Shown: piece after piece, positions 1-64,000 of the stretch
How positions within the stretch are numbered: position 1 is the stretch's first letter
Layout of the letters: each line of letters starts with the position of its first letter
DNA from: a virus
Reading direction: 5' to 3' (one strand)
Length of the DNA: 64,000 bases
Virus record (IMG/VR): IMGVR_UViG_3300027742_000001
Location: 1 to 64,000 of that record
Made by a program: the position numbers and the translations under genes
The notes under the pieces: generated by a model
What the model was told of the DNA's origin: nothing
Databases searched by the model: none
Seen by the model: the letters and a program-made list of their open reading frames with translations, nothing else

Positions 1-2
1 GT

Positions 3-428
3 ATTATAAGTAAGGATGCTACTGAAATTTATGAATCTAGGGATAGGGTATATATTCAAGGTTTAAACCCTATATACGATAATTCTACTGCTTCAGTAGA
101 AGACCCAAACAAAGACATTTATAATGAGGTTCTTGAAACATTTAAGGAGTTAGGTAAAGGAGAAACTTCTGAGCCTAAACTTGGGGATAGGGTTTTGGTT
201 AGGAATGAGTTGGTTCTGTCTTGGGAAGAGATGATTTATGTAACAACCTTGCCAAAAAAATGTAAACTTAAATATATAGTTGTAGCAGATTATACTGAGA
301 TAGAATTTAAGCAAGGATTAGAATATGAGATAGAATCCTATGCTTATATGAAACCTCTTAAACAAGAAAATAACTTCGAGGTACTAAGCGAGGATACTTT
401 CGAGGTGAGTTTTTGGGTGAAAGGTTAG
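3..428 (+). CDS. Partial protein of unknown function, cut by the left window edge
   Basis: The frame is open from the first bases of the window to the TAG at 426-428, so about 141 C-terminal residues are visible and the true start lies outside. A TTG at 195 is internal to this open frame and has no ribosome-binding site. The last 80 residues look like a beta-rich domain (VLVRNELVLSW, KYIVVADYTEIEF). I do not recognise the family. A perfect 7-bp hairpin follows the stop at once, and the helicase-like gene starts 78 nt downstream. Confidence 0.7.
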   Translation: MISKDATEIYESRDRVYIQGLNPIYDNSTASVEDPNKDIYNEVLETFKELGKGETSEPKLGDRVLVRNELVLSWEEMIYVTTLPKKCKLKYIVVADYTEIEFKQGLEYEIESYAYMKPLKQENNFEVLSEDTFEVSFWVKG

Positions 429-444
429 GTGGAGTTTTATAAAG

Positions 445-465
445 AGTACCTAAAAAGGGTACTCA
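445..465 (+). terminator. Hairpin between the first two genes
   Basis: GAGTACC (445-451) and GGTACTC (459-465) form a perfect 7-bp stem with a 7-nt loop. It lies 17 nt after a stop codon and before the next ribosome-binding site. The T run behind it is weak (ATTGTTTTC at 473-481), so it may be a weak terminator or an RNA-processing hairpin. Confidence 0.45.
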
Positions 466-506
466 ATGAACATTGTTTTCAAAATTGAACAAGAAAGGAG
501 ATTAGA

Positions 507-1769
507 TTGGAAAATAAACCAAAGATTAAAGTAGTTGATTCTATCATGGGTCAAGGAAAGACTACTTGGGCTATAAACTTTATGAAACAAAATGCTGATG
601 AAAGATTTATGTATATTACACCTTACTTAGATGAGGTTGAGAGAGTACAACAAGCTTTACCTTTAGCAAAGACACCTTATGTAAATCATAAAGAGAAAAA
701 AGCTAAGTTAGATACCTTAAGGGATTATACATTTAATGGTATTAATATAATTACTACTCATGCTTTACTAAGTAGGTTTGACTTAGAGATACAAGAGAAT
801 ATAAAAGTAGGGGAGTATACTCTTATACTTGATGAGGTTGCTAGTATTGCTGAGGAGTTTACTTTTAAAACAGAAACAGATAAAGAAGATTTCTTTAATT
901 ACTATGCTTACATTGATGAAGATGGTTATGTTCGTTGGGATGAAGTTAAACACCCTATTGATAAATACTCTAAAGGAAGTAAGTTCTATGAAGAAATGGT
1001 ATTATGTATTAACGGACATTTACTATCTGTTAATAATAAGTTAATGATGTGGGAATTACCAGTAAATATATTCAAACAATTTAAGGAAGTATATATATTA
1101 ACGTATCTCTTTAATGGGAGTATTCAAAAACCTTACTTTGACTTATATAATGTTGAATATGAGTATCTATCAGTTAAAAAAGGTGAGCTAGTAAATTATG
1201 AGCCAACTTCAGGTGAAGTTAAACAAGAGATAGCCGATTTAATAAGAATAGTTGAGTCAGATAAACTTAATAGTATTGGAGATGATTATTATGCTTTAAG
1301 TAGTACTTGGTTTAGAAAGAATGTAAAAGAAGGTTCTGTTTATACTAACTCCTTAAGAAAGAATGGTAACAACTTCTTCAAAACATTATGTAAAGGGACT
1401 GCTAATGAGAATATGGTTACAACTCTCAAAGAGAAGTATAATCTAATATCTGATAAAGGATGGGCTAGTCATAAAACTTCTTATGTATCTTTTAATGTAA
1501 GAGCTACTAACAACTATATTCATAAGAAGAACTTAGCATATATTCTCAATGTATTCCCTCATACAAGCCTTACTATGTATTTCTCCCATAGGAGTGATAA
1601 TATAAGTATTAATGAAGATGAATTTGCTTTAGGTACTTTAATACAATGGATATGGAGAAGTAGAATTAGAAACCAATCTGCTTCAAAAGAGGATAGGGAG
1701 ATAAACCTTTATATACCTTCTAAACGAATGAGAGATATTCTTAAGACATGGTTAGAAGTAAAAAAGTGA
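507..1769 (+). CDS. P-loop ATPase, SF2 helicase-like replication protein
   Basis: A 420-aa P-loop NTPase, probably a phage DNA helicase or origin-binding replication protein. Walker A is SIMGQGKTT (residues 12-20, K18) and Walker B/motif II is LILDEVAS (D109-E110). The C-terminus has a motif VI-like stretch LIQWIWRSRIRN followed by LYIPSKRMRDILKTWL, a pattern I know from phage helicase-like proteins. The start is TTG with AAAGGAG six bases upstream. All three helicase-type genes in this window use TTG starts. The gene stands alone, with a hairpin on each side, and is followed by the 1-kb non-coding region, which would suit an initiator next to an origin. Helicase-type ATPase is well supported; the specific role is inference. 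Confidence 0.7.
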   Translation: MENKPKIKVVDSIMGQGKTTWAINFMKQNADERFMYITPYLDEVERVQQALPLAKTPYVNHKEKKAKLDTLRDYTFNGINIITTHALLSRFDLEIQENIKVGEYTLILDEVASIAEEFTFKTETDKEDFFNYYAYIDEDGYVRWDEVKHPIDKYSKGSKFYEEMVLCINGHLLSVNNKLMMWELPVNIFKQFKEVYILTYLFNGSIQKPYFDLYNVEYEYLSVKKGELVNYEPTSGEVKQEIADLIRIVESDKLNSIGDDYYALSSTWFRKNVKEGSVYTNSLRKNGNNFFKTLCKGTANENMVTTLKEKYNLISDKGWASHKTSYVSFNVRATNNYIHKKNLAYILNVFPHTSLTMYFSHRSDNISINEDEFALGTLIQWIWRSRIRNQSASKEDREINLYIPSKRMRDILKTWLEVKK

Positions 1770-1854
1770 AAACAGAACTGCTAACGTCAGGTTAAAATAA
1801 ACAAATCCTTTTTTGCACCTTTTCCTAATATCCTTTTAAGGGATAGCCTCTACA

Positions 1855-1873
1855 AGCCCCTATTGATGGGGCT
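1855..1873 (+). terminator. GC-rich hairpin after the helicase-like gene
   Basis: AGCCCC (1855-1860) and GGGGCT (1868-1873) form a perfect 6-bp stem, five of the six pairs G:C, with a 7-nt loop. It is the most G+C-rich point in the non-coding region and lies 86 nt after the stop of the helicase-like gene. AAATTTC follows rather than a clean T tract, so terminator function is only probable. Confidence 0.4.
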
Positions 1874-2600
1874 AAATTTCAATTCTTGAACCTTTTGAAA
1901 ATCAATGAAAAGTAAAACCCCTTAAAATGGGACTTCCTAAAAACACCTTTTAGAGTATATTTCTCTAAACATTTCCCTTTTAATATTTCCATAAAAAATA
2001 TCCTTTTAAAATCTCTTTAAAAACAAAATCTCACAAAACAATCTCATTAGTAAGTTTCATTAAACAATTCTCTCTAAACATTTCTCTAAACCTTTACCTA
2101 AAAAATTACTCACAAAGTATTTTCATTAAATATTCTCATTAAAACAAACCCCTTTAATAATCTTCCTTAAACAAACCCTCTAAACCCTTTTACGGAACAA
2201 TTCTAAATAATATCCACAAAAAACAACATTTTTAAACCACTCCTAAAAAATATCCTCACAAAACATCTTCATTAAACCTTTCTTTAAAGACCTACCTTTA
2301 AAAACAAATATCTTATAATATAACACCTTGAGCGAAGCGAAAGGAAGGCTTACTAAACCTTTTTATCAATGTTCTTAAAAAACATATCTCTAAAAAACTT
2401 TTACTTAATAAGCAAGTCCTTTATGGGTGAACTTATGAAACAATTTAATAAACAAACTTTATCAAACAATCTTGTAAATAATTCTTTAGAACATACCTTT
2501 AGAATAATCTTTTTAAAACTCATTGATAAACAATTTTGTAACAATGTTTGTAAGACTTCCTTTTAATGTTTACTTGTTAAGGCTTTACTTAATAAGGTTT

Positions 2601-2630
2601 ATTTTACTTCGACTTTCAGTCTCGTAAAAT
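2601..2630 (+). other. Bulged hairpin in the non-coding region
   Basis: ATTTTAC (2601-2607) pairs with GTAAAAT (2624-2630). Inside it GACT (2611-2614) pairs with AGTC (2618-2621) around a TTC loop, with a small internal loop between the two stems. It opens a cluster of potential RNA structures that runs to 2858. Confidence 0.4.
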
Positions 2631-2731
2631 TGTTATTTATTAAAATGTTTTTTCTTTTTATGATAATTTTTAAAATAGTTTATTTATTCCTCTGAATAGA
2701 TTTGTTTTATTAACGGTAGGGTTAGGCAAGG

Positions 2732-2858
2732 TTTCTTCTTGCGATAGCAAGGAGGAAGCTATGGACAATAAAGTTTTATTATTCAATCTCTTAAATAAGA
2801 CCTCTAAAAAGAAAACCTAAAAAGAATCTTATTTAGTCTTTACTTTAATAAAACTTTA
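2732..2858 (+). other. Nested inverted repeats, candidate structured RNA or origin element
   Basis: Three structures sit in 127 bases. (1) 2732-2742 pairs with 2747-2757 as an 11-bp stem, two pairs G:U, around a GATA loop, and buries the AAGGAGG that precedes the ATG at 2761. (2) 2769-2781 is a perfect 13-bp inverted repeat of 2846-2858. (3) Nested inside that, 2791-2800 pairs with 2827-2836, enclosing an apical loop that holds two near-copies of CCTAAAAAGAA. The right arm of the outer repeat overlaps the -35 element of the next promoter. This could be an attenuator with a leader peptide, a stable RNA or part of an origin. Confidence 0.5.
2761..2820 (+). CDS. Possible 19-aa leader peptide
   Basis: ATG with an excellent AAGGAGG eight bases upstream opens MDNKVLLFNLLNKTSKKKT and ends at a TAA. 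The ribosome-binding site is buried in an 11-bp hairpin and the coding sequence contains the left arms of both nested inverted repeats. That is the layout of a leader peptide whose translation changes RNA folding. It could equally be a chance reading frame in a structured non-coding RNA. Confidence 0.3.
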   Translation: MDNKVLLFNLLNKTSKKKT

Positions 2859-2877
2859 AGAAACAATCCTATATGAT
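2845..2877 (+). promoter_or_regulatory. Sigma-70-type promoter, TTAATA-N21-TATGAT
   Basis: TTAATA (2845-2850), 21 bases, then TATGAT (2872-2877) and CTTTTATCAAAACAAA, which matches the initially transcribed sequence of the 9824 and 36351 promoters. It is weaker than the others at both boxes. Its upstream box overlaps the right arm of the 13-bp inverted repeat. It would drive the operon starting at 2911. Confidence 0.55.
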
Positions 2878-2910
2878 ACTTTTATCAAAACAAAATTAAG
2901 AGGAGAAACT

Positions 2911-3090
2911 ATGGAAACATACAAAAAAGTAAGAAAAACTTTAATAGACTTAGATAGATTTATTTTAAGAAATAATAATTCAAAGAATTGGTTTATGGAT
3001 GCTAATGCTTTATATGAATTTTATGAAGAACCTAAACATAATGGTTATGGTTGGTATAGAAATATAGAATATAAAAATAAGAGAAGATAA
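2911..3090 (+). CDS. Small protein of unknown function (59 aa)
   Basis: ATG behind AGAGGAGAAACT; first gene of the operon driven from 2872. The product has a basic N-terminus (YKKVRKT), many aromatic residues in the second half (LYEFYEEP, GYGWYRN) and a basic tail (KNKRR). The next gene's ribosome-binding site begins at the stop codon. No family recognised. Confidence 0.65.
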   Translation: METYKKVRKTLIDLDRFILRNNNSKNWFMDANALYEFYEEPKHNGYGWYRNIEYKNKRR

Positions 3091-3100
3091 AGGAGAAACA

Positions 3101-3433
3101 ATGGAAGAATATTATGAAGTAGAAGTTCCTTATAGTGGTTATGTAAGAGGAGATATTATTTATAAAGTTAAAGCTACATCTAAACTTGAAGCAGTAATCT
3201 TAGTAAAGGAACACAAAGGAGAAGAGGTTACAAGAAATATTATTAGAGATGATACTTCTGAGGAGCTAGACTATGCAGAATGTTATGGAAAGTTTTTAGA
3301 TAATAATACTAAACTAAAAGAAGTAATAGAATTTCTTAAGGACTTAAAAACTAAAGGGTATCTTGATATGGATATGTACTTAGAAGATTTGCCTAAAGCA
3401 ATTAAAATATTAGAAGAATTAAAGGAGAAATAA
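3101..3433 (+). CDS. Unknown protein (110 aa)
   Basis: ATG behind AAAGGAGAAACA. The N-terminal half looks like a beta sheet (EVEVPYSGYVRGDIIYKVKA); the C-terminal half looks helical and charged, ending in AIKILEELKEK. Its TAA overlaps the ATG of the next gene by one base, so the two are probably translationally coupled. No family recognised. Confidence 0.75.
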   Translation: MEEYYEVEVPYSGYVRGDIIYKVKATSKLEAVILVKEHKGEEVTRNIIRDDTSEELDYAECYGKFLDNNTKLKEVIEFLKDLKTKGYLDMDMYLEDLPKAIKILEELKEK

Positions 3434-3741
3434 TGAAATTAACTATTAAAGAACACGCATATAAAAATGCTAAAAAGAGATGTGGATTAAATAAAAAGTC
3501 TTTTGATAAATTAGTACAAAACGCTATTAAAGGAGATATTAAATTACATAAAACTAAAAATCATTTAAACAAATGGATATGCTCTCAAACATTAAATCAT
3601 AAAAATATTATGAGCGTTTTAGTTTATGATAAATATTTATTACTTTATACTAATGATGTAGTAATTTCTGTTTATCAAATACCTCAAAGGTTATTACCTA
3701 TATCAAAATTTATTATTAAGGAGAAACAATGGACAACATAG
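3433..3741 (+). CDS. Small basic protein of a common phage family, function unknown
   Basis: 102 aa, basic. The opening IKEHAYKNAKKRCGLNKKSFDKLVQNA and the closing pattern of short strands (MSVLVYDKYLLLYTNDVVISVYQIP) resemble a small protein seen in many phage genomes, but I cannot name a verified function. The start is coupled to the previous stop (TAATG), and the last 13 bases overlap the next gene, whose ribosome-binding site lies inside this gene. Confidence 0.7.
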   Translation: MKLTIKEHAYKNAKKRCGLNKKSFDKLVQNAIKGDIKLHKTKNHLNKWICSQTLNHKNIMSVLVYDKYLLLYTNDVVISVYQIPQRLLPISKFIIKEKQWTT

Positions 3742-4013
3742 ACTACACACCTACAAGAAGTAATAGTTATGGAAGAGTACCTCCATTAGAAATTACTCTA
3801 GATACTTATCCTGAAGGATATATCAACAACAAAGCTATTGAGTACTTAATCTCTGAGTTTACTTTTTTAACAAAAAATATACTAAGTTATGAAGAAGCTT
3901 GTTCTTATTGGATACATAATTGTAATAATCAAGGAATAAAGTGTACTAAACAAGAAGTACAAGAAGCATATGATATTTGTTATGGTTATGGATGTGAGTT
4001 TGAGTGGAACTAA
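3729..4013 (+). CDS. Unknown protein (94 aa)
   Basis: ATG behind AAGGAGAAACA inside the end of the previous gene. Four cysteines in the second half (EEACSYWIHNC, GIKCTKQE, DICYGYGCEFEW) could bind metal, but the spacing does not match a standard zinc ribbon. Last gene of the 2911 operon. A promoter follows immediately. Confidence 0.7.
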   Translation: MDNIDYTPTRSNSYGRVPPLEITLDTYPEGYINNKAIEYLISEFTFLTKNILSYEEACSYWIHNCNNQGIKCTKQEVQEAYDICYGYGCEFEWN

Positions 4014-4018
4014 TCTAA

Positions 4019-4051
4019 TTAAGTAAACTCTAAGCAAACACATTATATAAT
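4019..4051 (+). promoter_or_regulatory. Sigma-70-type promoter, TTAAGT-N21-TATAAT
   Basis: TTAAGT (4019-4024), exactly 21 bases, TATAAT (4046-4051), then ACATTTATAAAACAA before the ribosome-binding site of the gene at 4083. It has both boxes and the exact spacing shared by the promoters throughout the left arm. Confidence 0.75.
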
Positions 4052-4082
4052 ACATTTATAAAACAACAAAAAGGAGAAAAAC

Positions 4083-4853
4083 ATGAAAACAAACAAAATT
4101 AAAATCAAAGAAGAATTTATCCAAAAGGTAAAAACTGAAAAAGTAGGTGTTATTTGTAATACCCTTGAAGAAATTGAAGTATGGTATAACTTTTTAGATA
4201 AACATATGGATAAAGATTTAGGTAGGTACGATACTATGGAAGGTAAGAAATATGCAAAGGAGCGTAGGTTAGGTAAAGTTATTGCTAATAGTACTGCTTA
4301 TAAGAACATTTGTGAATTTAGTGGAAAAGAATATTTCTCTAAAAAAGGCTACACAATATATAACTTCAAAGATATTATTGAAGAAGAAACACCTCAAGTA
4401 AACTCACAAGAAATTGAAGTAGGAGATATTGTAGAGTTTATTAATCCTGATAGTAAAAATGCAAGTTACTTCAAAGGACATTTTACTAATTTAAAGGTTA
4501 AGGGTATTACAAGTGATAGAGACTATATTCATGTTTATTCAGAGGAATTAAAAGAGGCTTGGTATATAGATTTTGATGAAGTTAAACTAACAAGTAAAAG
4601 AGTTCCAACAGTAATTCCTAATCCGTTAACTTATGCAACAGAGTGTCCTAAAAAGGATACAACAGAACAACAAAGTCAACAAGAAAAATACTTAGTATAT
4701 GTTAATGGAAAAGGACAACCTAAAGTAAGACATACTTATGAAAATGCTGTTAAAGAAGCTAAAAGGTTAAGTGCTAAAGAAGTTAATAAAGAGGTTTATG
4801 TTGTACAAATTATGAACACATTTAAATCAGAAATTATTGTAAATGAAATATAA
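4083..4853 (+). CDS. Unknown multidomain early protein (256 aa)
   Basis: First gene of its operon, ATG behind AAAAAGGAGAAAAAC. Three parts can be told apart: an N-terminal alpha/beta part (to about residue 105); a middle SH3-like strand region opening with EVGDIVEFINPDS (about 117-175); and a C-terminal segment YLVYVNGKGQPKVRH...AVKEAKRLSAKE...VYVV (about 199-245). The last resembles a short module at the C-terminus of other phage early proteins. Function unknown. Confidence 0.75.
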   Translation: MKTNKIKIKEEFIQKVKTEKVGVICNTLEEIEVWYNFLDKHMDKDLGRYDTMEGKKYAKERRLGKVIANSTAYKNICEFSGKEYFSKKGYTIYNFKDIIEEETPQVNSQEIEVGDIVEFINPDSKNASYFKGHFTNLKVKGITSDRDYIHVYSEELKEAWYIDFDEVKLTSKRVPTVIPNPLTYATECPKKDTTEQQSQQEKYLVYVNGKGQPKVRHTYENAVKEAKRLSAKEVNKEVYVVQIMNTFKSEIIVNEI

Positions 4854-4863
4854 AGGAGAACAA

Positions 4864-5133
4864 ATGAAAATTGAAAACTTAGAAAGGGTAATCTCACTAA
4901 AAGATGAATATGAGGCAATATTAAAACAAATAGAAACTATAAAAAACAATATAGATAGAGATGATTTATCATTTAGTTTATATGAGTATGGAGATAGTAG
5001 TGGCTTTTATATTGGAGATATTTATTACAAAGGAAACGTACCGAGTAATCTTTACAAAGGTATTTTAAAAGATGTTTTAGTAAGATTTGAAGCTCATAAA
5101 GAGTTATTACTAAAAGAATTAGAAGAGTTATAA
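4864..5133 (+). CDS. Unknown coiled-coil protein (89 aa)
   Basis: I place the start at the ATG at 4864 because AAAGGAG lies just upstream; an in-frame ATG at 4843 overlaps the previous gene and has no such site. Residues 5-30 (LERVISLKDEYEAILKQIET) look like a coiled coil, then a beta hairpin and a second helix. The final codons GAG-TTA-TAA are the first unit of a four-copy tandem repeat. Confidence 0.7.
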   Translation: MKIENLERVISLKDEYEAILKQIETIKNNIDRDDLSFSLYEYGDSSGFYIGDIYYKGNVPSNLYKGILKDVLVRFEAHKELLLKELEEL

Positions 5134-5160
5134 GAGTTATAAGAACTATAAGAACTATAA
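5125..5160 (+). repeat. Four tandem 9-bp repeats, each with a stop codon
   Basis: GAGTTATAA twice (5125-5133, 5134-5142), then GAACTATAA twice (5143-5151, 5152-5160). The first unit is the last two sense codons and stop of the upstream gene, so the array repeats that gene end three more times in frame. This looks like slippage expansion, leaving spare in-frame stops before the next ribosome-binding site. Confidence 0.85.
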
Positions 5161-5170
5161 AGGAGAATAA

Positions 5171-5434
5171 ATGAAGAAAAATATAGAACAACAAATTAAA
5201 CAACAACAATTACAGTTATTACTTTACCAAGGGAAAGTTTTAATGAATCATACTTACGGGTTTGTTTATTCAGATTCTAAAGGGAAACAAGTTAAGATAA
5301 ATTGTGGTAAGAATAGAAAAGGTAAAGACTTCTCTTTTAGCAACCCTCAATATTGGAGAGTACTAAGTACTTTTGAGGGAATTATTGTTAAGTTAGGTTT
5401 ATATAAACTTATTAGTATTAAGTTTAAAAAATAA
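5171..5434 (+). CDS. Unknown small basic protein (87 aa)
   Basis: ATG behind AAAGGAGAATAA. Glutamine-rich N-terminal helix (IEQQIKQQQLQLLLYQGK), a central lysine/arginine stretch (KINCGKNRKGKDFSF) and a basic C-terminus. The charge suggests nucleic-acid contact, but no family is recognised. Confidence 0.65.
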   Translation: MKKNIEQQIKQQQLQLLLYQGKVLMNHTYGFVYSDSKGKQVKINCGKNRKGKDFSFSNPQYWRVLSTFEGIIVKLGLYKLISIKFKK

Positions 5435-5443
5435 GGAGAATAA

Positions 5444-5623
5444 ATGAATAATGAAATTGAAGACTTAAGAGAAAGATTTAAAAACCTTATTGTTAATACT
5501 TGTAATAAAATAGGTTGTAAAAATTGTCATTTAGAATGGAAAGGTGGTTGTCCTGCAACTGAGTTACAAGATAAAATAAATGATTTGGAAATGGAAGAGT
5601 TTAAAAATAAGAATAAAAACTAA
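5444..5623 (+). CDS. Small cysteine-cluster protein (59 aa)
   Basis: ATG behind AATAAGGAGAATAA. Cysteines at 20, 25, 28 and 36 (C-x4-C-x2-C-x7-C, as in NTCNKIGCKNCHLEWKGGC) suggest a small metal-binding knuckle followed by an acidic helix (ELQDKINDLEMEEF). Last gene of the 4083 operon; a structured intergenic region follows. Function unknown. Confidence 0.65.
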   Translation: MNNEIEDLRERFKNLIVNTCNKIGCKNCHLEWKGGCPATELQDKINDLEMEEFKNKNKN

Positions 5624-5632
5624 CTTTTAGTA

Positions 5633-5719
5633 TTACGATATAAATAAAGCTTAAAAGGTTTAGCCTATACATTATACCTTTTTGAATAGTTCTTTAAAAT
5701 TTATATCGTAAAAAGGTAT
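5633..5719 (+). promoter_or_regulatory. Competing hairpins upstream of a promoter, possible attenuator
   Basis: An outer perfect 13-bp stem pairs 5633-5645 with 5699-5711. Inside it AAAAGGT (5653-5659) pairs with ACCTTTT (5676-5682). An alternative perfect 10-bp stem pairs 5674-5683 with 5710-5719 and cannot coexist with either. So 5676-5682 has two partners and 5710-5711 belongs to two stems, the geometry of a switch. It lies between a stop codon and the next promoter. Confidence 0.5.
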
Positions 5720-5724
5720 TCTAT

Positions 5725-5757
5725 TTAAGGATTATTTAATAAAGTAAGTGTTATAAT
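5725..5757 (+). promoter_or_regulatory. Sigma-70-type promoter, TTAAGG-N21-TATAAT
   Basis: TTAAGG (5725-5730), 21 bases, TATAAT (5752-5757), about 45 bases before the gene at 5803. Same architecture as the other left-arm promoters; it starts only five bases after the alternative hairpin ends. Confidence 0.7.
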
Positions 5758-5802
5758 ACTAATGTTTAAAAAATAAGAGTAAATTAAAAGGAGAAAATTA
5801 AA

Positions 5803-6108
5803 ATGAGAAATTTAAAAGAAGAAATGCTTAGTTTAATTGATTATTATAATAAAAGTATCGAAGATATTGATTATTGTTATATTCATAGTGCTAGTTGGCT
5901 TGATGAAGATGTAAAAGTACATTGTAAAGGTAATTTTGATTTAGAATATTTAGACTTTGAGTATAATAATGGATTCGGTGGTAGAGAAGTGGGTGGCTTT
6001 ATTGTGTTTAAAGATAAAGCATGGTTAGAAAGAAATGAGTACGATGGCTCTGAATGGTGGGAATACCTAGAAACACCTACTTTAGAAAACATAAAAGGAG
6101 AAAATTAA
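5803..6108 (+). CDS. Unknown acidic, aromatic-rich phage protein (101 aa)
   Basis: First gene of its operon; ATG behind AAAAGGAGAAAATTAAA. Contains NNGFGGREVGGF and NEYDGSEWWEYLETP; the latter YDGSEWWEY phrase recurs in small hypothetical phage proteins as far as I recall. Its TAA overlaps the next ATG by one base. Function unknown. Confidence 0.75.
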   Translation: MRNLKEEMLSLIDYYNKSIEDIDYCYIHSASWLDEDVKVHCKGNFDLEYLDFEYNNGFGGREVGGFIVFKDKAWLERNEYDGSEWWEYLETPTLENIKGEN

Positions 6109-6473
6109 TGAATAAAGAAACAAATGAACAAAATGAGTTAAAAGAAACAAAAGACCTAAACAAAATAACTAAATTCAGAATCTTTAAAAGTAAAGAATCA
6201 GAGGAAGTTATTACAGGAGTTATTTTAAATGCTGATTCTGAAAGTATTAAACAAGAAGAATACACTAAGCAAAAGGATACTAAAGGAAGGGAATTAGTAA
6301 AAGGTACTAGAATAGTTGGTAACTTAGAAGTTCTTTTAGATAAAACTAACTATGATATATTAGAGAAAAGGTCTTGGGAGAATTTCAATCAAGATATTTC
6401 TGAGGGATTAAGTGCTACACATATGTTTAATTTAATAGAAACTAATGGTAAGAGTTATAAAGTTAAAATTTAA
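6108..6473 (+). CDS. Unknown protein (121 aa)
   Basis: Start taken at the ATG at 6108 (TAATG overlap with the previous stop, AAAAGGAG upstream). A longer in-frame reading from 6054 would run deep into the previous gene without a ribosome-binding site. The N-terminus is charged and probably disordered (NKETNEQNELKETKDLNK); the rest alternates short strands (ITGVILNADS, IVGNLEVLLD). No family recognised. Confidence 0.7.
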   Translation: MNKETNEQNELKETKDLNKITKFRIFKSKESEEVITGVILNADSESIKQEEYTKQKDTKGRELVKGTRIVGNLEVLLDKTNYDILEKRSWENFNQDISEGLSATHMFNLIETNGKSYKVKI

Positions 6474-6488
6474 GTTAAGGAGGATATA

Positions 6489-6692
6489 ATGTTAATAGGA
6501 TATAATGAAAAGTTTGAAGTAAGATGTATTATAGAGGAAGGTATAGCTAAGTGTAAAGATGAAAGGGTTAATAATGTATATTTTCCTACTTGTACTGGAG
6601 TTGATGATGGGGAATATATTATCAAAGGAAGCTATAATAGGACTATTGATAAAGTTCATATTTTACCAAGAGATATTATTAAAGTAAATTAA
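6489..6692 (+). CDS. Unknown small beta-rich protein (67 aa)
   Basis: Strong TTAAGGAGGATATA-ATG start. Predominantly short strands (FEVRCIIEEGIAKC, GEYIIKGSYN, KVHILPRDIIKVN), possibly an SH3- or OB-like barrel. Two bases separate it from the primase, whose own ribosome-binding site is weak, so primase translation may depend on this gene. Confidence 0.7.
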   Translation: MLIGYNEKFEVRCIIEEGIAKCKDERVNNVYFPTCTGVDDGEYIIKGSYNRTIDKVHILPRDIIKVN

Positions 6693-6693
6693 T

Positions 6694-7638
6694 ATGGAAG
6701 ATTATAAACAAAAACTTTTAGAATATCTTGAAACAAATGATTTAAAACATAAAGACTCAGGAAATAAGGTACAACACGTGTGTATTTCACCTAATCATTC
6801 AGAGGAAAATCCTTCAGCATTTACTTCTTTTGAAAATGAAGGGGAATACTATGTACATTGTTCTTCATGTGGATTTCATTTAAATATGACTCAATTAGTA
6901 GAATTTCTTGGAGGAAAGGTTGATAAAAAATTATTATTTAAAAACAAAATGGATAAAATGTTCAAAGAGTTCAAAGCTAAAAGAGAACTCCAAGAAAGTA
7001 AACCTAAAAATGATTGGAAAAATAGTATCTTTTTACCTCCTAAATATAAAGACTTCAAACAAAATTATAGAGGGATAAGTCCTAAAACATTTTCTAAAGT
7101 AAGTTGTTTTATAACAGATAGTAATCATTATTATAAAAAGAGATTAATTTTTCCGTTATATAATTATAAAAAAGAATTACAAGGATTTGATGCTGTCAGT
7201 ACAAGTAAAGATATTGTTCCTAAAGTTCTTCGTTCTAAGAATTGTAAAACAGATAATTTCTTTGGGTTTGAAGATTTGTTAAATCAAGAAGACTTCAAGG
7301 AAGCTAATACATTATTTATTAACGAAGGGTTATTCTCTGCTTTAGCTTTTATAGAATTAGGATATAAAGCAGTATATAACTTCGGAGTTGCTTCAATAGA
7401 AGACAAGCTTGAAGTTCTTTATAAAAGTAATATTAAACAAATAGTCCTTGTAGGGGATAAAGACTCAGCAGGATTTGAGTTTAATGGTAAGAGTTATCAT
7501 TTATTAAAGAAATCTTTTAAAGTAAAATTCTTTAAACACCCATGGAGTGCTTCTGAAAAGAGTGATTCAAACGACTATCTTAAAGAAGATAAACAAAAGT
7601 TACAAGAGTTAATAGATAAGACTCTTAAAATAATTTAA
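6694..7638 (+). CDS. DNA primase with zinc-binding and Toprim domains
   Basis: 314 aa. Makes RNA primers for replication. The N-terminal zinc module has C30, H35, C56 and C59 around ENPSAF, the CHC2-type arrangement of bacterial and phage primases. The Toprim core follows: glutamate E211 in LFINEGLFSAL and D255-x-D257 in LVGDKDSAG, expected to bind catalytic metal. It lacks a fused helicase, and a separate DnaB-like helicase is encoded at 14888. The ATG lies two bases after the previous stop with no strong ribosome-binding site, which suggests coupling. The length is compact for the family. A hairpin follows the stop. Confidence 0.88.
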   Translation: MEDYKQKLLEYLETNDLKHKDSGNKVQHVCISPNHSEENPSAFTSFENEGEYYVHCSSCGFHLNMTQLVEFLGGKVDKKLLFKNKMDKMFKEFKAKRELQESKPKNDWKNSIFLPPKYKDFKQNYRGISPKTFSKVSCFITDSNHYYKKRLIFPLYNYKKELQGFDAVSTSKDIVPKVLRSKNCKTDNFFGFEDLLNQEDFKEANTLFINEGLFSALAFIELGYKAVYNFGVASIEDKLEVLYKSNIKQIVLVGDKDSAGFEFNGKSYHLLKKSFKVKFFKHPWSASEKSDSNDYLKEDKQKLQELIDKTLKII

Positions 7639-7669
7639 ATATATAACCCTATAACCTCTATAGTGCTTA

Positions 7670-7714
7670 AAATACTTTACATTTTTACGAATATCGTTAT
7701 TTTGTAAAGTATTT
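7670..7714 (+). terminator. Hairpin after the primase operon
   Basis: Perfect 11-bp stem 7670-7680 with 7704-7714. The loop contains ACGA-ATA-TCGT, so it can fold further. It lies 32 nt after the primase stop and before the next promoter. The tail is CTTAC, not a run of T, so termination efficiency is uncertain. Confidence 0.55.
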
Positions 7715-7755
7715 CTTACATAAATTCCCGAAAAATATTCCTAAACACCTATAAA

Positions 7756-7788
7756 TTAAGCTTACTTTAAACTTACTATTGATATAAT
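7756..7788 (+). promoter_or_regulatory. Sigma-70-type promoter, TTAAGC-N21-TATAAT
   Basis: TTAAGC (7756-7761), 21 bases, TATAAT (7783-7788), then TCTTTATAAATAAAATTTA, nearly the same downstream sequence as the promoters at 16494 and 29877. Drives the operon that begins at 7822. Confidence 0.78.
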
Positions 7789-7821
7789 TCTTTATAAATA
7801 AAATTTAAAAGGAGAAATAAA

Positions 7822-8478
7822 ATGAAAGAGATAACAAAAAAGTATTATATGAATGCACCTTGTGAGGTAATAAGAAAAATATCTGATGATTTTTCAGAAG
7901 TAAAAGTATATCCACAATTCAGAGATGATTTAGAGGGTAGTCAATGGTGTACAGAATGTATGGTAGGAAATCAAGGAACACCACAAAGACATACTTGTGA
8001 TGAATACCAAGAGGTAATAGATGCTTTACAAGATGTTGAAAATTATATATTATGTATTGTTGAAAATAGACTTTTAGCTGATGAGCCTATTGAGTTTAAG
8101 AAAATAAAAGCTTTAGATAATGTTATAAAAGTAAAAGAGGATATTATCTCTAATAACTCTTCAACTATATCAGTATTAAATAATAAAATAGACATTCAAG
8201 AAAAGTATTTAGAGGAGTTAAAAGGGTTTATTGCGAAGTCAGAAGAAATAATTGAGAATAATAAACAAGAAATGGAAATATATTCAAATAAAATCTTAGA
8301 TTTGAAGAAACAATATACTATTACCACACCTAGAAACATAGATATAACAAAAGAAGAATATGAACACTTATTAAAAAGAGATTATATATTAAATAAACTT
8401 GAAATTGGAGGTGTTGATAATTGGGAATGGTATGGAGAGAGTTATCCTAGTGATGAAGAACTAGAAGATTTAATTTAA
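7822..8478 (+). CDS. Unknown coiled-coil protein (218 aa)
   Basis: First gene of a promoter-led operon. The N-terminal part has a C-x2-C plus H-x-C group (WCTECMVGNQGTPQRHTC, residues 34-51) that could bind zinc. A long coiled coil spans roughly residues 95-165 (KVKEDIISNNSSTISVLNNK onward), followed by an acidic C-terminus (WEWYGESYPSDEELEDL). Function unknown. Confidence 0.72.
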   Translation: MKEITKKYYMNAPCEVIRKISDDFSEVKVYPQFRDDLEGSQWCTECMVGNQGTPQRHTCDEYQEVIDALQDVENYILCIVENRLLADEPIEFKKIKALDNVIKVKEDIISNNSSTISVLNNKIDIQEKYLEELKGFIAKSEEIIENNKQEMEIYSNKILDLKKQYTITTPRNIDITKEEYEHLLKRDYILNKLEIGGVDNWEWYGESYPSDEELEDLI

Positions 8479-8489
8479 AAGGAGAAAAA

Positions 8490-8714
8490 ATGAATCAATT
8501 TGAAAGATTTACATTTATCTATAAAAATGCACTTGGAGAGTGGGGTGATTGTACAAACCCTAAGTTTATTGCAGAACATAAATGTTGTTATGCAATTTTA
8601 AATGAAGATATTATTCATAATTTTATTGATAAAAGAGATATGTTACAAAAACTTAATGATATTGAACTATCAGATAAAACTAAAGAATTTATGAATACTT
8701 TTAGTATAAGATAA
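8490..8714 (+). CDS. Unknown small protein (74 aa)
   Basis: ATG behind AAAAGGAGAAAAA, 11 bases after the previous stop. Contains ALGEWGDCTNP and a short helical C-terminus. No family recognised. Confidence 0.65.
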   Translation: MNQFERFTFIYKNALGEWGDCTNPKFIAEHKCCYAILNEDIIHNFIDKRDMLQKLNDIELSDKTKEFMNTFSIR

Positions 8715-8723
8715 GGAGAAATA

Positions 8724-8924
8724 ATGAGTCAACTAACATTTAAAGTTATTCCAACAAAGTTTATAGATATGGATTTTGTTAAAGTAGTTTTTGTAAATCT
8801 TAATGGAGATATTGTCGAACAAACTTCGGCAGATTTTATTCATCATAATTTAGATGAAGCTATTGATTACTTTGAAAGTGTTTTGAAAGATTTAAAACAA
8901 CAAAAATTTGAGGAAGAAGAATAA
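8724..8924 (+). CDS. Unknown small protein (66 aa)
   Basis: ATG behind AAGGAGAAATA. Strand-rich N-terminus (LTFKVIPTKF, VVFVNLNGDIVEQ) then an acidic amphipathic helix ending in EEEE-like residues. TAATG overlap with the next gene. Confidence 0.65.
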   Translation: MSQLTFKVIPTKFIDMDFVKVVFVNLNGDIVEQTSADFIHHNLDEAIDYFESVLKDLKQQKFEEEE

Positions 8925-9097
8925 TGGTAAAATATTACTTAAATACAAAAGAGAATGATGAAAGAATAACTAAAGAGTATAACCTCGTAGGTTTTAAATT
9001 TGATGGTAAATATATAAAAATATTTGGAGCTTGTTATAAATATGAAGATGTAAGTAATAACCACTTTGTTAGAAGAGTTTATAAGGAAGGAGAATAA
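8924..9097 (+). CDS. Unknown small protein (57 aa)
   Basis: Coupled start (TAATG); the GAGGAAGAAG of the previous gene's end serves as ribosome-binding site. Alternating strands (NLVGFKFDGKYIKIFGACYKY) suggest a small beta fold. Its stop overlaps the next ATG in the same way, giving a run of four end-to-end genes. Confidence 0.6.
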   Translation: MVKYYLNTKENDERITKEYNLVGFKFDGKYIKIFGACYKYEDVSNNHFVRRVYKEGE

Positions 9098-9240
9098 TGG
9101 ATAGTATAAGAACAATATTAGCATTTCCTTTTGGTTTATTTGCTGAGTTATTTGCAAGAATTGCTTTATTTATACAACCTGATTTAGATGTTGATTTCAA
9201 TTATCTAAGTACAGATAGAGATTATTGGAAAAGAAAATGA
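9097..9240 (+). CDS. Small membrane-associated protein (47 aa)
   Basis: AAGGAAGGAGAATA-ATG start overlapping the previous TAA. Residues 4-27 (IRTILAFPFGLFAELFARIALF) are a hydrophobic helix long enough to span or lie on the membrane, followed by a hydrophilic tail ending WKRK. Function unknown. The end overlaps the SSB-like gene by four bases (ATGA). Confidence 0.55.
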   Translation: MDSIRTILAFPFGLFAELFARIALFIQPDLDVDFNYLSTDRDYWKRK

Positions 9241-9593
9241 ATAAAGTTATTATTCAAGGAACAGTTTCAGATATAATTGATATTAAGCAATGTATCTATA
9301 AAGTTACAACAGAGAGTTTAACAGGAACAATGATTTATAAAGTTATCTCAACAAAACCTTTAAGGAAAGATGATAATGTAATTGTTGTTGGAGAACTTAT
9401 TCATAATATTAATTATTTAGGAATACATGAAGCAAATGGTTTAGTAAGAGATATAAGAGAGCTTGTTTTAGAAGCAGATATTGTTGAGATTAAGTCTTTT
9501 GGACAATATGATTACTCAGAATATTCTGATAAAGTTGATTTAGAAAATGCTTTTGATAATCATATTTCTTATAATAATAGTATAAAGTGGTAA
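9237..9593 (+). CDS. OB-fold protein, possible single-stranded DNA-binding protein
   Basis: 118 aa from the ATG at 9237, which overlaps the previous TGA as ATGA. A TTG at 9225 is the only longer alternative. The strand pattern IIQGTVSDIIDI...YKVTTES...IYKVIS...NVIVVGELIHN...LVLEADIVEI has the order and the central VVGEL strand expected of an OB-fold SSB, and the acidic C-terminal region agrees. The aromatic DNA-contact residues are few, so the SSB call is an inference from fold pattern and from the replication-gene neighbourhood. Confidence 0.45.
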   Translation: MNKVIIQGTVSDIIDIKQCIYKVTTESLTGTMIYKVISTKPLRKDDNVIVVGELIHNINYLGIHEANGLVRDIRELVLEADIVEIKSFGQYDYSEYSDKVDLENAFDNHISYNNSIKW

Positions 9594-9603
9594 AGGAGGA
9601 ACT

Positions 9604-9819
9604 ATGTTAAATAAAGAACAAATAGAAAAGTATCAAAATGAAATTAATAATTTAAATAAAGTTTATGAAAAGCAACGAGAAAAACTTAATAATGTAATTT
9701 CTGTGTTAGATACTATTACAAAAGAGTTTCAAAGTAAATGTTCTCATAAAAATAGAATTGATAATGAATATTTTAGTACATTTACTTGTAAAGATTGTGG
9801 AAAAGTTTTATATTTTTAA
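9604..9819 (+). CDS. Coiled-coil zinc-knuckle protein (71 aa)
   Basis: Very strong AAAGGAGGAACT-ATG start. Residues 5-45 form a coiled coil (YQNEINNLNKVYEKQREKL), followed by a metal-binding module C-x-H...C-x2-C (KCSHKNRI...FTCKDCGKVLYF). The shape resembles small phage zinc proteins, but no function can be assigned. Confidence 0.68.
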   Translation: MLNKEQIEKYQNEINNLNKVYEKQREKLNNVISVLDTITKEFQSKCSHKNRIDNEYFSTFTCKDCGKVLYF

Positions 9820-9823
9820 GCTA

Positions 9824-9856
9824 TTAAGCTATATTTAATAAACATTGTGTAATAAT
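9824..9856 (+). promoter_or_regulatory. Sigma-70-type promoter, TTAAGC-N21-AATAAT
   Basis: TTAAGC (9824-9829), 21 bases, AATAAT (9851-9856), then ACTTTTATCAAAACAAA as in the 2845 and 36351 promoters. Drives the short genes from 9889. Confidence 0.65.
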
Positions 9857-9888
9857 ACTTTTATCAAAACAAATTAAAGGAGAAAATT

Positions 9889-10074
9889 ATGAGAAAAGAG
9901 AATAGAGTAGTTATACATTGGTTAAAACAAGTGAAAGATGGCATTAATAAAATGACTAAAGAAATAGAAAATTGTAAGCCTAGAGAAATTGAAAATATTA
10001 TGGATAAACATTTAAAAAGTGCTGAGGATTCAGTAGATAGAATGCAAGAGTTTTTATTTAAGTTAAGAAAATAA
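9889..10074 (+). CDS. Unknown helical protein (61 aa)
   Basis: ATG behind AAAGGAGAAAATT, first gene after the 9851 promoter. All-helical, highly charged (VIHWLKQVKDGINKMTKEIE). An equally long reading on the other strand is its shadow. Function unknown. Confidence 0.6.
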   Translation: MRKENRVVIHWLKQVKDGINKMTKEIENCKPREIENIMDKHLKSAEDSVDRMQEFLFKLRK

Positions 10075-10110
10075 TACACTTACAAAACAAATTTAAAGGA
10101 GAAAATTAAA

Positions 10111-10287
10111 ATGAAAGAATTATTAAAAATTAAACTAAACATAAATACAAAGAAGGATTTATTGAAATTAACTCTTGACCAAAAAGAGATTATTCAATAT
10201 AATGCCTATAAAGATACTGAATTAGGGAGTAAGGATAGGTCAGCCCTTGATAAAGTAGTTGCAAAATTAAAACTTGAAGATGAATAA
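10111..10287 (+). CDS. Unknown small helical protein (58 aa)
   Basis: ATG behind AAAGGAGAAAATTAAA. Lysine-rich helices (MKELLKIKLNINTKKDLLKL) and an acidic end. Overlaps the next gene by eight bases. Confidence 0.6.
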   Translation: MKELLKIKLNINTKKDLLKLTLDQKEIIQYNAYKDTELGSKDRSALDKVVAKLKLEDE

Positions 10288-10396
10288 TATAGTTGATTTA
10301 GTGCAAAGTTATATTAATCAAGGTATTGATAGTGATGTTGTACATGATGTTGTAGAGGATTACATTAATGAATTTAATTTAGGGGAGTATTTATGA
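10280..10396 (+). CDS. Unknown very small acidic protein (38 aa)
   Basis: ATG inside the end of the previous gene; CTTGAAG upstream is a weak site, so coupling is likely. MNNIVDLVQSYINQGI then an acidic helix. Its own GGGGAG provides the ribosome-binding site of the next gene, and the two overlap as ATGA. Confidence 0.5.
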   Translation: MNNIVDLVQSYINQGIDSDVVHDVVEDYINEFNLGEYL

Positions 10397-10455
10397 TTAC
10401 ATTTTTACTAATACTTATTTTTATTTGTTTAGTTTTATTAATGTTTCTAGCATAG
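10393..10455 (+). CDS. 20-aa membrane peptide
   Basis: ATG behind TAGGGGAGTATTT, overlapping the previous TGA. The product MITFLLILIFICLVLLMFLA is one uninterrupted hydrophobic helix with no charged residue, exactly one membrane span. The ribosome-binding site and ATGA overlap argue it is translated. A role as membrane-protein modulator is possible but unproven. Confidence 0.5.
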   Translation: MITFLLILIFICLVLLMFLA

Positions 10456-10492
10456 TCTAAATTAAAAAAAAATAATTTAAGGAGAAAAGATA

Positions 10493-10915
10493 ATGAGCAA
10501 AAATAATATAACAAACAATATTCAACAAGCTAAAGAAGATTTTAGAGAGAATTCTTTAGTATTAAAAGTTAAACCATATACCTTAAGAAGATTTGATACT
10601 TATAATTATGTTGTTAGTACAGAGAAAACAAATAAAAATACTAATGAAGATTATGAAGTAGTTCTTGGGTATTATAGTTCTTTACATAGTGTTTTAGTAA
10701 GTTTATTCAAAAGAATTTACAAAAAATATCCTAGAAAAGAAGCTTTTGTTAAATATTACTTTTATAAAGCTAAGTTTGGAGTAAAAGATTTGAACGCAGA
10801 AGTTAAAAAAGAGTTTAATAAAGAGGTTAAATTAAGTAAAACTAAAGGTTATGTGTTCTATAATACTTACATAACAAATACAGAAGCTATTGATTTAGGA
10901 GCTATTAAGCCTTAG
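10493..10915 (+). CDS. Unknown phage protein (140 aa)
   Basis: ATG behind TTAAGGAGAAAAGATA. The core LKVKPYTLRRFDTYNYVVS...EVVLGYYSSLHSVLVSLFKR resembles a widely spread small phage protein without known role, as far as I can judge. The stop codon lies within a terminator hairpin, so this closes the 9889 operon. Confidence 0.65.
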   Translation: MSKNNITNNIQQAKEDFRENSLVLKVKPYTLRRFDTYNYVVSTEKTNKNTNEDYEVVLGYYSSLHSVLVSLFKRIYKKYPRKEAFVKYYFYKAKFGVKDLNAEVKKEFNKEVKLSKTKGYVFYNTYITNTEAIDLGAIKP

Positions 10916-10936
10916 ATTAACTTTAGGGCTTCTTTT
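10907..10936 (+). terminator. Intrinsic terminator
   Basis: 10907-10916 pairs with 10922-10931 as a 10-bp stem with two G:U pairs around a 5-nt loop, followed by TCTTTT. It overlaps the stop codon of the gene at 10493. This is the most classical terminator in the left arm. Confidence 0.65.
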
Positions 10937-10948
10937 AAAGGAGAATTT

Positions 10949-11548
10949 ATGAGAAAATTTATCTTAACATTTTTAATAACACTATTTTGGGTGAATGTTT
11001 TATCAGCAAAGTCTATTGAATATTGGCATACAGAATTTAAGAAATTAAGTACACAAGAAAGAAGTGCTTTAGTAAAAACTTTTGTTAAAGCTATTCCGTA
11101 CGATTTGTCTTATACACTTACTGCTATACACTTTAAAGAAACATTTGGAGATAGATATTTTTATAATATTAACTCTGCAACAAGTGTTGATGTAGGTAGT
11201 TTCCAAATAAGTACAAGAGAGTATCTTAGAAGACAAAGTCTAAAACCTACCAAATGGAATACTGCAAGAGCAATGGAAGATTTAAGAGATTATGACCTAA
11301 ACTTTAGTGAAGCAATTATTACCTTAAATTCTTGTTTGAAGAAAGCTAAAGGTAATTGGAAAAAGGCTTGGGGATACTATAACCAATGGGGAAAAGGTGG
11401 TAATAAAGAATATTCTAAGGATATTTATAATATAATACAAGTTCTAAAGAAGTATTTTAGTCAAGAGCTTTATGAAATGAATAAAAGAAGATTAAATAAT
11501 AGTAAAAATAAAAGGAGATACCTTGTTAAATATATATATAGCAAATAA
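10949..11548 (+). CDS. Exported lytic transglycosylase-like protein
   Basis: 199 aa. A signal peptide covers residues 1-20 (basic MRK, hydrophobic core, cleavage near LSA-KS), so it should act on peptidoglycan in the periplasm. The SLT-like core shows the catalytic-type glutamate E64 in IHFKETFGD, then SVDVGSFQIS in the place of the usual GLMQI, and the AYN-type motif replaced by WGYYNQWGKGG. It lies among replication genes, 27 kb from the lysis genes, with no holin or spanin beside it. A role in DNA entry, superinfection control or early cell-wall remodelling fits better than lysis, but that is inference. The last 26 bases overlap the next gene. Confidence 0.72.
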   Translation: MRKFILTFLITLFWVNVLSAKSIEYWHTEFKKLSTQERSALVKTFVKAIPYDLSYTLTAIHFKETFGDRYFYNINSATSVDVGSFQISTREYLRRQSLKPTKWNTARAMEDLRDYDLNFSEAIITLNSCLKKAKGNWKKAWGYYNQWGKGGNKEYSKDIYNIIQVLKKYFSQELYEMNKRRLNNSKNKRRYLVKYIYSK

Positions 11549-12959
11549 AATATTTATTAAAATGAAAGACCTTCCAAGAGAAGTTAGACAAGATATTGTT
11601 TCAAACTATATGTTTACTTATAAAGAATTTGATGCACTTTCTAAGTCATATGTTGATAAAACAGTTAATCTTCTTGAAGTTGTTACTTGGAAAAATGATG
11701 AAAAGTGGATTTCATTACCAGCTAATTTAGATTATTTTTTACCAATTATTAAGAAACATAATATTCAATTTATGGTTTCTGATAGAAGAGCTAATCCAAG
11801 GATTGAACATTACCCTAATGTAAATATTACTCCAAGAGAAGAACAAATGGAATGGCTTAATCAGTTAGAAGAATACAAGTATAATGCTATTATGGCTTTA
11901 CCTACTGGAGCTGGAAAGACCTTGATATCAGTATTCTTAGGGTATTTATTAAAAGTTCCTATGATTTTTGTTGCTTCAAAAACAAGCTATATAAAATCTT
12001 TTAAACAAGAGGTTATGAAATATGTTGATAATTGGGAAGAACATTATACAGAGATTAATACAGAGTGGTTAAGGAATGGTGCTAAAATAACTCCTTATAT
12101 GACTGCTTCAGTACAAGCACTTCAAAATAATGATATATTGGAAGCTCTTAAAGACAAGTATAGTTTGTTGGTTGCAGATGAAGTTCACTTAGGAATGTTA
12201 TCTAAAGAGAGAAGAAACATTATTTATGGTATGAATCCTAAGTATAGAGTTTATTTGAGTGCCACTCCTGAGATAGTTACTGAGGGTTATATCAATGCTA
12301 TTGCTAGTCCTAACTTTATTACAAGTGAAGGCTCTATTGATTTTGATATTAAATATTTACCTATTAATATTGATATTGGAAGAAATGATATAGTAAAGTA
12401 TAAACAATTAGAACATTTTGCTCATAAAAAGAATTTTATATTTACTAAAGAAGATTTAGTAAGAGGTATTATAGAGTTCATTCAATGGCAAGTTCAACTT
12501 AATAGAGGTGTTTTATTATTTAATACTAACTCCTATTTCCAAGAGAGAGTTTCTGAAATACTAAATCAAAAAGGAATTAAGACAGTATGTTTTAATAAAA
12601 ATACTAAAAAAGATAAGTACGATGAATATTTCAAACAATATGATAACGGAGAGATTAAAGTTGTGATTGGAGGAACTTCGGTAGTAGAAGCTTTATCATT
12701 ATATCGGTTAAGTGTTTTTATTGATGTAGATTTAAGTGAAACACCTAATCAGATTATTCAAAAGATAGGTCGATTGAAGAGAAAAGATAATGAAATTAGT
12801 GATAAAGATAAAGTTTATATTAAAATTATTTATAAAGGTATTACCGAAAATAAATATAAATATACAACTCTTCCAACATTAAGAACAATGAAAGACTATG
12901 TAAAAGTTTTACCTACAAAAAATATTAAAGGGTTTAACATTATAGATTTATTTATTTAG
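11523..12959 (+). CDS. SF2 DNA helicase, UvsW/T5 D10-like
   Basis: 478 aa. An ATP-driven DNA or RNA unwinding enzyme probably used in replication and recombination. Motifs in order are Walker A LPTGAGKT (residues 126-133), motif II ADEVH (DEVH 219-222), motif III YLSATPE (SAT 246-248), and C-terminal FNTNSYFQ, GGTSVVEALSLY and QIIQKIGRLKRK (motif VI) of the second RecA domain. The start is a TTG inside the previous gene, chosen because AAAAGGAGATACC lies just upstream. T5 has a comparable helicase near its polymerase and recombination nucleases. Confidence 0.87.
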   Translation: MLNIYIANKIFIKMKDLPREVRQDIVSNYMFTYKEFDALSKSYVDKTVNLLEVVTWKNDEKWISLPANLDYFLPIIKKHNIQFMVSDRRANPRIEHYPNVNITPREEQMEWLNQLEEYKYNAIMALPTGAGKTLISVFLGYLLKVPMIFVASKTSYIKSFKQEVMKYVDNWEEHYTEINTEWLRNGAKITPYMTASVQALQNNDILEALKDKYSLLVADEVHLGMLSKERRNIIYGMNPKYRVYLSATPEIVTEGYINAIASPNFITSEGSIDFDIKYLPINIDIGRNDIVKYKQLEHFAHKKNFIFTKEDLVRGIIEFIQWQVQLNRGVLLFNTNSYFQERVSEILNQKGIKTVCFNKNTKKDKYDEYFKQYDNGEIKVVIGGTSVVEALSLYRLSVFIDVDLSETPNQIIQKIGRLKRKDNEISDKDKVYIKIIYKGITENKYKYTTLPTLRTMKDYVKVLPTKNIKGFNIIDLFI

Positions 12960-12967
12960 TATAGTAG

Positions 12968-13000
12968 TTAAGTATTATTTAAGTAAATGTAGTATATAAT
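12968..13000 (+). promoter_or_regulatory. Sigma-70-type promoter, TTAAGT-N21-TATAAT
   Basis: TTAAGT (12968-12973), 21 bases, TATAAT (12995-13000), then TATCTTATCAAAAATAAA. Begins nine bases after the helicase stop and drives the operon from 13032. Confidence 0.76.
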
Positions 13001-13031
13001 TATCTTATCAAAAATAAATAAAGGAGAATAA

Positions 13032-13322
13032 ATGAAATTAGAACAAGAAGACATATGCTATATCTTAGTAGAAAAAAATAGTGGAAAGATTATTGAATGT
13101 AAAACAAGATGTATAAATAATTTTAAAGCTGATAACTATGTAATAGTTGGGTTACAATATGATACCAATGAAGCAATAGAAAATGGGACACTCAGCTACT
13201 CGCTACTTAATACAAAAAATACCAATGGTATAGAAGTATTTGGAGTTGACTATTCAAAAGGGTTGGAGGATAGAAATAGAGAGGTTAGATTGAGAGCAAA
13301 AGATATGCTTTTTAGTTGGTAA
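13032..13322 (+). CDS. Unknown protein (96 aa)
   Basis: First gene of the operon, ATG behind AAAGGAGAATAA. Mixed strands and helices (ICYILVEKNSGKIIECKTR, YVIVGLQYDT). No family recognised. Confidence 0.68.
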   Translation: MKLEQEDICYILVEKNSGKIIECKTRCINNFKADNYVIVGLQYDTNEAIENGTLSYSLLNTKNTNGIEVFGVDYSKGLEDRNREVRLRAKDMLFSW

Positions 13323-13336
13323 AAGAAGGAGAATAA

Positions 13337-13555
13337 ATGACATATATTAATAAAACATTAATTAAAGAAGTACAAGATTGTAAGGATATTTTATGGTATC
13401 TTAGAGGTCAAGTCGATTTAGCAGAAAAGGACACTATAAGTATTCCATTTAATGAAGAACACATTGAATCTTTATTAGAGTTAATTACTTATACACAAAA
13501 CACTTATGAAACTAAAAGAACAAAAGATATTTATGAAAATACAGAGGGAGAATAA
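13337..13555 (+). CDS. Unknown helical protein (72 aa)
   Basis: ATG behind AAGGAGAATAA. Helical and acidic (LIKEVQDCKDILWYLRGQVD). Directly abuts the next gene, which uses GAGGGAG at its end as ribosome-binding site. Confidence 0.65.
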   Translation: MTYINKTLIKEVQDCKDILWYLRGQVDLAEKDTISIPFNEEHIESLLELITYTQNTYETKRTKDIYENTEGE

Positions 13556-13936
13556 ATGAAAAGAAAGACTAAATTAAGATTTGAAAAGAAATTTGAAACA
13601 TCATATAATATTCACTCAAAAGAGATTAATAAAATCTTATGGGAGGATTTTATAGAAAAAGGTAAATTAGACAATTATACTCTTAATGAAATAAGAGAAA
13701 AGTTAAACTCAATTAAATTTCATCTTGAAGCTTTGCATAATGTTTATAGAAACGACTCTGAGGTAAACTATTATGGGTACTCTGATGGTAGAAGGGGTTT
13801 TGAAACTTATGGTTATGAAAGTTTAGAGCAAGTTAAAGATACATTAAAATATATATCAGATAGGTATAAGTGTACTTATAGACTAAGATGGGTTTTAGAT
13901 TTATTAGATATAGAACAGTTAAAAGAAGGAAAATAA
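13556..13936 (+). CDS. Unknown helical protein (126 aa)
   Basis: Starts one base after the previous stop. Basic N-terminus (MKRKTKLRFEKKFE), long helices with a central loop SEVNYYGYSDGRRGFETYGY that is tyrosine/glycine rich. Abuts the next gene. Function unknown. Confidence 0.68.
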   Translation: MKRKTKLRFEKKFETSYNIHSKEINKILWEDFIEKGKLDNYTLNEIREKLNSIKFHLEALHNVYRNDSEVNYYGYSDGRRGFETYGYESLEQVKDTLKYISDRYKCTYRLRWVLDLLDIEQLKEGK

Positions 13937-14170
13937 ATGAAAAATATTAATAACTTGAATAAAATAAAAGATTTATGCAAAAATCCTCATGTAGTACATT
14001 CCGATGGGATGAGTGAAGTAGAGATTAGTTTAGCACTAGGTATTGATTATAAGACTACTAAAAACACACTTTCAAAAGCTTGTGCTAAGTTAGAGAAGAT
14101 TTTTAAGGAAAGAGGTATGAGAGAAGATTTAGAAGAATTCTTTTGTGTTGATTATAAAGGAGAAGTATAA
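13937..14170 (+). CDS. Small helix-turn-helix protein, sigma region 4-like
   Basis: 77 aa. Residues 26-50 (SEVEISLALGIDYKTTKNTL) read as a helix-turn-helix of the type found in sigma factor region 4 and related DNA-binding proteins: a first helix beginning at the SEVEI acidic turn, LGIDYKT as the turn, then a recognition helix. It may bind DNA or RNA polymerase and regulate phage transcription. It lacks any other sigma domain. The TAATG overlap couples it to the next gene. Confidence 0.55.
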   Translation: MKNINNLNKIKDLCKNPHVVHSDGMSEVEISLALGIDYKTTKNTLSKACAKLEKIFKERGMREDLEEFFCVDYKGEV

Positions 14171-14463
14171 TGGGAACAAAAAAGTTAGAATTTAATACAA
14201 CTGATGAAAAAATGGCTTTTTTATTTAAAGTATTACATAATGTAAAATTAGTAACAATAAAAGATAATTTTAAAGATATTCTTGTAAGTAAAAATCCTAA
14301 TGAATATACTGAAAAAGATGATGTATTTTTTAATAAGTACAAGGGGAAATATACACATGTTTATAAGTATTGTAATTGTGATACTGATGACTTAGATTGG
14401 TTTATTTTAGAAGATAATAATACTCCAATAACAGAAGATTGTTGGATTAAAGGAGAGTTATAA
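14170..14463 (+). CDS. Unknown protein (97 aa)
   Basis: AAAGGAGAAGTATA-ATG start overlapping the previous TAA. Basic first half, acidic second half (YCNCDTDDLDWFILEDNNTP). TAATG overlap with the next gene. No family recognised. Confidence 0.65.
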   Translation: MGTKKLEFNTTDEKMAFLFKVLHNVKLVTIKDNFKDILVSKNPNEYTEKDDVFFNKYKGKYTHVYKYCNCDTDDLDWFILEDNNTPITEDCWIKGEL

Positions 14464-14669
14464 TGAATGATTTAATTAAAGCATTACAAATTTTTAGTAA
14501 GTACACGGATACAGATTATCCAACACATTGTGAACATGATACTTTATATATCTGTGTTGTTAATGCAATTGATGTTTCTAAAGAGGACTTAGAAGAATTA
14601 AATACTCTTGGTTTCTTTTGGTCAGATGAAGATGATTGTTTTATATCATATAAATTTGGGAGTTGTTAA
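14463..14669 (+). CDS. Unknown small protein (68 aa)
   Basis: AAAGGAGAGTTATA-ATG coupled start. Acidic C-terminus (FFWSDEDDCFISYKFGSC). Function unknown. Coupled to the next gene by TAATG. Confidence 0.62.
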   Translation: MNDLIKALQIFSKYTDTDYPTHCEHDTLYICVVNAIDVSKEDLEELNTLGFFWSDEDDCFISYKFGSC

Positions 14670-14887
14670 TGAGTAACTTATGTAAAATAATTTTAATAGA
14701 AGATATTAGAGATAGAGTTATTGAAGAGATTAAATCTAAAACAAGTAATCAAAATAAGGTATCTCATTTAGAAAGAGTTACATATAATAACTCATTAGAT
14801 ATTGTTAATAAAATTCTTGATAAAGTTATGGTTGAAGAAACCTCTTATAAAGATTGTATTAATAAAGAGAGTAAGGAGGAAAGGTAA
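14669..14887 (+). CDS. Unknown small helical protein (72 aa)
   Basis: Start taken at the ATG at 14669 overlapping the previous TAA; a TTG six bases earlier is possible. Helical (IRDRVIEEIKSKTSNQNK). Its end carries the AAGGAGG of the helicase gene that follows. Confidence 0.62.
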   Translation: MSNLCKIILIEDIRDRVIEEIKSKTSNQNKVSHLERVTYNNSLDIVNKILDKVMVEETSYKDCINKESKEER

Positions 14888-16312
14888 TTGAATAATATAA
14901 ATATTGAAATCATTAATAGTTTTTTTGAAGAAAAGAACATTTGGCTTAATAACTTAGATTATTTACAAGAAGATTATAAAATATTAGTTGATAAAATTGA
15001 AAAGTATATTAAAGTTAAAAATGAATTTCCTTCAAAAGCTATTATTAAAAAGAGTGTTCCTAAGTTTGTTCCTAATGATACTCCCGATAATATTAAGTTA
15101 AGAAAAAGACTTGATAGTATTATGTCAGTAATATGTTCTCAAGACAAATCTGATTTAACAACAACTGAATTAGAAGATTTACTTGAAGAAGAATATAAAA
15201 AAGATATTGCTATGACTAATACTGAAAAAGTTGTTTCAGCAATTAATGATGGGAACTTTGAGTTAGTAAAAGAATTAGCAAATAACCTTATTAGTGTTAG
15301 TGCTTCTAATGCTATTGATTTAAAAGGCTCTGATACAATAGAACTTATGGATAATATTATTTTAACAGATAATAAAGTAAGTTCAGGATTAGATTTTGGT
15401 TTAGGTACTGGTGCTGAGTATGTTCCTAAAGGTAGTTTAATTAATCTTATTGGAGGTACTGCAATGGGTAAAAGTGTCTTGGCTTTACAATCAATGTTAA
15501 ATAATTATCTAAAAGGTAGAAATGAACAAATGTATAATTATGAGCTAGATATGGGAGAACTTTCTTTAAGGATAAAATCTCATATATCAAAAGTACCAGC
15601 AACAGAAATTGAAAAAGGTATTTACTCTGTAAGTGATAGCCCTCTAAGAGTTGAAGCTGTTAGTTATGTTCTTAAAAGAGAGATTACTTTAGAACAAGCA
15701 GTTAGTATATTAAATAGAAAGGCTTTAGAAGAGTTTGAGAATTATCCTCTTAGAAAGAACTTCCTTAAAATAATAGCTTCAAACGGAGACCATACTTATA
15801 AAGCTGGTTATAAAGAAGATTTCTTAGAAGATGATTTACCAACAGATTTAGGTATTCTAAATTACTTAGATAAGTACGGAGATAAAATTGATGATTGTTA
15901 TATTGATTTAATTACTGAGTTAGAGTTTGAGAATCCAACACATTCAGAAGCTAATGATTATAAAGTATTTGCTAGAAAAGCTAAAGCCTTAGCAAAGAAA
16001 CATTCATTTAGAATATGGATTTTAAATCAAGTTGAAAATGAAAGTACTGCTAGTGGATTACTTAATAATAAATACTCTAAAGCACTTGCTCAAACAGCAG
16101 ATTTAGTTTTAGCAGTTGTTTCAAGTATTACTATGGCAGAAGATAACGAAGTAGCAATTTGTATTAAGAAATGTAGACATGGAGTTCCTAATAAGGTTAT
16201 TCCTTGCCAAAGAGCCTTTGAGGTTTATACTTTTGAGCCTTTAGGAGAATTATTGTGGATAAGTGATATTCACGAAAGACTTGAAAAACAGTTTAAAAGA
16301 AAGAAAGATTAA
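14888..16312 (+). CDS. Replicative DNA helicase, DnaB-like
   Basis: 474 aa. A RecA-fold hexameric helicase expected to unwind DNA at the fork with the separate primase. Walker A is GGTAMGKSVL (G189-K195-S196). The Walker B-like strand CYIDLITELE and the later RIWILNQVENE (sensor-type glutamine and asparagine) follow the DnaB/gp4 order. The N-terminal 140 residues are helical and poorly conserved. The start is TTG with AAGGAGGAAAGGTA upstream. A pair of hairpins follows. T5 and related phages likewise encode helicase and primase as separate proteins. Confidence 0.85.
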   Translation: MNNINIEIINSFFEEKNIWLNNLDYLQEDYKILVDKIEKYIKVKNEFPSKAIIKKSVPKFVPNDTPDNIKLRKRLDSIMSVICSQDKSDLTTTELEDLLEEEYKKDIAMTNTEKVVSAINDGNFELVKELANNLISVSASNAIDLKGSDTIELMDNIILTDNKVSSGLDFGLGTGAEYVPKGSLINLIGGTAMGKSVLALQSMLNNYLKGRNEQMYNYELDMGELSLRIKSHISKVPATEIEKGIYSVSDSPLRVEAVSYVLKREITLEQAVSILNRKALEEFENYPLRKNFLKIIASNGDHTYKAGYKEDFLEDDLPTDLGILNYLDKYGDKIDDCYIDLITELEFENPTHSEANDYKVFARKAKALAKKHSFRIWILNQVENESTASGLLNNKYSKALAQTADLVLAVVSSITMAEDNEVAICIKKCRHGVPNKVIPCQRAFEVYTFEPLGELLWISDIHERLEKQFKRKKD

Positions 16313-16330
16313 GCAACATTATTACTCCGA

Positions 16331-16406
16331 AATGAGTATAAACTAACTCATTACCACCTTTGTGTTGATAATTAGAGAGTATTTTTGGTAGAGGTACTCT
16401 CTAATT
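16331..16406 (+). terminator. Two tandem hairpins after the helicase
   Basis: First: AATGAGT (16331-16337) with ACTCATT (16346-16352), loop 8 nt. Second: perfect 12-bp stem 16370-16381 with 16395-16406, loop 13 nt. Neither is followed by a run of T. They close the 13032-16312 operon and may stabilise the message end as much as terminate it. Confidence 0.55.
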
Positions 16407-16493
16407 TACTTATAAAGGAAACTTACTTCCTATTTTCTATCAAAAAATCTAAACAAGAAATATACTACATAATACAATCTCATATATTTTCAC

Positions 16494-16526
16494 TTAAGCA
16501 TACTTTTATAATTACTTTGTTATAAT
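16494..16526 (+). promoter_or_regulatory. Sigma-70-type promoter, TTAAGC-N21-TATAAT with TTTG
   Basis: TTAAGC (16494-16499), 21 bases that end in ACTTTGT, then TATAAT (16521-16526). The TTTG just upstream of the -10 box matches the -16 element I recall for Campylobacter sigma-70 promoters. Drives the dNMP kinase/DNA polymerase operon. Confidence 0.8.
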
Positions 16527-16556
16527 TCTTTATAAATAAATTTTTTGGAGGAAATA

Positions 16557-16817
16557 ATGAATACAACAATGAAAAATGAATACAACAAAACTTATTACAT
16601 AGAAGATTCTTTATTAGAAGGTTCAGTAAAGTTAGAATTTAATACAACATTAGAACAAAAGTTTGCTATGATAACTTGTACAAGCTTTGCTGATTTAAGT
16701 TCTATGTTAGATATTTTATATATAGAGGGTCTTAAGAAAATATATAAAGTAGAAACTACTTATATGGGTAATGTTTTTGTAATAATTTTATATAATAAAT
16801 TAAAAGGAGATAATTAA
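16557..16817 (+). CDS. Unknown protein (86 aa)
   Basis: Start at the ATG at 16557 because TTGGAGGAAATA precedes it; the longer reading from TTG at 16545 would put this site inside the gene. Strand-rich (YIEDSLLEGSVKLEFN, VFVIILYNKL). First gene of the polymerase operon; function unknown. Confidence 0.68.
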   Translation: MNTTMKNEYNKTYYIEDSLLEGSVKLEFNTTLEQKFAMITCTSFADLSSMLDILYIEGLKKIYKVETTYMGNVFVIILYNKLKGDN

Positions 16818-17048
16818 ATGAAAAATACTACAAATAAATTATTAAAAGAGTTATCTTATGATTGCTTTTATGGTAATATGGATAAGTATGAGGAAGTAAG
16901 AGGTTGTATGGATACTTTTATATTTTATATTGAATCAAGATTTATTGATGCTAATATTACAGAATTAATGCAAGAAAATGAATCCTTAAAAGAAGAAATA
17001 TTGGATTTAAAAATAAAAATAAGTGATATAAAGGAGATAATTAAATGA
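16818..17048 (+). CDS. Unknown coiled-coil protein (76 aa)
   Basis: Starts right after the previous stop behind AAAGGAGATAATTAA. Residues 45-75 (ELMQENESLKEEILDLKIKI) form a leucine-zipper-like coiled coil, so it probably dimerises. The stop overlaps the kinase start as ATGA. Confidence 0.65.
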   Translation: MKNTTNKLLKELSYDCFYGNMDKYEEVRGCMDTFIFYIESRFIDANITELMQENESLKEEILDLKIKISDIKEIIK

Positions 17049-17722
17049 AAAATACTAAAAAGGTAATGCTTTTAAATGGACTAGCAAGAGCTGGTAAAGA
17101 TACAACAGCAAAGATTATGCAAGAAGAATTATTAAAACAAGGAAAAACTGTTAAGGTTTTAGCTTTTGCAGATAAACTTAAAGATATGGTTTGTGAAATG
17201 TTTAATCTTACAAGAGAACAATTAGATGATTATAAGAATAATAGTGATAGATGGGGTGTACACTTAATGGATTATGAGGAAGATATAGATTATCAACCAA
17301 CTGAACACTTAACAGATTTCAGAACTTTCTTAGATACTTTTGGTAATAAAATTGCTAAGACTCTTGGTGGAGATTCTATTTGGGCTGATATTGTTTTAAA
17401 ACAAGTTCAAGAATCAGATTGTGAATATTTTATTATATCTGATTATAGATTTCCTATTGAGTTTTTAGTTTTTGAGGAATATAATTTTGAATGGTACGAG
17501 CAAAACTCAGATGTTTTAGGAAATTATTTTACAGATGAAGTTCCTTTTAATATTAACACAATACAAATTCAAAGAGATGGTATTAAAAAGCTTAATTTAG
17601 AAAGTGCTAAATCTTTAGACGGATATTCTTTTGATTATACTATTAATAATAATTCTGATTTAGAAAACCTTAAGGAACAAGTCAATATAATACTTAATAA
17701 GATTGTTAAGGGGGATAATTAA
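17045..17722 (+). CDS. Deoxynucleoside monophosphate kinase
   Basis: 225 aa. Phosphorylates dNMPs to dNDPs with ATP to supply DNA synthesis, as T4 gp1 and T5 Dmp do. The P-loop is NGLARAGKDTTAK (K18, D19, T20) with the KD pair typical of this family. FADKLKDMVCEMF, DFRTFLDTFG and FIISDYRFPIEF follow in the expected order for the nucleotide-binding and lid regions. The start overlaps the previous stop (ATGA) behind AAGGAGATAATTAA. It lies two genes upstream of the DNA polymerase. Confidence 0.85.
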   Translation: MKNTKKVMLLNGLARAGKDTTAKIMQEELLKQGKTVKVLAFADKLKDMVCEMFNLTREQLDDYKNNSDRWGVHLMDYEEDIDYQPTEHLTDFRTFLDTFGNKIAKTLGGDSIWADIVLKQVQESDCEYFIISDYRFPIEFLVFEEYNFEWYEQNSDVLGNYFTDEVPFNINTIQIQRDGIKKLNLESAKSLDGYSFDYTINNNSDLENLKEQVNIILNKIVKGDN

Positions 17723-17962
17723 ATGGATATTTTTTGTGGATATAGTTCAATTAATAGTAGACTTTATTTAGATTTTTATAAAGATACTATTACTTTATAT
17801 GATTCTTATACAGATAATTATATAGAACTTGATGAAGAGGAAATAAACTTTATTATGTATTGGTGCTTCCATAAACATAGTCTAAGAAGAGGATATACTT
17901 ATGAAAATATTGATAATGATTTTATATATTATATAGATTTATGGGACAAAGGAGATAATTAA
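17723..17962 (+). CDS. Unknown acidic protein (79 aa)
   Basis: Abuts the kinase; ribosome-binding site GGGGGAT is A-poor and unlike the usual AAAGGAG. Very acidic and tyrosine rich (FYKDTITLYDSYTDNYIELD). Overlaps the polymerase ATG as TAATG, so it may set polymerase translation. Function unknown. Confidence 0.65.
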   Translation: MDIFCGYSSINSRLYLDFYKDTITLYDSYTDNYIELDEEEINFIMYWCFHKHSLRRGYTYENIDNDFIYYIDLWDKGDN

Positions 17963-20850
17963 TGAAAGTATTTAACACAGATGTTTTAGAGAGATGTCAA
18001 CAAGAGGGGGTTTCTCCTAATATTATTATAATAAAGAATTTTATTGGGAATAATGACCGAGGAAAGTTAACCAAATATGGTTTAGAAATGTTTAAATTCG
18101 GTATTTCTCCCAAAGAAGTTCTCTACATTAGCCTTTTTGATAAAGAAACAAAAAAGTTCGGTGTAGGGGAATTACGGGAGAGTGTTAAAGAATTAGAAGA
18201 GTTTCTAAGGGTTGTTGGTTGTAATGTCTTGGTCGATGATACTATTGGGTTTGAGAATAAAAAATATCATTCTAATTATATCTTTAGAAAATTATTAGGT
18301 AGGGATACATCTAAGTGGGAATCTAAAGGGGTTCTTGTGGATTCGTTAATTTCAGATGATTTAAAAGTTAAGATGGTTTGTGGATTACGATGGGAAACTT
18401 TAGCAAGGGAGAAAGATAGTAATATAATTATAGATAGTGAGTTTAAGTTAAATATTGATGATTTTGATATTACATTAATAAAAGATATAGATTCAGCTAA
18501 AAAGGCTTTTAAGGATATTGCAAAAAGTGAAAGGTTATATGGAGATTTAGAAACTAATAGTTTAAGATTTGAGAGAAAAGATAGTAAGATATTAACTATT
18601 GCTTGGACACCTAGACATAAACCTTTAACCTCTTATGTTTTTGCATATGAACATCCAAGTATAGATGTTTCAGATGAATATAAAAGTTTTATTACTAAAA
18701 ATATGAAAGCTATTATGACTAAAAGAAATACAGTTTATCATAATGGTCTATTTGATTTAAAATTTATTTGTAGATTCTTTGATATACACCCATTTGATAC
18801 CAATATGGATGATACTTTTGTTATTGCTAGAATTTTAAAAAATAATACCTTATCTAGTGATGAAAGAAGGGAATCTGTATCATTAAAAACTTTAGCATTT
18901 CCTTTAGTTGGGGATTGGGAAGTTCCATTAGAGAAACAAAAAGAAAGAATAATAAAAGAAAAAGGAATAAGTAAAGATGAGTTCGATTATTCTATGTATA
19001 AAGTTGAAGATTTAGTTAAGTATGCTGGAATAGACACTATTGTAATGCCTTTTGTTGATGATATGTTAAAACAATTAAACGAAGAACATCCCGCTGATGA
19101 CCCTATAAAAAATTGTTGGGAAGCTGAATGGAAAGAGGTTACTAGAGGTATTATTAAATTAATGTTAGATGGGATACCTTTAAATAGGGATGCTTGTGTA
19201 GATATGATTAAATCTTATGAAGATATATTGGATACCCACTTTAAAGTTTTACATGAGAATGATTATATTAAAAGTGTAGAGAAAATACTTAGAGCTGAGG
19301 CTATGGAAAAAGCTATGACTAAGTATAATGAAAAGGTTGACATAGCTAGACTTAAAGGTAAAGAATTTAAAGGTGTACCTCCTAATCCTGAAGAGAAAGA
19401 GAAGTATGATAGTATTGTACTAAAACCTAAGTTTAAACCTTCTAGTTCTCAACATAAGTACGTTCTAATATATGATGTTTGTAAATGTGATAACCCTATT
19501 TTAGTAGGAGAAATACATAATTCTAAGTTTAAAAAGAAAAAAACTTTTAAGAAAATAGAAGATGCTTGTAAGGAATTAAATGTTCCTGAGATGAAGCTTA
19601 GAAAATATCTAAGAGGTTTTAATAAATGTGAGATTCATAAAGGAGTTTTTGTAAGATATGAAGAGTGTACGGATACTGGATTACCTAAAGCTGATGATGA
19701 CCAATTTATTAAATATTCTAAGATGTACCCCGATAATAGTATATTAAGTATTTTTAGTGATATTGCCACTAAGAATAAAGAATTAGGGACTTATCTTAAA
19801 CCTTGGTTAGAATATGCAGATAATAGTTATGATGGTAGAATTCATGCTAATTTCTCCCCTGATACTACAAGTTTTAGGTGGGCTAGTACTAATCCAAACT
19901 TACAGCAGATACCTAAAGAAAGTAAAATTAGGTCAGTATTAGGGTATAATAAATATTCAGATAGGGTTATGATGTCCCAAGACTTTTCACAATTAGAAGT
20001 TTTGGCTAATATCAATATATGTAAAGATGAATTTAGTATTAACTTATTTAATAAAGGTATTGATGATGAGCATAGTGTAAACTTAATCAACGCATCGGTA
20101 GTGGCTGATAAATTTTCAGCAGTAAGAGGTTTAGACCCTTTAAATTTAGAACATTTGGCTTTAGTAAAGAAAGAATACGGTAGCCTTAGAAAGAAGATTA
20201 AGTCAGCTGTTACATTTCCTATGACATATTTAGCCTCACCTTTAGCTGTTAAAATGGGATTAGAGTGTTCTACTGAGGAAGCTGAAGGTATTTGGAATTC
20301 GTGGTGGGATGCACGAAAAGGATATAGAGATTGGGTTAATTTTACCTTTCAAAAATTTAAAAATGAAGGGTATTCAATCGTATTGGGAGGTTTACCTATA
20401 TTAGCTGAATACAATTATGATTTAGATAAAATAGAAACATTAGCTGAGTTAATGTCAGCAGTAGAAACTGCTAGAAAAAACAAACAACAAGATAGAGTTG
20501 ATTACTTAAAGAAAGTTGTAAGCTCTTTTAGAACTTTTGTAAATGTTCATGGACAAAGTGCCTCATTATTAACAAATCAAGGTATGTGTAGATTAATAAG
20601 GTGGTCTAGAGAGAATAATATAGATGTAAAAATGGCTAATACAGTTCACGATGATTTAATTGTGGATGTGGCTATTAAGGATTTAGATTTAGTTTGGAGT
20701 AAACAGAAAGAATTTATGACTATGGAGTATTTAGAAGACCAAGAGCTACCTATGAAAACTGATGCTGAAATAGGTAAGAGTATTCAATATGAATTAGGGG
20801 AGTACGAAGGGGAGAATAGACAGAAATTAAAAAAGGAGTTAAATATTTAA
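17962..20850 (+). CDS. Family A DNA polymerase with inserted domain
   Basis: 962 aa, the replicative polymerase. The 3'-5' exonuclease has GDLETNS (D195, E197), YHNGLFDLKF (D265) and YAGIDT (Y354, D358). The polymerase domain has SFRWASTNPNLQQIP, motif A MSQDFSQLE (D674), an O-helix RKKIKSAVTFPMTY (R743, K747, F752, Y756) and motif C TVHDDLIVD (D897-D898). Two oddities stand out. K747 to F752 is one residue longer than the usual K-x3-F. Residues about 506-568, between SSSQ and TGLPK, are an insertion resembling a NUMOD1-type helix-turn-helix of homing endonucleases. No N-terminal 5' nuclease is fused; that enzyme is encoded at 25387. A homing endonuclease gene follows directly. Confidence 0.93.
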   Translation: MKVFNTDVLERCQQEGVSPNIIIIKNFIGNNDRGKLTKYGLEMFKFGISPKEVLYISLFDKETKKFGVGELRESVKELEEFLRVVGCNVLVDDTIGFENKKYHSNYIFRKLLGRDTSKWESKGVLVDSLISDDLKVKMVCGLRWETLAREKDSNIIIDSEFKLNIDDFDITLIKDIDSAKKAFKDIAKSERLYGDLETNSLRFERKDSKILTIAWTPRHKPLTSYVFAYEHPSIDVSDEYKSFITKNMKAIMTKRNTVYHNGLFDLKFICRFFDIHPFDTNMDDTFVIARILKNNTLSSDERRESVSLKTLAFPLVGDWEVPLEKQKERIIKEKGISKDEFDYSMYKVEDLVKYAGIDTIVMPFVDDMLKQLNEEHPADDPIKNCWEAEWKEVTRGIIKLMLDGIPLNRDACVDMIKSYEDILDTHFKVLHENDYIKSVEKILRAEAMEKAMTKYNEKVDIARLKGKEFKGVPPNPEEKEKYDSIVLKPKFKPSSSQHKYVLIYDVCKCDNPILVGEIHNSKFKKKKTFKKIEDACKELNVPEMKLRKYLRGFNKCEIHKGVFVRYEECTDTGLPKADDDQFIKYSKMYPDNSILSIFSDIATKNKELGTYLKPWLEYADNSYDGRIHANFSPDTTSFRWASTNPNLQQIPKESKIRSVLGYNKYSDRVMMSQDFSQLEVLANINICKDEFSINLFNKGIDDEHSVNLINASVVADKFSAVRGLDPLNLEHLALVKKEYGSLRKKIKSAVTFPMTYLASPLAVKMGLECSTEEAEGIWNSWWDARKGYRDWVNFTFQKFKNEGYSIVLGGLPILAEYNYDLDKIETLAELMSAVETARKNKQQDRVDYLKKVVSSFRTFVNVHGQSASLLTNQGMCRLIRWSRENNIDVKMANTVHDDLIVDVAIKDLDLVWSKQKEFMTMEYLEDQELPMKTDAEIGKSIQYELGEYEGENRQKLKKELNI

Positions 20851-20851
20851 A

Positions 20852-22003
20852 ATGAGAGAGCAAAAAGTTATAGATGAAGTTATAGAGATGAATAGTTTCT
20901 ACGATTTATCTGAATATGATTTTACATTAGGTTATGATGAAAAGTCTAAAGTTATATGTCCTAAACATGGAATCCTAAGTAGAAGATTTAGAGATTTAAA
21001 GAGAGGTCTTACTTGCGTAGAATGTAATAAAGAAAGATATGTAAATGTTCAAAGAGAAAGTACCGAAGGTTTCATAAGTAAAATTAATAAAAAATTTATT
21101 AATCATACTATTGATTGGGAAGGATTTGAATATCCAAAAATGCAACATAATAAAATAACTTTAAAATGTAAAAAGCATGGTGCATTTGAAACTACCCCAA
21201 ACAGAGCTTTAAATGTTGCTCTTTCTCCTTGTGTTCAATGTTCATGTGAAATGAGAGGAGTTAGTAATGTTGGAGACAAGAAATCTTTTTTAAAGAAAGC
21301 TAAGGAAAAGTATGGAGATAAGTATTCCTATGATAGATTAGTTTTCAAAAGGTTAAAAGATGATGTAGAGATTTATTGTAATATACATAAAGAGTATTTT
21401 ATGATAATGGCTAATAACTTTATATATTCAGCTAAGATTGGTTGTCCTAAATGTATCCAAGACAAGATTAAGGAAACACAAAGAGTAACTCAAAAGGAGT
21501 TTATTAGGAGGTGTAAAGAGACTCATGGTAATAAATTTGATTTAGGTAATGCTATATATGATGGAGGAACTAGAAAAGTAGAAGTTAAGTGTAATATATG
21601 TAATAATATTTTTTATCCAATAGCTGATAATTTCTCTAAAGGGTCAGGATGCCCCTATTGTGCGAATATATCTAAATTTAATAAATGGAAAGATGAACCT
21701 ACAAGATTATACGTATTAAGATTATACAACGGATTATATAAAATTGGAGTTACTATAAATACAGTAATCAAAAGATACCATAAAGATTTAGAGAGAGATA
21801 AGTATGAAATAATTTATGAGGAATTTTTCAAAGAAGGGAGAGAGCCTTTCAGTATTGAACAAAAAATTAGACACTTGATGTGGGAATATCATTATGAAGG
21901 GGAGAGTCCTTTTAGAGTTACAGGTACTAATGAAGTTTTCACAGTAAACCCAATAAAATATATTGAATTAGCAAAACAACAGATTAAAGGAGGCAAAAAC
22001 TAA
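20852..22003 (+). CDS. GIY-YIG homing endonuclease with zinc-ribbon repeats
   Basis: 383 aa. Four repeats of a zinc-ribbon-like unit of about 55-65 residues (each ending in a C-x2-C such as LTCVEC, SPCVQC, IGCPKC and SGCPYC) precede a GIY-YIG-type nuclease domain from about residue 288: LYVLRLYNGLYKIGVT, a downstream IKRYH arginine, and the glutamate-containing SIEQKIRHLMWE. Such proteins cut an unoccupied target and spread their own gene. It begins two bases after the polymerase stop, with AAAAAAGGAG inside the polymerase end, so it is co-transcribed. The - strand protein at 55730 shares this architecture. Confidence 0.8.
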   Translation: MREQKVIDEVIEMNSFYDLSEYDFTLGYDEKSKVICPKHGILSRRFRDLKRGLTCVECNKERYVNVQRESTEGFISKINKKFINHTIDWEGFEYPKMQHNKITLKCKKHGAFETTPNRALNVALSPCVQCSCEMRGVSNVGDKKSFLKKAKEKYGDKYSYDRLVFKRLKDDVEIYCNIHKEYFMIMANNFIYSAKIGCPKCIQDKIKETQRVTQKEFIRRCKETHGNKFDLGNAIYDGGTRKVEVKCNICNNIFYPIADNFSKGSGCPYCANISKFNKWKDEPTRLYVLRLYNGLYKIGVTINTVIKRYHKDLERDKYEIIYEEFFKEGREPFSIEQKIRHLMWEYHYEGESPFRVTGTNEVFTVNPIKYIELAKQQIKGGKN

Positions 22004-22213
22004 ATGAAACAACAAAATAATATCCAAGAAAACTTAGCTAAAGCAAATAACTTAATTAACAAAGCCCTTAAAACAAACCCTCCAAGGATTTCCTCAATAG
22101 AATTTGCAGTAGGACATTTGTTAGAAGTTATTAAAGAACTAGAATCTAAAGAAAACTTTAAGGAACAAGAGAGTATAATAAATTCTGAAAACAAAAACAA
22201 AAAGGAGAATTAA
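22004..22213 (+). CDS. Unknown helical protein (69 aa)
   Basis: ATG behind AAAGGAGGCAAAAACTAA. Helical with a polar, lysine/asparagine-rich tail (SENKNKKEN). Function unknown. Confidence 0.65.
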   Translation: MKQQNNIQENLAKANNLINKALKTNPPRISSIEFAVGHLLEVIKELESKENFKEQESIINSENKNKKEN

Positions 22214-22720
22214 ATGAAGCAATTTAAAGATAATGATGTAATATATTGGGATTATTCAGAGGAATATAAAGCAGAGTTAGCTAGTAAGTATGGTAAGGAT
22301 AGTTATCCTTATAGAACTAGAATTACAGACCATTGTTTAGATAAGATTATTATTTTTAATAGTGAGGATAATAATCTTCAAAAGGATACTTATTGGGGAA
22401 CACAAGCTACAAGAATTAATATTGATTCTTATAAGTTTACATTTAAGGTACAAGGTAATTTAGATGATTGTATAGAATTAGATAAAGCTAAATATGACTT
22501 AGAAGTTAAAAAGTACTCTTATGATAGTTTTATTGTGTTAAATATTCATAATGGATACAGATGTAGATATTTTATTAAAAAAGATGCTAAAGAAGATTTA
22601 GATACGAAGATTGAAAATACTTTAGCAGATATAAATAGAGTCAAAGCTGAGATTATTTGGCAAGAATCTAGATTAAAAGAATTGGAAAATACTTTAAAAG
22701 CTTTAAGAAAGGAGAATTAA
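22214..22720 (+). CDS. Unknown protein with C-terminal coiled coil (168 aa)
   Basis: Abuts the previous gene behind AAAAAGGAGAATTAA. A mixed N-terminal domain, then a coiled coil from about residue 130 (TKIENTLADINRVKAEIIWQ) to the end. No family recognised. Confidence 0.68.
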   Translation: MKQFKDNDVIYWDYSEEYKAELASKYGKDSYPYRTRITDHCLDKIIIFNSEDNNLQKDTYWGTQATRINIDSYKFTFKVQGNLDDCIELDKAKYDLEVKKYSYDSFIVLNIHNGYRCRYFIKKDAKEDLDTKIENTLADINRVKAEIIWQESRLKELENTLKALRKEN

Positions 22721-22924
22721 ATGGAAATATTTGGTTGGATAGTATTATTGGGGTTTACCCTATACTTAAGTGTTAATTTAGTAGGTGTTATAATATTTGC
22801 TATTGGAATGAGTGGTATGAATCAATTATCTGATAAGATTGCTAGTTTATTTTATTTAGGTATTATATGCCTTCTTTGGTATTTAGCTTATATTAATATA
22901 CCATTTGAAGTAGTATTGAAATAA
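22721..22924 (+). CDS. Small membrane protein with two spans (67 aa)
   Basis: ATG behind AAAGGAGAATTAA. Two hydrophobic helices, residues 3-28 (IFGWIVLLGFTLYLSVNLVG) and 43-60 (LFYLGIICLLWYLAYINI), joined by a short loop with one lysine. Topology resembles small phage membrane proteins, including holin-like ones, but it is far from the lysis genes. Confidence 0.65.
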   Translation: MEIFGWIVLLGFTLYLSVNLVGVIIFAIGMSGMNQLSDKIASLFYLGIICLLWYLAYINIPFEVVLK

Positions 22925-22937
22925 GAAAGGAGAATTA

Positions 22938-23141
22938 ATGACAGAGACAGATAAAGAACTAATATTATATGAATTAGAAGAAACATTATATCTTCTTAAA
23001 TTAATACAAAGAGATTGGTTTAGAGAACATGATGTCTATAATGGATATAAACGGTATGATATTAGAAAACAAATATCTAATTTATATAACGTAATAGATT
23101 ATTTTGGAACTTTAGAAACAGTAAATGGTAAAGACAATTAG
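22938..23141 (+). CDS. Unknown helical protein (67 aa)
   Basis: ATG behind AAAGGAGAATTA. Acidic first helix (TETDKELILYELEETLYLLK), basic middle (RYDIRKQ). Function unknown. Confidence 0.65.
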   Translation: MTETDKELILYELEETLYLLKLIQRDWFREHDVYNGYKRYDIRKQISNLYNVIDYFGTLETVNGKDN

Positions 23142-23143
23142 AA

Positions 23144-23911
23144 ATGCCTAATTACTTTCAAACAACAAAAAATAAAATAGGGATGACTCTTGTAGAGTAT
23201 AATACCTTAAAAAGATATTTCTCAGGGATACCTTCAATAAAATGGGCTTATGAAGAATATCTTAAAGGGGTTAATTTACAAGAGCTTATTCGTACAAAAG
23301 ATTATCAAATAATTCACGATAAAATTATATTACCAAAAGGAGGAAATTTGTTATTAAGTAAAAGTTTACCAAGAGAGCCTATTAAAGAGAATATTAAGTT
23401 AAAACCTAATCCAATAATGTTTAAAGATAAAAAATATACAAGCAAACAATTTTGGGAAAGTTTATTAAATAATTCTGATAAGTTATTAAACAAAGGTTAT
23501 ATCTTTAATTTATATTCTCAAATAGGAGAACAAGGGTTATTAGCAGGAAGTGTTTTACTGAACACATTAGTCAAGGATAATAAAACAAATACTAAGTTAA
23601 ACTATAAGTTAACAACGGGAGCTAAACTTGATTATGATTTTAAAGATTTTAATGACTATGATAGTTCAGTAAGTAAGTTAGCTAAGGTTGATATTTTAAC
23701 AATATTTAGTTATAATACTCTTAGTTCAAGTGATTTTAATAAAGCTAAATTTGAAAGCTTATTAGATGAATGTAGTATCAAGAATAATCTTGTAATATTA
23801 ACTTCTAAAAAAGAGTTAAAGATAAAAGACAGAGAAATTATTAATATAGGATTTACTGATACAATTAAAAAAGAAACAGATTTATTAAATGATTTGTTTG
23901 GAGATAATTAA
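23144..23911 (+). CDS. Unknown protein, possibly a degenerate AAA+ helicase loader
   Basis: 255 aa. Start two bases after the previous stop with no clear ribosome-binding site. The order of elements recalls DnaC-type helicase loaders: a helical N-terminus, a strand-loop at the P-loop position (FNLYSQIGEQGLLAGS, residues 121-136), then VDILTIFSYNTLS and NNLVILTSKK at the places of Walker B and sensor 1. The P-loop lysine and Walker B acids are missing, so it would not hydrolyse ATP. A gene between polymerase and recombination nucleases could be a loader, but this is low-confidence inference. Confidence 0.35.
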   Translation: MPNYFQTTKNKIGMTLVEYNTLKRYFSGIPSIKWAYEEYLKGVNLQELIRTKDYQIIHDKIILPKGGNLLLSKSLPREPIKENIKLKPNPIMFKDKKYTSKQFWESLLNNSDKLLNKGYIFNLYSQIGEQGLLAGSVLLNTLVKDNKTNTKLNYKLTTGAKLDYDFKDFNDYDSSVSKLAKVDILTIFSYNTLSSSDFNKAKFESLLDECSIKNNLVILTSKKELKIKDREIINIGFTDTIKKETDLLNDLFGDN

Positions 23912-23920
23912 AGGAAACTT

Positions 23921-24796
23921 ATGAAAAAGAAAATTCCTAATTGGAGAAGTAGAAGAAAGTTTTCTTATATAAGACCTAAAAAGAAAAGACTTGAAGAATA
24001 TGAGTTACCAAACACAACTCAATTAAGTATCTCAAAGAAAAGAGCTTTTATGACTTTACTTACTAATCCAAATGTTAGTATAGAAACTATAAAAGCTTTT
24101 GACTTTGAGTATTACCAATGGTTATACTTTTGGTATAATCCTAAATCAAAACAAAAAGTATCAAGAACTTTTGAAGATATACCTTTTTATCATATAAAAC
24201 TTGAAAGGGATTTCTTTAATCTGTATTCTTGTATTATTAATAAACAAAAGTTTCTAAAAGAAGATTTCTTAGAGTTAAGTGTTCAATTTAGTTTTAAAGA
24301 AAAGACTTATGAAGAACTCTTTGATAACCTCAAACAAACAGAAGCTCTTGAAAAGATAAATGACTTAGGAGCTTTTTATTATAAACTCCCTAAGAAATAT
24401 ACTTATTTTGAAATGTTCTTTAAAGACAATAAAGGAACATATTTATGTAATACTAAACTAAATATAAGTGCTAAGAAACTTAACTCTTTAAGCAAACATT
24501 TAGTTTATTTTGGTATAATAGATATGTCAAGAGGTAAATGTGGTAAACCTTACTTTTTAAGTTATTACTCTAAAGAAGAGATTACTAAGAAAAGTAAGTT
24601 TAATAGTATTGAACGAATGAACTTTTTGAAACATACCCTAAAAGAAAAGGATATTTTAGGTTATACTTTGGAAGGAAACTTTATATGGGATATAGATGAT
24701 ATTCCAAAGAGTGATTTAAAATATAATGTTTTAGTGTTAGCTTCAAAAGGTAGTTTGTTCGGTGGTTATGAGAGCTTTGTTTTAAAAGCAGATTAA
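23921..24796 (+). CDS. Unknown basic protein (291 aa), possible winged-helix domain
   Basis: ATG behind AAAGGAAACTT. Very basic N-terminus (MKKKIPNWRSRRKFSYIRPK) that could bind nucleic acid. Residues about 180-215 (ISAKKLNSLSKHLVYFGII then GKPYFLSYY) read like a winged-helix recognition helix and wing. Follows the possible helicase loader, so a role in replication is reasonable but not shown. Confidence 0.6.
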   Translation: MKKKIPNWRSRRKFSYIRPKKKRLEEYELPNTTQLSISKKRAFMTLLTNPNVSIETIKAFDFEYYQWLYFWYNPKSKQKVSRTFEDIPFYHIKLERDFFNLYSCIINKQKFLKEDFLELSVQFSFKEKTYEELFDNLKQTEALEKINDLGAFYYKLPKKYTYFEMFFKDNKGTYLCNTKLNISAKKLNSLSKHLVYFGIIDMSRGKCGKPYFLSYYSKEEITKKSKFNSIERMNFLKHTLKEKDILGYTLEGNFIWDIDDIPKSDLKYNVLVLASKGSLFGGYESFVLKAD

Positions 24797-24820
24797 ATAA
24801 AATAAATGAAGGAGATAATG

Positions 24821-25042
24821 ATGGAAATAATTAAACCAAAAGAAGAAGTAACACTAACTTTAAAATTGGATGAAGATGATTTAAAATATTTAAGAGGAAT
24901 TACACAAAACTATATTGGTGAAAATCCTAGTGATGAAAATCAAAATGATAAAAGAGTTAGATTAGCTTTATTTGTAGCTTCATCAAGAGCTTTAGGAGTT
25001 AATATGTTAGATGATGGAAGTATAACAAGAGAAATAAATTAA
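24821..25042 (+). CDS. Unknown small protein (73 aa)
   Basis: ATGs at 24806, 24818 and 24821 are in frame; GAAGGAGATA precedes the last two, and 24821 has the best spacing. Acidic (LKLDEDDLKYLRG, GENPSDENQNDK). Function unknown. Confidence 0.6.
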   Translation: MEIIKPKEEVTLTLKLDEDDLKYLRGITQNYIGENPSDENQNDKRVRLALFVASSRALGVNMLDDGSITREIN

Positions 25043-25054
25043 GGAGAAAATTAA

Positions 25055-25390
25055 ATGAAAATAGAAGATATGAAAGGATGGGAATTAAAAGCTAGGGAGT
25101 ATGCTATTATTAATAATAAAATAGAAAAAATTGTAATAGCACAGTTTATTAGATTGTCTAAATATGAGAGTCTAAGTATGTCTGAATATATTATTGATAT
25201 CAAAGGTAGAATTATTTATGAATTATATACTTTTAATGAAGCTAAAGAAAACCTTATATCCTCTTTAGAATCAAACATTAATATTCAGAGTGGATACTTG
25301 GAACATTATAAAAATAAAATTAAAAAGATAAAGAAAGATATTAGTAAACTTAAAAAGAGTAAGAAATACTATCTAAAAGGAGAAATATGA
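25055..25390 (+). CDS. Unknown protein with basic coiled-coil tail (111 aa)
   Basis: ATG behind TAAGGAGAAAATTAA. The last 45 residues are a strongly basic helix (HYKNKIKKIKKDISKLKKSK). Its end carries the AAAGGAG of the nuclease gene and overlaps it as ATGA. Confidence 0.65.
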   Translation: MKIEDMKGWELKAREYAIINNKIEKIVIAQFIRLSKYESLSMSEYIIDIKGRIIYELYTFNEAKENLISSLESNINIQSGYLEHYKNKIKKIKKDISKLKKSKKYYLKGEI

Positions 25391-26319
25391 AGAAAAAATT
25401 AATGTTAGTAGATAGCTCAGGTATCTTACATAGGGCTAGACATAGTTGGGTTAAATATGATACACCAATTTTAGAATATTTTTTACAAGATATTTTAGAA
25501 ATATGTCAAGATATTATGCCTAATAAAGTTGTTTTATTAAATGATATTACAAAGAGTAGATATAGAAAAGAATTATACCCTGATTATAAAGGTCATAGAA
25601 AAGATGCTCAAAAGAAAATGACTAAAAAGGAGATTAAAAGTTTAGAGTTATTAAATCAAGCCCGAAAAGATATTACTAAATTTAATCATATAATGATAAA
25701 TGGTCAAGTAAATGGTGTTGAGGCTGATGATATTTTAACAAGACTTTATAAACAATTTAGAGATGAATATGAGGTTATTGGAGTTAGTATTGATAAAGAT
25801 TTCTTTTCAGAAATTCCAGCTAGTAATATGTATAGTCATTCTTCTAAAAGGTTTAGAACACAAGAGGATAAGCATAATCTTAGTATTAAACAATTTAAAA
25901 TGTTTCAAGTATTAGCTTCTGATTCTGCTGATTTCCCTAACCTTAAAGTAAAAGGTATTGGAGATAAAACAGCATTAAAACTTGTAAATAAGTATAATTC
26001 ATTTAAAGAAATGAGAGCAGTTCCTATTGAAGAAATTGAGCAAGTATCAGATAGATATGTAAAAAAGGCTTTGAAGTCAATTAAAGAAGATTCTAATTGG
26101 GAAAAGATGAAGTTAATATATCAATTAGTTCAACTCTTTGTAGATGATTCTAAGTTTAATAAAGCTGAATTAATACAATATGCGGAACTTGTTGAAGAGA
26201 TTAAGGCTTTTAAGAAACCTAATAAACTCATTACAGATGAATTAGATGATATTTTCTTTGAGAATCAGGCATTTAAATGTTCAAGTTTATTAGAAGAAAT
26301 TTCAATGTATATAGATTAA
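25387..26319 (+). CDS. 5'-3' exonuclease / flap endonuclease, T5 D15-like
   Basis: 310 aa. Removes RNA primers and 5' flaps. LMLVDSSGILHRAR holds the first metal-binding aspartate. RYRKELYPDYKGHRK gives the conserved arginine and lysine of the helical arch. GVEADDILTR and VSIDKDFFSE give the acidic metal clusters. KVKGIGDKTALKLVNKY is the helix-3-turn-helix that holds the duplex. The protein stands alone rather than fused to the polymerase, as in T5 and T4. Overlaps the previous gene by four bases. Confidence 0.88.
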   Translation: MKKKLMLVDSSGILHRARHSWVKYDTPILEYFLQDILEICQDIMPNKVVLLNDITKSRYRKELYPDYKGHRKDAQKKMTKKEIKSLELLNQARKDITKFNHIMINGQVNGVEADDILTRLYKQFRDEYEVIGVSIDKDFFSEIPASNMYSHSSKRFRTQEDKHNLSIKQFKMFQVLASDSADFPNLKVKGIGDKTALKLVNKYNSFKEMRAVPIEEIEQVSDRYVKKALKSIKEDSNWEKMKLIYQLVQLFVDDSKFNKAELIQYAELVEEIKAFKKPNKLITDELDDIFFENQAFKCSSLLEEISMYID

Positions 26320-26339
26320 AAAATTAAAAGGAGAAAATT

Positions 26340-26660
26340 ATGGGAATAGATTATAGAGCAGTAGCAGGATATGGAGTTGAGGTTAAAAATAATTTAACTG
26401 AAAAAGGTACAGAAATATTTGAGAACGAGTATAATGGAGATGATTTAGAGGGTTTTATTGAAGATGAATTACCTGAATTCGATTATGATTATATCGGATG
26501 TAGTTATTCAGGAACTAATGAACCAGTTTTAATATGTTCAGACCCTTGTAATAATGGTAATATGGAGAAATATACTAAATTTTGTAATGATTTAGACAAG
26601 TATAAACATTTACTTATAGATGTAAAACCTGAATGGTTTTGTGAAGTTTATGTATATTAA
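26340..26660 (+). CDS. Unknown acidic protein (106 aa)
   Basis: ATG behind AAAAGGAGAAAATT. Opens GIDYRAVAGYGVEV, then very acidic (DDLEGFIEDELPEFDYDY). I have an impression of similar small phage proteins starting with this phrase but know no function. Placed between two nuclease genes. Confidence 0.65.
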   Translation: MGIDYRAVAGYGVEVKNNLTEKGTEIFENEYNGDDLEGFIEDELPEFDYDYIGCSYSGTNEPVLICSDPCNNGNMEKYTKFCNDLDKYKHLLIDVKPEWFCEVYVY

Positions 26661-26669
26661 AGGAGATAA

Positions 26670-27794
26670 ATGAGTAAGTTTAAAACACTATTATTTTCAG
26701 ATTTTCATGCTAAACCTTTTGATGAAAAAAGACCTCATTATAGTAAGTGGGAATTTGAAATGAAGAAATATTGTTTAGATATAATCTTGAAAACAATTAA
26801 AGAAGAAAGTATTACAAGAGTAATTGACTTAGGGGATTTTATTGATAGAGATTCCCCTAAGAGTTGGGAACTTGATTTACTTGATTACTTTTGGTCAAAT
26901 GTTCCTAATGAGGTTTCTAAAGAGATAATTTGGGGGAATCATTCTTTAAATAAACAATCTACAAAAAGACTTTATTATGAAGAAGTTATGAAAGATTATT
27001 ATTTAAACAAATGGAATGTAAAAGTACATGATTATGTTATTATTGGAGAAAGTCCCAATCAAGATATTTTTTGTAGTCATAAATATATAAACAAATTACA
27101 AAACCTTAATAAAAAGTATAGATATATATTTAGTCATTTAAGGTCAAGTAATGGTAATGCTTTCTTTTCAGATGAGATTAATTTAACAATTCCTAAGAAT
27201 GTTGCTTCTAAAATATATTTAGGAGATGTTCATAATCATAGTGAGTTTGATAATATTGTTTATTGTGGACAATCCTCTTGGGTAGAATTTCCTCAATTTA
27301 ATGAAGAAGAAAGTAAAGTAAGCTCTATCCCTAGCTTTATTCTTTTAGATGAAGATTCAGGAGAACATGAAAGAGTATTTATGTTCAATCAAGACTCTCC
27401 TTACCAAAAGAAACTTAAACATATTAAGCTAGAAGATTTAGATAATATACCTCTCATTATTGAAGAAATGAGACAAGATTATCTAAGTAATAAAGCTTTT
27501 TATAAAGTAAGAGTATATGGTAAGAAGTTTATGATTGATAAAGTTAAGAGAACATTTCGAGAACAAAAAGATATAGATAAATTTTGTATAACAGAATATA
27601 TTAATTTAAGTATGAATGAAAGTAATCATCAACAAATTAATTATAATAAACTTGTAAAACAATGTTTAGATAAGAATTCTGTAAGTAAAGATTTGTTAAA
27701 CTATATTTGTAAAACAAATGATGATAAAGGTTTAGAGGATTTAGTAACAAGTACATTTGCTACTTTAGAATCTATGGTTGAAAATAAACGATAA
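26670..27794 (+). CDS. SbcD/Mre11-type nuclease subunit (T4 gp47-, T5 D12-like)
   Basis: 374 aa. Forms a nuclease complex with the SbcC-like ATPase at 28097 for recombination-dependent replication and host DNA breakdown. Metallophosphoesterase motifs in order are FSDFHAKPF (D11, H13), IDLGDFIDRDS, WGNHSLNK, FCSHKY, and YLGDVHNHSEFDNI with the GxH-type histidines. The C-terminal 120 residues would be the capping domain. One short gene separates it from its partner. ATG behind AAAGGAGATAA. Confidence 0.86.
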   Translation: MSKFKTLLFSDFHAKPFDEKRPHYSKWEFEMKKYCLDIILKTIKEESITRVIDLGDFIDRDSPKSWELDLLDYFWSNVPNEVSKEIIWGNHSLNKQSTKRLYYEEVMKDYYLNKWNVKVHDYVIIGESPNQDIFCSHKYINKLQNLNKKYRYIFSHLRSSNGNAFFSDEINLTIPKNVASKIYLGDVHNHSEFDNIVYCGQSSWVEFPQFNEEESKVSSIPSFILLDEDSGEHERVFMFNQDSPYQKKLKHIKLEDLDNIPLIIEEMRQDYLSNKAFYKVRVYGKKFMIDKVKRTFREQKDIDKFCITEYINLSMNESNHQQINYNKLVKQCLDKNSVSKDLLNYICKTNDDKGLEDLVTSTFATLESMVENKR

Positions 27795-27809
27795 AGGAGA
27801 AATTAAAAA

Positions 27810-28100
27810 ATGAGTAATACAAATATATCAATTTATAAAGCTAAATTAAAAACTGATAAATATAATAAAAATTTATGGTATGTAGGATTTTATCATGGTT
27901 TTAATAATTTAGGGGAAGGATGTTACTTGAGTACTCAAGCATGGGGGAATGCTCACCACGAAGTTGATGAGGAATCTATGGTAGAGATTTGTAGATGTAC
28001 TCCTAGTCAAGCTAAATATAGACTAAGGGAATTAATGGATAAATATCATTTGAAAAAGGACACTTCTTGTGCATTATGTGGTAGGGATACACTTGAATGA
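27810..28100 (+). CDS. Unknown protein with C-terminal zinc knuckle (96 aa)
   Basis: ATG behind AAAGGAGAAATTAAAAA. The N-terminus (SIYKAKLKTDKYNKNLWYVG) recalls the opening of YopX-type phage proteins. The end has C-A-L-C-G with an upstream C-R-C, a possible metal site. Lies between the two subunits of the SbcCD complex and overlaps SbcC as ATGA, so it may work with them. Confidence 0.62.
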   Translation: MSNTNISIYKAKLKTDKYNKNLWYVGFYHGFNNLGEGCYLSTQAWGNAHHEVDEESMVEICRCTPSQAKYRLRELMDKYHLKKDTSCALCGRDTLE

Positions 28101-29794
28101 TAAAGATTAAGAAAATAGAAGTTCAAGGGTTTTGGCTCTTGAATGATACTGTAATAGATTTTGAAGGGAAAGATGGTTTGATAAATCTTGTAGGGATTAA
28201 CTCTGATGCTTTTAGTTCAAATGGTTCGGGTAAGAGTACATTGCCTAGCCTTATTTGTCAAGCACTTTACAACAAGAACTTATTAAACAAACCCCAAAAA
28301 GAAATATTGAATAAACATACTAATAAAAAGTTCTTCTGTAAAATGTATTTAGATATTACTAAAGATAACATTACAGAAGAAGTCCTTATTGAAAGAGATT
28401 ATTCAAGAAACTTTTTTGAGTACTACGTTAATGATATTCCTTCGGGATATAATAATAAAGTAGAAAAACAAAATCAGTTAGAAAAGTTATTAGGTTTAAG
28501 TTATAATACCTTTAACAAATTGTTCTTTTTAAGCCCTCAAAGGGTTAGTTTATTTAGTACTGCTGAGGATAATGCTCAAAGTAATTTTATTAAAGAGTTA
28601 TTGAGTTTAGAATTTATTACAGATATTAATAAAAGAGCTGATTTAGAGTTAAAGTCTTTGAAGTTAGAATTAGAAACAAAACTTAAAGAACAAGATATGT
28701 TAATTAAGCAATCTGATTTTATTAAAGAACAATTAAATTTAGTAAAGGTTTCTTCATTTGATACTGCTGAATTAGGTCTTAAAGTAGAAAAACTTGAGGA
28801 AATACAATATAATAAATCTAAAAAAGAAAAAGAGTTCAAAAGTCTTAATAAAGAAGTAAAAGATACTGAAAGTAAAATCAATAACTTAACTTCTTCAATA
28901 GACTTTTTGAAACAACAACAAACTCAAAACGATAAAGTATTAAATCTTAATAAATGTCCTACTTGTAAACAAGAGATTAAGAATATTGATGATTTAAGAA
29001 ATGAGTTCAAAGGTTTTCAAGAACAAATTACAGATTTAGCTACTCAAAGAAAAGAGATTAAAGATAATAACTTAGGAAGATATTCTGTCTTAAAAGGTTT
29101 GAAAACAGAGTTAGAAAAGATTACTAAAGACGAAATCCTTTTAGAGAATGATATTAAAAGACTCCAAGAGTTAAAAGCTCAAGGGGAAACTTCGGATAAA
29201 ACAACTCTAAGGAATAAACTAAGAAAAGATTTAGCTAAAGTTAATGAAGATATAGTTACTAATGAAATATCTTTAACAGAATTTAGGAATAAAGTTTATG
29301 TTTATGAACTTATTAAGGCTTGTACGGGTGCAAAAGGTTTTGTAAAAGAACGAATAAATCTTTTCATTGAATTATTTAATGGAACACTTGATAGGATTAG
29401 CTCTAAGGCACTAGGAAGAGAGATAAACATTTGGGTAGAGAAAACTACAAAAGATTCTTTCGAGCTTATTTATAAGGAACAGGGGCTTTTACAAAGGTAT
29501 CAAGATTTAAGTTCAGGAACGCAACGAAGAGTAGATATTCTTTTATGTTTAGCATTAAACTTATCTATTAAAACTTTAACGGGAGTAGAAGTTAATCTAC
29601 TATTCTTAGATGAAGTTTTATCTAATATTGATGATAGTGGAAAAGAGGAAATAGGAAAGTTACTTAGATATATTACTAAAGAGTTTCCTAATAAATCAAT
29701 TATAACAGTACACCATGGAGAAACTATCGAAAGTGATTATACTTTAAATGTTACAAGAGAAGATAATCAATCAATAATATCTTGGGAGGAATAA
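28097..29794 (+). CDS. SbcC/Rad50-type ATPase (T4 gp46-, T5 D13-like)
   Basis: 565 aa, the ATPase partner of the SbcD-like nuclease. Walker A is SSNGSGKST (G43-T48). A coiled coil runs on both sides of a zinc hook CPTCK (C287, C290), through which two molecules join. The signature LSSGTQRRVDILL and Walker B LLFLDEVLSNID lie near residues 475-518, and the terminal HH in ITVHHGET is the switch histidine region. At 565 residues it is short for SbcC because the coiled coil is short, as in phage versions. Coupled to the previous gene. Confidence 0.9.
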   Translation: MIKIKKIEVQGFWLLNDTVIDFEGKDGLINLVGINSDAFSSNGSGKSTLPSLICQALYNKNLLNKPQKEILNKHTNKKFFCKMYLDITKDNITEEVLIERDYSRNFFEYYVNDIPSGYNNKVEKQNQLEKLLGLSYNTFNKLFFLSPQRVSLFSTAEDNAQSNFIKELLSLEFITDINKRADLELKSLKLELETKLKEQDMLIKQSDFIKEQLNLVKVSSFDTAELGLKVEKLEEIQYNKSKKEKEFKSLNKEVKDTESKINNLTSSIDFLKQQQTQNDKVLNLNKCPTCKQEIKNIDDLRNEFKGFQEQITDLATQRKEIKDNNLGRYSVLKGLKTELEKITKDEILLENDIKRLQELKAQGETSDKTTLRNKLRKDLAKVNEDIVTNEISLTEFRNKVYVYELIKACTGAKGFVKERINLFIELFNGTLDRISSKALGREINIWVEKTTKDSFELIYKEQGLLQRYQDLSSGTQRRVDILLCLALNLSIKTLTGVEVNLLFLDEVLSNIDDSGKEEIGKLLRYITKEFPNKSIITVHHGETIESDYTLNVTREDNQSIISWEE

Positions 29795-29876
29795 CCTTCT
29801 AAGATATTTACTACAAATACTACTTAAATTAACATAAAAACTACAATAATAACATTTACTTGTTAATAACACATTT

Positions 29877-29909
29877 TTAAGCAAACTTTAATAAATTCTT
29901 TGTTATACT
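29877..29909 (+). promoter_or_regulatory. Sigma-70-type promoter, TTAAGC-N21-TATACT with TTTG
   Basis: TTAAGC (29877-29882), 21 bases ending CTTTGT, TATACT (29904-29909), then TCTTTGTAAATAAAATTTA. The gap 29795-29876 before it holds only A+T-rich sequence. Drives the operon from 29939. Confidence 0.77.
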
Positions 29910-29938
29910 TCTTTGTAAATAAAATTTAAGGAGGAAAA

Positions 29939-30355
29939 ATGCGTATAACAAAGTTAATGAAACTAAGAGATGAAGTATGCCCTATATGTGGAGAACCTAA
30001 AGATATTTGTCCTAGTGAAGAATCATGTCCATATAGGATTAGGGATATTAATACTAATGATACAATACATGAGCAAAATTTAAAAGAGCCAAAACAAGGA
30101 GATATTGTTAAGGCAACAAGAAACTTAGGTAATTATAATTGGCAAGGAACTTATTTTGGTAAATGTAATGATATTTATTTACTAGATTTTAATGGTACTC
30201 ATTGTATGGTTGCTAATAAGGTTGAAATTATACCTACTCTTACTAAAAAAGAAGCTAAACAAAAAATATCTGAAATGTTTGCTAACCCTAAAAATATATC
30301 AAGTCAAAAGGTTAGGGAAATAATTGATTTAATTGAGTTAGATAAGGAGAAATAA
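29939..30355 (+). CDS. Unknown zinc-binding protein (138 aa)
   Basis: ATG behind TTAAGGAGGAAAA, first gene of its operon. The N-terminus has clustered cysteines (C14, C17, C24, C30: VCPICGEPKDICPSEESC) that likely bind zinc. An SH3-like strand region follows (KQGDIVKATRNLGNYNWQGT), then a helical tail. Function unknown. Confidence 0.7.
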   Translation: MRITKLMKLRDEVCPICGEPKDICPSEESCPYRIRDINTNDTIHEQNLKEPKQGDIVKATRNLGNYNWQGTYFGKCNDIYLLDFNGTHCMVANKVEIIPTLTKKEAKQKISEMFANPKNISSQKVREIIDLIELDKEK

Positions 30356-31879
30356 TTGGCAAAAGCTAAAGCAACAAAGAATAAAAGTAATCTAAGTATA
30401 TATAATATTAAAGATACTTTTATAAAGATTTTTTTAGAGTTCATTATTGAGTTAAATAAAATTCCTAATGCTGAACAAAAATTAAATTATCTTAGAAAGG
30501 TTTTATATAGGAATAATGATAATAGGGCTGAGTTTAATATTGTTCATGGTTATGTTATTAAAAGAATTTTAACTTCACCAACAATTAAAGAAAGGTTTTT
30601 ACCTTTAGAGAGTGATTTAGAAAAAGAAACTATAACAGGAAAACAAATAAACTTTCCTCAATTAGATTTTATGGTAGCATATGGTATTAATGAAAAAGAA
30701 CTTAGACCTTATTTTGAGGAATATATTTATTCAGAAAAAGGTTTCTTACAAAAGTTCTTAGTAGATTTTATTAATGGAGAGAATGTTTATAAAATCCCTA
30801 AAGATATGCTTAAAGAACTTTGGGATAATAAAAGACTTAGAGTTCAAGAGTACATGACTTTAGATGATGATTTATCTTTACATTATCATTTTATAGGTAT
30901 GCCCCCTTATTTATATAAGCAACAAGTTTATAAGTACCTTGATTTAAAATCTTTTAATAATACTAAGTTCAAAGGGCTTGTTATTCCAACTGATGTTGAG
31001 ATACATTCTTATTTTAAAGAACGAAATAGAAAAGCTAGAAGATTTTATGCTTGGCAAAGAACTCTTGAATGGGATAATAATGATACAAAATATAATATAA
31101 GATATCCTTGTGTACTTTATAAAGGTTCTTTAGTTAAGAAAAGAAAGTTATTATATTTTGTTAGATTAGGAAGTCTTTTAAGGACTAATATTGAGGGAAT
31201 GTTATTGAATTATTTTGAAACAGTATTTAAGAAAGGTTTTTCTAAAAGGTTACTCTTTGTGGGGTATCTTAATGAGGATAACTCTTTAGATATTATGGTA
31301 ATGACTGAGAATAAACAACTTACTAATTGTTTTGTTACGGAAAAAGCCTTTCAAATGAATTACAACTATTCTACTTTAACAAAGGATTATAAGAAAATAA
31401 GAAAAAACATGGAATTCTATGCAGATGAATTTAATATTAAAAAGTTAAAATTGCATAAGTCCGAGGGTTTTGTATTTCATTCTTTACATTATTTGTTAAA
31501 TTATATGTTGTTGAATATTGCTCAAGGAGATAAAAGACCTCTAACAATTATGTTTAGGAACTTTTTAATGATAACTAATGGGTTAAATATTAGAAAAGCT
31601 CTTATGACAAGATATGAGTCAAAGATACAAGTAGCACATTTTACATATTTAGATACAAAGGAGGAGTTTAATTTACATAGGTCAAGGTTATCTGAAACAG
31701 TAGAGATTATACCTAACTTTCTTAATCAAGAAGTTCATATATTTGAGTTTGAAAGAGGAGGTAGATTTGGGTTATTAGCACCAATGAAGTCTTTTAAGTT
31801 CAGCGAAGAGAGTTATTCCGAAAAGGTGAGCAAGTTAAGACAGTTTAGTCAAGTATTTGCTGAGAAAGATAAATTTTAA
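30356..31879 (+). CDS. Large protein of unknown function (507 aa)
   Basis: TTG start one base after the previous stop, behind TAAGGAGAAATAA. Mixed composition with a basic N-terminus (AKAKATKNKSN) and no motif I recognise; no P-loop, no polymerase or nuclease signature. Visible segments include RRFYAWQRTLEW, RLLFVGYLNEDNSLDIMVM and a C-terminal RGGRFGLLAPMKSF. It is the largest unassigned gene in the left arm. Codon use matches its neighbours. Confidence 0.72.
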   Translation: MAKAKATKNKSNLSIYNIKDTFIKIFLEFIIELNKIPNAEQKLNYLRKVLYRNNDNRAEFNIVHGYVIKRILTSPTIKERFLPLESDLEKETITGKQINFPQLDFMVAYGINEKELRPYFEEYIYSEKGFLQKFLVDFINGENVYKIPKDMLKELWDNKRLRVQEYMTLDDDLSLHYHFIGMPPYLYKQQVYKYLDLKSFNNTKFKGLVIPTDVEIHSYFKERNRKARRFYAWQRTLEWDNNDTKYNIRYPCVLYKGSLVKKRKLLYFVRLGSLLRTNIEGMLLNYFETVFKKGFSKRLLFVGYLNEDNSLDIMVMTENKQLTNCFVTEKAFQMNYNYSTLTKDYKKIRKNMEFYADEFNIKKLKLHKSEGFVFHSLHYLLNYMLLNIAQGDKRPLTIMFRNFLMITNGLNIRKALMTRYESKIQVAHFTYLDTKEEFNLHRSRLSETVEIIPNFLNQEVHIFEFERGGRFGLLAPMKSFKFSEESYSEKVSKLRQFSQVFAEKDKF

Positions 31880-31891
31880 AAAGGAGAATAA

Positions 31892-32068
31892 ATGAAAAAG
31901 ATACAAGGATACGTTTCAACAGGATATGTTGGTTGTGATGGGGAGTTTGAATTTGAGGTTGAAGAAGATACTCCCGAAGATAAAATTCACGAAATTGCTT
32001 TAGATTGTCTATTTGAAACTATTGAGTGGAGTTGGTGGGAAGTTAAAGATGAGGAAAAAGAATGTTAA
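31892..32068 (+). CDS. Unknown small acidic protein (58 aa)
   Basis: ATG behind AAAAAGGAGAATAA. Glycine/strand N-terminus (GYVSTGYVGCDGEFEF) and an acidic, tryptophan-rich C-terminus (ETIEWSWWEVKDEE). Overlaps the next gene by seven bases. Confidence 0.62.
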   Translation: MKKIQGYVSTGYVGCDGEFEFEVEEDTPEDKIHEIALDCLFETIEWSWWEVKDEEKEC

Positions 32069-32277
32069 AAAAGGAACTCATTGAAAAGTTACAAAATGAG
32101 ATAAATAAGTTAAAGGAATTTCCCGATAAAGCAAAGTTCAATGAGATTGTTCTGATAAAGGAAAAGCCTAAATGCCCTCAATGTGGGGAATATGAAGGTA
32201 AGAACTTTTCTAGTGGAGGTTTTATTTATCATCAAGAATATTGTAAATCTTGTGGATATAGTTTTACTGAGGAATAG
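32062..32277 (+). CDS. Zinc-ribbon protein (71 aa)
   Basis: ATG inside the end of the previous gene, with GAGGAAAAAGA as site. Helical N-terminus, then C-x2-C (KCPQCGEYEG) and a second C-x2-C (EYCKSCGYSF) about 20 residues apart, a classic zinc ribbon. May bind nucleic acid or protein; specific role unknown. Confidence 0.68.
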   Translation: MLKKELIEKLQNEINKLKEFPDKAKFNEIVLIKEKPKCPQCGEYEGKNFSSGGFIYHQEYCKSCGYSFTEE

Positions 32278-32280
32278 GTT

Positions 32281-32385
32281 ACAAAAGTATTGCATATAAT
32301 AATGTGCAAAGATAGCTATTGAAGGTTATTTCATGCAATATATGTTACTAAGGATAGTTTAAGCAAAGGTATTATATACTTTTGT
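32281..32385 (+). promoter_or_regulatory. Promoter region enclosed by inverted repeats
   Basis: ACAAAAGTAT (32281-32290) is a perfect inverted repeat of ATACTTTTGT (32376-32385), whose first half overlaps the -10 box TATACT (32375-32380). TATTGCAT (32288-32295) inversely repeats ATGCAATA (32333-32340). The promoter follows the local pattern CTAAGG (32348-32353), 21 bases, TATACT. An inverted repeat over the -10 box suggests an operator or a folded leader in the upstream transcript. It drives the phosphoesterase gene at 32412. Confidence 0.5.
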
Positions 32386-32411
32386 TTGTAAAATAAATTT
32401 AAAGGAGAAAA

Positions 32412-33713
32412 ATGAAAACAAAGTTAATAAATGAATTCAGACAAAGGTTTGATTTGAGTGAGGAAGATTGGGGAATGTTCTTAGCAGAGTATCAAGAAAA
32501 GGATAAACCTTTAAGAACTCTTTGTGAGGATTATGATATTGAGTATAATGCTTTTAGATATTGTTCTTATCAATTAGGTTTAGATAATGGTACTAAAGCA
32601 AGTCGTGTTGAGAGTATTCTTAAATTAAATAAAGACTTAATGAGAGAACAAGGTAAAGAGTATAGTGTAGAACATGAACTAGAAAGAGAATTAGAGAGTA
32701 TTGTTAAGAAAAATAGACAATTAGTTAGAGGTATTACCCATGCTCGTGATGAGAATAATCATTTAAGAAAGCTTATGAGGGAAGAGGATAGAGAATATAA
32801 CTTTTATGAGTCAATTTATAATGATATTCAACACTCACTAACTGTTTTTAAAGATACTAATTTTCCTAAAAATAATTTAAAACTTATTGATAGGAAAGAT
32901 TTAAGAAAAGATAATACTAAAGCATTTGTCTTATTATCAGATTTGCATTATAATGAATTAGTTAAAGGTCAATTTATAGAAAACCATAATGAATTTGATA
33001 CTCAGATTTGTTTGGATGGTATTGATACAACTTTATTTGAAGTTCAGAAATATGAAGCTGATATTTTAAAGATATACTTAGGTGGAGACTTACTTGCAGG
33101 TAAAATTCATGGATTAGACTTAAAAGGTCAAGTTCCAGTAACACAATCTGTTATAGAATTAGCAAAGTTTTTAGCAGATAGAATTAATACCCTAGCAACT
33201 CAGTATAAACATATTGATATTATAGCTGTTAATGGTAATCATAGTAGATTAGGTTTATTACCTGTTAGAGATTTAAAAGCTTTTGACTTTGAACACTTAA
33301 TGTATGAAATAATGTTAAGTCATATTAACCAAGATAATGTTAAATCACATTATAGCAATAGTGGTTATGCCATTGATAATATTGGTACAGAAGATAACCC
33401 TAAATATTTAGGACTTCATCATATGGATATGAAAAGATTTAATCCAACAAATGAATCAGATGTATTAAAGCAATTTGAAATGTTTGATGAATTATTTAAT
33501 ATTAGGGTTATGTCTATAATGGGAGGACACCAACATAAACCAGTCTTTACTGCTAATAGTAGAGGAGGTAGTTGTTTTATAAATGGTTGTGTTAGTGGTT
33601 CTAGTGAATATGGATTTAACTCAGACTTCTTACCTTTATATCCTTTTCAATGGGTTGGTGTATGGAATCCTAATGGTTACGCAGATGAACAAAAATGTGT
33701 AAGAATAAGATAA
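32412..33713 (+). CDS. Metallophosphoesterase with N-terminal helical domain
   Basis: 433 aa. Calcineurin-type metal-binding motifs are LLSDLHYNE (D-x-H), YLGGDLLAGK (GD), VNGNHSRLG (GNH), a single histidine region LGLHHMD, and MGGHQHKPVF (G-x-H). These predict a two-metal phosphodiesterase or nuclease. The first 150 residues are helical with a coiled-coil stretch (ELERELESIVKKNRQL) and begin like a helix-turn-helix (LRTLCEDYDIEYNAFRYC), so it may bind DNA. It is distinct from the SbcD gene at 26670 and has its own promoter. Substrate unknown. Confidence 0.82.
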   Translation: MKTKLINEFRQRFDLSEEDWGMFLAEYQEKDKPLRTLCEDYDIEYNAFRYCSYQLGLDNGTKASRVESILKLNKDLMREQGKEYSVEHELERELESIVKKNRQLVRGITHARDENNHLRKLMREEDREYNFYESIYNDIQHSLTVFKDTNFPKNNLKLIDRKDLRKDNTKAFVLLSDLHYNELVKGQFIENHNEFDTQICLDGIDTTLFEVQKYEADILKIYLGGDLLAGKIHGLDLKGQVPVTQSVIELAKFLADRINTLATQYKHIDIIAVNGNHSRLGLLPVRDLKAFDFEHLMYEIMLSHINQDNVKSHYSNSGYAIDNIGTEDNPKYLGLHHMDMKRFNPTNESDVLKQFEMFDELFNIRVMSIMGGHQHKPVFTANSRGGSCFINGCVSGSSEYGFNSDFLPLYPFQWVGVWNPNGYADEQKCVRIR

Positions 33714-33741
33714 CTATTAAATATTTATGTAAGGAGAAAAA

Positions 33742-33948
33742 ATGAAAAAACAAGAAGCTCTAGAAAGGATAAAACTTCTAGAGCAAGTTATTAATGAAAA
33801 GTCAAGACAAGTAAACCCCAATATAAGTTACTCTTTAAATGATATAATATCAGGTAAATTATCTAAATGTCCTAATCAGAAACTTCTTAATGAAATATTT
33901 ACTTGTCAAGATGAAATAAAAAACTTACAAAAATCTTTGGAGGATTAA
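33742..33948 (+). CDS. Unknown coiled-coil protein (68 aa)
   Basis: ATG behind TAAGGAGAAAAA. Two helices (EALERIKLLEQVINEKSRQV and LNEIFTCQDEIKNLQKSLED) that could pair as a coiled coil. The stop codon lies in the loop of a 7-bp hairpin. Confidence 0.62.
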   Translation: MKKQEALERIKLLEQVINEKSRQVNPNISYSLNDIISGKLSKCPNQKLLNEIFTCQDEIKNLQKSLED

Positions 33949-33957
33949 TTTCCTCCA
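33938..33957 (+). terminator. Hairpin with TTAATT loop at a gene end
   Basis: TGGAGGA (33938-33944) pairs with TCCTCCA (33951-33957) around TTAATT, which contains the stop codon TAA. The same loop sequence occurs in hairpins at the ends of the tail tube and capsid genes. No T tract follows. Confidence 0.5.
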
Positions 33958-34019
33958 CCCTTACCTCATAATATCCTTTCAAAAAAACTTTTAAAAACAA
34001 CCCACAAAAACAAACCCAT

Positions 34020-34052
34020 TTAAGCAACTTTTAATAATACTTCTTATATACT
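34020..34052 (+). promoter_or_regulatory. Sigma-70-type promoter, TTAAGC-N21-TATACT
   Basis: TTAAGC (34020-34025), 21 bases, TATACT (34047-34052), then TATCTTATCGAAACAATTT. Drives the operon from 34102. Confidence 0.74.
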
Positions 34053-34101
34053 TATCTTATCGAAACAATTTAAACACATAAACACATAAAAAGGAGAAAC
34101 A

Positions 34102-34431
34102 ATGTTTTATTTAGAAGAATATGGACATGATGCAGACAATAATAGATGGATGGAAGTTATTAACTTTGATATTACAGAAGATGATAAAGAGGAAATTCTT
34201 GAAGCAATTTATCCATTATTTATGGATGATAATCTTGGAGAAGTAGTAGTTCCATTGTATTGTTTTATTACAGATGATTTTGTTGATGTAGTTATTAATA
34301 TTAATGATTACTTAGAAGATTTAATTGAAATGGGATTATCCGATGAAGAGTATAAAGAAGAACAAGATATTCAAGAATGGTTAAATGATTTAAAAGAAAA
34401 TCTTAAAGGGGAAAGTAATGAAAAAGCTTAA
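34102..34431 (+). CDS. Unknown acidic protein (109 aa)
   Basis: ATG behind AAAAAGGAGAAACA. Very acidic throughout (FDITEDDKEEILEAIYPLFM, YKEEQDIQEWLNDL), which in phages sometimes marks DNA mimics or inhibitors of host proteins, but nothing specific supports that here. Overlaps the next gene by 14 bases. Confidence 0.66.
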   Translation: MFYLEEYGHDADNNRWMEVINFDITEDDKEEILEAIYPLFMDDNLGEVVVPLYCFITDDFVDVVININDYLEDLIEMGLSDEEYKEEQDIQEWLNDLKENLKGESNEKA

Positions 34432-34783
34432 AGGTCTTAGAATAGTTAAGTCTAACAAAAATAGAAAGATTAATTTTAAAAAGTATTTTTATGTATTCCT
34501 TAACTCAAATAATAAATATGAAGTAACAACGGATAAGTTCTTTATTAATAAAAGAGTTGATATAGTTCCTATCAAGTTATCTCATATAAAGATTTGGGAT
34601 ATATTTAAGGTAGACCAATATAGAGATACTCCTTTATATGAATATTATGAAAGAGGTTCTTTTGAGGATTATATGGGATACTTTGTTAGAGTAAATAATT
34701 TTGTAAAAGATTATAATGAAGAATTTGAGTACAAAATTAAACTAAATGAAGTCAAAAAAGAAAACAAGGAGGAATTATGTTAG
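34418..34783 (+). CDS. Unknown basic protein (121 aa)
   Basis: ATG inside the previous gene behind AAAGGGGAAAGTA. Basic N-terminus (KKLKGLRIVKSNKNRKINFK). Overlaps the next gene by seven bases. Function unknown. Confidence 0.66.
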   Translation: MKKLKGLRIVKSNKNRKINFKKYFYVFLNSNNKYEVTTDKFFINKRVDIVPIKLSHIKIWDIFKVDQYRDTPLYEYYERGSFEDYMGYFVRVNNFVKDYNEEFEYKIKLNEVKKENKEELC

Positions 34784-35118
34784 AAATGTTATTATTTGGG
34801 GTTATTTATTTCATATGTATTGGTTGGTTATGTAATATTGTTATAGGCTATATTCAAATGCTTTGGTTAATGTTTGTTACTCATAAAGATATTGAAGGGT
34901 GTTATGGAGAAGCTAGGTTAAAAGAATATTGTAAAGAGTCTACTTATAAATTAATTACTTTTGAGAGGTTTATTACTCCATATTTAGGTTCTTTTAAGGT
35001 TATTGAATATATAATTATGTATTATTATGTTAAAAGAAATTTATCCTCTTATAGAGTGTTTGACTCTTTTGATATTCTAATACAAGTTGATATTCAATTA
35101 AGTAAAAAGGAGAATTAA
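34777..35118 (+). CDS. Membrane protein of unknown function (113 aa)
   Basis: ATG behind AAGGAGGAATT. Residues 2-40 are hydrophobic and can form one long or two short spans (MLLFGVIYFICIGWLCNIV then MLWLMFV); the remainder is soluble and tyrosine rich. Overlaps the next gene by one base. Confidence 0.64.
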   Translation: MLEMLLFGVIYFICIGWLCNIVIGYIQMLWLMFVTHKDIEGCYGEARLKEYCKESTYKLITFERFITPYLGSFKVIEYIIMYYYVKRNLSSYRVFDSFDILIQVDIQLSKKEN

Positions 35119-35435
35119 TGAAAAAATTTACAAGAGAAATGGCTTATGAGTATATATATGATATGATTAAAGAAGGTGACTTAGACTCTTACGGAGAACA
35201 CTTTGTTGATAAGATTTATAATCAACATGAAAGAGAGTTAGAAGATATATTTCATGAAGGTGTTGAAAATGGTAATATATCTATGAAAGTTAAAATGGAA
35301 GAAGAGTTAAAAGAAAGAACTTGTGAGAATTGTAAATATTATACTTCTCCAAAATGTCCTATTGAGCTTTTTTCTGAAACTGCTTTACATTTTGAAAAAC
35401 ACCCTTTTTCATGTAATAGATGGGAGGATAAATAA
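35118..35435 (+). CDS. Unknown protein with cysteine cluster (105 aa)
   Basis: TAATG start behind AAAAAGGAGAATTA. Acidic helices, then C-x2-C-x8-C (TCENCKYYTSPKC) and a further C near the end (FSCNRWED), a four-cysteine arrangement that could bind zinc or an iron-sulphur cluster. Function unknown. Confidence 0.67.
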   Translation: MKKFTREMAYEYIYDMIKEGDLDSYGEHFVDKIYNQHERELEDIFHEGVENGNISMKVKMEEELKERTCENCKYYTSPKCPIELFSETALHFEKHPFSCNRWEDK

Positions 35436-35436
35436 A

Positions 35437-35847
35437 ATGAAACAAACAGAAGAAAAGATTTTATTAAAAAATTCTATTATAACACCTGACGGAACAGAAT
35501 TAACTTCAAACCATGTTTATGATTATAAATCTTACAAAGATGCTAACGGAGAGGTTTATATGAATGATGGTGGTAGAGAATATATTAGAAGGTCTGTTAA
35601 TAAAGAGCCTTATATTGATAATTGTATTTATTCAACAGATTCCTTTGAGAGAATTCGTTCAGAACTTTCTTGGGGAACTTATGGTAAAAAAGGTACAGAA
35701 GAGTTACATTATATAAAGTTTAAAGATATGTCAAATGCTCATATAGAAGCTATTACAACAAATTTTGTTGAAGGTCTTTTTATAAATATTCTTAAAGAAG
35801 AGCTTAAATATAGAGAATTAAATAATATTTTTGTGGAGGATAATTAA
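35437..35847 (+). CDS. Unknown protein (136 aa)
   Basis: Start at the ATG at 35437 behind GGGAGGATAAATAAA. The same frame is open to 35323 but that part only shadows the previous gene. Mixed fold (YDYKSYKDANGEVYMNDGG). No family recognised. Confidence 0.66.
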   Translation: MKQTEEKILLKNSIITPDGTELTSNHVYDYKSYKDANGEVYMNDGGREYIRRSVNKEPYIDNCIYSTDSFERIRSELSWGTYGKKGTEELHYIKFKDMSNAHIEAITTNFVEGLFINILKEELKYRELNNIFVEDN

Positions 35848-36354
35848 ATGTTTGGTGAGGGAGAGATAGGTAGAGTAAAAAATGTATTTACAAAGTTGCA
35901 CTTTAGTTTGATTCCTAATGAGGAGGAGGCATATAATAATAGTTATACTTATGTAACAAACTATGATAATTACAAAGGATATAGTATTGAAGTTTATGAA
36001 TCGGAAAACTTTGTAGCAGATACTTGTTATAATTTAGAGGTTGAAGATGACTTCTTTTGTGAGTACGATTTAACATATAGATACTTTAATATAAAAAGAT
36101 TAGTAAAGGAATATGAAATAAAACCTTTAGAAATATGTACTATTTTAGTTAATTATGATATGGTTTATACAAAAGGTTGGACTGATTGTGGATACGAGTA
36201 TGATATGGAATTAGATATTAAAGAAGTACAAGTAAATAGACATCAAAACTTAGAATTTAATACAATGTATAAAACAATACTCCCTAAATGGACTAAGTAC
36301 CCAATTAAAATGGAGTATAATAAAAATAGATTATGGGAAAAGTTAGTTGATTAA
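35848..36354 (+). CDS. Unknown protein (168 aa)
   Basis: Begins one base after the previous stop behind GGAGGATAATTAA. Strand-rich and acidic (YSIEVYESENFVADTCYNLE, GYEYDMELDIKEVQV). Its stop codon is shared with the TTAAGC box of the next promoter. Confidence 0.67.
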   Translation: MFGEGEIGRVKNVFTKLHFSLIPNEEEAYNNSYTYVTNYDNYKGYSIEVYESENFVADTCYNLEVEDDFFCEYDLTYRYFNIKRLVKEYEIKPLEICTILVNYDMVYTKGWTDCGYEYDMELDIKEVQVNRHQNLEFNTMYKTILPKWTKYPIKMEYNKNRLWEKLVD

Positions 36355-36383
36355 GCTTATTTTAATAAAAGGTATTGTACAAT
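36351..36383 (+). promoter_or_regulatory. Sigma-70-type promoter, TTAAGC-N21-TACAAT
   Basis: TTAAGC (36351-36356) overlaps the previous stop codon; 21 bases follow, then TACAAT (36378-36383) and TATATTATCAAAACAAA. Drives the last early operon, 36416-38363. Confidence 0.68.
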
Positions 36384-36415
36384 TATATTATCAAAACAAA
36401 CAAAAAGGAGAATAT

Positions 36416-36778
36416 ATGAAAGATTTAAATATACCAATTTATAGAGCAAAAAAGATTGATAGTGATGAATATGTAATAGGTTATTATTTAAAAATGGGTA
36501 GTACACATTATATTTATAGAAATAAAATGTTTGAGGGGGTTATATGTGTTGATAAATTAACCTTAGCAATACATTTTCCTAATATGTTAGATAGTGACTA
36601 TAATCCAATATTTGCTAGTTTATCAGAAGATGGGAAAGGTGGTGATATATGTAGTTTTAGTGACCATAAAGATTTAACAGCAATGTGGAATTCATATTCT
36701 TTAGATTTTGATTTTGGTAATGTAAGAGATATGAAAAACTATCACATGGACTGCAAAGTAGTAGGAATACAAGAATAA
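36416..36778 (+). CDS. YopX-like phage protein (120 aa)
   Basis: ATG at 36416 behind AAAAAGGAGAATAT; an in-frame extension to 36347 has no such site. The N-terminus IPIYRAKKIDSDEYVIGYYLKM and the following Y-I-Y strand match the opening of YopX-family phage proteins (F-R-A-K...W-V-x-G). The usual C-terminal DGxxIYEGDIV block is missing, so this is a divergent member. Function of the family is unknown. Confidence 0.55.
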   Translation: MKDLNIPIYRAKKIDSDEYVIGYYLKMGSTHYIYRNKMFEGVICVDKLTLAIHFPNMLDSDYNPIFASLSEDGKGGDICSFSDHKDLTAMWNSYSLDFDFGNVRDMKNYHMDCKVVGIQE

Positions 36779-36795
36779 AATAAAAAGGAGAAAAT

Positions 36796-37191
36796 ATGAA
36801 AACAAGTTTAACAAGTTTAAAAAGAGGCATCAAGATAAGTATTCTAAGTATATTATTTAGTTCAGCATTATTTACAGACACTTTTGCTGAGGGTATTAAT
36901 CCAAATACTCTTTCAAATAATTGTGACAAATATAGAGTTTACTTAATAGAGTTCAATAAGACTTTATCTCAAGTTATTTCTGAGTATCAAAAAGGTTTTA
37001 TAACTTCTGAGGATAGTTATAGTTTAGTATCTAAATTATCAGATGATATTAATAAAGTTAAAGTTAAGTTATTCTGTGATGTAAATAATACAACTGATTT
37101 AACTGTTATTGAAGCAAGTATTAATTCAAAAGCCCAAGCAAGAAAACTTAGGTTAATGTTTTTACAAGAGATGGGTTTAAGAGATTATTAA
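36796..37191 (+). CDS. Exported protein of unknown function (131 aa)
   Basis: ATG behind AAAAAGGAGAAAAT. A signal peptide is clear: basic KTSLTSLKRGIK, hydrophobic ISILSILFSSALF, and a cleavage site at TFA-EG (residue 31). The mature part of about 100 residues is helical with two cysteines (NNCDKY, LFCDVNN) that could form a disulphide in the periplasm. An exported early protein suggests action on the host envelope, such as superinfection exclusion; that is inference. Confidence 0.65.
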   Translation: MKTSLTSLKRGIKISILSILFSSALFTDTFAEGINPNTLSNNCDKYRVYLIEFNKTLSQVISEYQKGFITSEDSYSLVSKLSDDINKVKVKLFCDVNNTTDLTVIEASINSKAQARKLRLMFLQEMGLRDY

Positions 37192-37214
37192 AGAAAAAAT
37201 TAAAAGGAGAAAAT

Positions 37215-37433
37215 ATGAAATTAAAAGTTAAAGTACAAACATTTAAAGATAGTGGAAAATTCTATGATGAATGGGAGCATGAAGTTATTACAGATAATCC
37301 TATTGCTTGGTATGAAGTTATTGAGGATATTAGGGAGCTGAAAGAAAAAGGTAAACTGCCTCAAAGTAATATGACTTATGTTGTATCAGAAAGTCTTTGT
37401 GGTAATTATGGTTTCCCTCAAATGATTAAATAA
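37215..37433 (+). CDS. Unknown small protein (72 aa)
   Basis: ATG behind AAAAGGAGAAAAT. Strand then helix (LKVKVQTFKDSGKFYDEWE, WYEVIEDIRELKEKG). Function unknown. Confidence 0.64.
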   Translation: MKLKVKVQTFKDSGKFYDEWEHEVITDNPIAWYEVIEDIRELKEKGKLPQSNMTYVVSESLCGNYGFPQMIK

Positions 37434-37441
37434 GGAGAAAT

Positions 37442-37753
37442 ATGAAATTACATGGTGTTATAAAAGATTACTTAAAAGAATTAAGAGAGAAAACTAAAGA
37501 TAAAGGTATTAAAGGGTACATTATTTTAGATAATACTTATGATTTATACCCTTTAATAAGTATCACTAAAAAGAATGTTTATTATTTAAAAGATAAAGAA
37601 CTCATAAAGTTAAGTTCACAGGGTAGAGTAAAAGGGATTTATGAAACAGAAGATGAAGCAATAGTGTTTTTGAAAGAAGCTAAATATAAACTAATTGAAT
37701 TACATAATAGTACAGATTATGCTATAAAAAATATAGAAAGGCAAATTAAATAA
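37442..37753 (+). CDS. Unknown protein (103 aa)
   Basis: ATG behind TAAGGAGAAAT. Basic and helical at both ends with a central strand region (GYIILDNTYDLYPLISITKK). Function unknown. Confidence 0.65.
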   Translation: MKLHGVIKDYLKELREKTKDKGIKGYIILDNTYDLYPLISITKKNVYYLKDKELIKLSSQGRVKGIYETEDEAIVFLKEAKYKLIELHNSTDYAIKNIERQIK

Positions 37754-37827
37754 TGTATAATTTATATAAATTAAAGGTTTCTCAAAAAATTTGGGATAAA
37801 ATTTAGAAATAAGAAAAGGAGTTTTAG

Positions 37828-37998
37828 ATGACAGAAGAAGAGTTTGAAGATTTAATAGGAGAGAATTGGTATTTATATGCAAATTTAATGAGTGACTTAT
37901 CTTCATTATTAGATAATATAAGTTTAGAAGTAAAAGATGATGATAAATATGCAACGTTTATTAAAGAGTTAAGAGCAAGACTATTGGAAGAATTATGA
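37828..37998 (+). CDS. Unknown small acidic helical protein (56 aa)
   Basis: ATG behind AAAAGGAGTTTTAG. TEEEFEDLIGENWYLYANLM and a second helix IKELRARLLEEL. The preceding 74 bases have no gene. Overlaps the next gene by four bases (ATGA). Confidence 0.62.
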   Translation: MTEEEFEDLIGENWYLYANLMSDLSSLLDNISLEVKDDDKYATFIKELRARLLEEL

Positions 37999-38210
37999 AA
38001 AATAATGATAGTAGATACTTTGTAAGAAAAGTTATAGAAAGTAAATTCAAGAATAATTGTACTTATAATCTTGTTTTAGAAACATTTTTAAATACAAATT
38101 ATTTAACAGTTAATATTGAAAAAGGTGATGAAGTTATTAGAACGATAAATAGTTCAGAAGATAAAGATGATATGATAAAATTAGGAATAGTTTTATTTCA
38201 AAGTATTTAA
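37995..38210 (+). CDS. Unknown small protein (71 aa)
   Basis: Coupled ATGA start. Basic N-terminus (DSRYFVRKVIESKFKNN) and strand-rich middle (LTVNIEKGDEVIRTIN). Function unknown. Confidence 0.62.
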   Translation: MKNNDSRYFVRKVIESKFKNNCTYNLVLETFLNTNYLTVNIEKGDEVIRTINSSEDKDDMIKLGIVLFQSI

Positions 38211-38219
38211 GGAGGATTT

Positions 38220-38363
38220 ATGACTAAAGAAGATACTATAATATCACAACGGAAAGATTATTACCTAGATTATACAAAGTGGTGTAGAGAGAATAATATT
38301 TTTCCAATGAGTTTTTGTAATAGTTGGTTATTACATTTGTATAGAGTAATAAGTAAAAGATAA
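38220..38363 (+). CDS. Unknown small protein (47 aa), last early gene
   Basis: ATG behind TTAAGGAGGATTT. Aromatic and basic (QRKDYYLDYTKWCRENN, SWLLHLYRVISKR). It is the last + strand gene before the convergent terminator. Confidence 0.62.
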   Translation: MTKEDTIISQRKDYYLDYTKWCRENNIFPMSFCNSWLLHLYRVISKR

Positions 38364-38381
38364 TTATTTAAACTAAACCAA

Positions 38382-38406
38382 AAGAGAGGTAGCTAAATCC
38401 TCTCTT
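38382..38406. terminator. Convergent terminator between early and late arms
   Basis: AAGAGAGG (38382-38389) and CCTCTCTT (38399-38406) form a perfect 8-bp stem with a 9-nt loop, centred in the 50 bases between the converging arms. Read on the - strand it is followed by TTGGTTTAGTTT; read on the + strand by AAAATTGTT. It is the better terminator for the late (-) transcript but sits where both must end. Confidence 0.65.
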
Positions 38407-38413
38407 AAAATTG

Positions 38414-39049
38414 TTACCCTTGAAATTTAATTACATTATATAATTTAATAACTCTATTTAACCAACCTTTTTGGAACTTAATATTAGAAGGTTTATATTC
38501 CACAGTTTCTAATATATCATCAACCCTTTCAATAAGTAAAGCATAAGCAATCTCTTGTTCAGAAACCTTTGAAAGAACTTTGTCTAAGGCTTTATATGAG
38601 TTAGTACCAACATAACCATCAACTTCAATATGTTCTTCTTTAGGTAAATTATTATTAATAATTTTTTGTAAGTTCTTACTTATTCTTTTGAAACCAAAAA
38701 GAACAGTTCCATCAGTTATTATTAAACCTAAATTAAAATCAAATCTTTCATAACCATATTTTTTATAATAGTTTGAGTAATAAAAGTCAGTAACTTTATC
38801 TTGAAATTCTACATTATTAGAGGTTTCTTTATTTATTTCTGCTGTAGAGTATCCTTTATCTAATAAAGAATCTATGTATTCCCAACCTTCCCATTTTGGG
38901 TGGAACTTTCTAGCAATACCTTGTATAGTCATTCCTCCACTATCTTCAGCTATATTAGAATATCCACCTTCAAATTTATTTATAAAAGAGTGTATCTTTT
39001 TAAACTTATCTAATTGATTTGTGTTTTCAGTATTTTTAGTGTTTTCCAT
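38414..39049 (-). CDS. Endolysin, GH108-type muramidase with PG-binding domain
   Basis: 211 aa. Cleaves the glycan strands of peptidoglycan at lysis. The N-terminus shows the GH108 signature: FINKFEGGYSN with the catalytic-type glutamate E27, then EDSGGMTIQGIA, and the helical core. Residues about 140-205 (VDGYVGTNSYKALDKV then QKGWLNRVIKL) match the peptidoglycan-binding partner domain usual in this family. No signal peptide, so it needs the holin at 41786. Last gene of the late transcript. Confidence 0.85.
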   Translation of the reverse strand: MENTKNTENTNQLDKFKKIHSFINKFEGGYSNIAEDSGGMTIQGIARKFHPKWEGWEYIDSLLDKGYSTAEINKETSNNVEFQDKVTDFYYSNYYKKYGYERFDFNLGLIITDGTVLFGFKRISKNLQKIINNNLPKEEHIEVDGYVGTNSYKALDKVLSKVSEQEIAYALLIERVDDILETVEYKPSNIKFQKGWLNRVIKLYNVIKFQG

Positions 39050-39068
39050 TTATTTCCCTTATTCATTT

Positions 39069-40487
39069 CTATCTGTATTTGAAGTTTAGCCCCACTACTC
39101 TTATATATTGAGTATCTGAATTAAAATCTACTGCTACATAACTTGTATTATCAATACCATTCATTAAATCTGTTATATCAAATTCATTTAAGTAACTATT
39201 ATTTACAAAAAGTTGTTTATTAGAAACTGTGTTTTCAGTATCATTATATTGTAATCCTATTCCCGATATACTTACTTCAATATCTGCTTGAATATATTCT
39301 GTATTATCAGGTAATACAACTATTGTACAAGAAACAATTTCATTAAAATCATTAGGTATTTTAATTATAAAATGAGTATCATTGTTAGAACCTAATCTTT
39401 CAACATTCCAATTACCTACTTCATAAGCATTTCCATTTTTAGGATACATAAAGAATTCTTTTATATCATTTCTTAAACATATACTTTGTACCTCAAAAGC
39501 ATTTCCATCAACAGCAATATAAGGAACATCTCCATCACCTAATAACTTAACAGTTCCACTTGAAACAAAGTCAATAGTATAATCTATTTGGAAAGGGTCT
39601 ATCATAAATAACATTGGGGAGTTTTCTATGTCAATAGTATTATCTCCAATAGTAAAGTCATAACCATTATCTCCATAAATACCATCTGAAATATTTCTCC
39701 AAGTAGCTTCATTTGGTAAATATTTTACAACAACATTTCCATTATTAACAGACTTTAATCTAACAGCTACATTATTAACTGCTTCAACAACTTTTAACTT
39801 AATTTTATTTATAATAATGTTTGAAGTTGAAGGTAACTCAAAACAACAATCATCTTCCATTTCCGTACTATAATCAGGTTGTAGCATTGTATCAGATACT
39901 TTTGCTTCTGTAACTAATGTAAAAGGTCTTTCTGAAGAGCCATTTTCTTTATCATAAAGGTGTAAAGGAATTAAATATCTATTACCACTTACATTAGAGT
40001 AAACACTTGGAATACTTCCTACCTCAGAAAGTTTAACAGAGTTTCCTACTTCGATACTTGCACTTTGTGACCTAAAGGTACTAGCACTCATAACAGTACC
40101 ATCATCTAAAACTTCCATACCCGAATCTTCAAAAGACTCTCCTAAAGCAGACTTAACTGGAATATGATTATTTCTAACACCTATTAACTCAGTTGTACTT
40201 CCATCTTGACCTTTAACAGCTATTACAGAAGATAATTTAGCCCATTCACTTTCTACTCTTGCTTGACTTTCTACAATATTTTCTGTACTTTCAGTATAAA
40301 CTAATTGAATACTTAATGAAGAATTATTATCATAACTTGCTAACCATGAAGCATTAGCTAAAGCATAATCATCTCTTTCTGTTTCAGCCTCTTCCTTTGT
40401 AGAGCCAACTCCACCAAATGAGTTAGGAGATTGTCCTAGGTTAAAAGTATTTAGTTGTATATTTTCTCTTGTTTTATATAAAGGCAT
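39069..40487 (-). CDS. Probable tail-tip or receptor-binding structural protein
   Basis: 472 aa, almost all beta strand with many Ser/Thr/Asn and little charge, as in tail fibres and virion decoration proteins. The opening YKTRENIQLNTFNLGQSPN and TERDDYALANASWLASYD are not of a family I recognise. It lies with a small partner (40489) between spanin and endolysin genes, downstream of the fibre. A role in host binding is inference. Confidence 0.55.
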   Translation of the reverse strand: MPLYKTRENIQLNTFNLGQSPNSFGGVGSTKEEAETERDDYALANASWLASYDNNSSLSIQLVYTESTENIVESQARVESEWAKLSSVIAVKGQDGSTTELIGVRNNHIPVKSALGESFEDSGMEVLDDGTVMSASTFRSQSASIEVGNSVKLSEVGSIPSVYSNVSGNRYLIPLHLYDKENGSSERPFTLVTEAKVSDTMLQPDYSTEMEDDCCFELPSTSNIIINKIKLKVVEAVNNVAVRLKSVNNGNVVVKYLPNEATWRNISDGIYGDNGYDFTIGDNTIDIENSPMLFMIDPFQIDYTIDFVSSGTVKLLGDGDVPYIAVDGNAFEVQSICLRNDIKEFFMYPKNGNAYEVGNWNVERLGSNNDTHFIIKIPNDFNEIVSCTIVVLPDNTEYIQADIEVSISGIGLQYNDTENTVSNKQLFVNNSYLNEFDITDLMNGIDNTSYVAVDFNSDTQYIRVVGLNFKYR

Positions 40488-40488
40488 T

Positions 40489-40776
40489 TTAGTTTCCTTT
40501 CACAACTATTGTATCTGTTCCTTCAGAATATAACCAAAGACTTTCCCCTGAGTTATTTTCATAAATTCTATCTTCATAGTCTTCATTATCTAAAGCTGTA
40601 TCACTTAATATCCAAAATGGTTGATTTGAACTTGTATTAGGTATAGCAGTAGGAATATCTGTTCCTTCATAAGCCCAAATTCTAGTTCTACCTAGTGTTC
40701 TTACTTGATAATTTAAATCTGTTGTTGCTACTAATGTCCAAGTATCTTTTGGAATTTCTAAACTTGTATACGCCAT
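40489..40776 (-). CDS. Small probable virion protein (95 aa)
   Basis: Strand-rich, tryptophan-containing protein (LEIPKDTWTLVATTDLNYQV, NNSGESLWLYSEGTDTIVV). Ends two bases before the 39069 gene starts on this strand, so the two are likely made together. Resembles short phage virion or fibre-associated proteins; function not established. Confidence 0.55.
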   Translation of the reverse strand: MAYTSLEIPKDTWTLVATTDLNYQVRTLGRTRIWAYEGTDIPTAIPNTSSNQPFWILSDTALDNEDYEDRIYENNSGESLWLYSEGTDTIVVKGN

Positions 40777-40802
40777 AATTAATCCTTTACTATCTTACTA
40801 TA

Positions 40803-41021
40803 CTATTTACCACATTCTTCTAATTGTAATGATAATTTATATTGTTTTATCATCCAATCATTTACCTCTGAATCTTTTAAATCAAGAATCTTATTTGTAA
40901 CTTCACTTGAAGGAATGGGATAAGTAGGGCATATACTATTTATTTTCACCCCACACCCTACTAACATCATCAATACTGATATTAGACTCAGATATTTTAT
41001 TATATTCTTTAAGCTTTTCAT
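40803..41021 (-). CDS. o-spanin-like lipoprotein
   Basis: 72 aa. A lipoprotein signal ISVLMMLVGCG puts the lipidated cysteine at residue 23; the mature part of 50 residues is proline-containing at first (CPTYPIPSS), then helical. Its first 86 bases overlap the preceding gene in another frame. Overlap of a small lipoprotein gene with a membrane coiled-coil gene beside the endolysin is the known layout of Rz1/Rz spanins, which fuse inner and outer membrane at lysis. Confidence 0.7.
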   Translation of the reverse strand: MKSLKNIIKYLSLISVLMMLVGCGVKINSICPTYPIPSSEVTNKILDLKDSEVNDWMIKQYKLSLQLEECGK

Positions 41022-41139
41022 TATCTTCCCTTAATTGTTCGTTTTCGGTATCTTGTTTAGCACTTCTCCAAACAAACAAAAAGGGTAAAACCTCTTTAAG
41101 TATATCAAACATTGTACTTATTAATTTTACCCAATCCAT
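40936..41139 (-). CDS. i-spanin-like protein (67 aa)
   Basis: Hydrophobic N-terminus (WVKLISTMFDILKEVLPFLFVW) as membrane anchor, then a charged coiled coil (ENEQLREDNEKLKEYNKI) that would reach into the periplasm. The 3' part overlaps the o-spanin gene. The anchor is interrupted by charged residues and the periplasmic arm is short, so the call rests mainly on gene arrangement. Confidence 0.6.
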   Translation of the reverse strand: MDWVKLISTMFDILKEVLPFLFVWRSAKQDTENEQLREDNEKLKEYNKISESNISIDDVSRVWGENK

Positions 41140-41148
41140 ATTTTTCCT

Positions 41149-41340
41149 TTATATAGCTAATATATTCTCCAGCTCTTTTACTTTTTCTAAATCTTTTTCA
41201 GAAAATTTATAATCATTTTCCTTACCTTTAGAGTATTCATTTAAAGCCCATTTAGCATATAACTTTTGGTCTTTGATACTAAAAAAATTTAAGTTCTTTC
41301 CATTAGCTAAATCATATATTATAGCAGTTAATCTATCCAT
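41149..41340 (-). CDS. Unknown small protein in the lysis region (63 aa)
   Basis: Helical and charged (DLANGKNLNFFSIKDQ, SEKDLEKVKELENILAI), no membrane segment. Lies between the spanins and the nuclease. Function unknown. Confidence 0.6.
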   Translation of the reverse strand: MDRLTAIIYDLANGKNLNFFSIKDQKLYAKWALNEYSKGKENDYKFSEKDLEKVKELENILAI

Positions 41341-41355
41341 AATTTTCCTTTATAT

Positions 41356-41814
41356 TTAATCACACCAAGTTTTAACTTTCTTACCACCGTAGTATTCTAT
41401 TGCTAAGTTATTCTTTATTAACTCTTTTGTTAAAGAAACTTTTCCACAATAAGGTTCGGCAACTATTCTAAAATACTTACCTCTTTGGACTTTCTTTAAA
41501 ATAATACTTTCTTTACATTGTTTTAAAAAGTTATATGTAAAGTGCATAGCTACTAAAGACATTTCTTTTTCATAAGAGCATTTAGCACCTCTCTTTTCGG
41601 GAGTATCTACACCAAACACTCTTATTGAAATATTATTACCAATTAAGTTAGGGAAAGAGTTTATATTAACTCTAAAAGTATCTCCGTCATATACAGATAA
41701 GATTTTATTTACTTTAATATCTTTATATATTTGTTTCCCTAAAGTGTTGCTTGGTAAGAATATCAATAGTAATATAATTAATATACTACTTAACAGCTTT
41801 CTCAGCACTTGCAC
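41356..41814 (-). CDS. Exported thermonuclease-family (SNase) nuclease
   Basis: 152 aa. A signal peptide covers about residues 1-26 (basic start, long leucine/isoleucine core, NTLG). The nuclease core VYDGDTFRVN (D43), RVFGVDTPEKRG (R65, D70, T71, E73) and RGKYFRIVA keep the calcium ligands and catalytic arginine and glutamate of staphylococcal nuclease. It should cut DNA or RNA outside the cytoplasm. The start lies 29 bases inside the holin gene. Possible roles are clearing released host DNA at lysis or degrading incoming rival DNA. Confidence 0.8.
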   Translation of the reverse strand: MQVLRKLLSSILIILLLIFLPSNTLGKQIYKDIKVNKILSVYDGDTFRVNINSFPNLIGNNISIRVFGVDTPEKRGAKCSYEKEMSLVAMHFTYNFLKQCKESIILKKVQRGKYFRIVAEPYCGKVSLTKELIKNNLAIEYYGGKKVKTWCD

Positions 41815-42118
41815 CTACATTCTCAATTTGACCAAGTTTACTTTGAATAAGAGTTTCGATTGAATCACCATATTTTTCAATAACTTTTGGGTCAATTTTA
41901 TCAATGTATTCTTTTGCTGTTGCCATTTTTCCTGAGTACTCTATATTCTCAATTTTATTTTTAGCATAAGCCTCTGCAATTTCCTCTGCATAAGATATAG
42001 CATTAACAATTAATTTCTCAATATCTTCATTTTCAATTTTATCTTTAGCTAATATAACTAAATATCCAAACCCTACACTAAATAGTATTCCAACTATTGT
42101 TAATAATAATACTTCCAT
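41786..42118 (-). CDS. Holin-like protein, LLH type
   Basis: 110 aa. One N-terminal hydrophobic span, residues 3-24 (VLLLTIVGILFSVGFGYLVI), followed by a helical cytoplasmic part (NAISYAEEIAEAYAKNK, ATAKEYIDKI), the pattern of LLH-family phage holins. Position upstream of nuclease, spanins and endolysin agrees. It would control the time of lysis. Confidence 0.65.
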   Translation of the reverse strand: MEVLLLTIVGILFSVGFGYLVILAKDKIENEDIEKLIVNAISYAEEIAEAYAKNKIENIEYSGKMATAKEYIDKIDPKVIEKYGDSIETLIQSKLGQIENVGASAEKAVK

Positions 42119-42152
42119 TTTATTTCCTTTTATTTTATTTGTTTAATATTTT

Positions 42153-42878
42153 TTAATACTGTAACTTATTTTTGTCACTTTCCTCAAGAACCTTTTGAAA
42201 ATCTCTTATGAACTCGGTTTCATAATCACTTAATAAAACTTTTAAAGAATCCATTTTAATATTCTTTCTTAAATTAGAAAACAATATTGTACTTACATCT
42301 TCAATAAATTTATCTTCTAAATAACTTTTCCTAAAATAATTACTTAGAACACCAATCTTTGAGCTAAACTTACTTAGTTTACTATTGAAGTAAAGTACTC
42401 TTCTTTGTACATCTGATTTAATCTTCTTTTTACAGTTAGTTATGTTTTTATCTTTAATACATTCTTGGGGATACCTTGCTGTTAAGAGTTTTTCATAATA
42501 AGATAATTCAACAGAATGGTGTACCTTTAACATATCTGTCATAATAATTACTGCTTGTTCATTATCTAAAGTAACTTTACCTACACTATCTCTTATAAGT
42601 TCTATTCTATTATCAATGTACTCAAAACTTCTTTCATAATTCTCTTGTAAATTATTTAAAGACCACCAAAGCACAGCTACTATGACAGACATTTCAGCAG
42701 TTTTTCTAGCACCCCACCATATTTGAGACTGTTTTTTATCTTTTTCTTTTTTCTTTTCAACTTGCTCAATTATATTATTTAACATATCTTCTAATAATAT
42801 ATGGTGGTCTTCTTTTTTCTCTTGGGCTTTTGATAAGTTGAATTTTTCATATTCTGTTATGTTATCTATTTCAGTCAT
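42153..42878 (-). CDS. Membrane coiled-coil protein of unknown function (241 aa)
   Basis: An N-terminal charged coiled coil (LEDMLNNIIEQVEKKKEKDK), one hydrophobic span (TAEMSVIVAVLWWSLNNL, residues about 61-78), then about 160 residues of helices with two cysteines (YPQECIKDKNITNC). It has no histidine-kinase motifs. The gap to the response regulator gene is 12 bases and the holin follows. It may be a membrane partner for the regulator or part of lysis control; both are inference. Confidence 0.6.
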   Translation of the reverse strand: MTEIDNITEYEKFNLSKAQEKKEDHHILLEDMLNNIIEQVEKKKEKDKKQSQIWWGARKTAEMSVIVAVLWWSLNNLQENYERSFEYIDNRIELIRDSVGKVTLDNEQAVIIMTDMLKVHHSVELSYYEKLLTARYPQECIKDKNITNCKKKIKSDVQRRVLYFNSKLSKFSSKIGVLSNYFRKSYLEDKFIEDVSTILFSNLRKNIKMDSLKVLLSDYETEFIRDFQKVLEESDKNKLQY

Positions 42879-42890
42879 ATTAAGCCTTAA

Positions 42891-43376
42891 TTATATTATT
42901 TTTAGTAAGATTTGTTGAATTGCCTCATATGCTTGTCTATGTATGACTGTTTCTTTTAAAGTTTTTGTTTCAATAAGTTCCCATTCTCTATTAGTAAATA
43001 TTGTAATTAAGTCTTGAATAATGTTTCTTATTTCAAGGGGTTTAATATGAATTCTTCTTATACAAGGAAACTTTTCTAATTCATCTTTAAGTTGTTCATA
43101 TGCACTACATACTATAAAAGCTGTTTGCATTTGTAACTTAGATATTTCTTTTATAAGCTCTATTCCATTGACATTAGGCATTTTCATGTCTGTTACAACA
43201 ACCTTTATAGGTTTATTACTATTAAGTCTTTCCTTAAAAATATCTAATGCAACTTTTCCATCCTCAGCAGTAACTACATTAAAACCTATTGTTCTAAGTT
43301 GCTCTGCTGTTTTCTCTCTTATTAATACTTCATCTTCAACTAAAAGGATTTCAGTACTTGTTGTTTCTATAATCAT
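42891..43376 (-). CDS. CheY-like response regulator receiver protein
   Basis: 161 aa. A single receiver domain with every catalytic residue in place: acidic pair E14-D15 in LLVEDEVLIR, phosphoacceptor D63 in VVTDMKMPN, S91 in IVCSAYE, and K112 in IHIKPLE. Receiver domains switch conformation when phosphorylated by a histidine kinase. A C-terminal extension of about 40 helical residues follows, without a DNA-binding domain. Codon use matches the neighbouring late genes. It lies between fibre and lysis genes and is transcribed with them, an unusual place for such a protein. Possible targets are host chemotaxis or two-component signalling. Confidence 0.88.
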   Translation of the reverse strand: MIIETTSTEILLVEDEVLIREKTAEQLRTIGFNVVTAEDGKVALDIFKERLNSNKPIKVVVTDMKMPNVNGIELIKEISKLQMQTAFIVCSAYEQLKDELEKFPCIRRIHIKPLEIRNIIQDLITIFTNREWELIETKTLKETVIHRQAYEAIQQILLKII

Positions 43377-43400
43377 TAGGAATTCCTTATAAAGTAGCTC

Positions 43401-43613
43401 TTACTCAGAAGGTTCAACATAATCTAATCCTTTAACATCAATATCCCAATATATTAAGTCAAACTCTCCTGCTGGATTAGGTGTATCAGAAATACAAGTA
43501 CAAGCACTCCCATTAAATAAAACCACTTCAGGGGTATAGTATCTTTTACCTGAATCACATCTACCTTTTATTGTACAATCTTTTCTTGCTCTAACATGAT
43601 TTGCATAAGACAT
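43401..43613 (-). CDS. Small protein with four cysteines (70 aa)
   Basis: Cysteines at 13, 19, 38 and 40 (KDCTIKGRC, SACTC) in a strand-rich frame (YYTPEVVLFNGSACTCIS). Ends with acidic residues. Lies just downstream of the fibre chaperone; probably a virion or fibre-associated protein, not recognised. Confidence 0.6.
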   Translation of the reverse strand: MSYANHVRARKDCTIKGRCDSGKRYYTPEVVLFNGSACTCISDTPNPAGEFDLIYWDIDVKGLDYVEPSE

Positions 43614-43616
43614 TTA

Positions 43617-44165
43617 TTACTCCTCTAGTCCAAATATTTCTTCAAATTTTTCTTGCTTAAGTGTTTCTGCATATGTCAATATCTCTTGGAGTTTAATTTT
43701 TGTTAACTGAATCCAATTATCCCCCTCTTTCCAAGGAATATATTCATTTGTTTCATTCCAACCATTCATTTTTTGATTAAGTTTTAGAAGATTTTCTGTT
43801 GTAACTTCTATGTTTACTGTATCACTAAATGGATAGTCTTCTATATCTTCGTTACAATATTTATCATAAGTTATATACTTGTCAGATTTTCCTTTCTGAG
43901 TTTTTATAATTTTTTCTCTTTTTGTCTCATTAAAAATAATAGAATTTGTTTCATCATCCCATTCCCAAGATTCTCTATATTCTGTTGGTATTTCAGTATG
44001 TTCTACTATGTGATATTTTACATACTCAGGCTGTTTATAAGTCAAAGCTAAATCATCTAATGTTTCAAAGTAATCATTCCAATTACTATTTGGAGTTGAG
44101 ATTGAAACTGACTTATTTATTTCTCCATTAATTACTTCTTCGTTTACATATACTATTACTTGCAT
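43617..44165 (-). CDS. Probable tail-fibre assembly chaperone
   Basis: 182 aa. Acidic, with a strand-rich N-terminus (MQVIVYVNEEVINGEI, YHIVEHTEIPTEY) and a helical end opening with DNWIQLTKIKLQEILTYAE. This N-strand/C-helix layout and position right after a fibre gene are typical of fibre assembly proteins. Sequence similarity itself is weak to my eye. Confidence 0.5.
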   Translation of the reverse strand: MQVIVYVNEEVINGEINKSVSISTPNSNWNDYFETLDDLALTYKQPEYVKYHIVEHTEIPTEYRESWEWDDETNSIIFNETKREKIIKTQKGKSDKYITYDKYCNEDIEDYPFSDTVNIEVTTENLLKLNQKMNGWNETNEYIPWKEGDNWIQLTKIKLQEILTYAETLKQEKFEEIFGLEE

Positions 44166-44174
44166 TTTATCTCC

Positions 44175-45005
44175 TTAACACACAAACATTACGTTTATAT
44201 TATTAGCATCACCAGCTCCTGATGATTGACCTGTTACAATTCTACATTGTGTAGTTGTTTTTAAAGATGGAGCATTCCCTAGTCCTGTACTTTTTAGCCC
44301 AAACGATGAAGGAGAATCATCTTCATTACAACCCGATACAGCATAATCAGCAGTAGGTAAAGCTGTTGCCATATTTATTGTATAATCTCCTGTTCCATTA
44401 TCTGTAATACTTGCTACGTTTCCATTATTTCTGATAGCAACTACACCTATACCATTAAAGTTTACCCATGCTCTAATTGCATATATTGGTGCTGTTCCAC
44501 TTGCATTTAAGGCTGTTTTTGCTCTTTCATCATTTGTAGTCCATGTAGTCTCTTCGGGTTTATCTTCATATTCTAGTTTACCACTAGATGTCTTATATAC
44601 TAATATCCTATCATTTGCAATATTAGTATCATCTATCTCTTTATCTTTTACTCCCCCTAAAATAATAGAATAGTTTGGTACTGTTGCTATAATATTAGAA
44701 CCACTTGTTATACTTGAAGTTGAAAATTGAATACTAGCCCCATTTAAAGAATCATCTATTATCTTGAAGTTTGTGTCTATAAATTCTGAAGATGAGGATT
44801 CTGCTAATTCATCAATAGCACTTTTTATATTATTACTTGACAACCCACTTGTTGTATTATCATATTCAATATTACTTGCAACTGTGGTACTATCAGTACC
44901 TAAACTATCTTCAATATATTGTCTAAAATCCTCAATATATGTTTTAAATTGACCTTGGGTTACATCATCTCTCCCAAGGTTATCTGCTTCTATTAATGTA
45001 CTCAT
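44175..45005 (-). CDS. Tail fibre protein
   Basis: 276 aa. The N-terminal part (DDVTQGQFKTYIEDFRQYIE, SSNNIKSAIDELAES) is a helical/linker region common in fibres. The C-terminal 110 residues carry IRAWVNFNGIG, VAIRNNGNVASITDNGTGDY and LPTADYAVSG, a beta domain found at the tip of many phage tail fibres and likely to contact the host surface. Follows the J-like gene, as in lambdoid phages. Confidence 0.78.
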   Translation of the reverse strand: MSTLIEADNLGRDDVTQGQFKTYIEDFRQYIEDSLGTDSTTVASNIEYDNTTSGLSSNNIKSAIDELAESSSSEFIDTNFKIIDDSLNGASIQFSTSSITSGSNIIATVPNYSIILGGVKDKEIDDTNIANDRILVYKTSSGKLEYEDKPEETTWTTNDERAKTALNASGTAPIYAIRAWVNFNGIGVVAIRNNGNVASITDNGTGDYTINMATALPTADYAVSGCNEDDSPSSFGLKSTGLGNAPSLKTTTQCRIVTGQSSGAGDANNINVMFVC

Positions 45006-45045
45006 ATATTTCCTTTCATTAATACTTTTTAATTACTTAATTAAA

Positions 45046-48000
45046 CTAATTATTAATATACCCTTTTAATCGTATATCTACTAAACCTTCTACTTCACTA
45101 CCTAAATCATCAAAACATTTTAAAGTAGCACTTGTATTGGTTTTACTTATTACTTCTACTCGTGTAGCTGTACTTCCTATAAAACTTTGTAGAGTTGCTA
45201 CTACATTTTTTAAATTAGTTATATACTTAGTGTTTATGGTAGTACCTCCTATTAAGATATTTATATCCTCTAAACTTTCATCAATATCTTCTACATCTAC
45301 AATAATTTTTAATGCAGTTATACTTGGTCTAACTGTTCCCTCAATATAACTAACTCTAACTTCATATTGTCTAGTATATTGAACAGGGAAACCTCCTGTA
45401 TATAAATTCCAACCACTTTCTTCATACATCATATCTGAATCTGAACCATAAAAATTAAATACATCATTAGTATACATTGATAAAGGATAATACTCTCGAT
45501 ACTCTATTTTTTGACTTGCTGTACCTGAATACTCTATTAAAGCTGTTCCACTTCCATCAGGTATAAAAGAACCAATATAATACATAGGCTCAAATAATCC
45601 TTGATAAAAGTTCTCTCCATTATTTTTATCATAAAAAATATCTGAATCTAAATTATAATAAAAATATGCTGTTGAAGCTTCTGCTAATAAATCATTATTT
45701 GGTTGAACAACCCCTCCATAGATTTCTCCAATAAAACCTTCAGCATGATAATCTTTTTCATAAATAAGATTATCAATAAGAGTTTCTCCTTGGTTAAACT
45801 TAATATATTTTACATTTAAACTTTCATTTCCATATACATCAACAGCTTTTATAAGTAAGTTATACTGACCTTGAACTTTTGTAATATCGGCTTTATAAGG
45901 TGAGGTTTTAAGTATTCCTTCATGTATTTTAGTAGCAGTATTCCAATTTAAAGAATCCCCTACTTGATATTTAATAATATAACCACTTAAGTCAGGTGGC
46001 TTATTAATAATATCAAATACTAAAGTTTTAACCTCATTAGGTCTTCCACTAATTGTAAATATATCTACATCAGGAGGTAAAATATCATTGCCACTAACTG
46101 TATAACTTTGTTCAATAAAGTTACTTGGATTACCTATTTCTTGAATAAATATTCTATACCTATTTTCAATAAGTCCTGTATTTTCTGATATATAAGAACT
46201 CCCTTTTACATTTTTTCCTAAGTAAATTCTATTATCAGGAATATTAGGTAAAGGAGTTTCATCTTCACTAACAAAATCAGGGATAGCATAGATATTATAG
46301 GTACTTGTAGTAATTGCTGTCCAAGTAAATGTTAAAGTAATATTTGGGATACCAGCACTTGAAATATTCACATCTTCTGATATATTAAAAGTAAGCAACT
46401 CATTTGCAACTTCTAAAGAAGGAGTTATTGAGGTAATTAAATCATTATTATAATTAAAGTCTAAAATACTTGGGTTATAATCTGTTCCAGTAAACTTTGT
46501 ACTTAATTCTTTTCCAGTTCTTTTTACTTCAGTTAATCTTACTAAAAGAGCTTCATTATTATTCTCTCCAAAGATATAACTATTATAAACTTCTATATCA
46601 GAAGTATTAGGTAAAGGTATTGTATAAGTATCTGTTAAATCAGTATCCTCAATATAATAATCTGTAAAAGTATTATCTTGACTTTGTATCTTTAAAACAT
46701 ATACCTTATCAGAAGTTAAAGTAACAGGTTCTTCTAAAGTAACTTCTGAAGTATCTACTTCTTGAATTCTACCACCATTACCCCATAAAGGAACATCATT
46801 TTGAATAGCAACTATATCACCTACTTCACAAGTAACTCCTTTAATATCACTTTCCCAAGTGACTGTTCTTCTTTGGTACTTTGTAGTAGCTAACATATAT
46901 CTACCAAATACAATAGCTTCTGCTTTAGTAGTAATACCAACAGCATCTACTGTTGAGGTTTTAGGTGTAACTTTAGTATCATTTAAATCTTTATCAAGAA
47001 TGGTTACAGCATTAAGTTCATTTCTAATATCTTCATCAGGATATTGTATTTCTAACTCAGTTGCTAAATCTGATAAAGGAGTATAGCTTATTTGGAAACT
47101 TTCTTTTTTAATATCTCCAACATTAAACATATTTGTAATAGTTTGTATTCCATCAAAAACACATGTATACTTATTACCCCTAAGTAGTATTTGACCTCTA
47201 CCTAACTTACCTACCTTTTGACAAGCATCCCAAGGATTTGTTAGAGTATCAAAAGTTCCATTAAAGTTTAATTGTAAAGGATGTCCTAACTCTGTTAAGG
47301 TAATAAAATCTATACTAGCAAAATCTAATAAGAAATATATGTTAGTAATATTTGTGTCATTAAAATCTGAATTATAATCTTCAAAGGTGAATAAATAAAA
47401 CTCTCCACCAACATCTACACTATCAGTAATATCAATCAACCCATTATAAGAATATAATTCTCCATCATCCTTAGTTAGAGTAATTTGTGATAAACCTCTA
47501 TTATATGTAGATACTTCAATAGAAGTAATTTCTTGAATTATCTCAGATTTATAAACTTTTAATATATTCTCACTAGAATTATAAGTAAGTCTATCTGTAC
47601 TAAAGGTCTCATCAGAACTGATAATAGTTTCTTCTCTTATATGTTCTAAATCACAGAAACTAGCCCATTCAACAAATCTATCATAATCAATTTGAGAAGG
47701 TTTTATTTTAGCCCCATAGAAAGGATTAGTTAAAATATCATAACATACCCATGCTGGGTTATTATTTCTCGCTGTTATACTTTCAGTATAAATATCATTA
47801 GTATATAATGTCAAATCTTTTCTAGTTACTTTTGTAGTAATAGTTGGTATAGAACCCTCAATATGCTCAGTTGCTTTTAATTTTAAACCTAACTGTGCGA
47901 TACCTCCATAATTAATATCTGTTGTATTTATCTCCTCAATAAAGGAAACTTGCATAGTGGATTTAATATATATTGAACTAGGTATAGAACTCAATCTAGT

Positions 48001-49428
48001 GACTTTTACTTCATATTGCCCTAATTGTAAGGTTTCGTTTGAAAATATAGAACTTACATTAGGCTCTATACTAAAACTTATTGCTGAAGTTGAATTTCCT
48101 GAGTAGCTTAAAACTTCAGAATCCCCTATAAATATAGTTCTATAACTAATTCTATTTTCACTTTGTAACTCACCTTCAGTATATATAGGTTGATACTCAC
48201 AGGTATCGTCTGTACCACACATATTTGGAGTAGGGTTACTTATAGGAAAGGTGGAAGAATTATACTCTTTCCAATCTGTCCAATAAGAAATATATCTTGA
48301 GTTCCAATATGTATCTGTTGCATCCCTCTCATATATAGGATAACTAACAAAAACACTATATTGTTTTTGATATTTAGGTTCTTTAATATAAGTCCACTCA
48401 GTTTCTCCAACTAATCTATATCCTATACTATAATTTACTGAGTAAGTATTATAATTACCATTTGTAGTACTATAACTATAGAGACCATTTGGAAAAGAAA
48501 AATGTAATTTAAAGCTATCAATATTATCTGATTCAGTAGTAAATATATAAGGTTCATTATAATCTAAATTTCTGATAATATTCCCATTATTAAAAGTTGT
48601 ATCATCAAATCCATTCATAACTTCTTGTTCAAAAGTACCCCTAACTTGTTTAAAATATCCATCGCTTGTATCACTAATAAAACTATTATAAGGTTGCCCA
48701 TTTACATAAATATCAGCAGAATTTATTTCCTCAATTTCTCCGTAACATAAAGCTATTTGTAAAGATAACCAATCATCACTATTCTCATAATATTGTGATT
48801 TATTAATTTCTGTCCCACCTAGAACATGAGTACCATATAATACTGGTGTAGGTGAATTTACATCTCTATTAGTAGATATTCCGTCCCAAGAATATGTTTT
48901 AGAATCTGTCATATTATTAGACATATTTGCATCAGCATTTGGGTCACTTGGTGCTAACATTCTACTTATTAGCATCATACCACCAACAACAACTGCAAAA
49001 GCTACTACATAAGCTAAAGCTATGGCAATAGCTGAGGTTGCGGCGAAATAAGATATAATAGCACTAGCAATATACCCTACTGCCTCCCACTCTTGGTAAG
49101 GAAAATAAACTATAATATCTTTTTCTTGAACAATAATACTTTCTTGTTCTTCTTTTTCTTTAATAAGTTTACCATTATAAATAATACAATAATTAGTTTC
49201 ATCATATTCACTTGTCTGAACATATTCTATTAAAGGTTTCCCATGTAAAGCTGTTCTTTTTTTATTTATACTTAGTTTAAATGGATTAGGAATTTCTGTT
49301 ATAAAAACTGTACCAAAAGAAACTTTGTTAATATTTAAGTTTTTAATACTTTCTTTATAAGTATCTCTTATTTCAACAAAAGCTATTGAAGAAGGTACTA
49401 CTTGTTTAGCTTCTTTGTCTTTACTCAT
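45046..49428 (-). CDS. Central tail-tip host-specificity protein, lambda gpJ-like
   Basis: 1460 aa, the longest gene here. The N-terminus has a beta region with a KPLIEYV strand, then a glycine/alanine hydrophobic segment (residues about 117-155, including VGGMMLISRMLAP) found at this place in gpJ-type proteins. Next comes SPTPVLYGTHVLGGTEI with LQIALCYGEIEEI, a recognisable gpJ-type core. Fibronectin-like beta repeats make up the second half (for example TLTFTWTAITTSTYNIYAIP). It would form the tip hub and carry receptor specificity. It lies between NlpC-like and fibre genes, in lambda order. Confidence 0.88.
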   Translation of the reverse strand: MSKDKEAKQVVPSSIAFVEIRDTYKESIKNLNINKVSFGTVFITEIPNPFKLSINKKRTALHGKPLIEYVQTSEYDETNYCIIYNGKLIKEKEEQESIIVQEKDIIVYFPYQEWEAVGYIASAIISYFAATSAIAIALAYVVAFAVVVGGMMLISRMLAPSDPNADANMSNNMTDSKTYSWDGISTNRDVNSPTPVLYGTHVLGGTEINKSQYYENSDDWLSLQIALCYGEIEEINSADIYVNGQPYNSFISDTSDGYFKQVRGTFEQEVMNGFDDTTFNNGNIIRNLDYNEPYIFTTESDNIDSFKLHFSFPNGLYSYSTTNGNYNTYSVNYSIGYRLVGETEWTYIKEPKYQKQYSVFVSYPIYERDATDTYWNSRYISYWTDWKEYNSSTFPISNPTPNMCGTDDTCEYQPIYTEGELQSENRISYRTIFIGDSEVLSYSGNSTSAISFSIEPNVSSIFSNETLQLGQYEVKVTRLSSIPSSIYIKSTMQVSFIEEINTTDINYGGIAQLGLKLKATEHIEGSIPTITTKVTRKDLTLYTNDIYTESITARNNNPAWVCYDILTNPFYGAKIKPSQIDYDRFVEWASFCDLEHIREETIISSDETFSTDRLTYNSSENILKVYKSEIIQEITSIEVSTYNRGLSQITLTKDDGELYSYNGLIDITDSVDVGGEFYLFTFEDYNSDFNDTNITNIYFLLDFASIDFITLTELGHPLQLNFNGTFDTLTNPWDACQKVGKLGRGQILLRGNKYTCVFDGIQTITNMFNVGDIKKESFQISYTPLSDLATELEIQYPDEDIRNELNAVTILDKDLNDTKVTPKTSTVDAVGITTKAEAIVFGRYMLATTKYQRRTVTWESDIKGVTCEVGDIVAIQNDVPLWGNGGRIQEVDTSEVTLEEPVTLTSDKVYVLKIQSQDNTFTDYYIEDTDLTDTYTIPLPNTSDIEVYNSYIFGENNNEALLVRLTEVKRTGKELSTKFTGTDYNPSILDFNYNNDLITSITPSLEVANELLTFNISEDVNISSAGIPNITLTFTWTAITTSTYNIYAIPDFVSEDETPLPNIPDNRIYLGKNVKGSSYISENTGLIENRYRIFIQEIGNPSNFIEQSYTVSGNDILPPDVDIFTISGRPNEVKTLVFDIINKPPDLSGYIIKYQVGDSLNWNTATKIHEGILKTSPYKADITKVQGQYNLLIKAVDVYGNESLNVKYIKFNQGETLIDNLIYEKDYHAEGFIGEIYGGVVQPNNDLLAEASTAYFYYNLDSDIFYDKNNGENFYQGLFEPMYYIGSFIPDGSGTALIEYSGTASQKIEYREYYPLSMYTNDVFNFYGSDSDMMYEESGWNLYTGGFPVQYTRQYEVRVSYIEGTVRPSITALKIIVDVEDIDESLEDINILIGGTTINTKYITNLKNVVATLQSFIGSTATRVEVISKTNTSATLKCFDDLGSEVEGLVDIRLKGYINN

Positions 49429-49439
49429 ATAATTCCTTT

Positions 49440-49868
49440 CTATGTTTCTTTTGGTAAGTAAAACCCTACAATTTTATTTTTATAAACTCTATCAATAACT
49501 CTTGTTACCTGAACACCATAATCTTTAGTCATATGTATAAAGCTATTTTTATCAAGCATATACCCTACATGACCTATTACCCCAAAAGGGTTTTTCATTA
49601 AGACTAAAGTATCTTTATCTTTTTTAACTTCTTCAAATAAATCAAAGTGTTCCTTAACTTTAAATAAAGAGGAACTTTCTTCTAAAGTAATCCCAACATG
49701 ATTTATATTAGGTATTTTTATACCTCTTCTTTTTCCCATTTCTATTATAAAGGTCATACAATCAAAACCTTCTTCAATACTTGTCCCATTAAATTTAAAC
49801 TTACAACTAAGTAAATCTAAATAATCTAATTCTTGTTTTTTTTGCTTTTCTTGTTTTTTATTTAACAT
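49440..49868 (-). CDS. Tail assembly NlpC/P60 peptidase, lambda gpK-like
   Basis: 142 aa. Papain-like NlpC/P60 residues are present: catalytic cysteine C37 in EGFDCMTF, histidine H100 in GVIGHVGYML and a second histidine H112 in SFIHM. It probably cleaves peptidoglycan peptides during tail-tip assembly or DNA entry. Its place between the L-like and J-like genes matches lambda K. No separate gpI-like gene is seen between it and J. Confidence 0.78.
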   Translation of the reverse strand: MLNKKQEKQKKQELDYLDLLSCKFKFNGTSIEEGFDCMTFIIEMGKRRGIKIPNINHVGITLEESSSLFKVKEHFDLFEEVKKDKDTLVLMKNPFGVIGHVGYMLDKNSFIHMTKDYGVQVTRVIDRVYKNKIVGFYLPKET

Positions 49869-49889
49869 ATATTCCCTTTTGTATTAAAT

Positions 49890-50585
49890 TTAAACCTTTA
49901 TAATAGCTCTTCTTGCAAGTCCTTGATAAGCTAGAAAGGGTAACCCTACTTTCTTACCTTCATCGTTTAATCTAGTTTCACTAAATCTTGCTTGACAATC
50001 TTCTAAAGTTTTATTACAGTAATCAAAATCTGTACCTTCTTTACCCTTTGTAGAATAAGGGCATCCCGTAAATTCATTATCAAATGTTCTTTGACAAGTT
50101 GCTGGATTATATTTCAAAGCAGGAAATTGTGTTCGCATTGGATTTTGACCGACACTTAAATTAAATGTTACAAAGTTATGAGTTGTAATAACATCCATAA
50201 CAATCATTTCTTCATAAAGAGTATCTTCAGGGTCTAATGTAGGAGAGGAACCTAAGTGATTTTCGTGTACAACTCTTATACCAATAACCCACTCACTCCC
50301 AAAGTTATCATCAGCTTCAACTAATTGACCAATTATTCTATCAACATTTTGTACTTTAAGAGGTACTTTAGGTAATGTTCCAGTAGTTGCTTGTGGAATT
50401 TCTCCTATCTCAACATTTGTCATAGAGTAAACTTCTCCATTAAATGTTACATCTTCTGTATTAACACATAAGTTTGATATTAGATTTCCACTTGGGTCTT
50501 TTATTGTAAGTAATGTTATCCAAGCTTTATCTTGAAAGAATTTATTAATCTCTTCTTGTGTTTCATCTGTTAAATCTATTGCCAT
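49890..50585 (-). CDS. Minor tail protein, lambda gpL-like
   Basis: 231 aa. The C-terminal region has four spaced cysteines (ATCQRTF, FTGCPYST, DYCNKTLEDCQARF) in the order known for lambda gpL, where they hold an iron-sulphur cluster. The N-terminal beta domain (GNLISNLCVNTEDVTFNG) is of the tail-hub type. Lies between M-like and K-like genes. Confidence 0.78.
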   Translation of the reverse strand: MAIDLTDETQEEINKFFQDKAWITLLTIKDPSGNLISNLCVNTEDVTFNGEVYSMTNVEIGEIPQATTGTLPKVPLKVQNVDRIIGQLVEADDNFGSEWVIGIRVVHENHLGSSPTLDPEDTLYEEMIVMDVITTHNFVTFNLSVGQNPMRTQFPALKYNPATCQRTFDNEFTGCPYSTKGKEGTDFDYCNKTLEDCQARFSETRLNDEGKKVGLPFLAYQGLARRAIIKV

Positions 50586-50969
50586 TTATATCTCCTCTAA
50601 TACCATTGAGATATTCTTTATGAAAGGTTTACTTCCGTCTTGTTCTACTGTAATTGGCTCTTTAAATCTTACTGCATATTGCAGAAAATCTCCAAGAAGG
50701 TCTTTATCAGTAGGGTGTGTCCAAGTAAAAGGTGTATACATTTGAACATCATTATAAAAATCCTCTAAAACACTTGCTTCTGTAAAAGTCCTTAAAGGAA
50801 AATCTAAATTAAAAGTTTTTCTTGTTTTTGTACTCCAAGGTCTAACTTTAACTGTACCATTTTGCATATCTGTTCGTATGCTATTATCTTCCCTTTCAAC
50901 ATCTAGGGAAGAGGGATAATTACAATCTTCATATGAAGGAAACTCTAAAACTGGTAATGCCATATACAC
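50586..50969 (-). CDS. Minor tail protein, lambda gpM-like
   Basis: 127 aa. Contains VLEFPSYEDCNYPSS and TVKVRPWSTKTRKTFNLDF with FTWTHPTDKD, in keeping with gpM-type tail-tip proteins that follow the tape measure. Begins 14 bases after the tape measure stop and abuts the L-like gene. Confidence 0.7.
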   Translation of the reverse strand: MYMALPVLEFPSYEDCNYPSSLDVEREDNSIRTDMQNGTVKVRPWSTKTRKTFNLDFPLRTFTEASVLEDFYNDVQMYTPFTWTHPTDKDLLGDFLQYAVRFKEPITVEQDGSKPFIKNISMVLEEI

Positions 50970-50983
50970 CCTCCTTTCTTATT

Positions 50984-53900
50984 TTAATATAAACTTCTTA
51001 TTCTTGAATCTTCGTTTTTAGCTCTTAACATAATATTAATTACTTTTTCGTATTCATCATTTTCATTATTCTTAGTAAGCTCTTCAATCATATCTGCTTC
51101 AATAGGTGTTCCCGTACTATTTTCAATATTAATTGTTGTAGGGGTATTTACAATAGTTGCTCCTGTAACACCCATTTGAGGAACTGTTCCATTTTTATTA
51201 ATATAATCAAGCATTGGTCTTGTATCAGAATTAACGGAGTCTTTTTTAGTGAAATATTCTCCTCCCATTGCAAATACATGGGAGCCACTAGCAGAGCCTA
51301 AATATAAATCATCCCTAACACCTGAACCTCCACTAAGTATTCCTCCATTAGCAAATTTCTTAGTAGATAAAAATCCTCCATTTGCTTTAGCAGTTATTGG
51401 TAATTCTCCCCCCTCACTAAATCCAAATAAACTTCCTATTCCTGAAACAGCTTGTTTAACAATTAATGTTCTAATAAGTTCTTGGTAAATAGATTTAATA
51501 ACACCTTTTGCTAGGGTTTCTAAATCCCCGAACCCCTCAGAAGTAACATCAAAGAAATCCATCATACCATTCTCTAATGATTGAAGTCCTACATTACCTA
51601 CTTGTTCAAGGGCTTCATTTAAGGTAGGAACTTCTTTAGCATAATCTGTAAAGGCTTTATTTAATCCTTGATATGCTTTCTCTTGTGCTATAATATTTTC
51701 TAAAGCTTTTGTTTGATTTTGTTGTTCTTCTTCTGATAACTTTTGAAAGTCTTTTGAAGCTCTTAAATCTCTTAAAGCTTTCTCTGAAGCTAGTTCTTCT
51801 TTCTTCTTACCAATTAATTCATCTACTCTTATTTGTTGAGTCTTTATTTTATTCTCAACTCTACCATAAGCTAAATCAATAGCATTTGCTTCTTTAGTTT
51901 GTGCTTTTTGGTATTCATTTCCTAATTTTAATAATTTAGTTATTGCTAATTGTTTTGCTTCTTCTGAAACTAACTTAGCATAGTTTTCCCCTCTAACATT
52001 TAATTCTAATAAAAGTAAATCTGAGGTTTCTCTATTAAGAGAGTTTATCTTAGCTTGTTCAACAAGTTGTGTTATCATTTTATTTGTTTTAGAATCTTGT
52101 TGTTTAAGTTGTTTTTCTGTTTCTGAGGTTTGAGCTTTTTGTTTGGTTTCTATCTTCTCTTGTGATTTTAAGATAGAATTTTGAGCTTCATTTATTCTAG
52201 TTAATTGTTCAAAGGCTTTTGTATATGCGTTAACTTGTAAATCAATATTTAAAACCTCTTGTTTTGATTTACCTTCTTTACTTTGTTGTAACTTATAAAT
52301 TTCTTCTTGAATTCTAATAGCCTCAGAAGATACATCCCCAAAGGTAGTAACTCCTGATAAATCTAATTTAATACCACTTGCTTCTAAGTCACTTTGAATT
52401 TTAGTTACAAATGTAGGTATCTCTTTTTGTATTCTATTAAGTCTATCTAAGTTTAAACCTTTTAGAATATCTAAGTCTTTACCTTTTGCTATATCAACAC
52501 TTTTGTTTATTTTAGTTATAGAAGCATTTACATTGTCTAAATCTGCTGAACTAAAAAACTTTAAAGTATTTTTAAAAGGGATAGTTTCCAAATCCCCTAA
52601 ACTACCTTTTAAAGATTTAATATTGTTTTCATAAGTTATTATTAGATTATTAATACTTTCCCATTGTTTAGAACCCTCTTTAATAGAATCACTATTTAGT
52701 AACTCTTTGTTCTTTTCAATAAGGGCTGTATAACTTTTTATCTGAGAATCAACTTGATTTTTGTTTAATGAACTTAGAATATTTGATTTATTCTTTGTTA
52801 TATCTTGATTTAAAGTATTAGTTTTTTTAAGTAATTCATTAATTTTTGAAATACTAGCATAATCATTGTCATCTTTAGCTTGAGTCTTTAATGTATATAA
52901 AGTAGTTCTTATTAAGTCTAATCTATTAGTAACTTCTTCAAATTCCTTTGTATCACCTAATCCCTTTTTGAACTTATTAAAAGAAGTTGAGGTTGTATCA
53001 ATAGCATTTGTAAGAGTACTTAATTGAACATCTTTACTAACAGCTACTCCAAAGAATTTAAACTCATCAACAGTATTATTCATAGCTCTTGCTAATTCTG
53101 TTGCTTTATCAATGAAAGGGTCAAAAACACTTTGAGCAATACCTTTAGCATTTTCTCCAAATTTAGCCCATGTCTTTCTATAATCTTCTGTAATATTTTT
53201 AGCTTTATCTAGTTCCTCAGAAGTAACATTTAAACTTTCTCTTAAGTTTACTTGTATCTCACCAGCATTATTTTGAATAGCTTGTAAAACATTCTTTGTA
53301 AGAACTTCTACTCCACTTAATGCTTCATTATAACTTTCTCTATTAAAACTTTTTATTTTCTCTAAGAATTCTAATAAGGCTTTATTACTTTCTTCTCCAC
53401 CTTGAGATATTCTTTTAGCTAAATTTGCTTGATTAACTCCAATAGTTTCAAAATACTTTTGAACAGCCCCACTATTACTACTTAAGGCTATTGTAAGTTT
53501 TCTAATTTGTGTACCTATTGTTGATGCATTAAAGGATGCATTTGATAATGCACTTGCTAAACCATTTACAGCATCAATAGTTAATCCAGTAGCTTTTGCA
53601 GAGGCTAAGGCAAAGTTGGCAAAGGTATTAATATCTTGTGTACCTAATCTAGATTTATTTGCTAAGTATGCTAATTTAGCACCTAATTCATCAACACTTG
53701 ATATAACTTGTCCAAATTGGTCTTTTCCAAATACTTGTACGAAAGAGATAATAGAACTAGCTGATTGCTCAATAGAATCCCCTGTCAATAATGCTAATTT
53801 AATAACTACCTCAGAAGCTTCTGCTACTTGTTCTAATGCTAAACCAGCTCTTGATAGTTCTAATGCAACTTTATTAATATCTCCGAGTTGTTCACCATAA

Positions 53901-54745
53901 GTTTTTCCTAGTTCAGCTAAATTACCTTCTAGTCTTTCGGCACTAGCTGAAGATATATCTAGAATAGTTTCTAATCTTTTTATTCCCGATTCATATTCTA
54001 AGGTATACTCTATACCAGCCCTCATTGATTGAGTAACTCCAGCAATAGTAGCAAATAAAGCAGTATATCCTAAACTTCTTCCTACAATTCCTTTTGCTAA
54101 TCCACTTAAAGGAATATCACTTAATTCAGCTTTTGTATCGGCTACTTGATTTTTTAATTGTTGATACTTGGCTTTTGCTGAGTCTATTGTTTTTAAATCA
54201 GATGATGTTAAGTTAACTATACCTTTTGAGCTTAGTGTTCCAATAATTTCTTGTTGTTTTCTAATCTCAGACATTTGAGAAGAAAGCTTACTTAATCCAC
54301 TACTTGAACCAATAGTTTTGTAATGACCTTGTAATGTTTGAGCTTCTCTATTTAGAGCATTAAATTTATCTTGTATTTTGCTAAGTTCAGTTGATTGTGA
54401 TTGTAATCCCGTAGTAGTTTTTAAATTAAGACTATTTACATCTTTTACATATTGTTTTATTTGAGTATATTGTTTTACACTATTTGCTAGTTGTTCGTTA
54501 TTCTTTATTGTTCCTGTTATATCACCACTTTTATACTTCGATATATCTGAACTAATTTGTTTTAGAATATTACTCTTTCTAATTAAATCTTCATAAACTC
54601 CACTTTCTTTACTTAATGAAGCTAATGTTTTCTCTGTTTCAGTAGTTAGTGAGGTTATGTTCTTTTCTAATTTAGTTAACCCACTTTGAATGTCATTAAC
54701 ATTAAGTTTTATTATGGTTTCTATTACTTGTTCTTCACTTGGCAT
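50984..54745 (-). CDS. Tape measure protein
   Basis: 1253 aa. Long helical protein that sets tail length. Helical, lysine/glutamate-rich stretches (YKSGDITGTIKNNEQLANSV) flank a central TMP core with hydrophobic segments (LAKGIVGRSLGYTALFATIA) and NASFNASTIGTQIRKL. The end has a glycine-rich region (FGFSEGGELP, ANGGFLSTK, FANGGILSGG) as in lambda gpH. By the rule of roughly 0.15 nm per residue the tail would be near 190 nm. The ATG follows TTTTAGGAGTATTTA and overlaps a 13-codon mini-ORF. Confidence 0.88.
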   Translation of the reverse strand: MPSEEQVIETIIKLNVNDIQSGLTKLEKNITSLTTETEKTLASLSKESGVYEDLIRKSNILKQISSDISKYKSGDITGTIKNNEQLANSVKQYTQIKQYVKDVNSLNLKTTTGLQSQSTELSKIQDKFNALNREAQTLQGHYKTIGSSSGLSKLSSQMSEIRKQQEIIGTLSSKGIVNLTSSDLKTIDSAKAKYQQLKNQVADTKAELSDIPLSGLAKGIVGRSLGYTALFATIAGVTQSMRAGIEYTLEYESGIKRLETILDISSASAERLEGNLAELGKTYGEQLGDINKVALELSRAGLALEQVAEASEVVIKLALLTGDSIEQSASSIISFVQVFGKDQFGQVISSVDELGAKLAYLANKSRLGTQDINTFANFALASAKATGLTIDAVNGLASALSNASFNASTIGTQIRKLTIALSSNSGAVQKYFETIGVNQANLAKRISQGGEESNKALLEFLEKIKSFNRESYNEALSGVEVLTKNVLQAIQNNAGEIQVNLRESLNVTSEELDKAKNITEDYRKTWAKFGENAKGIAQSVFDPFIDKATELARAMNNTVDEFKFFGVAVSKDVQLSTLTNAIDTTSTSFNKFKKGLGDTKEFEEVTNRLDLIRTTLYTLKTQAKDDNDYASISKINELLKKTNTLNQDITKNKSNILSSLNKNQVDSQIKSYTALIEKNKELLNSDSIKEGSKQWESINNLIITYENNIKSLKGSLGDLETIPFKNTLKFFSSADLDNVNASITKINKSVDIAKGKDLDILKGLNLDRLNRIQKEIPTFVTKIQSDLEASGIKLDLSGVTTFGDVSSEAIRIQEEIYKLQQSKEGKSKQEVLNIDLQVNAYTKAFEQLTRINEAQNSILKSQEKIETKQKAQTSETEKQLKQQDSKTNKMITQLVEQAKINSLNRETSDLLLLELNVRGENYAKLVSEEAKQLAITKLLKLGNEYQKAQTKEANAIDLAYGRVENKIKTQQIRVDELIGKKKEELASEKALRDLRASKDFQKLSEEEQQNQTKALENIIAQEKAYQGLNKAFTDYAKEVPTLNEALEQVGNVGLQSLENGMMDFFDVTSEGFGDLETLAKGVIKSIYQELIRTLIVKQAVSGIGSLFGFSEGGELPITAKANGGFLSTKKFANGGILSGGSGVRDDLYLGSASGSHVFAMGGEYFTKKDSVNSDTRPMLDYINKNGTVPQMGVTGATIVNTPTTINIENSTGTPIEADMIEELTKNNENDEYEKVINIMLRAKNEDSRIRSLY

Positions 54746-54981
54746 TAAATACTCCTAAAATATCTTTTGTATTCATATTATTAATAAAACTAAATTCTGT
54801 ATTTAACTTAATTAATAATATTACCTTAACTTGTTCCAAGAGGATTATACCTCTTGAACACCTTTTATAATAGTTTTCATATTACCACTCCATTCCACTT
54901 ATAACACCATACATAGTAATACCTCCTTTTAGTTTGAAGTAATATTATATCAAAATAAACCTTAATAATAAGTTAAATAAA
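54746..54981 (-). other. Spacer with mini-ORFs before the tape measure gene
   Basis: Reading on the - strand after the GT stop: AAAGGAGGTATTACT precedes MYGVISGMEW (ten codons, 54,896-54,928 region). Then come MKTIIKGVQEV and, finally, MNTKDILGVFNAK, which overlaps the tape measure start. A hairpin CAAGAGG-TATAAT-CCTCTTG lies between the second and third (54837-54856). Coordinates of the first two are approximate. They may regulate or couple translation of the tape measure gene. Confidence 0.4.
54837..54856 (-). other. Hairpin between tail chaperone and tape measure genes
   Basis: Perfect 7-bp stem with the 6-nt loop TATAAT on the - strand; GTT and AAC extend it past one bulged base. No T run follows, so it is more likely to modulate mRNA stability or partial read-through than to be a full terminator. 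Confidence 0.45.
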
Positions 54982-55335
54982 TTATTTATCCATTCTTTCT
55001 CTCTCAGATTTCTTTATTGCACTTTTTACTAATTTAGAAGCCACAATGAAAAAGTTAGATTGGTCTAATATTGTACCTTTATTCGGTAAATAACCCTCTG
55101 AATAATACTCATAAGATTCATAAGCTTCGTTGAGGTATTCCCAATTAATATTACTTAAAGGGCAACCCTCAAATTCATATTCATCAATAGTAAACTTCTG
55201 AGAAGGTAAATGTTTACTTCTTTTTATTGTACAATCTTTCTTTCTACAATCCCTTGCAATTTTATCCCTATCAGTACAACTTGAGCAGTCGAACTCTTTA
55301 AATTTATCATCAAATTGTACTGCTAAGGCTTTTTT
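54982..55335 (-). CDS. Tail assembly chaperone T-like extension, made by -1 frameshift
   Basis: The frame -1 to the chaperone gene is open for 115 codons from the slippery site to a TAA at 54982-54984 and has no good start of its own. It begins ALAVQFDDKFKEFDCSS, contains cysteines C-x2-C-x8-C-x4-C (CSSCTDRDKIARDCRKKDC) suggesting metal binding, and ends in KSERERMDK. Frameshifting on A-AAA-AAG (55329-55335) would give a 243-aa GT fusion. Position between tail tube and tape measure genes is where G/GT lies in siphoviruses. Confidence 0.8.
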   Translation of the reverse strand, partial: KKALAVQFDDKFKEFDCSSCTDRDKIARDCRKKDCTIKRSKHLPSQKFTIDEYEFEGCPLSNINWEYLNEAYESYEYYSEGYLPNKGTILDQSNFFIVASKLVKSAIKKSERERMDK

Positions 55336-55712
55336 AAACTTTCTATATCTTTACCTTTTAACATTGAAGTTACTCTGATAGAACTTGCTAAATCAGAAAT
55401 CCAATCTAAAGGTAATATATCCATAAATTTATCATCAATATCTTCTTCTTTAATTGTTTTAATTGAGTTATCTATTTCAATGTTTTCTACTCTAACAAGT
55501 TTTGCTTTAGACATATCATAATCAACTATTCCTTGTTCAGAAATTAATTTACCTTCTTCATTTTTAAATAACTGTGAATTATACTTTTCAAATTCCCTAT
55601 TAGATAGTGCTTTATAATAAAACTTAGTAGGTTTTTCTTCATCAATTTCCTCAGTAGGAATCCACTCGAACTCTTTCTCTAAGTCTAGTGTCACTAATTT
55701 TCTCTTTGCCAT
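55323..55712 (-). CDS. Tail assembly chaperone, G-like
   Basis: 129 aa. Acidic protein (LEKEFEWIPTEEIDEEKPTK) with helical C-terminus, expected to coat the tape measure while the tail tube assembles. It ends in SLKKP with the heptamer A-AAA-AAG in frame two codons before the stop, so a fraction of ribosomes should slip to the -1 frame and make the longer GT form. Start behind AAGGGAAAAAT. Family similarity is weak; the frameshift and gene order carry the call. Confidence 0.8.
   Translation of the reverse strand: MAKRKLVTLDLEKEFEWIPTEEIDEEKPTKFYYKALSNREFEKYNSQLFKNEEGKLISEQGIVDYDMSKAKLVRVENIEIDNSIKTIKEEDIDDKFMDILPLDWISDLASSIRVTSMLKGKDIESLKKP
55329..55335 (-). promoter_or_regulatory. -1 ribosomal frameshift site AAAAAAG
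   Basis: On the - strand the codons read TTA-AAA-AAG-CCT-TAG. A-AAA-AAG in this phase is the most efficient bacterial -1 heptamer known (as in E. coli dnaX), and the preceding T-TTA-AAA is a second, weaker heptamer. The zero-frame stop lies two codons on. Confidence 0.85.
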
Positions 55713-55729
55713 ATTTTTCCCTTTCTTTT

Positions 55730-56674
55730 TTAATTTAATTTATCTATGTTAAAAACATCTTTGTTAAATACTTCTGTATTGCCATTTGGTAAAAAACATT
55801 CTTTTCTTTTTACCTTATATTCTTTATAAAGATTTAAGTACCTTAGTTCTTCTTTGTAAGCATCTTCCCCTTTTAAGTATTTAGTAGATAGTAGTAAAAG
55901 AGGCTCATGCTCTCTAAACTCCTTAGCTCTAAATCTTTCTTTAATAGTGTTATCTTTAGTCGTTATTCCTATCTTGTAATAGTATTTCCCTTTATTTGTA
56001 AATCTGATATAATATAACCAAGTTGGTTTATCATAATAAGCTATAAATGTATTATCTGAGCTTCCCCTTTTCTCTTGTTTACATTCCTTACAAGATATAT
56101 GTCCTTTATATAAATGACTGATATGGCAGTCAAATATTGTATTATGCTCTAAACATTTTACACTATGTCTTCTTAATATTCTATCATGTTTTAATACTTC
56201 AAATTTATTAGGAAAAATAGAATCTACTTTATTTTGATAATATTCAAGGTCTTTTATTTGTTTATCTGAAGCATTTTTAGAGGCACACTCTTTACAAGTA
56301 TGCTTACCTTGTAATACTTCATAAGCGATTTGTTCAAACCATTTATTATGAATATTACATTTTAAGGTTACTTTATCATCTATTGTTTTATAGACTACTT
56401 TAGATAAATCTAATTTGTCACCCCATACCTCTTTAACTTTTTCTAAAAATCCTTTAGTAGTATGTTTATGTATCCTACCTTCACATTGAGGACACTTATT
56501 ACTTCTTTTATAGTTACCAAGTGTTCTATAAAACACATGATTACAATTTTTACAAGTAAATTTTATATTACTTTTAGCATTTTTATAATCTTTTTCATCA
56601 AAATAGAACTTACCATTTACAAGTTGAATCAATAACTTCTTAGTTTGTTCTACAGTTCTTTTCTTTTTTATCAT
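55730..56674 (-). CDS. GIY-YIG homing endonuclease with zinc-ribbon repeats
   Basis: 314 aa. Three zinc-ribbon-like repeats (ending NKCPQC, HTCKEC, ISCKEC) precede a GIY-YIG-type nuclease domain: TWLYYIRF, YYYKIGITTKDNTIKER and a later glutamate region EDAYKEELRY. It has the same architecture as the + strand protein at 20852 with one repeat fewer. It interrupts the conserved tail tube-to-chaperone order. Upstream, next to its AAAGG ribosome-binding site, is a complex RNA structure that may hold its expression down. Free-standing, no intron seen. Confidence 0.78.
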   Translation of the reverse strand: MIKKKRTVEQTKKLLIQLVNGKFYFDEKDYKNAKSNIKFTCKNCNHVFYRTLGNYKRSNKCPQCEGRIHKHTTKGFLEKVKEVWGDKLDLSKVVYKTIDDKVTLKCNIHNKWFEQIAYEVLQGKHTCKECASKNASDKQIKDLEYYQNKVDSIFPNKFEVLKHDRILRRHSVKCLEHNTIFDCHISHLYKGHISCKECKQEKRGSSDNTFIAYYDKPTWLYYIRFTNKGKYYYKIGITTKDNTIKERFRAKEFREHEPLLLLSTKYLKGEDAYKEELRYLNLYKEYKVKRKECFLPNGNTEVFNKDVFNIDKLN

Positions 56675-56689
56675 CCATTAGCCTTTCTT

Positions 56690-56778
56690 ACTAAGTGTCA
56701 GCTTAGTTTATTAATTTAAAGTAAGACCTCCTCTGACACAAAGTAGGCTATACTTTAGGAGGTCTTACTTTAAATTAA
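56690..56778 (-). promoter_or_regulatory. Structured leader with kissing-loop potential
   Basis: A perfect 22-bp inverted repeat (56711-56732 with 56757-56778) encloses a second stem, 56740-56745 with 56751-56756, leaving a 7-nt bulge at 56733-56739. A short hairpin 56690-56695 with 56702-56707 has the 6-nt loop 56696-56701. That loop and the base before it (56695-56701, GTGTCAG on +) are complementary to the bulge (CTGACAC). So two hairpins can join by loop-bulge pairing just ahead of the endonuclease gene. TATAAT at 56782-56787 on the - strand could start transcription at the long stem. Confidence 0.6.
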
Positions 56779-56804
56779 TCTATTATATCTAAAGAGAAAG
56801 AACC

Positions 56805-56822
56805 TAGAAGAATTAACTTCTA
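56805..56822 (-). terminator. Hairpin at the end of the tail tube gene
   Basis: On the - strand TAGAAG-TTAATT-CTTCTA; the first three bases are the stop codon of the tail tube gene. The same loop and GAAG/CTTC stem recur at the end of the capsid gene. No T run; probably ends or protects the mRNA of an abundant product. Confidence 0.5.
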
Positions 56823-58016
56823 AGCCTTTTTACTTGCTAAATACATAGCATTTCCACTTGAATCATTATTTGCCATAAATGTTAAATTTTGAGCAACTAC
56901 ACCCTCTGAGTCTGCTCTTTCAACAGAGGTTCTTGAAATATCTGCAAAGTACATAACAGCAGTATCACCATTACCATTTATCATTTCAATAAATAAAGTA
57001 GCACTTGCATTTTGTTTGAATTTAATTAGCTCTTGTAAATTTTCTAAATCTTTAGAGAAAGAGATTTCAACAGACTTAGATGTAACTAATTTTTGATAAA
57101 TACCAGTTGTATTAATACTTTCTCTATCTGCTACTGTGTTATTAATTGCAATAGAAACATCTCTTACTTGTGTAACTGTACTATCAAGACTAAATAAGAT
57201 ATTCTTTACAATAAATACATTATTAGCATCTCCACAAGTTAAGTTAGGTGGAGTAGGTTGCGATTGAGTATTAATAAATGTTTGTGTTCCATTTGCACTT
57301 GAAGAAGTAGTTAATAATTCACCTTGTGATAGGTTAAAAGTTAATGAATCAAAAACAATACCTCCAAAGTCAAGTACGGAGTCTGTATCCCCACCTTCAT
57401 ACTGTCTTACAGCTAAAGGAGCAACATCTTCTCCTAACTTTTGTAATCTATATAAATCATAAGAACCTGTTCCAGTAGTTACTTCAGTAACACTTGTTCC
57501 AGCAGTTACATTAGCCCCTTTTTCGATATAAGTTCCCATAGCATTTTTTATAACTAAATGAGGGTTTAATTTCCCAGCTTCTGTACCAGTTATAGGCAAT
57601 ACTGCAAGTTCAGCATCAATAGTACCACTATTTCCCTCTTGCCCCGATAAATTTTTACAAGCAACAAGGGATGGACTGAGATTATTTCTCTCTAATGACT
57701 CAATAGACATATTTAAACCTGAAGTTGTTTGAATAAGAACTGCATCAGCATCAACCCAAGCAGAACCAATATCAGCCCATCTATTTGTATCACTAAAATC
57801 TTCTGCTGTTAGGTCAACTCCTGTTTCATCTGCTGTACCTAAGAATCTATAAAGACTCCCACCATCACTAACAATAGTAGCAAGTGTACCTTCAGTTCTA
57901 GCTAATAAATCTGCTGAAATCTCTGTTGAAGCATAATCAGCTGTGCTAGCTTTTGCTTGACCAACAGTAGTTTCTTCACCTATTAGAACAACCGTCTGTT
58001 TAATTAATTTTGCCAT
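56820..58016 (-). CDS. Major tail tube protein
   Basis: 398 aa, strand-rich. N-terminus IKQTVVLIGEETTVGQAKAS, then NMSIESLERNNLSPS, and a C-terminal region with SVEISFSKDLENLQELIKF, typical of siphovirus tube proteins that carry a decoration domain (the length exceeds the usual 150-250 aa). Between tail terminator and tail chaperone, as expected. An alternative is a tube protein fused to an extra surface domain in residues 20-110. Confidence 0.75.
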   Translation of the reverse strand: MAKLIKQTVVLIGEETTVGQAKASTADYASTEISADLLARTEGTLATIVSDGGSLYRFLGTADETGVDLTAEDFSDTNRWADIGSAWVDADAVLIQTTSGLNMSIESLERNNLSPSLVACKNLSGQEGNSGTIDAELAVLPITGTEAGKLNPHLVIKNAMGTYIEKGANVTAGTSVTEVTTGTGSYDLYRLQKLGEDVAPLAVRQYEGGDTDSVLDFGGIVFDSLTFNLSQGELLTTSSSANGTQTFINTQSQPTPPNLTCGDANNVFIVKNILFSLDSTVTQVRDVSIAINNTVADRESINTTGIYQKLVTSKSVEISFSKDLENLQELIKFKQNASATLFIEMINGNGDTAVMYFADISRTSVERADSEGVVAQNLTFMANNDSSGNAMYLASKKA

Positions 58017-58057
58017 TAATTTTTCCTTTTAATTTAATTTTAACCCTATTTTTTGTT

Positions 58058-58483
58058 TTAAACATTACTTCTCCACTTCATTAGAAAAGCAAGTTCTCCC
58101 TCTTTTTTTGGATAACTTGTATCACTATCCCATTCACTTCCGATAAAATCTCTATCTAAAATAATCTTCCAAAGAGGATTATCACTTAAAATAGCTTTTT
58201 CAACTTTATCTTGATAATCTAAAAATTCTAACTCATCTTTCATATCAAGAAATATTAAAACTCTTATAACCATAACCCTATCATATTCACAACCAACATC
58301 AGTTCCCATATTACCATTTAATTCAGCACTTGTACCTTCAATCTTTAAATAACAACTTGGAAAAGTATCTTCTTGTGTAAGTGATTTCTTATTACCTATA
58401 TCTACTTTTTTAAATATTTTAGAATACTCTAATATAGATTTTATCTCATTAGCAATATCCCTTGTAGGTATTGTTCTACTCAT
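58058..58483 (-). CDS. Tail terminator-like protein
   Basis: 141 aa. IPTRDIANEIKSILEYSK at the start and an alternating strand/helix layout (YDRVMVIRVLIFLDM) fit tail terminators (lambda gpU type), which cap the tail tube and join it to the head. The call is mainly from gene order: after the gp10-like gene, before the tube gene. Confidence 0.6.
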   Translation of the reverse strand: MSRTIPTRDIANEIKSILEYSKIFKKVDIGNKKSLTQEDTFPSCYLKIEGTSAELNGNMGTDVGCEYDRVMVIRVLIFLDMKDELEFLDYQDKVEKAILSDNPLWKIILDRDFIGSEWDSDTSYPKKEGELAFLMKWRSNV

Positions 58484-58496
58484 ATTTTCCCTTTAA

Positions 58497-58982
58497 TTAA
58501 TATCTTCTAAGTATTTGGTTAACACTAATGTAATATTGGTGTTTAAATATACTTTGTAGTCTTTCAAAATATCCGTTCCACTTACTTAACTTATTACTAT
58601 TTTGAAGTATCTCTGCATAGTTATATCTTTTACCTTTATATACTTTATAAACAGTATTTCCATTCTTACCACCATCTAACATATTTGTAGAAGTATGAGT
58701 GTAAGTAACTGTATTACCTTTTGTTATAAATTTAGCTTCACTAAATGATTCCATTTTAAGGTCTATTAAATTATTTAATAAGTTACCAGTTCTTTTATGT
58801 GGATAAGTAGTAATGCCATCATTTATATTAGTATTACTTAATCTTCTCTTTTGTTCATTAATAAGTTTACTTTTAAGATTATTAATTGAGTTAACTATAT
58901 TTTTAACTTTTACTTTAAAAACTTTTACCGAAGTATCTTGAATACGTTTTTTTAATTGAGTAAATCCCGTAACCTTTGCCAT
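58497..58982 (-). CDS. HK97 gp10-like head-tail/tail completion protein
   Basis: 161 aa, strongly basic. The helical start GFTQLKKRIQ...KVKNIVNSINN, then a central YPHKRTGNLLNNL, is the arrangement of gp10-like proteins (LAP.RTGxL motif). Probably at the head-tail junction. ATG overlaps nothing; eight bases separate it from the adaptor gene. Confidence 0.68.
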   Translation of the reverse strand: MAKVTGFTQLKKRIQDTSVKVFKVKVKNIVNSINNLKSKLINEQKRRLSNTNINDGITTYPHKRTGNLLNNLIDLKMESFSEAKFITKGNTVTYTHTSTNMLDGGKNGNTVYKVYKGKRYNYAEILQNSNKLSKWNGYFERLQSIFKHQYYISVNQILRRY

Positions 58983-58990
58983 GTTAAATC

Positions 58991-59755
58991 CTAATAAGTA
59001 GTAGCTAAACTAATACCTGCATAAGCATAAAATACTGTTAAAAGGTGTTTAGGTATTTCTGAATCTCGGTAAGTTGTTTCTGAACCTTCTTTATCTTGTA
59101 CTCTTGAAATTAAATCTGCTTTAGCTTTTCTTCTATCATATCTTAATTTAATAAGTTCATAAAAAGCCATCTTTAAATCATTCGGTAAAGTATCATATCC
59201 TACGTTTAAGTTTATAAGAAAAGGTTTCCTTAAATTACTTGGTGTAGTTTCTAGTTCAAATTTGTTGTTATAAATATAATAATCAGTATCTTCTGTAAGT
59301 GTTTCTCCTAAATATGTTACTGAATTAACAGTATAAGGATTAATACCAATTCTATAATCTAGTTTATCTTTTCGGGGGAATATTTCAAGGGTAAGTGTAT
59401 CAGACTCATTAATAAAAACATAGTACTTGTAGTTTATTGTAAGTGTTGTATTGTTAGGTATTGAGCCTGAGCTTAAACTTGTAATAGTTCCATCTTCATA
59501 ATTAACTGTATAATCAGTATCTTCAACATAAGTATCAATAGTTAATGATTGTATGTTCTTATGAATGAGTTGAGTTTCGGTATCGTGTACTAATAGTAAT
59601 GATTCAGAAGTTGATTCGGTATCTCTTAACAAAGCTATTCCAAAAGTTGTATATAATTCTCGTAAAACACCTAACATTATACTAGCATACTCAGTATCAT
59701 TTTTAGATTCATCAATACTAAAGCTTAATTTAAAATCTGTAAAAGAAGTTTGCAT
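58991..59755 (-). CDS. Head-tail adaptor protein, gp6-like, with inserted beta domain
   Basis: 254 aa, about twice the usual length. The C-terminal 75 residues (TLPNDLKMAFYELIKLRYDR, EGSETTYRDSEIPKHLL, VFYAYAG) match gp6-type connector proteins that ring the portal. Residues about 60-170 are an all-beta insertion with VEDTDYTVNYEDGTIT and GETLTEDTDYYIYNN, two similar repeats resembling domains that decorate phage necks. The N-terminal helix ASIMLGVLRELYTTFG completes the split adaptor domain. Confidence 0.72.
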   Translation of the reverse strand: MQTSFTDFKLSFSIDESKNDTEYASIMLGVLRELYTTFGIALLRDTESTSESLLLVHDTETQLIHKNIQSLTIDTYVEDTDYTVNYEDGTITSLSSGSIPNNTTLTINYKYYVFINESDTLTLEIFPRKDKLDYRIGINPYTVNSVTYLGETLTEDTDYYIYNNKFELETTPSNLRKPFLINLNVGYDTLPNDLKMAFYELIKLRYDRRKAKADLISRVQDKEGSETTYRDSEIPKHLLTVFYAYAGISLATTY

Positions 59756-59765
59756 TTAATCTCCT

Positions 59766-60035
59766 TTATTTAGCCTCTGTTTTAGCTTTAGTTCTTGGTG
59801 TTCTTTTTCTAGTAGTTTTTGGTTTAGGAGTTTCTTTTTTAGGTTCTTCAATTTTTGTTTCTTGTTTTTCTATCTGTTTTGTTTCTTTGACTTTATCTTC
59901 TTTAATTTCTATAAAAAGATTTGGTTGTTTTAAAAGTTCTTTACCAAGTTCCTCTGAAACTTCTACTTCACAAAATTTCTCGAAGTGAAGTCCATCAGTA
60001 ATTGTAAGACCTTTATGTCTATACTTTATCTTCAT
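59766..60035 (-). CDS. Small protein with lysine-rich tail (89 aa)
   Basis: Short beta-like N-terminus (IKYRHKGLTITDGLHFEKF, VEVSEELGKELLKQPN) and a low-complexity lysine/threonine/proline tail (PKPKTTRKRTPRTKAKTE). Proteins of this shape follow capsid genes in many siphoviruses; the basic tail may contact packaged DNA. Function unproven. Confidence 0.6.
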   Translation of the reverse strand: MKIKYRHKGLTITDGLHFEKFCEVEVSEELGKELLKQPNLFIEIKEDKVKETKQIEKQETKIEEPKKETPKPKTTRKRTPRTKAKTEAK

Positions 60036-60065
60036 TGCAATCCTTTCGACTGTACTCTATATGTT

Positions 60066-61550
60066 CTATTTTATGTGTTTAATATATACTTTGTTACCAC
60101 AATCCCAATATCTTAAGTAATCATTATTCAACATATTTTCATATTCAGTTAGATTAGAATCATATACTTCTAGTTTATCTTTTAACTTATGCTTCATAAA
60201 CTTTTGTCTATTAAGTACCTCTAAAGAGCCTTCTTTAAAATAATAATAATTAGGTTTACTTTCATGTGTAAAATAAAAACCTAATGATTCATATAAAGAA
60301 CCATCAAATATGCTCTTATCACAATAACTAACTAAAGTTCCTTTAAAGTTTCTTTCAAAGTATTTTAATAACTTACTCGCTCCTCCAATAACTGAAGTGC
60401 CTAATTTGTTACAAAATCTTATAAGTTCATAATCATGTTTATTACTAAATCTAGATTTTCCAAAAGTCATTATTGATACTAAATCATTATTATAAATTAA
60501 CCCATACTTTAATGTGCTTGAAGAATATCCTTGTAAATGATTATCATTAATAAAATCTTTTGCTTCCTTTGTGCTTAACTCAACTAAAGTACATTTTCTA
60601 GCATATATTTTATTAGTAACAATTCCTAATCTCTTTTTGATTAAATCTTTTATTATGTCTTGTTTATTAATCCATTGGTGTTCAAAGATATGTAATAATT
60701 GAATCCCTTTTTGATTTGCTACGTTTGTCTTGTTTAAGTGATAATCTTTTGTTTTACCTCTTATACCTTCTGAGTGCCAATACAATCCATTATATTCAAA
60801 CCCTATTGCTAAATCTTCAATATAAACATCTATTTCTTTTAAATCTAAAATTCTACTATTTTGAGTTATCTCTTTATCTGTTAAAGATTGAATAAATTCA
60901 TATAGTACTATTTCACCTTTAGATTTAACATTTTGACATCCACAAGAAGTTTTAGAGCCATTTCTTATATAAGTATTTTGCCATTCAAAAACTTCATCAC
61001 AAAAAGGACATTTAAACTTAGAGATATATCTATCAAAATCTTTGTGCTTTTTTATATTAGGTTCAACTACCTCAATATTATTTAAAGTTTGACCTTTTTT
61101 TGGTTTTTGTTTTCTTAATGTACACCCACATGATTTTCTACCTTTTTTACTAACCTCTTTAATAGTAGTAATAAAAGAATCTCCACAGTCTACACATTTA
61201 AACTTAGCTTTTCTATCTTTATGACTTGATTCAGTTTTTTCAATAGGAAATAATTCAAGTATCTCTACATTATATTTACCAATCTTTTGTCCTACTTTAT
61301 ACTTATTGTAAGGTAATTGACACCCACAAGATATTTTAGCATTAGTTCTCCCTCGTATAACGTGGTCTAAACTAGCTTCAAAAGGTTCTTTACAAAAAGG
61401 ACATTCAAAAATAGCTCTCTTTTGACTTCTATTTTTACCTTCAGGAATCCAATAATCAGTAAGCATTTTAACTTTCTGAGTTCCTACGTAATCACCTTTA
61501 TTATATTTTCTATTTCTTAGTTTATTTTGCTTATTTTTTTCTGTATCCAA
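60066..61550 (-). CDS. Putative homing endonuclease, EDxHD/Vsr-like, with zinc ribbons
   Basis: 494 aa. Three zinc-ribbon repeats with C-x2-C...C-G-C (FECPFCKEP...SCGC; FKCVDCGDS...SCGC; FKCPFCDEV...SCGC) precede a PD-(D/E)XK-type nuclease domain. KEIDVYIEDLAIGFEYNGLYWHSE there shows the E-x-D and E-x-N-G-x-x-W-H pattern of Vsr-like homing enzymes. The C-terminal 180 residues (AKDFINDNHLQGY, YELIRFCNKLG, LVSYCDKSIFDG) recur with such endonucleases. It starts with TTG behind AAAAAGGAG and has its own promoter, and it splits the capsid gene from the neck genes. Confidence 0.75.
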   Translation of the reverse strand: MDTEKNKQNKLRNRKYNKGDYVGTQKVKMLTDYWIPEGKNRSQKRAIFECPFCKEPFEASLDHVIRGRTNAKISCGCQLPYNKYKVGQKIGKYNVEILELFPIEKTESSHKDRKAKFKCVDCGDSFITTIKEVSKKGRKSCGCTLRKQKPKKGQTLNNIEVVEPNIKKHKDFDRYISKFKCPFCDEVFEWQNTYIRNGSKTSCGCQNVKSKGEIVLYEFIQSLTDKEITQNSRILDLKEIDVYIEDLAIGFEYNGLYWHSEGIRGKTKDYHLNKTNVANQKGIQLLHIFEHQWINKQDIIKDLIKKRLGIVTNKIYARKCTLVELSTKEAKDFINDNHLQGYSSSTLKYGLIYNNDLVSIMTFGKSRFSNKHDYELIRFCNKLGTSVIGGASKLLKYFERNFKGTLVSYCDKSIFDGSLYESLGFYFTHESKPNYYYFKEGSLEVLNRQKFMKHKLKDKLEVYDSNLTEYENMLNNDYLRYWDCGNKVYIKHIK

Positions 61551-61571
61551 CTATTAACTCCTTTTTGTTTT

Positions 61572-61604
61572 ACTATAACATAAGGTAGCTTAATAATTAC
61601 TTAA
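61572..61604 (-). promoter_or_regulatory. Sigma-70-type promoter for the endonuclease, TTAAGT-N21-TATAGT
   Basis: On the - strand TTAAGT (61604-61599), exactly 21 bases, then TATAGT (61577-61572), and about 20 bases to the TTG start. Same boxes and spacing as the left-arm promoters, and the only clear one found in the right arm. Confidence 0.68.
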
Positions 61605-61639
61605 TACAAATACTAAGATATTGGGATTGTGGTAACTAA

Positions 61640-61663
61640 ACTAGAAGAAATTAATCTTCTAGT
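61640..61663 (-). terminator. Terminator-like hairpin after the capsid gene
   Basis: On the - strand a perfect 9-bp stem ACTAGAAGA / TCTTCTAGT with loop TTAATT, seven bases after the capsid stop codon and followed by TTAGTT. It lies between the capsid gene and the endonuclease promoter, so it may end or protect the capsid mRNA and separate the two units. Confidence 0.62.
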
Positions 61664-61669
61664 CTTTTA

Positions 61670-62911
61670 CTAAGCTATATTATATCCTAATACAACATAT
61701 TTTCTATCTGTATCAACTGGGAAGTTAGTTTCAGTACTATCATATAAACCACCAAACCCAACTCTACTTCTCATAGCCCAAGCTTGAGTATCATTTTTGA
61801 TATTTTCATCAGTTTTAACAGTTGTAGAACCAGCTTTCATATATGCTTTTAAGAAATCAACATTAGCCATGATTAATGAACCAAATGTATTTGAAGAAGT
61901 TTCAATGATTCCAGTAGCACCAACTTGAGGCATAAAGTCTAGTTGATATAGAGGCATACCATTAAATCTAGTTACAATATCACCATTACTAATGATTTGT
62001 CTTTCAAATACATCAGTAAATCTTGACATTCTTTGATAAGTTTTAAGGTCAGCAAATAAAGCAACTTTTCCTAAAGAAATTTGAGTATTAGTCATATATT
62101 TCCCACCTGAAGTTTGCATTTCAAATACTTTATCAAGGAATTGTGTATCAGATAGAGTTGAACCCCCAAAGTTTACTTTAGCTTTTTCAAAACCTAATCT
62201 TCTGATTCCTTTGAATTGAGTGATAGGGTTAGAAGCAGTTACAGCATTTCCATCAATATCAGTTTTATCCCAATCAGTACCATCAAATTCAGCTACAACA
62301 TTGTGTCCATTAGTAATTGCGTTTTCAAATGCTTCAGCGAAACCTTGTTGCATATCTCTAATAACACCAACAGCTAAATCAATCATAGAATCTTCTAAAG
62401 ACTCAGTTGAGATAACAGCATAAGACATTACTTTATCAACAACATATCTGAAGTGAGTGAAAGTTTGGTCAGAAGCAGTTGCGTCATCACCTTCTCCAAC
62501 TCTAAATACATTTAATCTAGTGTCTTGTAATGCTCTAGTAATAGATACATCCATAACTTCTTCCATTGGAATTAATGAAGAAAGTTTAATTGAATTCCAA
62601 GCATCTAAAATTAGTTGCCCTGAAGGTCCTGAAGGAATTAAATCACTAATATCAGAAGTTAAAAGTGATTTAGTAACACCTTTTGTTTCAGCATATGCTA
62701 AAATATCTTCTACATCTTCTTGTCCAAAAGACAACCCATTTTTTTCTTTAATAGACTTAACAGCCCAAGCAACATCTAATACTCTCATATCTTCTTTAGT
62801 TGCTCTTTTAACATTATAAGATGTATAATCTTTTGGAGCATTTGCTTTTGGCATTTTAGTTTCAGCTTTTTGTGAAACTTTCTTTTCAATCATTTTGTCA
62901 AATTTAGACAT
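61670..62911 (-). CDS. Major capsid protein, HK97 fold
   Basis: 413 aa. The helical, charged N-terminus (FDKMIEKKVSQKAETKMPKA) may be a removable scaffold part. HK97-fold features follow: LIPMEEVMDVSITRAL, an extended arm with RYVVDKVMSYAVISTESLED (the usual E-loop/spine-helix transition), spine helix VGVIRDMQQGFAEAFENAI, and C-terminal P- and A-domain strands (GMPLYQLDFMPQ, LIMANVDFLKAYMKAG). Flanked by the protease/scaffold gene and neck genes. Codon use is more C-rich than in its neighbours, as expected for an abundant product. Hairpin after the stop. Confidence 0.88.
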   Translation of the reverse strand: MSKFDKMIEKKVSQKAETKMPKANAPKDYTSYNVKRATKEDMRVLDVAWAVKSIKEKNGLSFGQEDVEDILAYAETKGVTKSLLTSDISDLIPSGPSGQLILDAWNSIKLSSLIPMEEVMDVSITRALQDTRLNVFRVGEGDDATASDQTFTHFRYVVDKVMSYAVISTESLEDSMIDLAVGVIRDMQQGFAEAFENAITNGHNVVAEFDGTDWDKTDIDGNAVTASNPITQFKGIRRLGFEKAKVNFGGSTLSDTQFLDKVFEMQTSGGKYMTNTQISLGKVALFADLKTYQRMSRFTDVFERQIISNGDIVTRFNGMPLYQLDFMPQVGATGIIETSSNTFGSLIMANVDFLKAYMKAGSTTVKTDENIKNDTQAWAMRSRVGFGGLYDSTETNFPVDTDRKYVVLGYNIA

Positions 62912-62937
62912 TTATCTTTCCTTGTTTTAATTTTGTT

Positions 62938-63696
62938 TTAATCTTCTTTTGATAACTCAGCTTCAACATAAGCTTCAATTTCTTCTAACTTAGTTGCTAA
63001 TTTATCATATGCTTCTTTTATTTCTTCTGCTGAAGCTTCTTCTAACTTAATATCTAAGATACTAGGTTTTTGAGGAGCAGATTCAACTTTTTGTTCAACA
63101 TCTTCCTTTGGAGTTTCCTCTTTTGGAGTGTTATCAGTTGGTTGTTCTGATTGGTTTGTGGAAGTTGGTTCTTCTGAAGTTTTAGCTAAATCTTCTTTTG
63201 GTTCTTTCTCTGATTGGTTCTCTTTTGAGCTAACTTCTTCTTTCGATTCAGTTGTAGAGGTATTTGTTTCAGATACTTCATTTTCAGATTTAGTTTCTTC
63301 ATTAGGTTTAGTAGTTTCACTATTTTCAGTAGGTTTTGTTTCTTCTGTATTTTCCTTTGTTTCAACTTCTTTAGTTTTTGTTTCTTTTCCCATTTCTTTT
63401 GTATTCCCTTTTGTTTCTATTGCTTTTTCTTTAACTTCTGTTATTCTTGCAGATTCTACTTCAACAGTTTGTCTAAATGTTTCCATAGCAGAATTAATAT
63501 TAGCTAACATTTCTTCTTTATCAAAACTTTCAGACCATTTAAATTCATAAATATTATCTTGAATAGTTTCTATAAAGTAATTAAACATTTGCCATAAGTT
63601 ATCATCTATATGCCAAAACTCATTTTGAGTATCTTCAATAGTAAGACCTTTTATAATCTTTTCTTGAATCTCTTTTAGTTGTTCTTCTTTATTCAT
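62938..63696 (-). CDS. Scaffolding protein from an internal start (252 aa)
   Basis: An ATG at 63696, in frame with the protease, is preceded by AAAAGGGAAAGAA, a usable ribosome-binding site. Starting here would give a separate acidic scaffold: helical ends and a Thr/Glu/Lys-rich middle. This is the lambda C/Nu3 and HK97-type arrangement of nested protease and scaffold. Whether both products are made cannot be decided from sequence. Confidence 0.5.
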   Translation of the reverse strand: MNKEEQLKEIQEKIIKGLTIEDTQNEFWHIDDNLWQMFNYFIETIQDNIYEFKWSESFDKEEMLANINSAMETFRQTVEVESARITEVKEKAIETKGNTKEMGKETKTKEVETKENTEETKPTENSETTKPNEETKSENEVSETNTSTTESKEEVSSKENQSEKEPKEDLAKTSEEPTSTNQSEQPTDNTPKEETPKEDVEQKVESAPQKPSILDIKLEEASAEEIKEAYDKLATKLEEIEAYVEAELSKED

Positions 63697-63999
63697 TTCT
63701 TTCCCTTTTGTTTCTTTTTCACAAGAACACTCTGAACTTGGATTAGCTTGTTTTAATTGTTCTATTTCACAACTAAATCCTATGCATTTCCCTTTATCAT
63801 CTATAATTGATTTGAGTTCTGTTTCTTCTTTTAGTTTTGGAGTATCTACTTGTTCTAACCATTTAGCTACTTCAAGAGCTTCTTTATTAGTTTTAAGACT
63901 TTTACTAGTATTTATTTTAGCTAAAGGATTGGCTCCGATAACATTACAAATAGATGTTTCATAAATAAAACCTTTTGTAAAAGAAAATATTTCATTTCC
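62938..63999 (-). CDS. Prohead protease with scaffold-like C-terminus, partial at the right edge
   Basis: The frame is open from the window edge through to the TAA at 62938, 353 codons. The first visible residues, YETSICNVIGANPLAKI, match the conserved C-terminal end of HK97-type prohead proteases (EVSIV..-ANPxAxI). The following 330 residues are acidic, low complexity and helical (TKENTEETKPTENSETT, SAEEIKEAYDKLATKLEEIE), as in scaffold proteins. No ATG, GTG or TTG occurs in the first 101 codons, so the start lies beyond the window. A second, internal start is listed separately. Confidence 0.72.
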   Translation of the reverse strand, partial: GNEIFSFTKGFIYETSICNVIGANPLAKINTSKSLKTNKEALEVAKWLEQVDTPKLKEETELKSIIDDKGKCIGFSCEIEQLKQANPSSECSCEKETKGKEMNKEEQLKEIQEKIIKGLTIEDTQNEFWHIDDNLWQMFNYFIETIQDNIYEFKWSESFDKEEMLANINSAMETFRQTVEVESARITEVKEKAIETKGNTKEMGKETKTKEVETKENTEETKPTENSETTKPNEETKSENEVSETNTSTTESKEEVSSKENQSEKEPKEDLAKTSEEPTSTNQSEQPTDNTPKEETPKEDVEQKVESAPQKPSILDIKLEEASAEEIKEAYDKLATKLEEIEAYVEAELSKED

Positions 64000-64000
64000 A

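Follow-up and report, generated by a model that had tools for sequence, protein, structure and literature searches.

An insertion at the thumb tip of a phage family A DNA polymerase, with probable resemblance to the DNA-binding modules of homing endonucleases

The window analysed here is a stretch of 64,000 nucleotides, bases 1-64000 of a 91,913-base (92-kb) IMG/VR virus record. Within this window, a gene encoding a family A DNA polymerase (PolA) carries extra sequence in its thumb and is followed by an endonuclease gene. The corresponding features are as follows:

17962-20850 (+ strand): family A DNA polymerase gene (PolA), 962 aa, with 3'-5' exonuclease and polymerase domains
19447-19479 (+ strand; residues 496-506): thumb helix H1, conserved and outside the insertion by alignment; modelled as a helix at pLDDT ~80-88
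19507-19665 (+ strand; ~residues 516-568): insertion at the thumb tip, ~53 residues, left edge uncertain to residue 513 (nt 19498)
19534-19575 (+ strand; residues 525-538): predicted first helix of the insert, KTFKKIEDACKELN region (AlphaFold2, pLDDT 53-62 in the full model)
19588-19614 (+ strand; residues 543-551): predicted second helix of the insert, EMKLRKYLR region (AlphaFold2, low confidence)
19627-19656 (+ strand; residues 556-565): predicted beta hairpin of the insert, CEIHKGVFVR region (AlphaFold2, low confidence)
20852-22003 (+ strand): free-standing endonuclease gene of another type, 383 aa, without NUMOD (phrog_681, 1.2e-43)

The PolA protein matched the Pfam families DNA_pol_A (1.2e-23) and DNA_pol_A_exo1 (3'-5' exonuclease, 1.4e-8) as well as the phrog_17 DNA polymerase (2.3e-59). 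Its membership in family A (PF00476, phrog_17) is borne out by the presence of both domains and of the catalytic motifs, with D195, E197, D358, D674, K747, H896 and D897 the same as in its relatives. The AlphaFold2 model of PolA matched Pol I of phage G20c (7r0k) and Klenow in the PDB. The closest relatives are Schitoviridae and herellevirus polymerases at ~22% identity, and the N4-like polymerases of the Schitoviridae, closest overall, share the same domain order. When three polymerase fragments were searched against viral contigs, phages and plasmids, only distant polymerases or none were found, and no close relative was found in viral contigs and phages by the presumed major head protein (61670-62911, - strand), for which tblastn against 50,697 phage records gave nothing. 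Judged by these polymerase and head protein searches, the phage seems to belong to an orphan lineage.

To describe the extra sequence, PolA was aligned with 76 family A polymerase relatives, and the segment from the FxPSS motif (FKPSSSQ) to 10 residues past TGxP (TGLPKADD) was counted. This segment is 99 residues long in PolA and usually 43-48 in the relatives, with 46 in the Schitoviridae, which are without the insertion. In 70 of the 76 relatives it measures 33-48 residues (exactly 46 in 46 of them), in one 50, in four herelleviruses 57-71, and in one viral polymerase 144. The initial annotation had placed extra sequence between SSSQ and TGLPK, and the alignment confirms a thumb-tip insertion there, between H1 and the TGxP segment, that family A polymerases do not generally share. 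The segments KKTFKKIEDACKELNVPEMK, KLRKYLRGF and HKGVFVRYEE are present in PolA where they had been located. Of the proposed limits, about residues 506 and 568, the right one stands, while the left one is slightly early, with H1 occupying residues 496-506 and the insertion beginning at 513 or 516. SSSQHKYVLIYDVCK is the ordinary thumb helix H1, confidently predicted in the full-length AlphaFold2 model, and residues 496-506 (QHKYVLIYDVCK) align with QVAILLYDVMQL / EHKGRLLFKVMGL of the relatives; HKYVLIYDVCK, easily taken for a NUMOD strand, is H1 by alignment and model. A typical Schitovirus reads FNPGSNQQVAILLYDVMQLPVIERTKTKQPSAASD, and PolA reads FKPSSSQHKYVLIYDVCKCDNPILV-[~53 extra]-TDTGLPKADDD.

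The 53 residues of the insert include 15 K/R and 8 D/E, and its GC content is 26% against 29-31% in the flanks, so that a recent import is not indicated by base composition. No homologue of the insert was found in any other polymerase by tblastn in phages, which gave chance matches confined to its first 25 residues, or by searching viral contigs with the insert pattern. A PDB sequence search with the insert returned a single hit, to a designed helical protein (E=0.85). Just before H1, at residues ~466-488 (19357-19425), PolA has another, smaller charged expansion of ~20 residues relative to the Schitoviridae, in a part of the model with low confidence.

The full-length AlphaFold2 model, built from 56 sequences, has a mean pLDDT of 83 and a pTM of 0.81. 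Residues 511-524 are disordered in it (pLDDT below 50), followed by two predicted helices and a hairpin with strands at 556-559 and 562-565, the helices and strands of the insert having a pLDDT of 50-62. Folded alone, without relatives, the insert gave the same helix-helix order at a mean pLDDT of 45; Foldseek with the insert alone gave no match. The helix-turn-helix (HTH) plus hairpin pattern suggested earlier thus agrees with the prediction, an agreement that is not by itself proof of the fold. Compared with a NUMOD-like fold, HTH and hairpin are predicted at an insert pLDDT of only 39-62 and the model lacks the first strand that is usual in NUMOD. As a fold, HTH plus hairpin is a low-confidence prediction; with the sequence comparisons below, the HTH reading of the insert is well supported.

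The named family proposed at first, NUMOD1 (PF07453), was not matched anywhere in the record at E<=10, and its model found nothing in five related phages. The nearest family is instead PF22083 (I-HmuI_NUMOD-like), which matched the 92-kb record, read in all six frames, only within the insert (19537-19644, E=0.011), with a score of 12.7-13.4 bits, about half the curated cut-off of 27. Among 24,736 Pfam models, PF22083 was one of the three best for the insert (E=0.06-0.1), beside the unrelated DUF2799 and RWP-RK; nine shuffles of the insert gave no NUMOD match against Pfam, and two of them gave other families at similar E. I-HmuI itself was taken from the annotated SPO1 record (gene 31.2), identical to PDB 1u3e. 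When whole PolA was compared with I-HmuI by BLASTP, the best segment fell on the insert (residues 527-567, 32% identity, two-sequence E=0.04), and the insert alone gave 38% identity at E=0.004.

A module profile was built from 61 C-terminal modules of HNH endonucleases from phages and viral contigs. In HMMER shuffle tests with this profile the insert ranked 2nd and 7th of 2001, and a glocal score test gave 4-6 of 1500; the two tests lend only moderate support to a NUMOD similarity, the HMMER profile search being too weak to decide. With hhalign, the insert aligned to the profile at a probability of 73-83%. The alignment at 73% (score 24.6) spans 40 columns, starting in the first helix and taking in the hairpin. 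Without I-HmuI in the profile the probability was 69%; profiles of just the first 12 modules and of just the other 49 gave 73% and 46%. The maximum score in 600 shuffles was 18.1, and of 493 tiles cut from long ORFs of the window, only those on the insert scored above 18.0 (26.9 and 24.7). The 885 tiles drawn from other phage and bacterial loci included the held-out I-HmuI module, which scored 59.6; no other tile reached 24.1, and two generic HTH tiles were at 20.9 and 19.0, not far below the insert. Measured against the 600 shuffles and all unrelated tiles, the profile-level similarity of the insert to known I-HmuI_NUMOD-like modules is beyond chance, and the broader proposal of a resemblance to homing-endonuclease DNA-binding modules holds up on this measure. 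The similarity tests were chosen successively and several share one profile, so they are not independent. Taken as a sequence argument, the specific NUMOD/I-HmuI reading is no more than probable.

In the C-terminal NUMOD-like domain of I-HmuI (PF22083; 1u3e; SPO1 gene 31.2), an HTH is followed by a hairpin, as predicted for the insert, the key positions (F/Y..., AC.EL, G, HKG...RY) are alike, identity is 32-38% over the aligned part, and modules of the I-HmuI type end in KGY.(F/W).Y, to which the predicted hairpin of the insert corresponds. Both are found with phrog_17 DNA polymerase genes. The insert differs in lying inside the polymerase, with no nuclease domain there except the 3'-5' exonuclease, in scoring below the family cut-off and in a first strand that is absent from the model. 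Insertions in the thumb are also known from other family A polymerases. In phage T7 gp5, the thioredoxin-binding domain is a thumb insertion that confers processivity (PMC5984650); it has another sequence and needs thioredoxin. Thumb insertions 1 and 2 of the plant organellar polymerases AtPOLIA/IB are thought to contact duplex DNA, as proposed here; they are unrelated in sequence and are linked to DNA contacts and lesion bypass (PMC7699545).

The endonuclease gene does lie directly after the polymerase gene as initially described, the polymerase stop ending at 20850 and the endonuclease ATG standing at 20852. Its product matched DUF723 (2.8e-5) and, weakly, DUF4379 and MUG113, with treble-clef segments and a weak GIY-YIG-like end, and free-standing relatives of it are common in phages. 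No similarity to the insert was detected (best E=1.3), and as a source of the insert this neighbour was rejected, being of a different type (DUF723/treble-clef, phrog_681) and without similarity. Its proximity is therefore no evidence of capture and says little on the origin of the insert, which leaves the capture that the adjoining gene had seemed to hint at unsupported. A plausible better candidate for the kind of donor is an I-HmuI-type HNH endonuclease; such enzymes with PF22083 occur in introns of phrog_17 polymerase genes of Bacillus phages (PMC11878797). No I-HmuI-type (PF22083-bearing) endonuclease gene was found elsewhere in the record in six frames, and the window, at Rfam gathering cut-offs, gave neither a group I intron nor any other structured RNA. 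Other genes in the window include a second treble-clef endonuclease-like gene among structural genes (55730-56674, - strand; DUF4379, weak T5orf172), a 494-aa zinc-finger-rich protein, possibly another mobile-type nuclease, adjoining the presumed major head protein gene (60066-61550, - strand), and, unusually for a phage, an ORF (42891-43376, - strand) whose sequence (EILLVEDE...TDMKMPNVNG) by eye resembles the receiver domain of a response regulator.

In family A polymerases, the tip of the thumb is positioned above the product duplex. In the reading we prefer, which we hold to be about evenly balanced between right and wrong, the insert would be a compact HTH plus hairpin module, NUMOD-like by descent or fold, holding DNA at the thumb tip of a polymerase that, judged from its sequence, would stay active. 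A module of ~53 residues would sit in the thumb-tip loop between H1 and the TGxP segment, and would most probably derive from, or share its fold with, the NUMOD-like domain at the C terminus of phage homing endonucleases of the I-HmuI type. Suspended from the thumb above newly synthesised duplex, this basic module could hold DNA via backbone or groove contacts, and such holding would lead to higher affinity or processivity. DNA contact, a processivity effect and endonuclease descent are what we infer here. The narrower version, a captured homing-endonuclease NUMOD module acting as a built-in thumb-tip DNA clamp that gives processivity without an accessory protein, is tentative and rather less likely.

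It is possible, though we doubt it, that a lineage-specific expansion of the thumb tip converged on a small HTH-like shape, without endonuclease descent and still contacting duplex DNA. Such convergence would be in keeping with the variability of the thumb tip, seen in the herelleviruses with 57-71 residues and no NUMOD similarity and in a viral polymerase with a DnaJ-type zinc finger, with the generic HTH tiles that score near the insert in hhalign, and with the smaller expansion just before H1. Against it, the NUMOD-like similarity spans helix, helix and the KG-aromatic-RY hairpin, and the length of the insert fits one module.

That the insert serves to dock a phage or host protein rather than to bind DNA seems improbable to us. 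Its basic composition and HTH-like pattern favour DNA, and the T7 thioredoxin-binding domain is inserted on the other side of H1, before it, whereas the PolA insertion lies after H1 in both the alignment and the AlphaFold2 model. What speaks for docking is that the T7 and human mitochondrial polymerases bind processivity factors by thumb insertions (PMC7699545). Least of all do we credit the other initial suggestion, a functionally neutral scar of a failed homing-endonuclease invasion: an endonuclease gene does adjoin the polymerase gene and phage polymerase genes are a common target of intron-borne endonucleases (PMC11878797), but a recent disabling scar is made unlikely by the open reading frame through the in-frame insert, the intact catalytic motifs and the matching base composition, and the window has no intron or other Rfam match and a neighbouring nuclease of another type.

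In the polymerase with the 144-residue segment (L001; IMGVR_UViG_3300025132_000959, 4861-6891), the corresponding place at the thumb tip holds a zinc-finger segment of the DnaJ type (CxxCxGxG; PF00684, E=3e-4, below cut-off), unrelated to the PolA insert, and herellevirus thumb-tip loops are longer and often basic. Modules may have been added at the thumb tip repeatedly. The ICP1 Odn nuclease (PMC8263062) offers a precedent, in the opposite direction, for domain shuffling between phage-related nucleases and replication proteins. A search of open-access papers found none that names DNA polymerase, thumb and NUMOD together.

If the reading of a captured, DNA-holding NUMOD module is true, the phage would have turned the DNA-recognition module of a gene that parasitised it into a component of its own replication enzyme. 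The thumb tip of family A polymerases would then be a place where DNA-binding modules can generally dock, an HTH in PolA and a DnaJ-type zinc finger in L001. Swapping DNA-binding modules is a laboratory route to more processive polymerases, so that a natural example would be directly testable.

Follow-up and report, generated by a model that had tools for sequence, protein, structure and literature searches.

A stand-alone receiver protein encoded in the late operon of a phage, with counterparts in Alteromonas phages of unrelated types

The window analysed here is the first 64 kb (64,000 nucleotides) of the IMG/VR record IMGVR_UViG_3300027742_000001, which is 91,913 bases long. The record encodes a large terminase distantly resembling those of T5-type phages, a ribonucleotide reductase and a lambda-J-like tail tip protein; no tRNA genes were found in it. 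The host may be a low-GC Gram-negative, to judge from a GC content of 25-30%, the spanin-like genes and an Arcobacter plasmid that carries a near full-length match. Open reading frames resembling homing endonucleases, the translations of which show GIY-YIG-like ends and zinc-finger-like repeats, lie at 20852-22003, 55730-56674 and 60066-61550, among replication and head/tail genes. The features of the late region that bear on the receiver gene are the following:

45046..49428, minus strand: central tail tip protein J (PF13550; PHROG 31, E 3e-90)
44175..45005, minus strand: tail fibre (PHROG 11355), with an N-terminus 42% identical to the fibre of a related contig, L009
43617..44165, minus strand: 182-aa protein after the tail fibre, a candidate chaperone by position, with a weak pairwise match to its L009 counterpart and no Pfam match
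43401..43613, minus strand: 70-aa, soluble-looking protein directly upstream of the receiver, with a weak likeness to the 108-aa protein at the same position in L009 (E 0.001, pairwise BLASTP)
42891..43376, minus strand: stand-alone receiver (response-regulator) protein of 161 aa (PF00072, catalytic residues, AlphaFold2 model, Foldseek)
42153..42878, minus strand: 241-aa all-helical protein, candidate partner of the receiver (low-confidence model, hydropathy)
41786..42118, minus strand: 110-aa protein with an N-terminal transmembrane (TM) segment (residues 5-23, hydropathy 2.46) and a Lys-containing helical C-terminal part; no family match
41356..41814, minus strand: SNase-type nuclease with an N-terminal signal/TM segment (PF00565; PHROG 452, endonuclease)
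40936..41139, minus strand: 67-aa candidate inner-membrane spanin (Rz-like), with a short hydrophobic segment and a helical tail, in a nested/overlapping pair with the next
40803..41021, minus strand: 72-aa candidate outer-membrane lipoprotein spanin (Rz1-like), with the lipobox LVGC
38414..39049, minus strand: endolysin, glycosyl hydrolase 108 with a peptidoglycan-binding domain (PF05838, E 4e-13; PF09374; PHROG 315)

These genes are transcribed in the order J, tail fibre, 182-aa protein, 70-aa protein, receiver, 241-aa helical protein, 110-aa single-TM protein and nuclease, after which come a 63-aa protein, the overlapping spanin-like pair, another two genes and the GH108 endolysin. The receiver gene is separated from its neighbours by 12 bp downstream and 24 bp upstream, and a weak consensus scan found no minus-strand terminator-like site between 38.0 and 49.6 kb. 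The gene is part of a continuous late unit that runs from J to the endolysin, in line with a sequence-only reading of the window, which had placed the receiver with tail-fibre, membrane and lysis genes. The "membrane protein" that the same reading saw next to it did not stand: the 241-aa neighbour has a Lys-rich N-terminus and a weak hydrophobic segment at about residues 53-76 (maximum Kyte-Doolittle value 0.85), and the clear single-TM protein is the 110-aa product of the following gene, a candidate holin-like protein or membrane anchor. The model of the 241-aa protein is all-helical and of low confidence (pLDDT 43), and Pfam, PHROG, tblastn and viral-contig scans assigned it to no family. 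The staphylococcal-nuclease-like gene, the product of which looks exported, comes after the receiver block and before the spanin-like genes.

The receiver gene starts with ATG, preceded by an RBS-like AAGGA, and its product consists of a receiver domain at about residues 8-125 and a C-terminal helix at about 134-160. In the Pfam profile search PF00072 scored 62.6 bits (E 4.6e-17; curated cut-off 30.2 bits), and the protein matches 131 distinct PDB sequences, of which the top ones are nearly all receivers. The five phosphorylation residues (E14, D15, D63, S91 and K112) are all present, exactly where they had been placed from the letters alone. The AlphaFold2 model, built on a four-sequence alignment, has the (beta-alpha)5 fold followed by the further helix, with a pLDDT of about 80-93 across the receiver core, a mean of 76 and lower values in the helix. 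When this model was used in Foldseek, its structural neighbours in the PDB were receivers, and those in the viral library included a protein of Alteromonas phage V22, an uncultured-phage protein labelled "CheY FOG" and many giant-virus kinases. Two of the checks that had been suggested, profile search and structure prediction, both give a receiver, and the earlier claim of a complete, undecayed gene was borne out. It is well supported that the product is a complete stand-alone receiver, phosphorylation-competent by its residues, encoded in a phage late operon. Contamination with host DNA, named at the outset as one case that might undo the finding, was ruled out, since phage genes lie on both sides on the same strand, the late unit is intact and the GC and third-position GC of the gene (0.272/0.136) agree with those of the adjoining phage genes. 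A DNA-binding regulator of the PhoB/OmpR type was also rejected: the approximately 35 residues past the receiver form a single helix, and there is no output domain.

A scan of the whole 91.9-kb record found this one receiver only, and the histidine-kinase ATPase domain HATPase_c (PF02518) is absent from it. A phage-encoded cognate kinase was rejected on this absence, the 241-aa neighbour having no family and a poor model. Cellular relatives were sought within a single phylum, that of a Colwellia MAG, from which some 300 genomes were taken. The best matches share about 30-43% identity with the window receiver and are mostly receiver domains in long proteins. In 11 of the 12 loci read (L105-L116), the arrangement is that of hybrid histidine kinases, with a HATPase G-box upstream and the receiver C-terminal or almost so; the remaining locus is truncated, with kinase-like sequence ahead of the receiver. 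These C-terminal domains resemble the window protein in their intact catalytic residues, whereas the phage protein lacks the kinase domains and carries an extra C-terminal helix. In a small FastTree tree the window receiver groups beside hybrid-kinase receivers, on a long branch that wider sampling could shift. From these comparisons, it was probably captured from a hybrid histidine kinase of a host.

CheY shares with the window protein the receiver fold, the DD/D/S/K residues and the absence of a DNA-binding domain. However, the window protein is longer, and within the one phylum sampled hybrid-kinase receivers, not CheY, are its closest relatives. The position of CheY Tyr106, three before the conserved Lys, is occupied by Ile (RRIHIKP), which makes a CheY of the motor type unlikely, and no che or fli genes are found near the receiver, the surroundings of which are phage late genes only. 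CheY orthology is not supported on these grounds, and the specific link to CheY, CheA and motility that had been drawn from the letters was not sustained. Judged from the same comparisons, the label "CheY-like" is too specific for this protein.

By alignment of J, the nearest relatives of the phage are L009 (68% identity), L010/L011 (56%) and L012 (34%). A search at the same locus in related phages had been suggested; the receiver was not found in the available sequence of these contigs (many close relatives are fragments), nor in 40 of 41 more distant records, the exception being a partial match at a record edge, and a homologue scan of viral contigs found no close homologue. From the tail-fibre N-terminus to the endolysin, no proteins common to the window and L011 or L012 were detected, and in L009 the gene that follows the small protein is related (37.5% identity) to a 301-aa membrane protein of L011. 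Because this segment differs and the nearest relatives lack the receiver, the sequence comparisons identify the gene as accessory and the segment around it as swapped. A conserved core gene of the phage group was rejected, the receiver being absent from all the close relatives searched, many of them fragmentary. One of these relatives has a diversity-generating retroelement (L011:14665-17427 and L010:9110-11869), in which a reverse transcriptase (PF00078) follows a tail fibre. Its adenine-rich template repeat is at L011:16150-16257 (77% identical), and the last codons of the tail fibre differ between the two contigs, which are otherwise near-identical.

Receivers have been reported in the Alteromonas phages V22, A5 and R8W (PMC7289586, PMC10579305, PMC8228385). 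With tblastn, using a Foturvirus receiver, and by reading annotated regions, stand-alone receivers were found in H4/4, R8W, R9Y1/R9Y2/R9Y3, XX1924, PB15, V19, R22Y, V22 and A5. These lytic phages include podoviruses, siphoviruses, a myovirus and a schitovirus, and fall in unrelated types (Foturvirus, R9Y, PB15/XX1924, V22/A5 and V19/R22Y). Receivers also occur in several PHROGs. Receiver-containing "phage" records from Listeria, Salmonella, Acinetobacter and human faeces were left out, as they have the look of host DNA or of fragments lacking annotation. The "Pseudomonas phage" records Y1, Y11 and OQ658365 were also excluded, since they are either unverified or include housekeeping genes of bacteria. 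The receiver is not a one-off, and recurs among phages of several unrelated types; the earlier statement that such proteins are very rare in phages has to be qualified to this extent.

Each of these Alteromonas phage receivers adjoins tail/fibre and lysis-type genes, in at least four genome types. The gene order is holin, 1-TM protein (coiled coil), receiver, 2-TM protein and TerS in H4/4 and R8W; 1-TM protein, receiver and GH108 lysozyme in R9Y2; 1-TM coiled coil, receiver and M15 peptidase in PB15; 1-TM coiled coil, receiver, DUF5675 and GTA_holin_3TM in XX1924; and helical protein with a weak N-terminal TM segment, receiver, Rz-like, holin-like and endolysin genes in V22 and A5. The product of the preceding gene is a small coiled-coil protein, anchored in the membrane by a single predicted TM segment (weakly predicted for V22 and A5), whose coiled-coil or charged part is predicted to lie in the cytoplasm; the gene overlaps the start of the receiver gene in most phages, and its products in H4/4 and R9Y2 show homology to each other (E 5e-11). 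The gene that follows encodes a lysozyme, an M15 peptidase, a DUF5675 protein, an Rz-like protein or a two-TM protein. In the seven receiver-bearing records searched, each has a single receiver and none a HATPase_c match over the cut-off.

The receivers of V22 (gp30) and A5 (gp11) are similar to that of the window in being stand-alone, single-copy proteins of the late region, 147-149 aa long with a short C-terminal extension, and their genes sit after tail fibre and chaperone and before the Rz-like, holin-like and endolysin-type genes. They differ from it in their sequence (15-19% pairwise identity, in a separate phage clade) and in the helical gene with a weak N-terminal TM segment that precedes them, the window having none upstream. 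They have been termed class II AMGs (PMC7289586, PMC10579305) and were assigned by the authors to the host-recognition module, not the lysis module; their genes travel with fibre and chaperone genes (PMC10579305). In Foturvirus, H4/4 gp44 and R8W g48 (PMC8228385), 92% identical to each other, are stand-alone 153-aa receivers of the lysis region with no output domain, annotated as "DNA-binding response regulator" or "PhoB"; their lineage differs from that of the window phage. Overall, the published labels of Alteromonas receivers are "CheY-like AMG", "hybrid sensor histidine kinase - response regulator" and "PhoB" (PMC7289586, PMC10579305, PMC8228385). The annotations at L081:5998-6459 (H4/4), L091:3001-3462 (R8W) and L093:5750-6199 look wrong, these being bare receivers of about 150 aa, and a Pfam scan found no DNA-binding or kinase domain in those of L081 and L093. 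No link of phage receivers to lysis was found in the open-licence literature.

In the small tree the Alteromonas phage receivers form one clade (0.97 local support) and the window receiver lies outside it, so that common descent with them was not recovered for the window protein. Since it falls outside, the tail-fibre-to-endolysin slot appears to have been filled by receivers independently, that is convergently, in the window phage and in the Alteromonas phages. The window phage is like them in having a stand-alone receiver inside this region and unlike them in having no membrane-anchored coiled-coil gene directly before it, its helical and TM genes being downstream. Of the nine Alteromonas phage receivers in the tree, seven retain the full catalytic set. 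The other two, in the lysis regions of V19 and R22Y (L089:4998-5450 and L092:4001-4463), are degenerate viral pseudo-receivers: the phosphoacceptor Asp is replaced by Pro/Thr and the Lys by Ile/Leu, and the Ser/Thr is lost, the receiver domain being still recognisable. As Asp and Lys are missing there, phosphorylation is not needed in every such phage, and these proteins point to a binding role that may not strictly need phosphate.

We tentatively propose, with a probability of roughly 40%, that the window protein is a late receiver fed by host kinases and acting at an envelope or lysis step. Its expression would come late in infection, as part of the tail/lysis transcription unit. Because the record has no histidine-kinase ATPase domain, the phosphate on D63 would come in vivo from kinases of the host, or from small phosphodonors that report the energy state of the cell. 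The phosphorylated or the unphosphorylated form would then act at the envelope or on lysis, most likely by binding a neighbouring small helical or membrane protein (the 241-aa or the 110-aa product), and lysis timing or envelope state would be adjusted to the condition of the host. The intact active site and fold, the single receiver with no HATPase_c, the late unit, the membrane-anchored coiled-coil genes before the Alteromonas receivers and the use of the same slot in unrelated phages argue for this reading; the position of the helical and TM genes downstream of the receiver, the weak hydrophobicity of the adjacent one, an endolysin nine genes away, the degenerate receivers of V19 and R22Y and the published placing of the V22/A5 gene in a host-recognition module (PMC10579305) argue against it. 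Accessory genes commonly land between tail fibre and endolysin, which makes location by itself weak evidence, and the co-location of receiver and lysis genes is only suggestive. The earlier idea that the receiver gates lysis gains real, though indirect, support because unrelated phages place receivers in the same slot. The broader proposal that several unrelated phage types have independently put a phosphorylatable receiver and small membrane-anchored helical partners in the lysis cassette, where host signals would gate lysis and a lytic phage would read host kinases in deciding when to lyse, is doubtful.

The main rival to the envelope or lysis reading, itself rather unlikely, is a phosphoryl sink or decoy: late in infection it would divert phosphoryl groups away from kinases of the host (hybrid kinases, CheA) and blunt envelope-stress, motility or other host signalling, the position of the gene near lysis genes setting its late timing only. 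An intact receiver with no output domain, resembling the receiver domains of hybrid kinases, which are participants in phosphorelays, in a record with no kinase ATPase domain, speaks for a sink. It would leave unexplained, however, the repeated pairing of receivers with membrane coiled-coil and lysis genes and the loss of the phosphoacceptor in V19 and R22Y, and late expression is an odd time for rewiring host signalling. That loss, in receivers that are still recognisable, would instead suit a scaffold that works independently of phosphorylation and serves a membrane-anchored partner or the tail-fibre/chaperone module, as would the fibre and chaperone genes that accompany the receivers of V22 and A5 (PMC10579305). 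The catalytic residues, however, are all retained in the window protein and in the other seven phage receivers examined; a role as pure scaffold would not lead selection to preserve them, and we consider this explanation improbable.

A passenger gene without particular benefit, picked up recently by a region that takes in accessory genes, is in our view also improbable. The nearest relatives without the gene and the lack of a close homologue in viral contigs are in its favour, but the codon composition is phage-like, neither reading frame nor active site is damaged, the protein has diverged to about 40% from its best cellular matches, and phages have used this slot repeatedly. A CheY orthologue controlling the flagellar motor, to which a stand-alone receiver with CheY-type catalytic residues might point, is very improbable given the hybrid-kinase relatives, the missing aromatic residue and the absence of chemotaxis genes nearby.

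The timing of lysis in lytic phages is usually viewed as set by holin accumulation and, in T4, also by superinfection. If the envelope or lysis reading is true, receivers repeatedly placed in lysis regions would open a direct line from host two-component signalling into the phage. The Alteromonas examples infect cultured hosts, and the lysis idea is therefore testable now. Even with no link to lysis, the finding corrects the labels "PhoB", "hybrid kinase" and "CheY AMG" for a recurrent class of output-less phage genes.
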